From assembly GCA_030601755.1 (NCBI GenBank), contig JAUWBF010000034.1, positions 1 through 35,606 of the forward strand: a stretch of DNA of 35,606 bases. Reading direction: 5' to 3'. Below the pieces are notes generated by a model. That model made no database searches and was not told the DNA's origin. It was given only the letters and a program-made list of their open reading frames with translations. The translations under genes and the position numbers were made by a program. Of this stretch, positions 1 through 35,606 are shown one piece after another (positions within the stretch are counted from its first letter, which is position 1; each line of letters starts with the position of its first letter). This DNA is from Verrucomicrobiota bacterium (GTDB taxonomy: Bacteria; Verrucomicrobiota; Verrucomicrobiia; Opitutales; Opitutaceae).

Positions 1-1
1 A

Positions 2-595
2 CTCGCCGGCGCCCCCCTGCCCGCCCCCAAGGCCGCGCCAGTCGTCGGCGGCGCCGTCGCGGCGCGCCTCACCAAGCTGCCCGCCGCCTACTCGCTGCAA
101 CGTGCGCCCTTCGAGGGCAACATCCTCGGCATCGACCCGTCCCTGCGCGGCACCGGTCTGGCGCTGATCGAGTTTCGCGCCGGCAAACAACCCGTGCTCC
201 TGCGCTGCCAGACCGTGAAGGTCCACCCCAAGCTCTCCATGGCGTCGGCGCTCGCGGAGATCCACCGCTCGGTGACCGAATTCATGACGGCGTTCGACGT
301 GCGCCACGTCGCGCTCGAGCAGACCATCTACGTGCAAAACTTCCAGACCGCGCAGATCCTCGGCGCCGCGCGCGGAGCGGCCATCGCCGCGGTGGCCCTG
401 CGTGGGTATGAGGTTTTTGAATACCCGCCCCTGCGCGTGAAGCAGGCGGTGGTCGGCGCCGGACGCGCCAGCAAGGAGCAGATGGCCCGCACCGTGATGA
501 ACCTCCTCGGCCACGGCCGCATGCTGGCCTTCGACGAGTCCGACGCGGCCGGCGTGGCCCTCTGCCACGCCTTCACCTGGCGCGACGGAGCCTGA
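2..595 (+). CDS. ruvC: Crossover junction endodeoxyribonuclease RuvC, 5'-truncated by window edge
   Basis: RuvC resolves Holliday junctions in the RuvABC recombination and repair complex. The reading frame is open from the first base, so the start lies upstream of the window. The RuvC core begins at about base 119 with the [10 protein letters not shown] strand carrying the first catalytic Asp. It continues with the LEQ strand carrying the catalytic Glu and ends with [12 protein letters not shown], which supplies the last two acidic ligands. About 40 Ala/Pro-rich residues precede the core in the same frame, with no ATG, GTG or TTG codon among them, so the protein has an N-terminal extension that standard RuvC (about 170 residues) lacks. 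The stop at 593-595 abuts the stop of the convergent cysteine synthase gene. The identity is secure; the true start is not visible. Confidence 0.9.
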
Positions 596-1606
596 TCAGG
601 CCGCCTCGCCGGCGGGCAACCCGTGCGCGCGCAGCCACGCCGGGTTGTGCACGGTCTGCAGGTAGCGCCCGCCGCCATCGCACAATACGGTGACGATGAC
701 CCGACCCGGCCCGGCCTCCAAGGCCACGCGACGCGCGGCACAGAGATTGAACGCCGACGACAGGCCGAGGAACAAACCCTCTTCGCGCAGCACGCGCTGT
801 AACATCAGAACCGCCTCCTCGTCGGTGATCAGGTGCGCGTCGTCGGGCTTGAGCGCCGCCAGATTCGCGGTGATCCGCGACTGGCCGATGCCCTCGACGA
901 TCGAGGAGCCCGGCGTGGACTCCACCCGGCCGTCCTTCACCCATGACCAGACGACCGCCCCGGCCGGCTCAGCGCAGTGAACGCGAATCGACGGATCACG
1001 CTCCTTGAGCGCAAGGCCCACGCCGGCCAGCGTGCCGCCCGTGCCCACCGAAGCCACGAAGTCCGTCACCCGCCCCTTGGTCTGCGTCCAGATTTCCGGA
1101 CCGGTGCCCAGTCGATGCGCCTCGCGGTTGGCCGGGTTGTCGAACTGGTTCGCCCACCAGCCGCCGGGCAGGCTCTCCGCGAGTCTTCGCGCCTCGGCGA
1201 CGTAATTGCCGGGATGATCGGCCGCACGATCCGGCACCTGACGCACCTCGGCCCCGAGCGCGAGCAGGTGGTCAACCTTGCCCTGGCTCACGCCGTCGGG
1301 CACGACCAGCAGGCAACGGTGTCCCAGCGCGCGACCGATCCAGGCCAGACCCGCGCCCGTGTTGCCGGCGGTCGCCTCCACGATCACGCCGCCGGACCGC
1401 AACGCGCCGGAGCGGCGGGCGTCCTCGATCAAGGCCAGGGCCACCCGGTCCTTGGCCGACCCGCCCGGGTTCATGAACTCCGCCTTGGCGAAGATCCCGC
1501 ACCCCGTCTCCTTGGACAAGCCGCGGACTCGCACCAGCGGCGTGCGGCCGATGGCGGCGCACAGGCTCTCGGTCGCGACTGGCGTCGCCGGACGCACCCC
1601 GCTCAC
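596..1606 (-). CDS. Cysteine synthase family protein (PLP-dependent, second copy)
   Basis: This is a fold-type II PLP enzyme, 336 residues from a GTG start at 1606. It is expected to make cysteine from O-acetylserine, or a related activated serine, and sulfide. The PLP lysine is in GGSAKDR (about residue 52). The substrate loop reads EATAGNTG, the phosphate-binding loop SVGTGGT, and the C-terminus CDGGGRYL. The GTG start overlaps the stop of the upstream rhodanese gene by 4 bp (GTGA), indicating translational coupling. It is the last gene of the sulfur cluster. It is clearly different from the CysK at 8678-9652, so this is not a recent duplication. Pairing with a rhodanese suggests a sulfane-sulfur source, but this is inference. 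A cystathionine beta-synthase-like role is possible. Confidence 0.85.
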   Translation of the reverse strand: MSGVRPATPVATESLCAAIGRTPLVRVRGLSKETGCGIFAKAEFMNPGGSAKDRVALALIEDARRSGALRSGGVIVEATAGNTGAGLAWIGRALGHRCLLVVPDGVSQGKVDHLLALGAEVRQVPDRAADHPGNYVAEARRLAESLPGGWWANQFDNPANREAHRLGTGPEIWTQTKGRVTDFVASVGTGGTLAGVGLALKERDPSIRVHCAEPAGAVVWSWVKDGRVESTPGSSIVEGIGQSRITANLAALKPDDAHLITDEEAVLMLQRVLREEGLFLGLSSAFNLCAARRVALEAGPGRVIVTVLCDGGGRYLQTVHNPAWLRAHGLPAGEAA

Positions 1607-1992
1607 GCCTCCCGCCCCTTCGGCGGGTTCGCCGCCTGCCAGGCCGCGAACCCGCCCGCCAGCGAGCTGACCCGCGTATAACCCATGCGCACGAGGTTGT
1701 CGGCCGACAGCGCGGAGCGGTTGCCCCCCGCGCAGTAGAGCACGATCTCCGCGTCGGGGTCGGGCGCGATCTCCTCGATGCCGCCCTCCAGCAGGCCGCG
1801 CGGCAGGAGCACCGCGCCGGGGATGCGTCCGCGCGCGGTCTCCGGCGTCTCGCGCACGTCGATCACCAGCGGCGGGGCGGCGTCCGTGCGCGACAGCCGC
1901 GCACGCAGCCCGTCCGTCGTTATTTCCTGGATACGTTTCTTCGCGTCGGCGACGAGCGCGGCGAAGCGGGACTTTTGATTCGGCGATGACAT
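1603..1992 (-). CDS. Single-domain rhodanese-like sulfurtransferase
   Basis: This is a 129-residue single rhodanese domain with no signal peptide, so it is cytoplasmic. The family moves sulfane sulfur via a cysteine persulfide. The CDC25/rhodanese hallmarks are visible: LVIDVRETPE near residues 42-51 and the active loop CAGGNRS starting at Cys87. A helical leader of about 25 residues precedes the domain. The gene overlaps the downstream cysteine synthase by 4 bp and starts 12 bp after the FAD/NAD(P)-binding gene. The order oxidoreductase, rhodanese, cysteine synthase suggests persulfide or sulfide handling at the end of the sulfur cluster. The physiological donor and acceptor cannot be read from the sequence. 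Confidence 0.88.
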   Translation of the reverse strand: MSSPNQKSRFAALVADAKKRIQEITTDGLRARLSRTDAAPPLVIDVRETPETARGRIPGAVLLPRGLLEGGIEEIAPDPDAEIVLYCAGGNRSALSADNLVRMGYTRVSSLAGGFAAWQAANPPKGREA

Positions 1993-2004
1993 GGGATGTA
2001 AAAA

Positions 2005-3411
2005 TCAAACTCCGTCCAGCAACCGCGAGGCCAGCGCGAACGCCTGCGCCCGGATCTCCGGGATCGCGGTGCACTCCCACAGCACGCCCTTGATCGGCGC
2101 GCCCAGGCTGTGCAACCAGCCGGAGGGCTCCCAACGGTAACGTCGCACCCGGCCGTCCGGCTCGGCGTGCAACCCCAGGGCCAGCGGATCGTGATCGATC
2201 AGTCCGCGCGCCAGCAGATTGATGAACAACGGGTGTTGAAACTTCGAGTAGTCGCTGCGCGGTCCGGTGCAGTTGATGACCTTGGACACGCGCGCCTTTT
2301 TCAGGCTCCCGTCGCGCCGACATCGCCAGGTCGCCTCGACGGTGCCGTCCAGTTCGTCGAACTCCACGAGGCGTCCGGAGTGAAACGTCAACCGGCCCGA
2401 GGTCCGCAGCGCCTCGATGCGCGCATGCACCGCCGGGGCCAGGCGGTGCCGATGGATTTCCCAAAACGGTCGCACATGCGCCAGAAACCGCCGGCGATCA
2501 TCCAGGTCCAGCCCTTGCCAGAGACGCGACGTCACCGGTCTCAACGCGTCCACCACCGCGCGCCAATCCTCGCCTTCCGCCGCCGCCCTGGCGACCTCGG
2601 CGCGAGTCGAGCGCACCAGCGCGCGCAGTCCCTTCGGCGGCTCCTCGGGCGAAAACCACAGCGGCCGCTTCGGCAAGGGCACGCGATGCACCTGCGGCGA
2701 CAACCCGCGCCGCGACAACGCGTGAATCGGCCCCCGGTGCCCGCGGGCGACGAGCGAGTTGATCATGTCCACTGCCGTCAGTCCGGACCCGACGAGCAGC
2801 ACGCCCGAGTCCGCCGGGATGCGGTCCAGCGCGTCGTCGCGCCACGGCACGTGGACGTAGCGCGCGCTTTTGTAGAACGGCAGCGACCGGCGAATCGGGT
2901 ATTCGCCCGGCAGGTTGCCCAGCGCCAGGACCACCTGGTCGGCCGCGATCAACATGCCGTCGCGCAACTGCAACCGCGCCTGACCGCCACCCTCGCCGAT
3001 GTCGATCACCTCGCCCGCCACCACTCGGAACACCACATCGCGACGGGCGCGTTCACGGGCCTCGACGAGCTTGTGATAGACATAGTGGCCATAAACGTGG
3101 CGCGGCAGAAAATCCTCCCCGCCGACCTCGTCCGGAAAGCCAAACCGGCCCGCGTGAGCCTTGGCCCATTCGAGAAAATCGCCCGGCGCGTCGGGAAACG
3201 CCCCCAAGCCCGCGGCGGTCACGTTGAGCAGATGCTCCCCGTCCCAGGTGCGGTAGGCCACCCCGCGGCCGACCGGCGGATCGCGCTCGATCAGCGTGAT
3301 CTCCAGGGGACCGCGCGCCAAGCGCAGCAGGTTCACGGCGACCAATGTGCCGCTGATGCCACCGCCGATGATGGCGACGCGCAAGGGAATGGGGGATACC
3401 GGGGCGCGCAT
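2005..3411 (-). CDS. FAD/NAD(P)-binding protein (YdhS/HcaD-like)
   Basis: This 468-residue protein has an N-terminal Rossmann motif IGGGISGTLVAVNLL and the GRGVAYRT segment typical of the NAD_binding_9 family. A second dinucleotide-binding motif, LLVGSGLTAVDMINSL, lies near residue 205. It has no signal peptide and is presumably a soluble flavoprotein. Family members resemble flavin monooxygenases or hydroxyacylglutathione-linked oxidoreductases and often have no assigned substrate. The start ATG at 3411 gives a short leader before the first glycine motif. It sits 21 bp after the DUF3604 gene and 12 bp before the rhodanese gene, in the same direction. Oxidation or desulfonation of an organosulfur compound is a reasonable guess from context, not something the sequence proves. 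Confidence 0.78.
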   Translation of the reverse strand: MRAPVSPIPLRVAIIGGGISGTLVAVNLLRLARGPLEITLIERDPPVGRGVAYRTWDGEHLLNVTAAGLGAFPDAPGDFLEWAKAHAGRFGFPDEVGGEDFLPRHVYGHYVYHKLVEARERARRDVVFRVVAGEVIDIGEGGGQARLQLRDGMLIAADQVVLALGNLPGEYPIRRSLPFYKSARYVHVPWRDDALDRIPADSGVLLVGSGLTAVDMINSLVARGHRGPIHALSRRGLSPQVHRVPLPKRPLWFSPEEPPKGLRALVRSTRAEVARAAAEGEDWRAVVDALRPVTSRLWQGLDLDDRRRFLAHVRPFWEIHRHRLAPAVHARIEALRTSGRLTFHSGRLVEFDELDGTVEATWRCRRDGSLKKARVSKVINCTGPRSDYSKFQHPLFINLLARGLIDHDPLALGLHAEPDGRVRRYRWEPSGWLHSLGAPIKGVLWECTAIPEIRAQAFALASRLLDGV

Positions 3412-3432
3412 GGGGAGATCGTTGGGATTGGC

Positions 3433-5763
3433 TCAGGACTCGAAGCGCACGAACAGCGGACTCGTCCACACCTTGTGGTCGTCGCGCTCACGGGCAAACA
3501 GGTAGAGGGCGCGAAATCCGTGCGCGCCGTTTTCCGGCGGCGCCACGAACGCACCCTCGACGCGGGCGGGCAATCCGCCGCCGGCGACACGCTCGGCCGC
3601 CACGAAAAGCCCCTCGCCGCCCAGTTCGCGCCGGATGGCCCCGTGGCTCCACAAATCAGCCCCGGTCACGACGCCCGCCGCGCCCGGCGTCAGCGGATCA
3701 GGACGACTCGCGCCTCGCCGCCCGGTCTTGTCAAAGGCGCCGATCTCAAGGTTGAACTCCATCCGCAACGCCGCCGGATCGTCCACTTGGATCTCGATAT
3801 GATCGGCATCGCCATAGGTGTCCGCGCGCACCTGAAACACACCCGGCGAAACCTCGACCACCGTCTCTTCCGGATGCTCCAGCCCGCGCGCGGTCCACTC
3901 CAGCACACGCGCGCCGGTGATCGTGACCACCCCGCGCCACTCGGCCCAGCGGTAGCGGTCGCGGATGCGCGCCCCGCCCCAACGCAGCCGAAAGCGGTCT
4001 GCGGCCAACCCCGCCTCGGCATGCAGGTCGCGTTCATGCAGCACCACCCCGCGTTCGTCGCGCAGCTCGACCCGCTCCCAGTCGTCACCAAGAAGTTGAT
4101 ACGACAGCTCCAGCGGCCCGCGGTGTGCGAACGCGTCGCCCTGGCGCCGCCCCGCCGCCGACAGCAGCGCCACCGCCCGCCCGCCGGTGGTCGCCCAGGT
4201 GTGGCGGGCGCGCAACGCGCCGGCGACCGCCGCGCTCGTCAACTCCTCCGCCAGCACGCCGGTGACTCCGCCGCGCACGCCGAACGAGCCCACGCCCGGC
4301 GCGCCGCCGCCGGGTCGCCCGCGATGCTCGTCGCCGGCGGCGGACGCGCCGACCTGCAGGCCGCGCGCAAGGGCGTCGCGGTAGAACCAGTCGAAGTGCC
4401 CCCACGACGACGCCACCTCCACCAGTCGCTCCAAGCCCGCGTCGTGCCAGTCGAACACCGCCCGCCGCCCGCCGACATGCGGGATCAGCAGCACGCGGTC
4501 ACCCGTGGCCAGGTCGCGGTAGGCCTCGTGCAGATGGGCGGCGGTGGGCAACCCCGGATTCTGATCGCGATCCGTCGGCGTGTCCTCGTTCCAGTCGAAA
4601 ACGCGCAGACTGCGGCCGTCAGCCGCGAGCGGGAAGCGCACCTCCTCGCCGAGAAAGACCACGTTGCGATCCCCGCCGACGGTGCTGGCCCCGCACCACT
4701 CGGTGCCCGGAAAGCAGAGGAAACGTTGCTCGGCGTGCAGCTCGCGGCAGATGCCGATCGCCTCCGCCCAGCGGTCGGCCCGCACGTTGAAATCGTTGGC
4801 GGTGTAGCCGGCGACATCGAGGCCGGCGGCGTCGCGGGCGTGCTCCAGATTATCCCGGGTGGTATTCACCCCGACCGTATCCTCCGAGTGGATATGCAGG
4901 TCGGCGAACAACGCGCGCGGCGTCGGCGCGTCCGGATCGGCGGTCACGCGCGCGACGACCCGCGGGTCGTCGATGACCAGTTCGTAATCGCCCGCCTCTG
5001 GCAGACGCAGCAACCCGCGCGACCAGGCCCCGGCGGCGCCGCTCCAGGTGAGCGGCAGGCGCAGCAGGGTGCGCCCGTCGCGACGCAGGCGCAGCCAGTC
5101 AGGCGGCGGCGTGTCGGCCGGCGCGAGGTTGCCCCACTGATCCTCCACGCGCAGCGTGACCGCAAACGGCACGCCTGGCCGCACCAGACGCGGCGTCAGC
5201 AGGAACGCCTTGGCCGCCGGGCCCGGCCGGATCGCCAGCACGACGTCGCCAGGCACGGGCGCGAAGCGCGAGGCGCCGGTGGTGTCAACAAACGCACGAA
5301 AGCGAAAGGCCCGCTCCACAAAGGTCTGCACGCGGGTGCCCGGTCCGCCGCCGCGCCGGTCGCCCAGCCGGATCTCGATGCGGTCGCCGGCCTTCAGGTA
5401 GCCGTCCACCACGTCGATGATAACGGCCTTCTGCCACGGGCGCTCGTGTCCCTTCTGGTCAAAACGAACATCGAGCGAACGCACCGTCCCGGGGCTTTCG
5501 CCGGGAAACGGTTCGCGCGGCACATAGGTCGCCGAGACATAGTCGGCCCCCGAGGAATCGCTGGTCTGAAACGGAGCCCAGTCCGAGTAAAACTTAAAGA
5601 CCAGCTTGAGCCACGCCCCGTCGGCCAACCCGGCCGCGCCCACCTCGTAGGTGATCAACAGCTCCGTGCGCTCACCGGCGACGAGCGCGTCGCGCGCACA
5701 CGTCAGCCGTCCCAAAAAAGGCAGGGTCGCAAGATGCGAAGAAAGTTCGGCGGGATGAATCAT
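3433..5763 (-). CDS. DUF3604/PHP-like metallohydrolase, 776 residues
   Basis: This large protein starts at ATG 5763, chosen because it overlaps the cysW stop by 4 bp (ATGA). Residues 1-280 are beta-rich with Ig- or jelly-roll-like segments. The region from about 285 carries a PHP-like metal site: ALFADLHIHSED (His290, His292), then GYTANDFNVRADRW, FPGTEWCG, IPHVGGRRA and AGDEHRGRPG, all candidate ligands. This order matches DUF3604-type proteins, relatives of PHP phosphoesterases. The C-terminal third is again beta-rich. No signal peptide is visible, so it is probably cytoplasmic. Translational coupling to a sulfate permease suggests it acts on an imported sulfur compound, for example a sulfate or phosphate ester. 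That role is inference. Confidence 0.7.
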   Translation of the reverse strand: MIHPAELSSHLATLPFLGRLTCARDALVAGERTELLITYEVGAAGLADGAWLKLVFKFYSDWAPFQTSDSSGADYVSATYVPREPFPGESPGTVRSLDVRFDQKGHERPWQKAVIIDVVDGYLKAGDRIEIRLGDRRGGGPGTRVQTFVERAFRFRAFVDTTGASRFAPVPGDVVLAIRPGPAAKAFLLTPRLVRPGVPFAVTLRVEDQWGNLAPADTPPPDWLRLRRDGRTLLRLPLTWSGAAGAWSRGLLRLPEAGDYELVIDDPRVVARVTADPDAPTPRALFADLHIHSEDTVGVNTTRDNLEHARDAAGLDVAGYTANDFNVRADRWAEAIGICRELHAEQRFLCFPGTEWCGASTVGGDRNVVFLGEEVRFPLAADGRSLRVFDWNEDTPTDRDQNPGLPTAAHLHEAYRDLATGDRVLLIPHVGGRRAVFDWHDAGLERLVEVASSWGHFDWFYRDALARGLQVGASAAGDEHRGRPGGGAPGVGSFGVRGGVTGVLAEELTSAAVAGALRARHTWATTGGRAVALLSAAGRRQGDAFAHRGPLELSYQLLGDDWERVELRDERGVVLHERDLHAEAGLAADRFRLRWGGARIRDRYRWAEWRGVVTITGARVLEWTARGLEHPEETVVEVSPGVFQVRADTYGDADHIEIQVDDPAALRMEFNLEIGAFDKTGRRGASRPDPLTPGAAGVVTGADLWSHGAIRRELGGEGLFVAAERVAGGGLPARVEGAFVAPPENGAHGFRALYLFARERDDHKVWTSPLFVRFES

Positions 5764-6596
5764 GGCGAGGTCGTTTGTCGAAAGCGGCGGGCGACGATGG
5801 CCTTCGCCGCGAGGGTGATCAGCGCGAGCACGGCCAGCAGCAGGGCGGCGGCGAAGGCGCCGGCGGAGTTGTAGTCGTTGTAGAGCAGCTCGACGTGCAG
5901 CGGCAGGGTGTTGGTCTTGCCGCGGATATGTCCCGAAACCACGGATACGGCGCCGAATTCGCCGAGCGCCCGGGCGTTGCCCAGCAGCAGGCCGTAGAGC
6001 ACGCCCCACTTGATCTTGGGCAGCGTGATGCGGCGAAAGATCGTCCACCCGCCCGCGCCGAGCTGGTCGCCCATCGTCTCCTCGTCGGAGCCGAGCTCCT
6101 GCATGAGCGGCACGAGCTGGTTGAGCAGGTAGGGGAAGCTGACAAAGATCGTGACCAGGATGATGCCGGGCACGGCGAACATGATCTCCAGGTTGTGTTC
6201 GACCAGCCACGGGCCGAACCAGCCGCGTCGTCCGTAGACCATCATGTAGCAGACGCCGGCCACGATCGGCGAGAGGCTGATGGGTATCTTGCTGACGGCG
6301 AGCAGCAGGCCGCGTCCCGGGAACCGGTGGTAGGCGACCAGCCACGCGCCGGACAATCCGACCACCAGGCTCACCGGCAGCGCGGCGGCGGCGGCGAGCA
6401 CGCTCAGCCCGAGCGCCTGCCGGCTGTCGCGGGTGGTGAGATTGTCCCACAGGACGTCGGCTCCCGACGCCAGCGCCTCGCGCACGATGATGACCAGCGG
6501 CAGCACGAGCAGCAGGCCGGCGAGCACCACGGCGGCGGCGATGAGCAGGCCGCCGGCAAAACCGGGACGGGCGGAGCGGTTGACCACGGTGCTCAT
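5760..6596 (-). CDS. cysW: Sulfate ABC transporter permease CysW (set 2)
   Basis: This 278-residue inner-membrane permease has about six hydrophobic segments. The EAA-type loop that contacts the ATPase is recognisable as ARALGEFGAVSVVSGHIRG, followed by NTLPLHVELLYNDY, which is characteristic of CysW. The start ATG overlaps the cysT stop by 4 bp, and its own stop overlaps the DUF3604 start by 4 bp, so three genes are translationally chained. It forms the permease pair with the CysT at 6593-7426 and receives substrate from the binding protein at 7458-8456. No ATPase gene lies in this half of the cluster. It presumably uses the CysA at 9996-11084. Confidence 0.92.
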   Translation of the reverse strand: MSTVVNRSARPGFAGGLLIAAAVVLAGLLLVLPLVIIVREALASGADVLWDNLTTRDSRQALGLSVLAAAAALPVSLVVGLSGAWLVAYHRFPGRGLLLAVSKIPISLSPIVAGVCYMMVYGRRGWFGPWLVEHNLEIMFAVPGIILVTIFVSFPYLLNQLVPLMQELGSDEETMGDQLGAGGWTIFRRITLPKIKWGVLYGLLLGNARALGEFGAVSVVSGHIRGKTNTLPLHVELLYNDYNSAGAFAAALLLAVLALITLAAKAIVARRFRQTTSP

Positions 6597-7426
6597 GCGG
6601 CGGCGAGGCGGCGGCCCCAGTTTTCCAGGCGGTTGACGAGAAGCATGATCGCGAACGCGGCCACGAGCATGACGGTGGCGACCGCGGCCGAGCCGGCGTA
6701 GTCGTATTCCTCCAGGCGGATGTAGGCGAGCAGCGCGGTGATCTCGGTGCGATAGGGAATGTTGCCGGCGATGAAGACGACCGCGCCGAACTCACCGATG
6801 CTGCGGGCGAAGGCCAGGGTCGCGCCGGTGGCCAGCGCGGGCAGGATGGCCGGGAAGATGACCCGGCGGAAAATGGTGAAGGGCCGGGTCCCGAGCGTGA
6901 GGGCGGCCTCCTCGAGTTCGGGCTCGAGCGTTTGCAACACGGGCTGCACGGCGCGCACCACGAACGGCAGGCTGGTGAAGGCCATGGCCACGAGGATGCC
7001 GGCCGGGGCGAAGGCGACCTTGATCCCGAGTTCGGCGAGCGGCGCGCCCAGCCAGCCCTTGGTCGCGAAGAGCGTGGTCAGCGCCAGCCCGGAGACGGCG
7101 GTGGGCAGGGCAAACGGCAGGTCGATGATCGCATCGAGCAGGCCGCGACCGGTCCAGCGGTAGCGCACCAGCACCCAGGCCAGCAACAGTCCGGCGAGGG
7201 CGTTGAACACCGTGGCGCCGAACGCCGCGAGCAGGGTCACCCGGTAGGTGGCCAGCGCGCGGGCGTCGGTGATGATCTCCCAGAAATGCGCCGGACCAAG
7301 CGCGACCGATTTGGCCGCGAGGGCGCTGATCGGCAGCAGCACGAACAGCCCGAGAAACACCACCACGAGGGTGGCGTTCAGCCCGAGTCCGGGCAGGCGG
7401 TAGGCTCGTGGACGGGGCGGCGACAT
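6593..7426 (-). CDS. cysT: Sulfate ABC transporter permease CysT/CysU (set 2)
   Basis: This 277-residue integral membrane permease shows LPFALPTAVSGLALTTL and the EAA-like loop FARSIGEFGAVVFIAGNIP, followed by TEITALLAYIRLEEYDYAGS, the usual CysT signature. The start at ATG 7426 (MSPPRPRAYR) is chosen over a longer in-frame extension. The extension would run through the upstream binding-protein gene in another frame and adds no family-like sequence. The cysT gene follows the sulfate-binding protein gene by 31 bp and overlaps cysW by 4 bp. Together with CysW it forms the transmembrane channel for sulfate or thiosulfate. Confidence 0.92.
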   Translation of the reverse strand: MSPPRPRAYRLPGLGLNATLVVVFLGLFVLLPISALAAKSVALGPAHFWEIITDARALATYRVTLLAAFGATVFNALAGLLLAWVLVRYRWTGRGLLDAIIDLPFALPTAVSGLALTTLFATKGWLGAPLAELGIKVAFAPAGILVAMAFTSLPFVVRAVQPVLQTLEPELEEAALTLGTRPFTIFRRVIFPAILPALATGATLAFARSIGEFGAVVFIAGNIPYRTEITALLAYIRLEEYDYAGSAAVATVMLVAAFAIMLLVNRLENWGRRLAAA

Positions 7427-7457
7427 GGCGGGGAGGGATGGCGGGGAGCGAACGCGA

Positions 7458-8456
7458 TCAGCGCTTGAGCAACTGGTCGAAGATCGCGCCGTTGGCGAAG
7501 TGGGTCTTCTTGATTTCGTCCCAGGTGCCGAAGACCTCGTTGGCGTCGAACAGCTCGATGTCGGGGAACTGTGCGGCGTATTTGGCGACGACGGCGGGCG
7601 AGCGCACACGGTAGAAGTTCTTCGCGATGATGTCCTGCGCCTCGTCGGTGTAGAGGAACTTGAGGTAGGCCTCGGCGATGTTGCGGGTGCCGCGCTTTTC
7701 CACCACGGCGTCCACCACGGAGACGGGGAACAGGCCGGCGATGCTGTAGGAGGGCGTGACGACGTCATACTTGTCGTCGCCGTATTGCTTGCGAATGCCG
7801 AGGGTCTCGGACTCGAAGGTGATCAGCACGTCGCCGAGCCCGCGTTCGACAAAGCTGGTGGTGGCGCCGCGCCCGCCGGTGTCGAAGACGACGACGTTGT
7901 TGACGATCTTGCCGACAAATTCGCGGGTCTTGGCCTCGTCGCCGTTGAATTTTTTGAGTCCATAGGCCCAGGCCGCGAGGTAGGTGTAGCGCGCGTTGCC
8001 GGAGGTCTTGGGATTGGGGAAGACGAGTTTGACGTCGGGCCGGGCGAGGTCGTCCCAATCCTTGATGCCCTTGGGGTTGCCCTCACGCACGAGGAAGCTG
8101 GTGAAGGAGTAGTAGGGCGAGGACTGGTCGGGCAGCCGGCTTTGCCAGTCGGCGGGGATCAGCTTGCCTTCGTCGTGGAGGACCTGCACGTCGCTGACCT
8201 GGTTGAAGGTGACGACGTCGGCCGGCAGACCGTCGAGGATGGCGCGGGCCTGTTTGGAGGAACCCTGGTGGGACTGGTTGACGACGATTTTTTCGCCGTC
8301 GTGCGCGGCGGCCCAGTTTTTGGCGAAGACGGGATTGAGCGCGGCGAAGAGCTCGCGGGAAACGTCGATGGAGGTGTTGAGGATCTCGCGTTCGGCGCGG
8401 AGGGCCGGGGCGGCGAGGGTGGCGGCCGCGAGGGCGGCGAGGAACAGGTGTTTCAT
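7458..8456 (-). CDS. sbp: Periplasmic sulfate/thiosulfate-binding protein (set 2)
   Basis: This 332-residue exported binding protein begins with a cleavable signal peptide ([21 protein letters not shown]). The Sbp/CysP family blocks are all present: [12 protein letters not shown], the anion-binding [47 protein letters not shown] and [19 protein letters not shown]. It delivers sulfate or thiosulfate to the CysTW pair encoded just downstream. The start codon lies about 100 bp after the 3' end of the tRNA-Cys-like element, so that element sits in the leader of this gene or in the transcript joining it to cysK. It differs in many positions from the second binding protein at 14708-15709, so the two may have different substrate ranges. 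Confidence 0.93.
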
Positions 8457-8558
8457 GGATGATTGATGTCTGCCTGGGCGGAGGCGTCCGGCGGGTCCGG
8501 TCTGCGTATCCGTTTTATGGATTCAAATGGCCATGAAGCGGTCTTCTCTGGCAAAGGC

Positions 8559-8659
8559 TGGAGGCGGGGGCTGGAATCGTTCCGGGCGAAGCCCGAGGCA
8601 TTTCACCAGCTCGTGACGACGTTTGCGGCGTCGTGGCCTTCCCACTTGGCTACCCCGCC
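8559..8659 (-). ncRNA. tRNA-Cys-like RNA element between cysK and sbp
   Basis: Read on the minus strand, this 101-nt element begins with the acceptor strand GGCGGGG (8659-8653), TA, and the D-arm GCCAAGTGGGAAGGC. It ends with the matching acceptor strand CCCCGCC (8569-8563), U73 and CCA (8561-8559). The anticodon arm has six perfect pairs (ACGACG with CGTCGT) around the loop CCGCAAA. The anticodon is therefore GCA, but position 33 is C instead of the near-universal U. In place of the usual 4-5 nt variable loop there is a region of about 30 nt with the hairpin CGGGC-TTC-GCCCG. The T-arm is degraded: the loop reads AACGATT rather than TTCGATT, and only three of five stem pairs form. The element starts 18 nt after the cysK stop and ends 102 nt before sbp. 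The main cysteinyl-tRNA synthetase identity elements are kept, while features needed in the ribosome are not. Confidence 0.75.
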
Positions 8660-8677
8660 CGGGAAGGAGAGGGAGCC

Positions 8678-9652
8678 TCAGGGCCGGGTAAGCTCCGAGA
8701 TGTCGTCGCTCTCGGCGTCGACCTCGGCGAAGAGCCAGGTGGAGAGGTAGCGCTCCGAGGAGGAGGGGACGATGACGACGATGCGTTTGCCGGCGTTCTC
8801 GTCGCGTTTGGCGAGTTGCAGCGCGGCCCAGACGGCGGCGCCGGAGCTGATGCCGACGGGAATGCCGTCGAGCGTGTTGACCTGCCGCGAGACGGGGCCG
8901 GAGTCCTCCTCCTTCACCTGGATGATCTCGTCGATCACGTCGGTGTTGAGGATGCTCGGGACGAAGCCGGCGCCGATGCCCTGGAGTTTGTGCGGGCCGG
9001 GCTGGCCGCCGGAGAGCACGGGCGAGCTGGCGGGCTCGACGGCGACGATGCGGATGTCGGGATTGCGCTCGCGGAGCACCTCGCCGACGCCGGTGACGGT
9101 GCCGCCGGTGCCGACGCCGGAGACGACGATGTCGACCTTGCCGTCGGTGTCGCGCCAGATCTCCTCGGCGGTGGTCTGCCGGTGGATGGCGGGGTTGTCG
9201 GGGTTGGCGAATTGCTGCAGGACGACGCTGTTGGGGATCTGCTTGTTCAGTTCCTCGGCCTTGGCGATGGCGCCCTTCATGCCCTTCGGGCCCTCGGTGA
9301 GGACGAGCCGCGCGCCGAGGATCTTGAGCAGCTTGCGCCGTTCGAGCGACATGGTCTCGGGCATGGTGAGGATGAGCTTGAGACCCTTGGCGGCGGCCAC
9401 GAAGGCGAGCGCGATGCCGGTGTTGCCGGAGGTGGGCTCGATGAGGACGGTGTCCTGGTTGATGCGGCCGGAGCGCAGGGCCTGGTCGATCATGTTGAAG
9501 CCGATGCGGTCTTTGACGGACGAGAGCGGGTTGAAGAACTCCAGCTTGAGCAGGATCTCGGCCTTGGCGCCATGGACGGCGGCGGTGCGATTAAGGCGGA
9601 CCAGCGGGGTGTTGCCGATGGTCTCGGTGATGTCGTTGTGGATTTTTGCCAT
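8678..9652 (-). CDS. cysK: Cysteine synthase A
   Basis: This 324-residue O-acetylserine (thiol)-lyase condenses O-acetylserine with sulfide to give cysteine, using PLP. It shows the classic CysK order: [10 protein letters not shown], the PLP lysine in SSVKDRIG (Lys47), the substrate loop [11 protein letters not shown], the phosphate clamp [13 protein letters not shown], and the C-terminal SSSERYLST. Its length is normal for CysK. It follows the HPr-like gene by 27 bp and is followed after 18 nt by the tRNA-Cys-like element. Its place among sulfate transport genes supports assimilation of imported sulfate into cysteine. Confidence 0.95.
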
Positions 9653-9679
9653 GATTGGGCGCGGGTTGCTGGGTTTGGG

Positions 9680-9976
9680 TTATCGGGACGCGGGTTCGAA
9701 GGAGCGCGCGAAGAGCGCGCGAAGATCGTGCAAAAGCGTGTCGGCACCGGGCCCGGCGACGGTGAAGAGCACGCGGTCACCCGGCTCGGCGGCGAGCATG
9801 AGGAGGGCGAAGATGTCTTTGGCGTCGGCTTCGATGTCGCCGCACCGCACCGTCACCGGACCATCATGCCGGCGGGTGAGGGCGACGACCTGGTTGGCCG
9901 GACGGACGTGCAAGCCGTGGCGGTTGGCCACGACAAACTCCTCCTGCAGCGTGGGTGTTGGCTCGGAGCCGGACAT
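9680..9976 (-). CDS. HPr-family phosphocarrier-like protein
   Basis: This 98-residue protein matches HPr (about 85-90 residues) over its length. The active-site histidine is present in HGLHVRPA (His23, followed by the conserved Arg and Pro). The regulatory serine region reads AKDIFALLML, where HPr normally has KSI followed by a hydrophobic run. The residue at the Ser46 position is thus Asp (Asp54). HPr carries phosphate between enzyme I and PTS partners, and Ser46 phosphorylation controls this in many bacteria. Here the position is a permanent acid. The gene lies between cysA and cysK, 19 bp from cysA, an unusual place for HPr. A regulatory role in the sulfur cluster is possible, but the partner is unknown. 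Confidence 0.85.
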   Translation of the reverse strand: MSGSEPTPTLQEEFVVANRHGLHVRPANQVVALTRRHDGPVTVRCGDIEADAKDIFALLMLAAEPGDRVLFTVAGPGADTLLHDLRALFARSFEPASR

Positions 9977-9995
9977 GGTTACAACGCGTTGATTT

Positions 9996-11084
9996 TCAGA
10001 TGCCGTGGCCGGAATCGGTGGTCGCGGCGTGCGCGTCGTCGGGAACGACGTCGCGCTCGGTGTAGCTGCCGGCGGGGAAGAGTCGGATGTGGCGGAAAAC
10101 GATCCAGGCTTCGTCGCCGACCTTCAGGTCGAGTTCCCGGAGACGTGCGCGCGACACCTCCGCGTCGATCGTGTCGTGGTTGTCGGCGCGCACCAGCGTC
10201 ACGCGTCCGCTGCTGCCGGCCGAGAAGATGTGCGCGACGCGGGCGTGAATGGAGTGCTCGCCGGCGGGCTCGCGGCGGATGTCCACGTCGTGCGGGCGCA
10301 CGTAGAGGGCGTTGTCTCCGGTGCCGGGCAGCGGATTGCGAGCGGGGGTGAAGCGGTTCACGTTGCCCAAAAACTCGATGACGAACGGCGAGGCGGGCTG
10401 GTCGTAGACCTCCTGCGGCGTGCCGACCTGCTTCACCTTGGCGTGGTTCATGACGACGACCTCGTCGGCGAGTTCGAGCGCCTCCTCCTGGTCGTGGGTC
10501 ACGAAGACGGTGGTCAGACCAATCTCGTCGTGGAAACGGCGCAACCAGCCGCGCAGCTCCTTGCGCACCTGGGCGTCGAGCGCGCCGAAGGGCTCGTCGA
10601 GCAGGAGCACCTTGGGCTGCACGGCGAGCGCACGGGCGAGGGCCACGCGCTGCCGCTGGCCGCCGGAGAGCTGGGACGGGTAACGGCCGCCGACGTCGGG
10701 CAGCTGGATGAGACGCAGCAACTCGTCGACGCGCACGGCGATCTCGGCCTTCGAGGGGCGGTCCTTGCGCGGCAGCACGGTGAGGCCGAAGGCGATGTTC
10801 TCGGCGACGGTCATGTGCCGGAAGAGCGCGTAGTGCTGGAAGACGAAGCCGACGCCGCGACGGCCGGCCGGCGTGTCGGTGACGTCCTCGCCGTGAAACT
10901 CGACGCGGCCCGAGCCGCGGTCGGCGAAGTCGAGCCCAGCGAGGATGCGCAGCAGGGTCGTCTTGCCCGAGCCGGAGGGACCGAGCAGGGCGACGAGCTT
11001 GCCGTCGGGCACGTGCAGGTCGACGGCGTCGAGGGCCTTGGTGCGGCCGAAGGTCTTGGTGATGGCGGTGGCGGTGATGCTCAT
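9996..11084 (-). CDS. cysA: Sulfate ABC transporter ATP-binding protein CysA
   Basis: This 362-residue cytoplasmic ATPase powers sulfate import. Its motifs occur in order: Walker [10 protein letters not shown] (residues 35-43), Q-loop VFQHYALF, signature [15 protein letters not shown], Walker [13 protein letters not shown] and switch His in [12 protein letters not shown]-terminal TOBE-like domain of about 120 residues contains VRPHDVDI and is typical of CysA. It is the only ATPase gene in a cluster with two CysT/CysW pairs, so it may serve both. It is separated from the upstream cysW by a 150-bp gap holding a large inverted repeat. Confidence 0.95.
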
Positions 11085-11107
11085 GATCGGATGGATTTAA
11101 AATTTGG

Positions 11108-11216
11108 GCCACAGAGGACACGGAGCTCGGACACAGAGGGCACAGAGAACGGAAGGTTTGGTTTTAAATGGTTTGTCTCCGTGAACTCCGTGTCGGGGCT
11201 CCGTGATCTCCGTGGC
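11108..11216 (-). repeat. Imperfect inverted repeat of phased hexamers between cysW and cysA
   Basis: Two 40-bp arms (11108-11147 and 11177-11216) are inverted copies matching at 31 of 40 positions, around a 29-bp spacer. Each arm is made of short units such as ACAGAG and ACGGAG, mostly repeated every 9 bp. The RNA would form a long hairpin within the sulfur transcript. There is no T-tract typical of an intrinsic terminator. The architecture recurs at 23867-24315, 25869-25958 and 28777-29069 with different hexamers. Confidence 0.85.
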
Positions 11217-11234
11217 TAAAAGGCAGGTTTCTTC

Positions 11235-12110
11235 TCAACCATGCCGGCGGGCGTGGGCCCACTCGACGGCGGACTTGAGGACGAGGGTGACGATGGCGAG
11301 CAGCGCGAGCAGCGAGGCCGCGGCGAAGGCGCCGACGAACTGGTATTCGTTGTAGAGGATCTCGACGTGCAGCGGCAGGGTGTTGGTCTCGCCGCGGATG
11401 TGTCCTGAAACAACGGATACGGCGCCGAATTCGCCCATCGCGCGGGCGTTGCACAGGATGACGCCGTAGAAGAGGCCCCACTTGATGTTGGGCAGGGTCA
11501 CGCGGAAAAAGGTCTGCCAGCCGTTGGCGCCGAGGGTGACGGCGGCGTATTCCTCGTCCTTGCCCTGCGCCTGCATGAGCGGGATGAGCTCGCGGGCGAC
11601 GAAGGGGAAGGTGACGAAGATCGTCGCCAGCACGATGCCGGGCACCGCGAAGACGATACGGATGTCGTGCTCCGAGAGCCACGGGCCGAACCAGCCATGC
11701 GCGCCGAAGACGAGCACGTAGATGAGGCCCGAGATGACCGGCGACACGGCGAACGGCAGGTCGATCAGCGTGATCAGCAGGCTCTTGCCGGGGAACTCGA
11801 ACTTGGCGACGGCCCAGGCGGCGGCGACGCCGAAGACGAGGTTGGCCGGCACCGCGATGGCGGCGGTGAGCAGCGTGAGCCGCAGCGCGTGCCAGCCGTC
11901 GGGATCGTTGAAGGACTCGAGGTAGGCGCCCACGCCGCGCCGCAGCGCCTCGGCGAAGACCGAGACCAGCGGCAGCAACAGGAAGCTCGCGAGGAAGAGG
12001 AACGCCACGCCCATCAGCGTGAGCCGCAGCCAGAGCGGGTCGCGCAGGGCGCGCGGGCGGACCACGGGGGCGGAGACGGTGCGTTGGAGATTGGACAATG
12101 CGGAGGCCAT
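11235..12110 (-). CDS. cysW: Sulfate ABC transporter permease CysW (set 1)
   Basis: This 291-residue inner-membrane permease has a hydrophilic N-terminus of about 28 residues and then about six membrane segments. The conserved loop reads NARAMGEFGAVSVVSGHIRG, followed by TNTLPLHVEILYNEYQF, the CysW block. It follows cysT by 16 bp and pairs with it in the transporter. It is similar throughout to the CysW at 5760-6596, but the proteins differ at many positions, so the two sets are old paralogues. The inverted repeat at 11108-11216 follows its stop codon. Confidence 0.93.
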   Translation of the reverse strand: MASALSNLQRTVSAPVVRPRALRDPLWLRLTLMGVAFLFLASFLLLPLVSVFAEALRRGVGAYLESFNDPDGWHALRLTLLTAAIAVPANLVFGVAAAWAVAKFEFPGKSLLITLIDLPFAVSPVISGLIYVLVFGAHGWFGPWLSEHDIRIVFAVPGIVLATIFVTFPFVARELIPLMQAQGKDEEYAAVTLGANGWQTFFRVTLPNIKWGLFYGVILCNARAMGEFGAVSVVSGHIRGETNTLPLHVEILYNEYQFVGAFAAASLLALLAIVTLVLKSAVEWAHARRHG

Positions 12111-12126
12111 GGCGGGGCGGGAAGGT

Positions 12127-12951
12127 TCAGGCGATGCGGCGGGCGCGACGCTGGAGGAGATTGATGAGCAGCAGCAGGACGAAGGAGACGATCAGCATGA
12201 CCACCGCGATGGCGGTGGCGCCGGCGTAGTCGTATTGCTCCAGTTTGGTGATGATGAGCAGCGGGGTGATCTCGGTCTTCATCGGCATGTTGCCGGAGAT
12301 GAAGACGACCGAGCCGTATTCGCCTAGCGCGCGGGCGAAGGCCATGGCGAAGCCGGTGGTCAGGGCGGGCAGCAGCGGCGGCAACACCACGCGGGCCAGC
12401 GTCTGCAGGCGGTTGGCGCCGAGCGTGGCCGAGGCTTCCTCGAGCTCGGGCTCGAGTTCCTCGATGACGGGCTGGAGCGTGCGCACCACGAAGGGCAGAC
12501 CGATGAAGGTGAGCGCCACGAACACGCCGACGCGGGTGAACGCCACCTGCATGCCGTGCGGCTCGAGCCACTGCCCCACCCAGCCGTTCTTCGAATAGAT
12601 GGCGGTCAACGCGATGCCGGCGACGGCGGTCGGCAGCGCGAAGGGCAGGTCCACCAGCGCGTCGATGACGCGCCGGCCGGGGAAGGGATAGCGCACCAGC
12701 ACCCACGCGACGACCAGGCCGAAGACGGCGTTGACCGCCGCCGCGGCCAGGGAGGCGCCGAAGCTGAGCTTGTAGGAGGCGACCACCCGCGGGTCGGACA
12801 CGGCCGCCGTGAACTCGGCCCAGGTGAGACCGGCGATCTCGATGAAGGCCGCCGCGAGCGGCACAAGCACGATGAGGCTCAGGTAAACGAGCGTGAAGCC
12901 GAGCGATAACCCGAAGCCGGGCAGGACGGAGCGATGGCGCGAGGAGGACAT
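12127..12951 (-). CDS. cysT: Sulfate ABC transporter permease CysT/CysU (set 1)
   Basis: This 274-residue membrane permease carries LPFALPTAVAGIALTAIY, then the ATPase-contact loop FARALGEYGSVVFISGNMP, then TEITPLLIITKLEQYDYAGA. All three are CysT blocks. Its ATG at 12951 lies 10 bp after the stop of the M14 hydrolase gene, so the hydrolase and the permeases are probably co-transcribed. It forms the channel with the adjacent CysW and would receive substrate from the binding protein at 14708-15709. Confidence 0.93.
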   Translation of the reverse strand: MSSSRHRSVLPGFGLSLGFTLVYLSLIVLVPLAAAFIEIAGLTWAEFTAAVSDPRVVASYKLSFGASLAAAAVNAVFGLVVAWVLVRYPFPGRRVIDALVDLPFALPTAVAGIALTAIYSKNGWVGQWLEPHGMQVAFTRVGVFVALTFIGLPFVVRTLQPVIEELEPELEEASATLGANRLQTLARVVLPPLLPALTTGFAMAFARALGEYGSVVFISGNMPMKTEITPLLIITKLEQYDYAGATAIAVVMLIVSFVLLLLINLLQRRARRIA

Positions 12952-12961
12952 AGATGAAAAC

Positions 12962-13762
12962 TCAGAGGTTGATCGCGTGGGCGAGGAACACGCGGTATTC
13001 GTCGAGCACCGTGAGCAGCGCGGTGACGGCCGCCTCGACCTGGAGGTCGAGCGGGGCGAGCGCGGGTGTCTCGAAGATCAGGTCGAAGGGGCGCGGACTG
13101 ACGCCCGGCGCCGCGGAGAGCACGCCGACGTAGCACTGCGCGAGCAGGCCCTCGCGGGCGGAGAAACCGTCGATGACCGCGGTGCGGTTGCGCGGCAGGA
13201 CGCGTTCGGCCGCGTGCAACGCGGGCTGCAGCAGCGCCTCGTTGAGCACCCGGCCGTGCGCATAACCATAGATGCCGTCGCTGGTGTCGTCGGCGTGCAG
13301 CGTGATGAGTCCGGCAAAGGCGTTGCCGCGCAGTTCGCGCTCCATGAGACGCACCTCGGGATGCGCGGAGCCGCGCCAAAACTCGCGGTTGAGGTCGACG
13401 CCGTCGCGGTTGTGGCGGGTGCCGTCCTCGTAGCCGGTGGGATTGATCACCGGGTAGATGACCAGTTCGTAACCCGCCGCGGCCGAAGGCTCCGCGATCA
13501 GCGTCTCCACGAGGGCGACGAGCGCGTGCACGCCGGCCGGCTCGTCGCCGTGCAGGCCGCCGAAGATGCCGATGCGGATCGGATCGTGCGCGGCCGGCGG
13601 ACCGAGGAAGAGGATGCGCGGGATGCCGTAGGTCCTGCCGTCGCGGACAAAGGAGCCCGCCATGGACACGATCACCTCCGGGCAAAGCTCCGCCAACTCG
13701 AGGAGCGGGCCGAGCAAGGCGCGCAGATCGCGCGAAAGCGGAGGTGAGGACAGTGGTTCCAT
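12962..13762 (-). CDS. M14-family (aspartoacylase/succinylglutamate desuccinylase-like) zinc hydrolase
   Basis: This 266-residue protein has all M14 catalytic elements. The zinc ligands are His71 and Glu74 in GGLHGDEPAG and His156 in ITLHADDT. The substrate-binding Asn-Arg is in VDLNREFW (residues 125-126), and the general base is Glu231 in IFETP. There is no signal peptide. The ATG at 13762 is chosen because the longer frame upstream lies inside the neighbouring gene in another frame. M14 relatives of this size remove acyl or peptide groups from amino acids. It lies between a degenerate paralogue and cysT. Release of a cysteine or other sulfur amino acid from an imported conjugate is a plausible role, but it is an inference. 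Confidence 0.75.
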   Translation of the reverse strand: MEPLSSPPLSRDLRALLGPLLELAELCPEVIVSMAGSFVRDGRTYGIPRILFLGPPAAHDPIRIGIFGGLHGDEPAGVHALVALVETLIAEPSAAAGYELVIYPVINPTGYEDGTRHNRDGVDLNREFWRGSAHPEVRLMERELRGNAFAGLITLHADDTSDGIYGYAHGRVLNEALLQPALHAAERVLPRNRTAVIDGFSAREGLLAQCYVGVLSAAPGVSPRPFDLIFETPALAPLDLQVEAAVTALLTVLDEYRVFLAHAINL

Positions 13763-13796
13763 GGCGGGAAACGGTGATGGCGCGGCCGGCGACCGA

Positions 13797-14612
13797 TCAG
13801 ATGTGCCAGGCGTGGGCGTCAAAGCCGCGCACGCGGATGATGACCGAGCGCAGGATGCGGGCGACCGCCTCGCGGTGCAGGCCGGCGTTCCATCCGCCGG
13901 GGACGCGCACCGTGATCTCGAACGGCGAGACGGGCAGGTCGTCGACCAGCGAGAGCGGGCCGTAGGGTTCGCGGTCGCGGGCGGGCGCGCCTTCCCAGCG
14001 CACGGCCCAGGGCGAGAAGTCCTCGGATGTGAGCAGCTCCACGCCGCTGCTGGCGGCGGTGGCGTCGGGGCCGGCGTTGAGGGAAACGGTGAGCTCATCC
14101 ACGGTGTGGTCGGTGCGCAGGCGGATGAACCCGTGGTAGCCGCGCACGCGGGCGTCCTTGGCCAGCAGGTCGATCTCCGGATGGTCCGGATAGCTCCAGT
14201 TGGAGCGGACGAGGTGACGCGACGCGGAGCCCGGAGCGCGGCCGAGCACGTCGACCTCCGGGAAAAAAGAGATGTTCAAGCCCGCACCAAGGTCGGGCGT
14301 GAGCGCAAGGCGTTCGAGGAAGTGCAGCAGCGCGGCGGAACCGGCGGTGTCGCGCGCCTCCTCGCCCGCGTAGACGGCCAGACGGAGCGAGTGGTCCGAG
14401 CTGTGCGGACCGAAATAGACGAAGCGCGGCAGCGCGTGGCGGCGCCCGGCGTGGTGAAATGGTCCGAGCGGAGAGGCGAAGACGTGCCGCGAATTTTGCG
14501 CGAGCCGGTAGAGCTGCTCGAGCGACGAGTCCGGAGCGGAGGGCGAGACGGGACGCGGCGGGGTGAGCGCGAGGCGCGGATGGTCGGCATGACGATGAAA
14601 GAAAGTGGTCAT
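13797..14612 (-). CDS. Catalytically dead M14-family paralogue
   Basis: This 271-residue protein aligns with the adjacent M14 hydrolase: PRFVYFG matches PRILFLG, and GFIRLRTDHT matches GLITLHADDT. Every catalytic position is changed: zinc His71 corresponds to Glu85, Glu74 to Asp88, His156 to Arg166, and the base Glu231 to Arg236 in TVRVP. The frame is intact, with no stops or frameshifts, and the core alignment is collinear. It therefore looks like a maintained pseudoenzyme rather than a decaying gene. It lies 34 bp upstream of the active copy in the same direction. It could be a regulatory or binding partner. No specific function can be assigned. Confidence 0.6.
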   Translation of the reverse strand: MTTFFHRHADHPRLALTPPRPVSPSAPDSSLEQLYRLAQNSRHVFASPLGPFHHAGRRHALPRFVYFGPHSSDHSLRLAVYAGEEARDTAGSAALLHFLERLALTPDLGAGLNISFFPEVDVLGRAPGSASRHLVRSNWSYPDHPEIDLLAKDARVRGYHGFIRLRTDHTVDELTVSLNAGPDATAASSGVELLTSEDFSPWAVRWEGAPARDREPYGPLSLVDDLPVSPFEITVRVPGGWNAGLHREAVARILRSVIIRVRGFDAHAWHI

Positions 14613-14660
14613 GATGGTTTCCTCGTTCGGGGTTCGGATGGGCGGATCGGAAATGGCCGG

Positions 14661-14686
14661 CCGGCGACGCGGGTTCGCGCCGCCGG
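14661..14686 (-). other. Stable 11-bp hairpin after sbp (set 1)
   Basis: The minus strand reads CCGGCGGCGCG, AACC, CGCGTCGCCGG. This is an 11-pair stem (one G-U) with a 4-nt loop, 22 nt after the stop of the sulfate-binding protein gene. No T-tract follows, so it is not a canonical terminator. Its place between a binding-protein gene and downstream genes fits a 3' RNA stabiliser or partial attenuator that lets the binding protein be made in excess. Confidence 0.6.
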
Positions 14687-14707
14687 TCGGCTCGATGGAG
14701 CGCGGGA

Positions 14708-15709
14708 TTACTTTTTCAGATAAATCTGGTCGAAGGTGCCGCCGTCGGCGAAGTGGGTCTTCTGAGCCTTCTGCCAGCCGCCGAACTCGTCATCGATGTT
14801 GACGAGCTTGACCTCGGGAAAACGGGCCACGTCGGCCGGGTCGGCGTGCTCGGGGTGAATCGGGCGGTAGTAGTGCTTGGCGGCGATACGCTGGCCGTCC
14901 GGTGAGTAGAGATACTCGAGGTAGGCCTGCGCCACGGCGAGGTTGCCCTTCTTCTTCGCGTTGGCGTCGACGACGGTGACGGGCGGCTGGGCGAGGATGC
15001 TCAGCGAGGGCACGATGATCTCGAACTCGCCCTTGCCGAGTTCGTTGAGCGCGAGGAAGGCCTCGTTTTCCCACGAGAGGAAGACGTCGCCGATGCCGCG
15101 CTGCACGAAGGTCGTGGTGGCGCCGCGCGCGCCGGAGTCGAGCACGGGCACGTTTTTGAAGAGCTTGGTCACGAAGTCGCGGGCGGCGTCGTCGGAACCG
15201 TATTTATTTTTCGCATACGCCCACGCGGCGAGGTAGTTCCAGCGGGCGCCGCCGGAGGTCTTTGGGTTGGGCGTGATGACGCCGACGCCGGGTTTCACGA
15301 GGTCGTCCCAGTCCTTGACGCCGAGGGGGTTGCCCTTGCGCACGAGGAAGACGATGGTGCTGGTGTAGGGCGAGCTGGCGTTGGGCAGGCGCTTTTGCCA
15401 GTCGGCGGGGAACTTGCCGGTCTTTTCCGCGATGGCGTCGATGTCGTAGGCGAGCGCGAGGGTGACGACGTCGGCGGCGAGGCCGTCGATGACGGCGCGG
15501 GCCTGCTTGCCGGCGCCGCCGTGGGACTGGCGGATGGTGACGGTGTCGCCGGTCTCGGCCTTGTAGTGCTCGGCGAAGGACTTGTTGAACTCGACGTAGA
15601 GTTCGCGCGTGGGGTCGTAGGAGACGTTGAGAAGCTCGTAGTTTTTGGCCGAGGCGACGGCGGCGAGCGCGGTCGCGGCGAGGAGGGTGGTGATGGTCTT
15701 GAGTTTCAT
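14708..15709 (-). CDS. sbp: Periplasmic sulfate/thiosulfate-binding protein (set 1)
   Basis: This 333-residue protein starts at ATG 15709 with a signal peptide ([21 protein letters not shown]). Family blocks are [65 protein letters not shown] and [19 protein letters not shown]. It binds sulfate or thiosulfate in the periplasm for the CysTW pair encoded at 11235-12951. The two M14-type genes intervene between it and the permeases. It follows the porin gene by 113 bp, a gap with a short GC-rich palindrome (GAGGGG…CCCCTC) but no clear promoter. Confidence 0.94.
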
Positions 15710-15822
15710 GATGGTGTGTATGGAGGGGTGGTGGCGGGAAGAGATGACGAGGGGAGCGGGGGCGCCCCCCTCGCCTTTCACAAGCCGATCAAACGACTTG
15801 GGCGGTCGCCGCGCGGTGCGGC

Positions 15823-17166
15823 TCAGAACTGGAACTGGAGGCGGGTGAAGGCGTAGAGTTCGTCGTCGGCGAGAGGGCCGTCGGTGAGGTTGGTCTTCTC
15901 GACGTCGAAGCGGGCCTGGACGTTGGCGTTGAGGAACCAGTTGAGTCCGACGCCGTAGGAGATGGCCTCGGAGGCGCTGGTGGCGGGGTTGAGCACGCCG
16001 AGGTCGAAGAGCTTGTCGTCGACCTCGAGCCCGCTGACGCGGGCCACGATCTCGAAGGCGCCCCAGGTGCCCTTGCCCCAGTTGAAGGGCGAGGAGGGGG
16101 TGACGCCGCGGCGGGAGGAGTTCTCGCCGGTGAGCACGTAGCCGGCGCTGAGGCGCCAGCCGGTGTTCGAGACGGACTCGCCGGTGACGAGCTCGTGGCG
16201 GTCGAGGGTGAACTCGGCCGCGGCGCTGAACGGGCCGGAATACCACTCGACGGCGGGGCTCACGCGCACCTGCTGCCCGTCGATGGCGTAGGCGGCGACG
16301 GCGGTCTGCTGGCCGTTGGTGCGGATGGCGGAGGTGTTGCCGGCGTAGTGGCCGACGGTGCCGCCGACGCTGAACGAGAGCGGGGCGAGCGCGCCGTCGC
16401 CGTGCTTGAACGGACTGACCGCAAGGCGGCCGCCGAGGGTGAAGTCGCCGTCGCCGCCGTTGACGGTGCCGGCCCAGGTGTTGTTGGGCGCGCCGTTGTA
16501 GACGCCGAGGCGGTAGGCGACGAGGTCGTCCGCGAAGGCTCCGGCGGCCTCCACGCCGATGTCGCGGTTGGGCGCGAGCTGGTTGGTGTAGGAGGACTCG
16601 ATGAAGTGGCGGTTGTTGGGCGTCTCGAGCGCGACGGGTCCGAAGAATTTGCCGAACTTCAACGAGAAGCCGGGGGTGAAGGCGATCTGACCCCAGGCGT
16701 CGACGAGCTGGGTGTTGCTGCCGGCGGTGTCGGCGGAGGCGAAGTCGGGCTGCAGATAGGCGGTGAAGCTGTCCCCCAGCTTGGCGGTGATGGGCAGGCG
16801 GATACGCCGCAGCCGGACGTGGTCGCGATTGGCGCCGCTGTCGTCGAGGTAGACGCGCGCGTCGGTCTGGACGAGCGCGCCGACCTTCAGCGAGTAGTCC
16901 TTGTCGGGGGAGGTGACGACCAGGCCCTTGTTTCCGATCGAGACGGAGGGCTGCTTCTTGGCGGCCGCGGCGGCGGTCTCGTCCTTGAGCTCGATGTTGC
17001 GCTCGAGGGCCTTGAGCTTCTGGTCGAGCAGACGAATCTGCTCTCGCAGGGCGGCGACGTCGTCAGGCGCGGGGGCCTGGGTCTGGGCCGTTAGCGAGGG
17101 TGTTGCGGACAGGAGCGCGAGCGCGGCGAGGCCGGCGGCGCGGACGGTGTGAACTGAGTTCCTCAT
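15823..17166 (-). CDS. OprO/OprP-type phosphate-selective-like porin
   Basis: This 447-residue outer-membrane protein has an N-terminal signal peptide ending near TAQ, then a predicted coiled coil (residues about 36-62, [14 protein letters not shown]) that is common in porins of this family. A long run of amphipathic strands follows, ending in the C-terminal Phe of an outer-membrane barrel. Segments such as [16 protein letters not shown] and [14 protein letters not shown] are typical of OprO/P porins. The family often carries anions such as phosphate. Here the location directly upstream of sbp suggests sulfate or another sulfur anion. This specificity is inferred from context only. Confidence 0.85.
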
Positions 17167-17349
17167 GGGAAGGTATGGTTTTCTTCGTGTGCATGGGAAC
17201 TTCCCGTGGTCGGGTCAGTCGGGTTGCGGTTTGGTTGTAGTCTGGCTTTGGATACGCCTCCGCTGGTGACGGTAGGCAAAGGGGAAAAACGCCGCGAGAC
17301 GGGCGGCGGGAGGGCGAAACGGCTCCGCCGTTCCGCCACGGAAAAGGAA
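17167..17349 (-). other. 183-bp leader between yezD and porin gene
   Basis: On the minus strand this gap contains a perfect small hairpin, AACGGC-GGA-GCCGTT (17318-17332), soon after the yezD stop, and a less certain GC-rich stem at about 17285-17310. A short palindrome GGGAACTTCCC lies near 17190, close to the porin start. No known riboswitch consensus is recognised and no T-tract follows the hairpin. It is long enough to be a regulated leader for the porin gene. Confidence 0.4.
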
Positions 17350-17541
17350 TCAGTCGTCGCGACCGGAGGCGGACGGCAGGCGGGTTTTCTCGGTGCGCTC
17401 GATCTGGGTGACCTTGCCGTCGTGCACGACGATCTGGACGACGCCGAAGCGCAGGCCCTCGACCTTTTCGCGCACGATGGCCAGCCAGTCGGGCAGACCC
17501 GGAGCGGGGCGGTCGGCGGAGGTGTTGGAATACGTGGTCAT
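17350..17541 (-). CDS. YezD-family (DUF2292) small protein
   Basis: This 63-residue protein starts at ATG 17541 (MTTYSNTSADRP). A TTG at 17556 would add five residues and overlap the regulator's stop, so it is less likely. The conserved core is VREKVEGLRFGVVQIVVHDG followed by KVTQIERTEKTRL, which matches the DUF2292/YezD family of about 55-65 residues. Members are often encoded with sulfur-assimilation genes, and their biochemical role is unknown. The gene lies directly after the Rrf2-type regulator and before the porin, so it is probably part of the first transcript of the sulfur cluster. Confidence 0.85.
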   Translation of the reverse strand: MTTYSNTSADRPAPGLPDWLAIVREKVEGLRFGVVQIVVHDGKVTQIERTEKTRLPSASGRDD

Positions 17542-17552
17542 GACGGGAAGAC

Positions 17553-18161
17553 TCAAATGGTGTAGTCGGGGAAGAGTTCGGAGAGGATGCCCTCGACGGG
17601 CTTGAGGCGGCGGTCGGCCGGGATCTGTTGGCGCTTGGTCGCGGCGGCGGCGGGTTGTTCCTTGGCCGAGCGGCGGGCGGCGCCGTGGGTGCGTTCGTGG
17701 GAAAACGGCAGGGGGATGCCGTCGCGTTTCATCTTGCGGGTGGTGACGTCGACGACGTCGGCCAGCGAGTAGCGATCAAGGATGCCGGCGATGGCATTGC
17801 GCACGTCGAGCATGAGCATGCGCAGGCCGCAGTGCACCTCGTCGGGACAGCTGCATTTTTCGTAGGACGTCTGGCTGACGCAGCCGATGGGCGCGAGCGG
17901 GCCGTCGATGAGGCGGACGATCTCGCCGATGGAGATGTCGTCGGCGGGGCGGGCGAGCCGGTAGCCGCCGAACTTGCCGCGCTGGCTGGTGATGAAGCCG
18001 GCGGACTTCAGCTCCTGCATGATCTGCTCCAGAAACTTGGCGGGGATGAGTTCTTTCTCCGCCAGCTCGGCTACCTGCACGAGCTCACGACCAACGTCGG
18101 CGGCGATGCCGAGGTCGATCAGAGAGCGGAGCGCGTATTCGCCTTTTTTGGAGAGCTTCAT
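17553..18161 (-). CDS. Rrf2-family transcriptional regulator
   Basis: This 202-residue regulator opens with MKLSKKGEYALRSLIDLG, the first helix of the Rrf2 winged-helix domain. IPAKFLEQIMQELKSAGFI (recognition helix) and RGKFGGYRLARP (wing) follow. Cysteines at 94, 103, 105 and 111 could bind an Fe-S cluster, although the spacing is not that of IscR (Cys92, 98, 104). The C-terminal 60 residues are an unusual basic tail ending GILSELFPDYTI. Rrf2 proteins such as CymR control cysteine and sulfur genes. As the first gene of the cluster, it is the likely regulator of the operon and perhaps of itself. The effector is not known. Confidence 0.88.
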   Translation of the reverse strand: MKLSKKGEYALRSLIDLGIAADVGRELVQVAELAEKELIPAKFLEQIMQELKSAGFITSQRGKFGGYRLARPADDISIGEIVRLIDGPLAPIGCVSQTSYEKCSCPDEVHCGLRMLMLDVRNAIAGILDRYSLADVVDVTTRKMKRDGIPLPFSHERTHGAARRSAKEQPAAAATKRQQIPADRRLKPVEGILSELFPDYTI

Positions 18162-18186
18162 GGGCCGGATTTAATCCACATAGAAC

Positions 18187-18239
18187 CAATATGAATTAAC
18201 CCAGCAAGCTCTTTTTCATATCATTTCAATAGGAATTAA
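18187..18239 (-). promoter_or_regulatory. Paired AT-rich repeats upstream of the Rrf2 regulator gene
   Basis: The 121-bp region before the regulator is far more AT-rich than its surroundings. It holds two near-identical 13-mers, CAATATGAATTAA (18187-18199) and CAATAGGAATTAA (18227-18239), which differ at one base and start exactly 40 bp apart. The second is part of a TTC-N5-GAA dyad. They look like binding sites for a regulator, most simply the Rrf2 protein encoded 26 bp away. No convincing pair of promoter hexamers was fixed. Confidence 0.55.
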
Positions 18240-18282
18240 ATTTATCTAAAATACAGCGACTTAGGAGAGTATTAACGGCCAC

Positions 18283-19215
18283 TTAACTCTCCGGAACGAT
18301 CCAGCGCAACCGGCTTCCCCCGCCCGAGGTCTGGGCAAGACGCCTGGCCAGATCGGCGGCGAGATCGGCGAGGACGGGGGCGAGTTGCCAAGGCGGGTTG
18401 ACGACGATGAGGCCGCAGCCACGCATCTTCTGAGGAGAGTCGGGGCCGGCGATGGTCAGCTCGATGGCGCAGGTGGGCGGCGGGCCGTAGTCGGCGAGTT
18501 CGTCGAGGAAGGTGTCGCTGCGGGAGCGCTCGGTCAGCGGATACCAGATCGCAACGGTGGCGGCGGGCAGGCGGCGCAGGGCTTCGTCGAGGGACTCGGC
18601 CACGCGGGCGAATTCGTCGCCGGCCTCGAAGGGCGGGTCGATCAGGACGAGGGCGCGGCGCTCGAGCGGAGGCAGGTGGGCCTTGATGGCGGCGTAGCCG
18701 TCGACGGACTCCACGCGCACGCGGCGCGCATCGCGGAACTCGTCGGCGAGCAGGTCGGACTCGTCGGGATGCAGTTCGCAGAGGACCAGCCGGTCCTGCG
18801 GGCGGGCGATGGCTTGCACGAAGCGAGGCGAGCCGGGGTAGTGGCGCACGGTCGCGGCGTCGGCGGCGGCGGTAGCGTCGTTGTCGGCAGAGTCGCGCGC
18901 GGTGACGTCGGCGGTCTCGGCGCGACGCTTGGCGTCATGGGCGCGCACGATCTCCAGGTAGTCGCGCAGCACTAGGGACAATGTCGCCGCGTCCGCATCG
19001 AGCAGGCGGCCGACACCGTCGGGCCACTCGGGGGCACGCTCGAGGGTGAGTCCACGGGAGGCTCCGAGCAGATCGTAGGTGCCGCGACCGGAGTGGGTGT
19101 CGAGATAGAGAAAACCCTTGTCCTTGCGCTGGAGCGCGCGGACGAGTTGCACGAGGGCGGCGTGCTTGAAGACGTCGGCGAAGTTGCCAGCGTGGTAATG
19201 GTGCCGGTAGTTCAC
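18283..19215 (-). CDS. rlmJ: 23S rRNA (adenine(2030)-N6)-methyltransferase RlmJ
   Basis: This 310-residue methyltransferase starts at GTG 19215 with VNYRHHYHAGNFADVFKH, the RlmJ hallmark N-terminus. SAM-binding and catalytic segments follow: LDTHSGRGTYDL and the N6-adenine motif LIDPPFE, with MRGCGLIVVNPPW near the end. It methylates A2030 of 23S rRNA. The GTG start overlaps the stop of the YhcH-family gene by 4 bp. An Ala/Asp-rich insertion near residues 105-120 (TADVTARDSADNDATAAADA) is probably a surface loop. A hairpin (18264-18292) overlaps its stop codon but lacks a T-tract. Confidence 0.93.
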   Translation of the reverse strand: MNYRHHYHAGNFADVFKHAALVQLVRALQRKDKGFLYLDTHSGRGTYDLLGASRGLTLERAPEWPDGVGRLLDADAATLSLVLRDYLEIVRAHDAKRRAETADVTARDSADNDATAAADAATVRHYPGSPRFVQAIARPQDRLVLCELHPDESDLLADEFRDARRVRVESVDGYAAIKAHLPPLERRALVLIDPPFEAGDEFARVAESLDEALRRLPAATVAIWYPLTERSRSDTFLDELADYGPPPTCAIELTIAGPDSPQKMRGCGLIVVNPPWQLAPVLADLAADLARRLAQTSGGGSRLRWIVPES

Positions 19216-19730
19216 GCGGAGGCGGGCGCGGCGGCGGACACGGGGACCTTCACCACGGTCTTGCGCACGAGGTCGCCCTGCGGGCCGGCGGCCAGCGAGG
19301 GACGGTGGGCGTCGATCGGGAAAAACACCGCGACCGCGCCGGTCTCGACGACCAGCGTCGAGCCGTTGGCGTAGGGTTTGAAAAAGATCAGGTCGCGCTC
19401 CGGTGTGAAGTCCTCGTCGACGGCGAGGTTGCCCGTATCGGTGAGTTCCATGAGTTCGCGGCCGGCGACGATCACCTGGATGTCGATGTATTCGCGGTGG
19501 GCTTCCCAGCGGCCCTGCTCGCGGGGCTTGGCGACGTAGGCCTGTTCGAGCGCGAAGGCGCCATGCGGGAGTTCGACGCGCTCGGTCGCGCCAGTCTCGA
19601 CCCGCAGGATGCGACGGTGCTCCTCGCTGTCGGGAGCGAGGCAACGGGCGACGTAGTCAAACGCCGCCGAGAACGCGGGTGATGCGGCGAGCTGCGCGCG
19701 CACGGTGGGGAGGGAACCAAAGACGGCCAT
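19212..19730 (-). CDS. YhcH/YjgK/YiaL family protein (DUF386)
   Basis: This 172-residue protein starts at ATG 19730 (MAVFGSLPTV), which aligns with the usual MIFG start of the family. The longer frame adds an atypical basic leader. Conserved features are EAHREYIDIQVIVAG, LMELTDTGNLAVDEDF and VFFPIDAHRPSLAAG, the cupin-like metal and sugar-binding core also found in EbgC. Family members act on sugars or sialic-acid derivatives, and the exact substrate is open. It is translationally coupled to rlmJ, with which it has no obvious functional link. Confidence 0.88.
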   Translation of the reverse strand: MAVFGSLPTVRAQLAASPAFSAAFDYVARCLAPDSEEHRRILRVETGATERVELPHGAFALEQAYVAKPREQGRWEAHREYIDIQVIVAGRELMELTDTGNLAVDEDFTPERDLIFFKPYANGSTLVVETGAVAVFFPIDAHRPSLAAGPQGDLVRKTVVKVPVSAAAPASA

Positions 19731-19822
19731 GGTGGCCGCATGCAACCCGCCGGAACGGCGCGACGCAAGCGGCTTGAATACGCGGTCGCAGTCTGCCGGC
19801 GGCACCGACCGCGAGGCCCGCG

Positions 19823-20560
19823 TCACTGCACGCTGAAAAACCCCGTCAGGATGATCGGGTTGGGCTCGATCTTGGTGAGCGTGGTCTCGTGCAGGACGTT
19901 GTTGCCCACCCGCACCTCGACCAAGTGGGGCAACAGCACGCCGCCCACCGGCCGGAAGTCCGAGTAATACGTCTCCTCCACAACCTCCTTGCCGCGCATC
20001 ACGCGCGTCATGTCGCGCCGCACCAGCATGCCGGCCTCATCCAGATAAAGCAGCGACTCGCCGCGCGGGCCCTTGGCACGGACCCTCGACCACTTCAACC
20101 CGTGCACGTCGACCACACCCTCGTAGCTCAACGCGATGCCGCGCTTCGCCGACTCGTAGAGCGGATCCTCGAAGTCCGCGTCGCGCACGAAGTCCGCCCC
20201 GTCGGCCTCGGACTGGACCTTGGTCTTCACGTCGCCAAGGCGAATCCAGGGCGGGTTGACGCCGTCGTAGCCGCGCGTGATGCGCACGTCGCCACCCACC
20301 GTCTCCACGCGCACGAGGTTCGGGCGCCGCGCCCACATGACGAACTCCAGCCGCGCGCCCGCGATGCGCGTGGTGCCGGTCGCGTGAACGGCCTTGAGCG
20401 CATCCACGTTTTCACGGCCGCCCATCGCCTCGATGTGCACGCGCGCCAGGTTCGCCGCCATGTCCGCAGCCTGCCCGGCGCGCAGCCCGAACGGCACGAG
20501 AATCAACAGCCAAACCAACCGGCACACCAGCCACCATCGCGGGGTAATCATGCCGTCCAT
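19823..20560 (-). CDS. Exported LolA-like protein of unknown function
   Basis: This 245-residue protein begins with MDGMITPRWWLVCRLVWLLI, a membrane-targeting segment and probable signal peptide ending near AGQA. A second ATG at 20551 would shorten it by three residues. The mature part is beta-rich with blocks such as HIEAMGGRENVDALKAVHAT, GYDGVNPPWIRLGD and YYSDFRPVGGVLLPHLVEVR. These resemble the open barrel of outer-membrane lipoprotein-sorting (LolA/LolB-like) proteins, in particular those found in Verrucomicrobiota and Acidobacteriota. It has no lipobox Cys. The function is unknown. It is transcribed away from the small gene at 20670. Confidence 0.6.
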   Translation of the reverse strand: MDGMITPRWWLVCRLVWLLILVPFGLRAGQAADMAANLARVHIEAMGGRENVDALKAVHATGTTRIAGARLEFVMWARRPNLVRVETVGGDVRITRGYDGVNPPWIRLGDVKTKVQSEADGADFVRDADFEDPLYESAKRGIALSYEGVVDVHGLKWSRVRAKGPRGESLLYLDEAGMLVRRDMTRVMRGKEVVEETYYSDFRPVGGVLLPHLVEVRVGNNVLHETTLTKIEPNPIILTGFFSVQ

Positions 20561-20669
20561 CGCGCCACGCCCTGCCGCCTGACGCAAGCCCTCGGGCCGC
20601 GTCTTTTCGCGCGGCGCTCCGTTGATTGCGCTGGCGCAGCCCCCGCCGCATCGGCTACCCGTCGTCGCC

Positions 20670-20924
20670 ATGAGCATGGAATTCGGCTGGTGGGTCCGCG
20701 ACCCAGAGGAAGGCAAATATCAGGTCCGCGCGATCATCCACGGCGGCAACATCACCTGGAAACGCAAGCAGGGCCACCACACCCCGTGGGAACCGATCGA
20801 GCCCGTCACCGACGCGCATTGGGACAAGCTCATCATCGAGGCCGAGACCCGCGTGCCCCGCCGCCTGCTCTCGCCCAAGCAGTTCGAGGACATCAAGAAG
20901 CTGCGTTCGAAGATGGGGTTTTGA
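20670..20924 (+). CDS. Small hypothetical protein
   Basis: This 84-residue protein starts at ATG 20670 (MSMEFGWWVRDPEEGKY); a second ATG at 20676 is also possible. It is rich in Trp and charged residues, with EPIEPVTDAHWDKLIIEAE and a basic C-terminal helix (LLSPKQFEDIKKLRSKMGF). It has no signal peptide or membrane segment. No family is recognised. The last 32 bases overlap the 3' end of the convergent Nudix gene. The compact charged sequence and normal codon use make it likely real, perhaps a small nucleic-acid-binding or accessory protein, but that is a guess. Confidence 0.6.
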   Translation: MSMEFGWWVRDPEEGKYQVRAIIHGGNITWKRKQGHHTPWEPIEPVTDAHWDKLIIEAETRVPRRLLSPKQFEDIKKLRSKMGF

Positions 20925-21486
20925 ACGGCGGCGTCGTCGCCGGCAACTGCACCACGAAGCCCGGCAGGCGCGTCCAGATGTAGCGCAGCGCCGGCGTGTA
21001 GCGTTTCGGATGCGTGATCAGGTCGCGCGTCAACTCCACCGGGTCGAACCACGCGCCCTTCTCGATCTCGGCCGGGTTCAGCGTGAACGGCCCCTCGTGC
21101 TCCAGGCGGTAGATCCACACGAACTCGCGCCCCGTCTCCCGGCAGGCATTGAGCCGCAGCCAGCGCTCGGGCGTCGCGTCGACCTGCACGCCGATCTCCT
21201 CGTGCAATTCGCGCACCGCGGCGTGGTCATAGGTCTCGCCCGCGTCGACATGCCCCGAGGCCGACGGCGACCAGCAGCCCGGATTGGTGTCCTTGGCCAT
21301 CGAACGTTTTTGCAAAAACACCCGCCCCTTCGCGTCGAACACGAAGACGTGCACCGCCCGGTGCAGCAGGCGCTGCTTGTGCACCTCCCCGCGCGTGAGT
21401 TGGCCGATCACCTCGTCCTGCTCGTTCACCACGTCGAAAAGCTCGTCCTGGCTCTGCGCCTCGTTTTGTCCGGGGGTCGGTTCCAT
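20893..21486 (-). CDS. Nudix hydrolase
   Basis: This 197-residue protein contains the complete Nudix box GHVDAGETYDHAAVRELHEE followed by IGV, matching GX5EX7REUXEEXGU. The N-terminus (ELFDVVNEQDEVIG) and the segment HRAVHVFVFDAKGRVFLQKR resemble the YfcD/isopentenyl-diphosphate isomerase-like subgroup. Nudix enzymes hydrolyse nucleoside diphosphates linked to another group; the substrate here is not evident. The C-terminal tail ends in TTPPFKTPSSNAAS and overlaps the convergent small gene. The ATG at 21486 is preceded by a short intergenic region shared with the divergent gene at 21555. Confidence 0.88.
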   Translation of the reverse strand: MEPTPGQNEAQSQDELFDVVNEQDEVIGQLTRGEVHKQRLLHRAVHVFVFDAKGRVFLQKRSMAKDTNPGCWSPSASGHVDAGETYDHAAVRELHEEIGVQVDATPERWLRLNACRETGREFVWIYRLEHEGPFTLNPAEIEKGAWFDPVELTRDLITHPKRYTPALRYIWTRLPGFVVQLPATTPPFKTPSSNAAS

Positions 21487-21554
21487 GGTTCGTTTTAAAT
21501 GTCGCTAAGTGCCCTCAAAGCGTTCTTTCGTGAGGCCAAAACCGTCCGAAATCC

Positions 21555-22025
21555 ATGCCTAAAATCGAAGTCAACCAAGTCGCCGAGATCCTCAAGCGCA
21601 ACGCCGTCGAGCCCTCCCTCCTCCGCCAGATCGTCGAGGAGATGCAACAAGTCGTGCAACCCGAGACCGACGAGGAGAAGCCGCCCGCGCTCAAGAAACA
21701 GTGGTGCATCCTCATCTCCGACCCCAACGGCGTGCTCCCCGAGGACGAGCTGACCGGCTGGGTTGTGCAGATCCCCGAGAGCGACAGCGTGCTCACCACC
21801 GTCGAGCGCATCCACAAGGCCGCCTACGAGTTCAACACCACCAAGAAGGGCCGCCTGCTCCCGGCCAAGACCGTTGGCGAGGCCATCGAGAACGTGCCCG
21901 CCAAGCACTTCAAGGAGATGAACCTCTGGGTGAAGACCAAGCAGCCCGTCTTCATGCTCCGCACCGACAACGAGATCCCGCTCGAGGAAACCTCCAAGGA
22001 CGCCCGCCGCCACAAGGTGGAATAA
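21555..22025 (+). CDS. Conserved-looking hypothetical protein, 156 residues
   Basis: This soluble protein starts MPKIEVNQVAEILKRN. Helical N-terminal residues (about 1-45) precede a compact alpha/beta core containing QWCILISDPNGVLPEDELTG, WVVQIPESDSVLTTVERIHK and FNTTKKGRLLPAKTVGEAIE. There are no catalytic motifs, signal peptide or membrane segments. No family is recognised. It stands alone on the plus strand, divergent from the Nudix gene, and ends just before a strong intrinsic terminator. That supports a real, independently transcribed gene. Confidence 0.75.
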   Translation: MPKIEVNQVAEILKRNAVEPSLLRQIVEEMQQVVQPETDEEKPPALKKQWCILISDPNGVLPEDELTGWVVQIPESDSVLTTVERIHKAAYEFNTTKKGRLLPAKTVGEAIENVPAKHFKEMNLWVKTKQPVFMLRTDNEIPLEETSKDARRHKVE

Positions 22026-22076
22026 GGCGGGATGCACGCATCCCGAAATCTTAAATCCCAGGCACAATCCCAAGCA

Positions 22077-22103
22077 GGGGCCTCGCTCGCGAGGCCCCTT
22101 TTT
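22077..22103 (+). terminator. Intrinsic terminator
   Basis: A perfect 9-bp stem, GGGGCCTCG with CGAGGCCCC around the loop CTCG, is followed by TTTTT. It lies 52 bp after the stop of the hypothetical gene at 21555-22025 and separates it from the convergent DUF192 gene. A smaller palindrome (GGGATGC-AC-GCATCCC, 22029-22044) precedes it. Confidence 0.9.
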
Positions 22104-22107
22104 CACG

Positions 22108-22671
22108 TCAACGCTCCGTGATCGCCATGTCCGCGGGATTTTGCCCACGGCGCCGCACCGCGTCGGCCAGCGCCCGCAGGTCCAGCCTAGCGCCGGTGCG
22201 CAGGCCGTTCGCCTTGAACCATCCTTGGTTCATCTCCACCGCGTATTTCAACGCAGTGCCGCGCGACTGCACCGGCGTCTCGTCGTAAGGATAAAGCGGA
22301 TACACCTCCTTCAGCACGCCCTCCGCGTCGAAGAACCCGATGTCGAGCGCCGTCGGCGTGTTGCGCATCCAGAAGCTCATTTGCTGCGGCTCGCCGTAGA
22401 TGAACACCATGCCCTCGTCCGCTCCGAGGTGAGTGCGCCCCATAAGCCCGCGCTGCATCTCGCGCAGGTTCAGCGCCAGTTGCAGCCGCGCCGTCGTCTC
22501 GCCGATCTTGATCGCATAGAAAGTCTCCGCCGCGTCCGGCGTCACCACGGCTGCGCCCGACACGCCGCCGGCCACCGCCGCCCGCTCGCCGCCTTCGCAG
22601 CCCGCCGCCAAACCGGCCAGCAAGACCAGCGACCACCAACGCAAAACCGAAACCTTGTTTGCAACTTTCAC
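22108..22671 (-). CDS. DUF192-family lipoprotein
   Basis: This 187-residue exported protein has a lipoprotein signal with lipobox LAAGC (Cys25). The DUF192 core follows: LQLALNLREMQRGLMGR, GMVFIYGEPQQMSFWMRNT, ALDIGFFDAEGVL and KYAVEMNQGWFKANGLRTGA. The family is common in bacteria and its biochemical function is unknown. The C-terminus ends right before the terminator of the convergent gene. It is divergent from the M24 aminopeptidase gene, with about 43 bp between starts. Confidence 0.87.
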   Translation of the reverse strand: MKVANKVSVLRWWSLVLLAGLAAGCEGGERAAVAGGVSGAAVVTPDAAETFYAIKIGETTARLQLALNLREMQRGLMGRTHLGADEGMVFIYGEPQQMSFWMRNTPTALDIGFFDAEGVLKEVYPLYPYDETPVQSRGTALKYAVEMNQGWFKANGLRTGARLDLRALADAVRRRGQNPADMAITER

Positions 22672-22714
22672 ACCGCGCAGAAGTAATCTGCCCGCAGCTC
22701 AACACAATCCCATC

Positions 22715-23860
22715 GTGGCCAAAAACTCCGCGTCCCCCGCCCTGCTCCTCTACGCCGACACCGCGCGCAGCTCCGACCTGCGCTACTTCGCCCGCTTCAC
22801 CGTGCCCGATCCGATGATCGCGATGCGCGTGCGCGGCGAAAAGATCGGCGTGCTCAACGCCCTCGAATACGGCCGCGCCCAAAAATCCTCCGGCTTCGAC
22901 ACCGTCCTCGCGCTCGAGCCCCTCGTCGAGCAGGCCCGCCAGCGTCACCCCGACGCCAAGCCCGGCCCCGCCGAGGTCATCGCCCTGCTCGCCCGCAAAT
23001 ATCGCGTGAAGTCGTTCACCATCCCCGATGATTTCCCCGCCGGCCTTTGCGACCGCCTGCGCGCCCTAGGCATCACGCTCACGCCCGTGGAGAAGCTGTT
23101 CCCTGAACGCGAGTTCAAGACCCCCGCCGAAATCCGCGCCCTCCGCGAAGGCAACCGCGCCAGCGCCGCCGGCATCGCCGCCGCCGAACGCCTGCTCCGT
23201 GCCGCCAAGATCGACCGCGCGACCGGCAAACTCCTCCTCGGCGGCCGTCCCCTCACCTCCGAACGCCTCAAGACCGCCATCGAGATCGCCTGCCTCGAGG
23301 CCGGCGCCGTCTCCGCCGACACCATCGCCGCCGGCGGTGACCAGGCCTGCGACCCGCACGAGCACGGCCACGGCCCGCTCCGCGCCAACGAACTCATCAT
23401 CGTCGACGTTTTCCCCCGCGTCACCGCCACCGGCTACCACGGCGACATGACCCGCACCTTCCTCAAGGGCCGCGCCTCCGAGGCCCAGCGCAACCTCGTC
23501 GCCGCCGTCCGCGCCGCCCAACTCGCCGCCCTTCATGCCGCCCGCGCCGGCGTCAACGGCCGCCATGTCCACCAGCAATGCCTCGACGTCTTCGCCCGTC
23601 ACGGCTTTGAGACCAAAAACACACCCAGGGGCTGGATCGGCTTTTTTCATGGCACCGGGCACGGACTCGGCCTCGATGTGCACGAGTCCCCGCGCGTCTC
23701 CAAGGTCGACCGCATCCTCCAAAAAAACACCGTCGTCACCATCGAGCCCGGCCTCTACTACCCCGGCCTCGGCGGCTGCCGCATCGAGGACGTCGTGCAG
23801 ATCACCCCCGGCAAACCCAAGCTCCTGTCCGACTACCACTACGACTGGGAACTGAGATGA
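22715..23860 (+). CDS. M24-family Xaa-Pro aminopeptidase-like protein
   Basis: This protein of 381 residues from GTG 22715 (VAKNSASPALLLYADTARSS) has an N-terminal creatinase-like domain (to about 150) and a pita-bread metallopeptidase domain. The five metal ligands can be seen in order: the Asp pair in IIVDVFPRV and GYHGDMTRTF, His in GTGHGLGLDVHE, Glu in VTIEPGLYYP and Glu in GCRIEDVVQ. An upstream ATG at 22655 would overlap the divergent DUF192 gene's coding start and adds no family-like residues. It probably removes N-terminal residues ahead of proline, or acts as a dipeptidase. Confidence 0.87.
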   Translation: MAKNSASPALLLYADTARSSDLRYFARFTVPDPMIAMRVRGEKIGVLNALEYGRAQKSSGFDTVLALEPLVEQARQRHPDAKPGPAEVIALLARKYRVKSFTIPDDFPAGLCDRLRALGITLTPVEKLFPEREFKTPAEIRALREGNRASAAGIAAAERLLRAAKIDRATGKLLLGGRPLTSERLKTAIEIACLEAGAVSADTIAAGGDQACDPHEHGHGPLRANELIIVDVFPRVTATGYHGDMTRTFLKGRASEAQRNLVAAVRAAQLAALHAARAGVNGRHVHQQCLDVFARHGFETKNTPRGWIGFFHGTGHGLGLDVHESPRVSKVDRILQKNTVVTIEPGLYYPGLGGCRIEDVVQITPGKPKLLSDYHYDWELR

Positions 23861-23866
23861 AGGATT

Positions 23867-24315
23867 GGCCCACGAAACACACGAAATGACACGAAAGAAA
23901 AACCATGCCTGAAATCATTCAGGCGGAGGAATGCTACAAAATCATCGGTGCCTGTTTTGAGGTTTATAGGGAAAAGAGATGCGGCTTTCTCGAAGCCGTT
24001 TTTCAAGAATGCTTGGAACTGGAACTCACCCTGCAAGGCATACCTTTCGAGGCGCAGCGACTTTTGCCCCTAAGCTACAAGGGACGCCCCTTGGTTCAGA
24101 CCTACAAGGCAGACCTGATTTGTTTTGGTCAGATCCTCGTCGAGCTAAAAGCGGTATCCACACTTACCGACGAACACCGAGCCCAAGTGCTAAACTAACT
24201 GAATGCCACTGGCCTTCGTCTAAGCTTGCTCGTGAATTTCGGCCACTATCCAAAACTACAATGGGAGCGGATCGTCCTCTGAGAATTTCGTGTCTTTTCG
24301 TGTATTTCGTGGGCC
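23867..24315. mobile_element. Inverted-repeat unit enclosing a GxxExxY gene
   Basis: Arms of 30 bp at 23867-23896 and 24286-24315 are inverted copies with 28 of 30 matches. Each arm is built from ACGAAA units starting 9-10 bp apart (for example CCCACGAAA, CACACGAAA), about one helical turn. The arms directly bound the GxxExxY reading frame: the left arm ends 8 bp before its ATG and the right arm begins 3 bp after its ancestral stop. The whole 449-bp unit sits between the M24 and Fpg genes. It looks like a small mobile or REP-like cassette, although no target-site duplication was identified. Confidence 0.6.
23905..24282 (+). pseudogene. GxxExxY-family nuclease-like protein, interrupted by an in-frame stop
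   Basis: The reading frame starts MPEIIQAEECYKIIGACFEV and carries the family motif as GFLEAVF (G-x-x-E-x-x-Y with Phe for Tyr). It then has YKADLICFGQILVELKA, which supplies the D and E-x-K of a PD-(D/E)xK-type nuclease site. Translation stops at TAA 24196-24198, after AQVLN. The same frame then continues without break as LNATGLRLSLLVNFGHYPKL and QWERIVL to TGA at 24280-24282, exactly the usual C-terminus of the family, where the stop replaces a Tyr codon. A single substitution (TAC or TAT to TAA) explains this. Base use is lower in GC than the neighbours. Read-through or a functional short form (97 residues) cannot be excluded. Confidence 0.85.
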
Positions 24316-24336
24316 ATAACTCCGTGAATTCGTTCC

Positions 24337-25158
24337 ATGCCCGAACTCGCCGAGGTTGAATACTTCCGCCGCCGTTGGAACGCCGGCCTCGGCCAACGCG
24401 TCGCCCACGTGCTCGTTCACCCCAAGGCCGGCGTCTTCAAAAAGACCGACGCCACCACCCTCGCCGCGCGTCTGACCGGCGCCACGCTCGACGCCTCCGA
24501 GGCCGCCGCCAAGCAGATGCTCTTCCGCGCCACCGCCGCCGACGGCGCCCCGCTCTGGCTCGGTATCCACCTTGGCATGACAGGCGAGCTGTTCGTCGCC
24601 CCCGCCGGCCACGCCCCGCGCAAGGGCGACCACCTCGTGCTCGTGCAACGCGACCGCGCCCTCGTGTTCACCGACCCGCGCATGTTCGGCCGCGTGCTCT
24701 TTCACGAAGGCCCCGACGCCCCCGCGTGGTGGACCGACATCGCCCCCGCCGTCACCTCGCCCGCCTTCAGCATCGGCGCACTCACCGTGTTCCTCGCCCG
24801 TCGCGCCCGCACGCCGATCAAGGCCGTGCTGCTCATGCAGGAACGCTTCCCCGGCATCGGCAACTGGATGGCCGACGAGATTCTCTGGCGCGCCGCCATC
24901 CACCCGCGCCGTCCGGCCGGCTCGCTCTCGCCGGACGAGACCAAGACCCTGCACCGCGAGATCCGCCACGTCGCCACCCATGCCTTGCGCATCATCGGTC
25001 GCGCCAATGCGCCCACGATGCCCGACCCTCCGCCCGACTGGCTCTTTCAACACCGCTGGACCGACGGCGGCCTTTGCCCCAAGACAAAAGCCCCCCTCGT
25101 CCGGGAAGAGATCGGCGGCCGCACAACCTGCTGGTCTCCCGCCCGCCAAAAGCTCTAG
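24337..25158 (+). CDS. Formamidopyrimidine-DNA glycosylase-like protein without zinc finger
   Basis: This 273-residue base-excision repair glycosylase starts MPELAEVEYFRRRW, keeping the catalytic Pro2 and Glu3 of Fpg/Nei. The lysine-bearing loop AAAKQMLFR, LGIHLGMTGELFV and FTDPRMFGRV are standard. The helix-two-turn-helix reads LLMQERFPGIGNWMADEILW. At the C-terminus the finger is recognisable, but of the four zinc cysteines only Cys247 clearly remains: the second is replaced and the last pair reads CWSPARQ in place of xFCPxCQ. This gives a 'zincless' finger, although the conserved Arg in GGRTT is kept. It is most likely an oxidised-purine or pyrimidine glycosylase/AP lyase. Confidence 0.85.
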   Translation: MPELAEVEYFRRRWNAGLGQRVAHVLVHPKAGVFKKTDATTLAARLTGATLDASEAAAKQMLFRATAADGAPLWLGIHLGMTGELFVAPAGHAPRKGDHLVLVQRDRALVFTDPRMFGRVLFHEGPDAPAWWTDIAPAVTSPAFSIGALTVFLARRARTPIKAVLLMQERFPGIGNWMADEILWRAAIHPRRPAGSLSPDETKTLHREIRHVATHALRIIGRANAPTMPDPPPDWLFQHRWTDGGLCPKTKAPLVREEIGGRTTCWSPARQKL

Positions 25159-25176
25159 GCTGACCGCTTTCCACCC

Positions 25177-25827
25177 ATGAAAATCGCCCCCCACTCCAAG
25201 TTCGTCCTCATCGGCGACTCCATCACCGACGCCGGTCGCGATCCCTCCGGCGAGGCCACCCCCTGGGGCGCACCCGGCCACGGCCACGGTTACGTCAGCC
25301 TGATCGAGGCCTGGCTCGGGGCCACCCGCCCGCAGGACCGCATCCGCATCATCAACCGCGGCGTCGGCGGCAACACCGTGCGCGACCTCAAGGCCCGTTG
25401 GCAAACCGACGTCCTCGACCTGCGGCCCGACTGGCTCTCCGTCATGATCGGCGTCAACGACGTCTGGCGCCAGTTCGACACCCCGCTCCGCCCCGAGGGC
25501 CACGTCCTCATCGAGGAATACACCGCCACCCTCGACGAACTGCTCACCCGCACCCGCCCGCTCGTCAAAGGCCTCATCCTCGCCACCCCCTTCGTGTTCG
25601 ACACCCACCGCGACGAGCCCATGCGCAAGAAGATCGACACCTACGGACTCGCCGTGCGCGAACTTGCCAAGAAGCACGACGCGATCTTCGTCGACATCCA
25701 GGCCGCGGTCGACGCCCTGCTCGTGCACACCCCCGCCACCGCCCTCGCCTGGGATCGCATTCACCCCAACCAAACCGGCCACATGGCCTTCGCCCGCGCC
25801 TTCCTCAAGGCCATCGACGCGCTTTGA
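25177..25827 (+). CDS. SGNH/GDSL-family hydrolase
   Basis: This 216-residue protein has all four SGNH blocks: Ser nucleophile in IGDSITDAG (block I), Gly in NRGVGGNTV (block II), Asn in IGVNDVW (block III) and Asp-His in DRIHPNQ (block V). There is no signal peptide, so it is probably cytoplasmic. The family hydrolyses esters such as acetyl groups on sugars or lipids, and rhamnogalacturonan acetylesterase-like members are close in length. It follows the Fpg gene by 18 bp in the same direction and may be co-transcribed. An inverted repeat lies after its stop. Confidence 0.9.
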   Translation: MKIAPHSKFVLIGDSITDAGRDPSGEATPWGAPGHGHGYVSLIEAWLGATRPQDRIRIINRGVGGNTVRDLKARWQTDVLDLRPDWLSVMIGVNDVWRQFDTPLRPEGHVLIEEYTATLDELLTRTRPLVKGLILATPFVFDTHRDEPMRKKIDTYGLAVRELAKKHDAIFVDIQAAVDALLVHTPATALAWDRIHPNQTGHMAFARAFLKAIDAL

Positions 25828-25868
25828 GCGCATGGCCGATGGTTTCCGAATTTTTAGAAACAAATATT

Positions 25869-25958
25869 CAACGCAAAGGCGCGGAGTCGCTGAGGTCGCA
25901 AAGACTTTCCAGCCACCTACGCTTTGCGCCTCTTCGCGCCTTGGCGTCTTTGCGTTAA
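25869..25958. repeat. Inverted repeat of phased hexamers between the SGNH hydrolase gene and tlyA
   Basis: Two arms of about 35-38 bp match as an imperfect inverted repeat. Both begin with AACGCAAAG and end with CGCAAAG, and carry 8-10 bp spaced units (GCAAAG, CGGAG, CTGAG) in between. One base of one arm has no partner in the other. The spacer is about 17 bp. There is no coding potential. The architecture is that of the units at 11108 and 23867, with different hexamers. Confidence 0.8.
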
Positions 25959-25987
25959 AATCCATTCCCTTCCAGATCTCTGCCTAA

Positions 25988-26740
25988 ATGCCGGCCAACC
26001 GCCAACGCCTCGACGAACTCCTCGTCGCCCGCGGCCTCGCCCCCTCCCGGGCGCAGGCCAAGGCGCTCATCATGAGCGGCCGCGTGCTCTACGGCACCAC
26101 CCGCCTCGACAAACCCGGTCGCGAGGTCCCGCTCGACATCGAGCTCACCGTCGAGCAACCGCCCCGCTTCGTCTCCCGCGGCGGCGAAAAACTCCAGGGC
26201 TGGATCGACGCCCACGGACTCGACCTGACCGGCGCCCATGTGCTCGACGTCGGCGCCTCCACCGGCGGCTTCACCGACTGCGCCCTGCAGGCCGGAGCCG
26301 CCGACGTCACCTGCCTAGATGTCGGCCGCGCCCAGCTCCACGCCAAACTCCGCGGCGACCCCCGCGTCACCAACCTCGAGCAGGTCAACGCCCGCCACCT
26401 CCAGCCCGGCGCGCTGCCCCGCCCCGACTACGACGCCATCGTCATGGACCTCTCCTTTATCTCGCTGCGCGCCGTGCTCCCCGCCGTCTGGCCCTTCCTG
26501 CGCGCCGGCGGCACCCTCGTCGCCTTGGTCAAACCTCAGTTCGAGGCCGGCAAGGAGGAGGTCGACAAAGGCCGCGGCATCATCCGCGACCCCGAGGTCC
26601 ACCAACGCGTGCTCGCCGACATCCAGACCTTCGCCCTCGCCGAACTCCCCGGGGCGAGCCTGATCGCCACGATGGACTCCCCCATCACCGGCACCGACGG
26701 CAACCGCGAGTTCCTGATCGGCCTGCGCCGCGACGCTTAG
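25988..26740 (+). CDS. tlyA: TlyA-family rRNA 2'-O-methyltransferase
   Basis: This 250-residue protein joins an N-terminal S4 RNA-binding domain ([20 protein letters not shown], then ALIMSGRVL) to an RrmJ-type SAM methyltransferase with motif [14 protein letters not shown]. The catalytic K-D-K-E-like residues are in the segments [13 protein letters not shown] and [12 protein letters not shown]. TlyA methylates ribose of cytidines in 16S and/or 23S rRNA and affects capreomycin sensitivity in mycobacteria. The ATG at 25988 gives the usual short leader before the S4 domain. Confidence 0.93.
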
Positions 26741-26864
26741 GCAACGCTCCCGCAAGCATTTGGCGCCTAGGCCTGGATTCGCCTCCGCGCGCCGCCGGAA
26801 GGCTTGGTTGACACCACCCGCCGCCGGCCCCTTACTGACAGATTCACTCTCGAAAACCCTGTCT

Positions 26865-28709
26865 ATGAATACGGAAGCAGTAGCCACTCTCATCGCCAAA
26901 AACCCGACTCTTAAAGCCGCCAAAGCCAAGCTCGAGGCCATGCAGCCGGGTTCCTACTGCATTCACCGTAGCTGGGGCTTCGGACAGATCCAGTCCTACG
27001 ACGAGGCCTCCCAGCGCCTCCGCATCGATTTCGCCGGCAAGCCCGGCCATCCCATGGACCCCGCCTTCTGCATCACCACCATGGAGGTCCTCCCGGCCAA
27101 CCACCTCCTCGTGCGCAAGCAGACCGAGCCCGACGTCATCGCCAAGCTCATCGCCAACGATCCCGCCCAGCTCATCGTCGAGGCCCTCGCCGCCTATCCC
27201 AACAACGCCGCCACCGCCATCGAGATCGAGATCGTGCTCGCCCAGGTCGTCGGCGAGGAGAAGTTCAAGAAATGGTGGTCCACCGCCAAGAAGGCCATCG
27301 CCAAGGACCCCCGCATCTCCATCCCCGCCAAGAAGACCGAGTGCTACGTCGTCCGCGAGACCCCCGTCTCCGTGCAGGACGAGATCGTCGAGGCCTTCCA
27401 AGGCACCCGCTCCGCCCGCCGCCGCATCAAGCTCGCCGAGGAGCTGCTCGCCACCGCCGACAAGAAGAACCCCGCCCCCGAGCTCAAGGACGTGCTCGCC
27501 GGCCTCGCCGAGGCCATCAAGGACAGCAACCAGCTCGACACCGCCGAGCGCCTCTACGGCGCCGCCGTGCGCGACGACCTCGCCAAGTTCCTCGGCGACG
27601 AGACCCCCTACGCCCCCGCCCAGTCCGACCTCATCGCCGACGCCCGCGACATCGCCGACATCGTCGAAAAGCTCCCCGTCCAGTTCCAGTCCCGCCTGCT
27701 CGAGCTCATCAAGGAGACCCACGTCATCGAGCACCGCGACATCGTCTTCAACCTCCTCAAGACCAGTCAGGGCAAGTTCACCACCGAGTGCATCAACTTC
27801 CTCGTCGAGAACGGCCACACCGACGAGCTCGCCGCCTCGCTCAAGCGCTGGCAGGTCGAGCAAAACCTGCGCGCCCCCGTCCTCCTGTGGATCGTCAAGA
27901 ACCGCCACTCGAAGAAATTCGCCAAGCTGCTCAACGACCTCATCACCCCCCGCCTGCTCGGCGCCATCTTCTACGCCATCGACTACGAGGCCCTGCAGGC
28001 CGCCAGCGCCCGCCGCATCCCCCTCGCCGAAATCCTCAGCGAGGACACCGACCTCATCCCCGACCTCCTGTCCTCCGCCGACAGCGAGACCGCGCGCGAC
28101 CTCGCCAACACCCTCCTGCTCAACCAGGGCTTCGAGGACCTCACGAAAAAGTCCCTGCTCGCCCGCTTCATCAAGATCTTCCCCTCCATCCAGTCGCTCG
28201 TCGCCGGCGACGCCGAGGGCAAGGAGGAGCAGCTCATCGTCTCCCGCGACAGCTACGAGCGCAAACGCGAGGAGCTCGAGCTCATCATCACCAAGAAGAT
28301 CCCCGAGAACTCCAAGGCCATCGCCACCGCCCGCGAGCACGGCGACCTCAAGGAGAACTCCGAATACAAGATGGCCAAGCAGGACCAGTCCGTGCTCATG
28401 GCCCAGAAGGCCCAGCTCGAGAAGGACCTCGGCCGCGCCCGCATCAGCGACTTCTCCGACGCCACCCTGCTTCAGATCAGCGTCGGCAGCATCGTCGACG
28501 TCACCGTCGGCTCCACCGGCCAGACCGCCACCTACACCGTCCTCGGCGCCTGGGACAGCGATCCGACCAAGAACGTCATCGCCTACAAGACCCCGCTCGG
28601 CCTCGCCCTCGTCGGCCGCCAGATCGGCGACACCGTCAACGTCAAGATCGGCAACACCGAGGAGACCTACACGGTCAAGTCCATCGCCCGCTACGTCGAC
28701 GCCAAGTAA
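26865..28709 (+). CDS. GreA/GreB-family transcription elongation factor with long N-terminal extension
   Basis: This 614-residue protein starts at ATG 26865; the longer frame upstream adds a non-family leader. The C-terminal 165 residues are a full GreA. The coiled-coil tip AREHGDLKENSEYKMA (Asp494 and Glu497 region) is the acidic tip inserted into the RNA polymerase secondary channel. An FKBP-like globular domain follows, ending near LGLALVGRQIGDTVNVKIG. Normal GreA is about 158 residues. The extra 450 residues are mostly helical, with an N-terminal beta patch containing YCIHRSWGFGQIQSYDEAS, similar to RNAP-interacting CarD-type beta folds. It likely rescues backtracked RNA polymerase; what the N-terminal part does is unknown. 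Confidence 0.85.
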   Translation: MNTEAVATLIAKNPTLKAAKAKLEAMQPGSYCIHRSWGFGQIQSYDEASQRLRIDFAGKPGHPMDPAFCITTMEVLPANHLLVRKQTEPDVIAKLIANDPAQLIVEALAAYPNNAATAIEIEIVLAQVVGEEKFKKWWSTAKKAIAKDPRISIPAKKTECYVVRETPVSVQDEIVEAFQGTRSARRRIKLAEELLATADKKNPAPELKDVLAGLAEAIKDSNQLDTAERLYGAAVRDDLAKFLGDETPYAPAQSDLIADARDIADIVEKLPVQFQSRLLELIKETHVIEHRDIVFNLLKTSQGKFTTECINFLVENGHTDELAASLKRWQVEQNLRAPVLLWIVKNRHSKKFAKLLNDLITPRLLGAIFYAIDYEALQAASARRIPLAEILSEDTDLIPDLLSSADSETARDLANTLLLNQGFEDLTKKSLLARFIKIFPSIQSLVAGDAEGKEEQLIVSRDSYERKREELELIITKKIPENSKAIATAREHGDLKENSEYKMAKQDQSVLMAQKAQLEKDLGRARISDFSDATLLQISVGSIVDVTVGSTGQTATYTVLGAWDSDPTKNVIAYKTPLGLALVGRQIGDTVNVKIGNTEETYTVKSIARYVDAK

Positions 28710-28741
28710 GGCCGTCCGCGCGACACCCGCGTTTTTACACA

Positions 28742-28774
28742 GCCGCCGCGTCCTTTGGAACCGGCGGCTTTTTT
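28742..28774 (+). terminator. Intrinsic terminator after the GreA-fusion gene
   Basis: A 7-bp stem, GCCGCCG with CGGCGGC around a 13-nt loop, is followed by TTTTTT. It lies 32 bp after the stop of the GreA-fusion gene and in the correct orientation. Confidence 0.85.
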
Positions 28775-28776
28775 GT

Positions 28777-29069
28777 GAACCACGAATGAATACGGATACA
28801 CGCGGATAAAATCTCTATCCGTGCCCATCCCTGACACCGGTGGTTAAAGCGTTTTAAGTGAAACTGTATCCGCCTGGATCAAAGGTGGAACGCGTTGTCC
28901 CCAACGCGTTCGAGAATCCCATGACCACGGCGAACGAGCGTCTTGAGGACAAGCCGCTCCACCCAAAGTAGCTACAGTTTTAGTTAAGCTGCTCTGGAGT
29001 CCGAGTGACTTCGGCCAGTAGCAAGGTTTTGCATCCATATCAGCGTTCATTCGCGTCCATCCGCGGTTC
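28777..29069. repeat. Nested composite repeat in a 450-bp gene-free gap
   Basis: The 452-bp gap between the GreA-fusion gene and the glycosyltransferase has no credible gene. Its outer layer is an imperfect inverted repeat whose arms start GAACC at 28777 and end GGTTC at 29069, with CACGAATGA- and CGCGGAT-like units spaced 9-10 bp apart. Inside, 28849-28910 and 28933-28992 form a second, unrelated inverted repeat sharing AAACTGTA, GGTGGA and TTGTCC blocks. Its left half holds the palindrome AACGCGTT repeated either side of GTCCCC. It appears to be one repeat element inserted within another. Confidence 0.7.
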
Positions 29070-29133
29070 TAAAACCAGGCTGACGGAAACCGCACGTCAC
29101 CCAAACGTCACCACCCCGCCCTCGCCGCCGTGG

Positions 29134-29162
29134 TGGTTTTGGCTCAATTAAAACCAAAACCA
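29134..29162 (+). promoter_or_regulatory. Dyad overlapping the start codon of the glycosyltransferase gene
   Basis: TGGTTTTGG (29134-29142) and CCAAAACCA (29154-29162) are exact inverted copies around an 11-nt A/T-rich spacer. The second arm includes the A of the ATG. It could be an operator or an mRNA hairpin that hides the translation start. No clear Shine-Dalgarno sequence lies in the spacer. Confidence 0.5.
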
Positions 29163-30433
29163 TGCGCGTCATCCTCACCTCCCACGGCTCCACCGGCGAC
29201 ATCTACCCCGTCATCGCCATCGGCGTCGCCCTGCGCCGCGCCGGCCACTCGGTGTGCTTCGCGACCATCCCCCACTACCAGCCCGAGATCGAGGCCGCCG
29301 GCCTGGAGTTCTACGCCCTCTGCCCCAACTGGGAGATGCCCGACCTCGCCTACTGGATGGGCCGACTCAACAAGATCCGCAGCCCCATCTACCAACTCCG
29401 CGAGATCTACGTCGGCGCCCGCTCCTACATCCCGGAGATGATCGCCCGCATGGACGCGATCATGCCCGAGACCGACCTGCTCGTCTCCAGCTACCTCTTC
29501 CCGATGAACAAGGGTATCGCCGACCGCCACGGCGTGCCGTTCGCCACCCTCGCCTTCGCCCCCCACGTCATCCCCTCGCCCGACTACCCGCCGGAGAACA
29601 TCCCCTCGCCCCACTGGCTCGGACGCGCCACCCGCCGCGCCTGGAACCGCTGGCTCTGGAAAACCGGTAACGCCGTCGTCGACCGCGTCATCAACACCTC
29701 CATCGCCGACGCCCTGCGCGCCGCCGGCCTGCCCAAGGTCCGCAACTTCTTCTCCAAGCCCTCCGAGCGCGTGCTCGTCACCCTCTCCGAGCAGCTCTTC
29801 CGCGTGCCCGGCGCCGAGATCGACGCGCGCTTCCGCTACACCGGCTACTGCCGCTGGCAATCCGCGGAAAACCCCGCGCTCGACGCCGAGGTCCGCGAGT
29901 TCACCGACGGCGAAAAGGTGCCCGTGCTCACCTTCGGCAGCATGGTCTACGAAAACTCCGGCGCGTGGATGGAGCGCTTCATCCGCCACTGGCCGCGCGA
30001 CCGCAAGATCATCGTTCAGCGCGGCTGGGCGCAGTTCCCGCAGTTCGGCGACACCGACCATATCAAGATCATCGGCCAGGTCTCGCACGACCAGCTCTTC
30101 AGGCACGCCAGCGCCATCATCCACCACGGCGGCGCCGGCACCACCGCCAGCGCGTTGCATGCAGGCGTGCCGCAGATCGTCGTCCCGCACATCGGCGACC
30201 AAACCTTTTTCGGCAGCGAGGTCGAGCGCTTCGGCTGCGGTTTCCGCCTCGCCAAGGCGCGCTGGCCCGAACACCTGCACGAGGCCCTCGACCGCCTGCT
30301 CGGCAACCCCGAACACGCCCGCCACGCCAAGGACGTGCAAGCCCGCCTCCTCGCCGAAAACGGCCCGCAAAAAGCCGTCGAGGAACTCGAACGCTTCGTC
30401 GCGGAGAAACGCCGGCCCGCGGTCGCCGCGTAG
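29162..30433 (+). CDS. UGT/MGT-type glycosyltransferase (GT1)
   Basis: This 423-residue GT-B enzyme starts MRVILTSHGSTGDIYPVIAI, the N-terminal glyco_transf_28 block. The C-terminal nucleotide-sugar binding region is SAIIHHGGAGTTASALHAGV followed by PQIVVPHIGDQTFF, the signature of antibiotic, lipid and rhamnosyl glycosyltransferases of the GT1 (RhlB, MGT) type. There is no signal peptide, so it is cytosolic or peripheral to the inner membrane. The acceptor cannot be told from the sequence. The stop codon TAG lies inside a REPIN-like repeat. A second glycosyltransferase gene ends convergently 105 bp away. Confidence 0.9.
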   Translation: MRVILTSHGSTGDIYPVIAIGVALRRAGHSVCFATIPHYQPEIEAAGLEFYALCPNWEMPDLAYWMGRLNKIRSPIYQLREIYVGARSYIPEMIARMDAIMPETDLLVSSYLFPMNKGIADRHGVPFATLAFAPHVIPSPDYPPENIPSPHWLGRATRRAWNRWLWKTGNAVVDRVINTSIADALRAAGLPKVRNFFSKPSERVLVTLSEQLFRVPGAEIDARFRYTGYCRWQSAENPALDAEVREFTDGEKVPVLTFGSMVYENSGAWMERFIRHWPRDRKIIVQRGWAQFPQFGDTDHIKIIGQVSHDQLFRHASAIIHHGGAGTTASALHAGVPQIVVPHIGDQTFFGSEVERFGCGFRLAKARWPEHLHEALDRLLGNPEHARHAKDVQARLLAENGPQKAVEELERFVAEKRRPAVAA

Positions 30434-30528
30434 GGGCTTCGCAAGCGAAGCCCGTTGAACACTCACGACCAAATAACGCGTTTTCTAAAAGAAACGTCAT
30501 ACGGGCTTCGCAAGCGAAGCCCCTACGC
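30428..30528. repeat. REPIN-like doublet between two convergent glycosyltransferase genes
   Basis: Two 28-bp arms (30428-30455 and 30501-30528) are inverted copies, identical but for the two central bases. Each arm is itself a palindrome, GGGCTTCGC-AA-GCGAAGCCC, flanked by GCGTAG on one side. The doublet is 101 bp with a 45-bp spacer. This is the REPIN layout, two REP hairpins in opposite orientation. The first arm supplies the last codon and the TAG stop of the GT1 gene. It may also serve as a bidirectional transcript end. Confidence 0.85.
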
Positions 30529-30537
30529 CTATCTCCC

Positions 30538-31677
30538 TCAGACTCGCCGCGCGCGCTCCACGTCCGCCTCGAACCGCGCCACCACCGCGTCCCAGGTGAC
30601 GCCCAGCGTCGTCGCTCGTGCCGCCGCGCGGATCTCCGCCCACCGGCCGCGCTCCGCCGCCAGCGTCTCCACCGCCCGCAGGTAGGCCGCGGCGTCGTCG
30701 TAGTCCGCCAGAAAGCCGTTCTCGCCGGAGCGCACGTATTCGCGGCCGGCGGCGTAATCGTAAGTCACCGTCACCAGGCCGCTGGCCATCGCCTCGGTCA
30801 CCACGTTGCCGAAGGTCTCGGTGACGCTCGGGAAAAGAAACACGTCACCCGACGCGTAGTGCGCCGCCAGATCCTCGCCGCGCCGCATGCCGGCGTAGTG
30901 AAACTCCGGATACTCTTTTTCGAGGCCGGCGCGCTCGGGGCCGTCGCCGACCAGCAAGAAGCGCGCGCGGGGCTCCAGCTCGCGCAGTCGCAGGAAAGCC
31001 TTCACCGCCAGCCCGAGGTTTTTCTCGGCGGCCACGCGGCCGACATAGACTGCCACCGGGTCGTCCGGACCCGCGCCCCAGCTCGCGCGCAGCTCCGCGC
31101 TGCGCCGCTCCGGGGAAAACAGCGCCGTGTCCACGCCGCGCGACATCACGCCCATGTTGCGAAAACCCGAGTCGGTCAGCTCGCGCGCGCCCTGCGCGGT
31201 CGGCACCAGCGTCAGCCGCGTGCGATTATGAAACCACCGCAGGTAGGCCAGCGCCGCGTCCTGAAACCAGTGCAGCCCGTAGTGGCCGCCGTAGGAGTGG
31301 AAATTGGTATGAAAACTCGACGTCACCGGCAACCCCAGCCGACCGGCCACGAACAGCACCGCCAGCCCCAGCGGGCCCTCGGTGGCCACGTGCACGAGGT
31401 CGGGTTTCCATGTCCGCCAACGCTCCTCGATACGCACGACCACCGGCAGGCCCATGCGCAGGCTCGGGTAGCGCGGGATCGGCACGCCCGGCACGAGAAA
31501 GTCCTCGGACGCCAACACGCCGCCCGCCTTGGCCTCGGCCAGCTCCTGACGCTGCCGCGGACGCAGCACCTCCACGTCGTGACCGCGCAGCCGCAGACCG
31601 CGCACCAGCCGGCTAAGCGTCATGGCGACGCCGTTGACTTCGGGCGGATAGGTTTCGGTGACGAGGGCGATGCGCAT
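30538..31677 (-). CDS. Glycosyltransferase family 4 protein
   Basis: This 379-residue GT-B enzyme starts MRIALVTETYPPEVNGVAMT, typical of the GT4 group that includes GDP-mannose-dependent and Sqd2-like transferases. A glycine-rich N-domain and SSFHTNFHSYGG follow. The C-domain contains VGRVAAEKNLGLAVKAFLRL and the E-x7-E motif in FPSVTETFGNVVTEAMASG, which binds the nucleotide sugar. It could glycosylate diacylglycerol or phosphatidylinositol-type acceptors, but the acceptor is not known. It runs convergently with the GT1 gene. Confidence 0.9.
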   Translation of the reverse strand: MRIALVTETYPPEVNGVAMTLSRLVRGLRLRGHDVEVLRPRQRQELAEAKAGGVLASEDFLVPGVPIPRYPSLRMGLPVVVRIEERWRTWKPDLVHVATEGPLGLAVLFVAGRLGLPVTSSFHTNFHSYGGHYGLHWFQDAALAYLRWFHNRTRLTLVPTAQGARELTDSGFRNMGVMSRGVDTALFSPERRSAELRASWGAGPDDPVAVYVGRVAAEKNLGLAVKAFLRLRELEPRARFLLVGDGPERAGLEKEYPEFHYAGMRRGEDLAAHYASGDVFLFPSVTETFGNVVTEAMASGLVTVTYDYAAGREYVRSGENGFLADYDDAAAYLRAVETLAAERGRWAEIRAAARATTLGVTWDAVVARFEADVERARRV

Positions 31678-31768
31678 GCCGGGCTTGAAAGCGTGTTTTG
31701 CCGGCCACCCGGCGCGCGGGCAAACGCATTGCGCCCGGCCAAGTTACATTTGCGCGACGCGTGGACGC

Positions 31769-31799
31769 AAAAAAAGGCCCCCCGATCGCGGGAGGCCTT
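31769..31799 (-). terminator. Intrinsic terminator of the FKBP gene
   Basis: The minus strand forms a stem with AGGCC and GGCCT outer strands and a GC-rich inner part (CCC with GGG), followed by a run of seven T. It lies about 28 bp after the stop of the FKBP gene. Confidence 0.85.
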
Positions 31800-31826
31800 G
31801 GAAAAACGATGGTCGCGGGAAACCGA

Positions 31827-32579
31827 TTACTCGGCCTCGGCGGCCGGGTTGATGTCGAGCAGCTCGACGTCGAACACGAGGGTCGCGTTGGCGGGGATGA
31901 CGGGCGGGGAGCCGCGCTCGCCGTAGCCGAGGGCGGAAGGCACGTAGAGCTTGATCTTGCCCCCCTTCTTCACGTGCTGCAGGCCCTCGGTCCAGCCAGG
32001 GATCACCTGGTTGAGCGGGAACTCGGCGGGCTCGCCGCGATCGACGGAGCTGTCGAACTTGGTGCCGTCGACGAGGGTGCCGGTATAGTGGACCTTGACG
32101 GTGTCGGTGGCCTTGGGTTTGTCGCCCACGCCTTCCTGGACGATCTCGTAGTAAAGGGTGGCCTTCTCGCCCTCGTGGTTGGTCGCCTCGACGGACTGCA
32201 CGCCCTCCTTGGCCTTGATGTCGGCGAAGAACGCCTCGGCCTCGGCCTTGCTCTTGGCGGCGGCCTTGGTCTGGTAGGCCTGCTGCTTGGCGGTGAGGAA
32301 GGCCTGGATCTGCGGCCCGATCTGCTGGAGCGGATACGGCACGGCCTCGCCGGCCAGCGCCTGGTTGAAACCCTTGAGGAGCGCGGCCTTTTGCTCGGCG
32401 GTGAACTCCATCTCGTTGGCGCCGACCTGCGAGCCCACATACCAGCCAAAGGTCTCCAGGACCTGGGCCTCGGTGAAGGTGGTGACGGCGGCCTCGGCGG
32501 GCGCGTTGTCCTGGGCGAACGAGAGCGCGGTCGAGCCGAGCAGGCACAGGGAGAGTTTGATGGCGGGGGCGAGTTTCAT
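31827..32579 (-). CDS. Exported FKBP-type peptidyl-prolyl cis-trans isomerase (FkpA/Mip-like)
   Basis: This 250-residue protein starts at ATG 32579 with a signal peptide (MKLAPAIKLSLCLLGSTALSFA). A helical dimerisation domain (about residues 35-130) follows, with TFGWYVGSQVGANEMEFTAE and a long Ala/Lys-rich helix. The C-terminal FKBP domain has VKVHYTGTLVDGTKFDSS, IPGWTEGLQHVKKGGKIKLY and LGYGERGSPPVIPANATLVF, including the conserved aromatic residues of the catalytic pocket. It should assist folding of proteins in the periplasm. It is divergent from the gene at 32733. Confidence 0.93.
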   Translation of the reverse strand: MKLAPAIKLSLCLLGSTALSFAQDNAPAEAAVTTFTEAQVLETFGWYVGSQVGANEMEFTAEQKAALLKGFNQALAGEAVPYPLQQIGPQIQAFLTAKQQAYQTKAAAKSKAEAEAFFADIKAKEGVQSVEATNHEGEKATLYYEIVQEGVGDKPKATDTVKVHYTGTLVDGTKFDSSVDRGEPAEFPLNQVIPGWTEGLQHVKKGGKIKLYVPSALGYGERGSPPVIPANATLVFDVELLDINPAAEAE

Positions 32580-32680
32580 ATGGTGGTGAATGATAGAAGA
32601 ACGCGGGACGGGGATTTTGTGCCGCGAAATTCCGACGCTGCGCCCCGCCGAGGATGGTGGCAAACACTTTGCGGCCGGGC

Positions 32681-32709
32681 TTGAGCATTCGGAAAACGTG
32701 CCGTTTATT
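32681..32709 (+). promoter_or_regulatory. Putative sigma70-type promoter for the LOG-domain gene
   Basis: TTGAGC (32681-32686) and TTTATT (32704-32709) are separated by 17 bp. Each matches four of six consensus positions. Transcription would begin about 17 nt before the ATG at 32733. Confidence 0.4.
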
Positions 32710-32732
32710 CACCAATCCCCACCGGCAACTTC

Positions 32733-34643
32733 ATGACCCCCGACAACTTCTGGACCAGTCTCGACGGCCGCATCCTGGCCGTTTCCCCCGTCTCCGAGCA
32801 GCGCCTCAAGCTCACCCTCGCCTTCACCCCGCGGCACCCCGCCGAGGAGGCCTTCATGCAGGCGCACGCGGAGCGGCTCAGCTTCACCGAGCGCAGCACG
32901 CTCGCGCGCATCGGCATCGAGATGATCCCCTCGGGCAAGCCCGTCTTCATCAAGCACTGCGTGCTGCTCGAGGCCGAGGCCTTCCTCTACGACGAGAGTT
33001 TTCCGCACGCCGCCTACTGGCGCGATCTGCTGGTGCCCGGGACCCCGGTCGGTCGCCTCTTCCACGCCCCAGCATCCGCCAAGCTCGACGCCACCGCCAT
33101 CTGGGAGGCCGTGCGCGCCAACCGCCTCAAGCTCCCCGACACCATCAGCATCGACCGCCACGGCCGCGTGTTTCTCACGCCCCACCCCGTGCACTACACG
33201 CTCAACCCGGCGCTCACCCGCGACAGCTTCGAGCGCCTCGTCTCCGGCGAGGCCGGCCGCTCCTACCTCGACAAGGTCCAGGTGCGCCACCACGCCGCGC
33301 CGCTGGCCATCGCGCCGCGCGCCGGCGTGCTCACGAGCTGCTCCATGTATTTGAAGGAGCACTACGTCGTGCTCAACCAGGGCGAGGGCAACTTCGGCAT
33401 CCATACCAGCGCCGTGCTGCTCGACCCGGTGAAGACCAACGGCACCAACATCATGCTCGAGATCTACAACCACGGCGACCAGCCCGTGGTGAACCCGATG
33501 GTCTCGGTCGACATTTTCCGCGCCCCCGGGCACTCCGGCGAGCGCTTCAACCAGCAGGCCCGCCACCGCGACAAGCTCACCCGCACCGCCGCCGCCCTCT
33601 ACAAGGGCCTCGACGAACTCGAGCCGGTGACCGCCCACGCCCGCCCGCGCACCACCATCTCCGTGCGCGGGCAGGACGCGTCGATGCCCAACCACAGCCT
33701 GCTGCTCAACGCCGACGAGTTCGACCAGCTCCGCTCCGGCAAGCGTCGGCTGCCCGCCCGCGCCGGCTGCCCCACCGTCGTGCAGGCCCTCGCCTCCGCG
33801 CCCGCCGGCGCCGACACGCTCGTCGTCGATTTTTTCCCCAACCTCATGGAGCAAATCGAGCTGCTCACCCGCCTGCCCAAGCTCAAGCTCCGTCGCCTTA
33901 TCTTTCGCCAGGCCTCGCGCACCCACGGCTTCTTTTTGTCGAGCAACGCCCACGCGCGCCTCGACACCTTCGACGCGCTCGGGCTCGAGGTCTATTGGTT
34001 CAACCCGCAGATGGGCGACCTCTACCTGCACACCTACAAGAAGGGCCACGGTTTCTTCATCCGCCAGGAGATGGCCCGCCGCTTTCAGGAGTGCACCATC
34101 TTCGCCTTCTACGGCAGCAACGCCGGCCTCGACGCCGCGCAGACCGAGCGCATCTCCGAGCTCATCACGCGGCTCTCGGCCTTCATCGGCCCCAACGTCG
34201 GCGTGCTCACCGGCGGCGGCGCGGGCGTCATGCGCCTGGCCACCGAGCAGGCCCGTGAACACGGCGCGCTCACCGGCGCGTGTTTCCTTGAGCTCGAGGC
34301 CCAGCCGCCCGAGTTCGGCGTGGATTTCTTCAACACCTTCCAGGAGACCTCGCGCCACTTCCGCCAAAAATGGTTCGAGGCGGCCGACTTTTGCATCTTC
34401 AACGTCGGCGGCGTCGGCACCCTCGAGGAGATCGGCATCGAGCTGTGTAACCTCAAGCTCGGCATCCGCCCGCGCGTGCCCTACACCTTCTTTGACGCCG
34501 CCTACTTCGACGACCTGCGCCGCCAGATCGAGCGCATGATCGCCGACAAACGCGCCCCCGCCTGGATGGCCGACTACATCCTCTTCTCCGACAAGCCCGA
34601 GGACGTCGTCGCCTTCTACCGCAAGACATTGAAGGTGCTCTGA
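32733..34643 (+). CDS. Large protein with C-terminal LOG/Rossmann nucleotide-binding domain
   Basis: This 636-residue protein has two parts. Residues 1 to about 450 match no family I recognise. They contain many conserved-looking aromatic and histidine motifs, for example SIDRHGRVFLTPHPVHYTLN, HHAAPLAIAPRAGVLTSCSM and FRQASRTHGFFLSSNAHARL. From about 455, FYGSNAGLDAAQTERISELI, the phosphate loop GGGAGVM (near 494) and VGGVGTLEEIGIE (from 558) define a lysine-decarboxylase-like/LOG Rossmann fold. The usual PGGxGTxxE is present as VGGVGTLEE. LOG enzymes hydrolyse nucleoside monophosphates; here a nucleotide-sensing role is equally possible. It precedes purD by 49 bp in the same direction. No signal peptide is present. 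Confidence 0.7.
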   Translation: MTPDNFWTSLDGRILAVSPVSEQRLKLTLAFTPRHPAEEAFMQAHAERLSFTERSTLARIGIEMIPSGKPVFIKHCVLLEAEAFLYDESFPHAAYWRDLLVPGTPVGRLFHAPASAKLDATAIWEAVRANRLKLPDTISIDRHGRVFLTPHPVHYTLNPALTRDSFERLVSGEAGRSYLDKVQVRHHAAPLAIAPRAGVLTSCSMYLKEHYVVLNQGEGNFGIHTSAVLLDPVKTNGTNIMLEIYNHGDQPVVNPMVSVDIFRAPGHSGERFNQQARHRDKLTRTAAALYKGLDELEPVTAHARPRTTISVRGQDASMPNHSLLLNADEFDQLRSGKRRLPARAGCPTVVQALASAPAGADTLVVDFFPNLMEQIELLTRLPKLKLRRLIFRQASRTHGFFLSSNAHARLDTFDALGLEVYWFNPQMGDLYLHTYKKGHGFFIRQEMARRFQECTIFAFYGSNAGLDAAQTERISELITRLSAFIGPNVGVLTGGGAGVMRLATEQAREHGALTGACFLELEAQPPEFGVDFFNTFQETSRHFRQKWFEAADFCIFNVGGVGTLEEIGIELCNLKLGIRPRVPYTFFDAAYFDDLRRQIERMIADKRAPAWMADYILFSDKPEDVVAFYRKTLKVL

Positions 34644-34692
34644 AAAAACGGCTCGTTCTCCGCCCTCCGGTCGTTCTCCCTGTGGGGCAGAC

Positions 34693-35606
34693 ATGTCCAC
34701 TTCCTCGAACGACCTCCCGAAAAACGTCCTCATCGTCGGCGGCGGCGGCCGCGAGCATGCCCTCGTCAAGGCCTGCGCCGCCTCCCCCGCCGCCCCGCGC
34801 CTGATCTGCGCGCCGGGCAACGCCGGCATCGCCGCCGACGCCACGTGCTTCCCCGTCGCGGCCGATGACATCAAGGGTCTCGTCGCCCTCGCCCAGTCCG
34901 AAAAAATCGACTTCGTCATCGTCGGCCCCGAGGTGCCCCTTTCGCTCGGTCTGGTCGACGCCCTCGCCGCCGTCGGCATCCCCGCCTACGGCCCCAAGGC
35001 CGACGGCGCCCGCCTCGAGGCATCGAAGATCTTCACCAAGCAGATCCTTTTCAAATACGGCATCCCCACCGCCGCCGCCGGCATTTTTACCGAGATCGAC
35101 CCGGCCCTCGCCTACATCCGCGAGCGCGGCGCGCCCATCGTCATCAAGGCCGACGGCCTCGCCGCTGGCAAAGGCGTGATCGTCGCCACCACCCTCGCCG
35201 AGGCCGAGGCCGCGGTGCGCGACATGCTCGCCGGCAACAAATTCGGCTCCGCCGGCAGCCAGATCCTCGTCGAGGACTGCCTCGGCGGCGAGGAGACCTC
35301 CATCCTCGTGGTCGTCTCCGGGCGCGATTACCTGATCCTGCCCGTCTCGCAGGACCACAAGCGTATCGGCGAAGGGGATACGGGCCCCAACACCGGCGGC
35401 ATGGGCACCTACTCGCCCGCCGAGGTCGTCACGCCCGAGTTGCTCGCCCGCATCGAGCGCGAGATCGTCGCGCCGTCCGTCAACGCCATCGCCGACGAGG
35501 GCATCGACTTCCGCGGCACGCTCTTCATCGGCATCATGCTCACGCCCGACGGCCCGAGCGTGCTCGAATACAACACCCGCTTCGGCGACCCCGAGACCCA
35601 GGTCGT
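34693..35606 (+). CDS. purD: Phosphoribosylamine-glycine ligase PurD, 3'-truncated by window edge
   Basis: The frame is open from ATG 34693 to the end of the window (304 codons; the full protein is about 425 residues). It starts with a short leader and then NVLIVGGGGREHALVKAC and APGNAGIAADATCFPV, the PurD N-domain. The ATP-grasp domain follows: KADGLAAGKGVIVATTLAEA, VEDCLGGEETSILVVVSG, GPNTGGMGTYSPAEVV and EYNTRFGDPETQVV. It ligates glycine to phosphoribosylamine in purine synthesis. The ATG at 34693 is chosen as the only close start before the glycine-rich loop. The position 49 bp after the LOG-domain gene suggests co-transcription. Confidence 0.95.
   Translation, partial: MSTSSNDLPKNVLIVGGGGREHALVKACAASPAAPRLICAPGNAGIAADATCFPVAADDIKGLVALAQSEKIDFVIVGPEVPLSLGLVDALAAVGIPAYGPKADGARLEASKIFTKQILFKYGIPTAAAGIFTEIDPALAYIRERGAPIVIKADGLAAGKGVIVATTLAEAEAAVRDMLAGNKFGSAGSQILVEDCLGGEETSILVVVSGRDYLILPVSQDHKRIGEGDTGPNTGGMGTYSPAEVVTPELLARIEREIVAPSVNAIADEGIDFRGTLFIGIMLTPDGPSVLEYNTRFGDPETQV

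Follow-up and report, generated by a model that had tools for sequence, protein, structure and literature searches.

A probable second tRNA-Cys gene with a T-loop insertion in a sulfur-assimilation operon of an Opitutaceae genome

The window, i.e. the whole 35,606-nucleotide stretch of DNA analysed here, carries on its minus strand, at 8559..8659, an element which we regard, with a probability of roughly 55%, as the local member, bearing an insertion, of a family of second tRNA-Cys genes located in the sulfur-assimilation operons of some Opitutaceae. The window copy is a diverged tRNA gene and not a new kind of sensor and, judged from its sequence, this operon-linked tRNA-Cys paralogue is probably unfit as an elongator in the window's genome (G000). 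If this is true, a second tRNA-Cys invariably accompanied by sulfur-acquisition genes and having a conserved C33 would either tie the pool of Cys-tRNA genetically and directly to the supply of cysteine or be a Cys-tRNA reserved for purposes other than translation. Opitutaceae strain TAV5 is a cultured relative with the intact, 75-nt form of the gene, and either reading is testable there. The recurring T-loop insertion poses a separate question, namely how a 25-base hairpin reaches the same position of different tRNAs.

Results

Structure and detection of the window element

A reading made earlier from the sequence only had described a 7-bp acceptor stem, a tRNA-Cys D-arm, a GCA anticodon on six pairs, C33, U73 and CCA on the minus strand at 8659-8559, and all of these were borne out. 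The acceptor stem is fully paired, its 5' strand GGCGGGG (8653..8659) pairing with CCCCGCC (8569-8563), and the D-arm, GCCAAGTGGGAAGGC, is of the tRNA-Cys type. The anticodon arm (8616..8634) consists of six pairs, ACGACG/CGTCGT, one more than in the relatives, and a 7-nt loop, CCGCAAA, with C33 at 8627 and the anticodon GCA at 8626-8624. The discriminator U73 and the encoded CCA (8559..8562) are common to all relatives. The variable region of about 30 nt with a hairpin, which had also been proposed, turned out to be a mis-parse: in the alignment to the relatives the variable loop is short (CACGA), and the hairpin is a 25-nt insertion in the T-loop, GAAATGCCTCGGGCTTCGCCCGGAA (8580..8604), situated between T54 and C56. 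The T-loop had further been said to have lost its TTC. It is correct that the TTC is not continuous, but the cause is the insertion, which takes the place of T55, and both the alignment and the covariance model show an intact T-stem (GCTGG, 8610-8606, and CCAGC, 8574-8570).

The covariance model, R1, was built from 11 distinct relatives, all without the insertion. With it the window element, which also aligns to 14 relatives as a second tRNA-Cys (tRNA-Cys2 type), scored 73.6 bits (E 1.1e-16), the next match in the window having 13 bits, and a chance origin, earlier judged unlikely, is excluded. The folding energy (z -1.5) is by itself insufficient to exclude chance. Neither ARAGORN nor an Rfam search called the window element as a tRNA, presumably because of the T-loop insertion. 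Of the traits of an elongator-type tRNA, the 7-bp acceptor stem, D-arm, GCA anticodon, U73 and CCA are present, whereas the 5-bp anticodon stem and U33 are replaced by six pairs and C33, and a 7-nt T-loop with TTC is lacking both here and in the distant relative G116. The T-loop insertion, C33 and the 6-bp anticodon stem together make ordinary service as an elongator unlikely for the window copy.

A family of second tRNA-Cys genes

When 252 genomes of the family, including Opitutaceae strain TAV5 (G005), were searched, 15 copies of the second tRNA-Cys were found in 14 genomes. The copies have in common the GGCGGGG acceptor strand, G15 with A48, GCA, U73, CCA and mostly C33, which is present in 13 of the 15 (the exceptions being G140 and G058) and in 11 of the 13 copies free of the insertion. 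A48 stands against G15 in every copy, C48 being the canonical base here. Since E. coli CysRS depends in part on the 15-48 pair (PMC9976931), charging of the A48 copies is not to be presumed. The T-loop has the normal 7 nt in all copies except those of G000 and G116, and reads TTC in the insertion-free copies, with TTT in G189. The insertion-free relatives have five anticodon-stem pairs, the outermost of which is mismatched in some. ARAGORN called these relatives, found at the same place, tRNA-Cys, L171 being called Leu by a shifted anticodon, and one relative scored 51 bits with RF00005.

A normal U33 tRNA-Cys was also found in 13 of the 14 carrier genomes; in G238 none was found by the same pattern search. 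In the window's genome it lies on another contig (G000:C135:27887), as the sequence-only reading had asked to be confirmed, and the idea that the window element is the cell's only tRNA-Cys was rejected.

Over the 11 distinct sequences 98.2% of the pair cells are standard pairs, and four pairs show changes on both sides. None of 500 shuffles, which do not remove relatedness, reached the observed pairing or covariation. At the level of the aligned sequences this shows that the helices of the family are kept by selection, compensatory changes having preserved them, and there is no pattern of decay by random substitution. Three outcomes had been named beforehand as counting against the sequence-only interpretation, i.e. 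lack of conservation in related sulfur clusters, lack of a normal tRNA-Cys elsewhere and random substitutions without compensatory pairs in the homologues, and none of them occurred. Mean identity between genomes is 91% for the second copies and 95% for the canonical tRNA-Cys.

Sulfur-operon setting

The window element is located between two genes of its own strand (minus), cysK for cysteine synthase A upstream (8678..9652; TIGR01139, 454.7 bits) and a gene for an sbp/cysP-type sulfate or thiosulfate binding protein downstream (7458..8456; PRK10852, 475.5 bits; TIGR00971, 457.7 bits), the latter being followed, also on the minus strand, by cysT- and cysW-like permeases of a second sulfate transporter set (5760..7426). 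The tie to cysteine and sulfur genes, noted from the window alone, is real and is kept in the relatives: for each of the 15 second copies at least one of cysK, cysA, sbp and an SsuA-like gene is at most 1.5 kb away, compared to none of 44 canonical tRNA-Cys loci with any of the window's sulfur genes in stretches of up to 3 kb. Wherever checked, the tRNA and the sulfur genes are on the same strand. In TAV5 and G189 the second tRNA-Cys lies between cysA and sbp, and G107 has two copies, the second of which is found upstream of an SsuA_fam match (E 3.7e-25, which falls short of the cut-off for that family). In relatives lacking the second tRNA-Cys, about 20 cysK loci contained no trace of it. The carriers cluster in a tree of the cysK protein, yet several gains or losses are required. 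The interval from cysK to the tRNA in the window contained nothing resembling a terminator or promoter, in a scan that covered only some types of promoter.

Other genes of the region were also recorded. After the second sulfate transporter set, window positions 596-5763 encode a CehA/McbA-like metallohydrolase, an FAD-NAD(P)-binding protein, a rhodanese-like protein and a second cysK, and the FAD gene adjoins a cysK without a tRNA in other genomes. A PTS-HPr domain protein is encoded at 9680-9976, between cysA and cysK.

The location in the operon had led to the proposal of a cis-acting cysteine sensor, in which a tRNA-like domain of the cysK-sbp mRNA would bind CysRS, or be charged when cysteine is high, and so alter the expression of sbp or cysK. 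The kept U73 and GCA, together with a C33 unlike that of an elongator, are consistent with this, as is the fact that sbp follows nine of the 15 copies and an ssuA-like gene one. A further point in its favour is a hairpin directly 3' of the tRNA, GCCA-GA-GAAG-ACCG-CTTC-A-TGGC (8530..8552, minus), within the 102 nt that separate CCA from the sbp start in the window. The hairpin is kept in 7 of 9 tRNA-sbp loci, the window included, is bulged and has a variable, mostly covarying outer stem. It was absent at comparable positions upstream of primary sbp genes, where two loci had a loosely similar GAAG-CTTC match, and it leaves room for some leader function. The genomes G040 and G116 share another conserved stretch 3' of the tRNA, CGCACGTGC.GCCCGCACACCGCC.

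However, the relatives at the same place are complete tRNA-Cys genes that resemble processable ones. In six copies sbp is not the next gene, which argues against a pure sbp leader, and in five of them (G191, G196, G107a, G140 and G058) no transporter gene follows at all: what comes next is a DUF2892-like gene (our own reading of the translation), an FAD oxidoreductase (two copies) or unrelated sequence. Neither the flanks nor the spacing is conserved, and G117, G191 and G196 share one identical tRNA between unalignable flanks. No T-box, riboswitch or other Rfam leader was matched in the window or the related loci, and the long hairpin once assigned to a variable arm is the T-loop insertion, which is also present in a fragment of tRNA-Asp. 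The mimic or sensor interpretation is thus unsupported by the comparison with relatives, and we consider it quite improbable.

The T-loop insertion

The 25-nt insertion is missing from 13 of the 15 family copies and present in G000 and G116, the two versions being identical at 23 of 25 positions (92%). It is single-copy in both of these genomes, and in the window's own genome no further copy was found with up to three mismatches allowed. The cysK of G116 is 95% identical to that of G040, which has no insertion, and the insertion must therefore have been gained twice, separately, at one site or else lost several times.

A third carrier is G092 (L305, minus), where a 3' half of tRNA-Asp contains the insertion, again between T54 and C56. 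Its stem differs yet is paired, with CGGCG-CAG-CGCCG in place of CGGGC-TTC-GCCCG. The fragment lies about 1.26 kb downstream of an intact tRNA-Asp and adjoins a RelE-like toxin gene; such fragments arise when elements integrate into tRNA genes (PMC9897764). Since the insertion occurs at the same site of a tRNA-Asp fragment, it is not tied to cysteine or to cysteine sensing; the copies that have it are expendable to the cell.

In L309 (G143), at 300-700, a tRNA-Asp is followed by a tandem 3' copy beginning with C56. Ahead of this copy stands GCCTCGGGCTTCGCCCTGAA, which corresponds, with one difference, to the right half of the T-loop insertion. This is suggestive, although microhomology at a tandem duplication may account for it. 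In L302, L303, L304, L306, L307 and L308 the insertion was matched in part, but without a tRNA around the match and in some cases apparently within coding sequence, and these matches were ascribed to chance. An origin of the element or the insertion from a phage, plasmid or virus was dismissed, as no useful match was obtained, and so was an origin of the insertion from the long variable arm of tRNA-Ser or tRNA-Leu, to which it has no similarity.

It is possible, although in our judgement unlikely, that the second tRNA-Cys of G000 (and of G116) is a neutral relic, knocked out by the insertion and now decaying. T55 is lost, the G116 copy has mismatches in the T-stem (A-A) and the anticodon stem (C-C), a displaced and certainly dead tRNA-Asp 3' fragment contains the same insertion, and a normal tRNA-Cys is present. 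On the other hand, the acceptor stem, D-arm, T-stem and CCA of the window copy are intact, and its relatives are under selection. By our own reading of the alignment, its anticodon stem differs from that of TAV5 by two double changes that preserve pairing and by one extra pair, which argues that an RNA of this fold is, or was, maintained here too.

The occurrence of the same insertion at the same T-loop position of different tRNAs might also be explained if it were removed from the transcript in the manner of an intron, leaving a normal T-arm. No excision restores T55 and TTCGATT from the window sequence, however, and in the carrier G092 the tRNA has no 5' half. Splicing of tRNA in such a manner is not known from bacteria, and this explanation appears scarcely credible.

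C33 tRNA-Cys genes in other phyla

A scan of the GTDB collection revealed that C33 tRNA-Cys genes also exist in several other phyla, as a rule in genomes that have a U33 tRNA-Cys as well. These are mostly found in tRNA arrays or near unrelated genes, and C33 was for that reason rejected as a general marker of sulfur operons. In L081-L125, from several phyla, the extra C33 tRNA-Cys often has a possible 32-38 pair (C-G, U-G or U-A), which would close the anticodon loop to five bases. In Candidate division KSB1, C33 tRNA-Cys genes are located about 35 nt upstream of cysK, one in L106:4947-5026 and two in L112:6358-6590. Genes for two Acetyltransf_6 GNAT proteins flank them, in a polysaccharide cluster (PEP-CTERM/XrtA-type glycosyltransferase, amidotransferase), and these loci may represent a Cys-tRNA-dependent modification system.

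Such observations bring to mind a non-ribosomal role, in which a C33 tRNA charged with cysteine would be kept off the ribosome and feed an aminoacyl-tRNA-dependent enzyme. The C33 paralogues that most of the genomes checked, from several phyla, possess in addition to a normal copy are consistent with this, as are the KSB1 genes, which precede cysK near the two GNAT proteins, one of them with a weak LPG_synthase_C match. However, no partner aminoacyl-tRNA transferase was found in the operon in the window, G18 and G19 are kept and the T-loop of the window copy is broken. Moreover, tRNAs with U33 changed to C work in translation, and C33 alone is no proof of lost decoding. For the Opitutaceae gene we hold a non-ribosomal role to be very unlikely.

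Discussion

The reading that we prefer, a sulfur-operon-linked second tRNA-Cys of which the window holds an insertion-bearing copy, implies the following course of events. The second tRNA-Cys would be transcribed as part of the operon and released from the transcript by the usual enzymes of tRNA processing, and CysRS would be able to charge it, so that its amount would rise with cysteine synthesis and sulfate uptake. In G000 and G116 the 25-nt hairpin inserted in the T-loop has removed T55 and with it the normal contact between the D-loop and T-loop, and the window copy would now be a disabled or merely tRNA-like transcript within the cysK-sbp mRNA. Two sets of observations count against this reading. 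C33 in 13 of 15 copies and A48 in all 15 suggest a role beyond the supply of extra elongator, and the pair-keeping changes in the anticodon stem of G000, together with the 92% identity of the insertion in G116, indicate that the window copy may still have a function.

A bolder proposal would combine a dedicated, Cys-charged C33 tRNA-Cys of Opitutaceae sulfur operons, serving in sensing or non-ribosomal chemistry, with a hairpin element of 25 nt whose insertion would be site-specific, falling between positions 54 and 56 of the T-loop (of tRNA-Cys in two genera, of a tRNA-Asp fragment in another), and which would persist in dispensable tRNA copies only. As a whole we find this proposal unlikely. 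The sensor and non-ribosomal roles are possible but unnecessary to explain the data.

Comparison with known systems

The non-proteinogenic tRNA-Gly of Staphylococcus is an extra isoacceptor with features that disfavour translation, in which it resembles the tRNA described here. The window tRNA differs from it in keeping G18 and G19 and in having no Fem-type partner in its operon. A T-box leader of cysteine genes would likewise link these genes to the charging of tRNA-Cys. The T-box binds a tRNA in trans, whereas here the tRNA itself sits in the operon.

Extra tRNA copies are also known as attR-type tRNA fragments (PMC9897764), and the displaced fragment that carries the insertion in G092 is one of these. 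The cysteine copy, in contrast, is complete and diverged from the canonical gene throughout rather than being a 3' repeat, the canonical gene is on another contig and no integrase was seen in the window. Mimicry of tRNA has been described for the E. coli thrS operator (PMC9976931), which is similarly a tRNA-like structure in the mRNA of a related pathway. The window element, however, is not in a synthetase leader, its relatives are complete tRNA genes with CCA, and it is about 100 nt from the next start codon, outside the translation-initiation region of a controlled gene.

With bacterial tRNA-Cys (GCA) genes the element shares the acceptor, D-arm, GCA, U73, CCA and the 7-nt anticodon loop. 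The family as a whole differs from them by C33, A48 against G15 and its location in operons, and the window copy additionally by its 6-bp anticodon stem and the 25-nt T-loop insertion.
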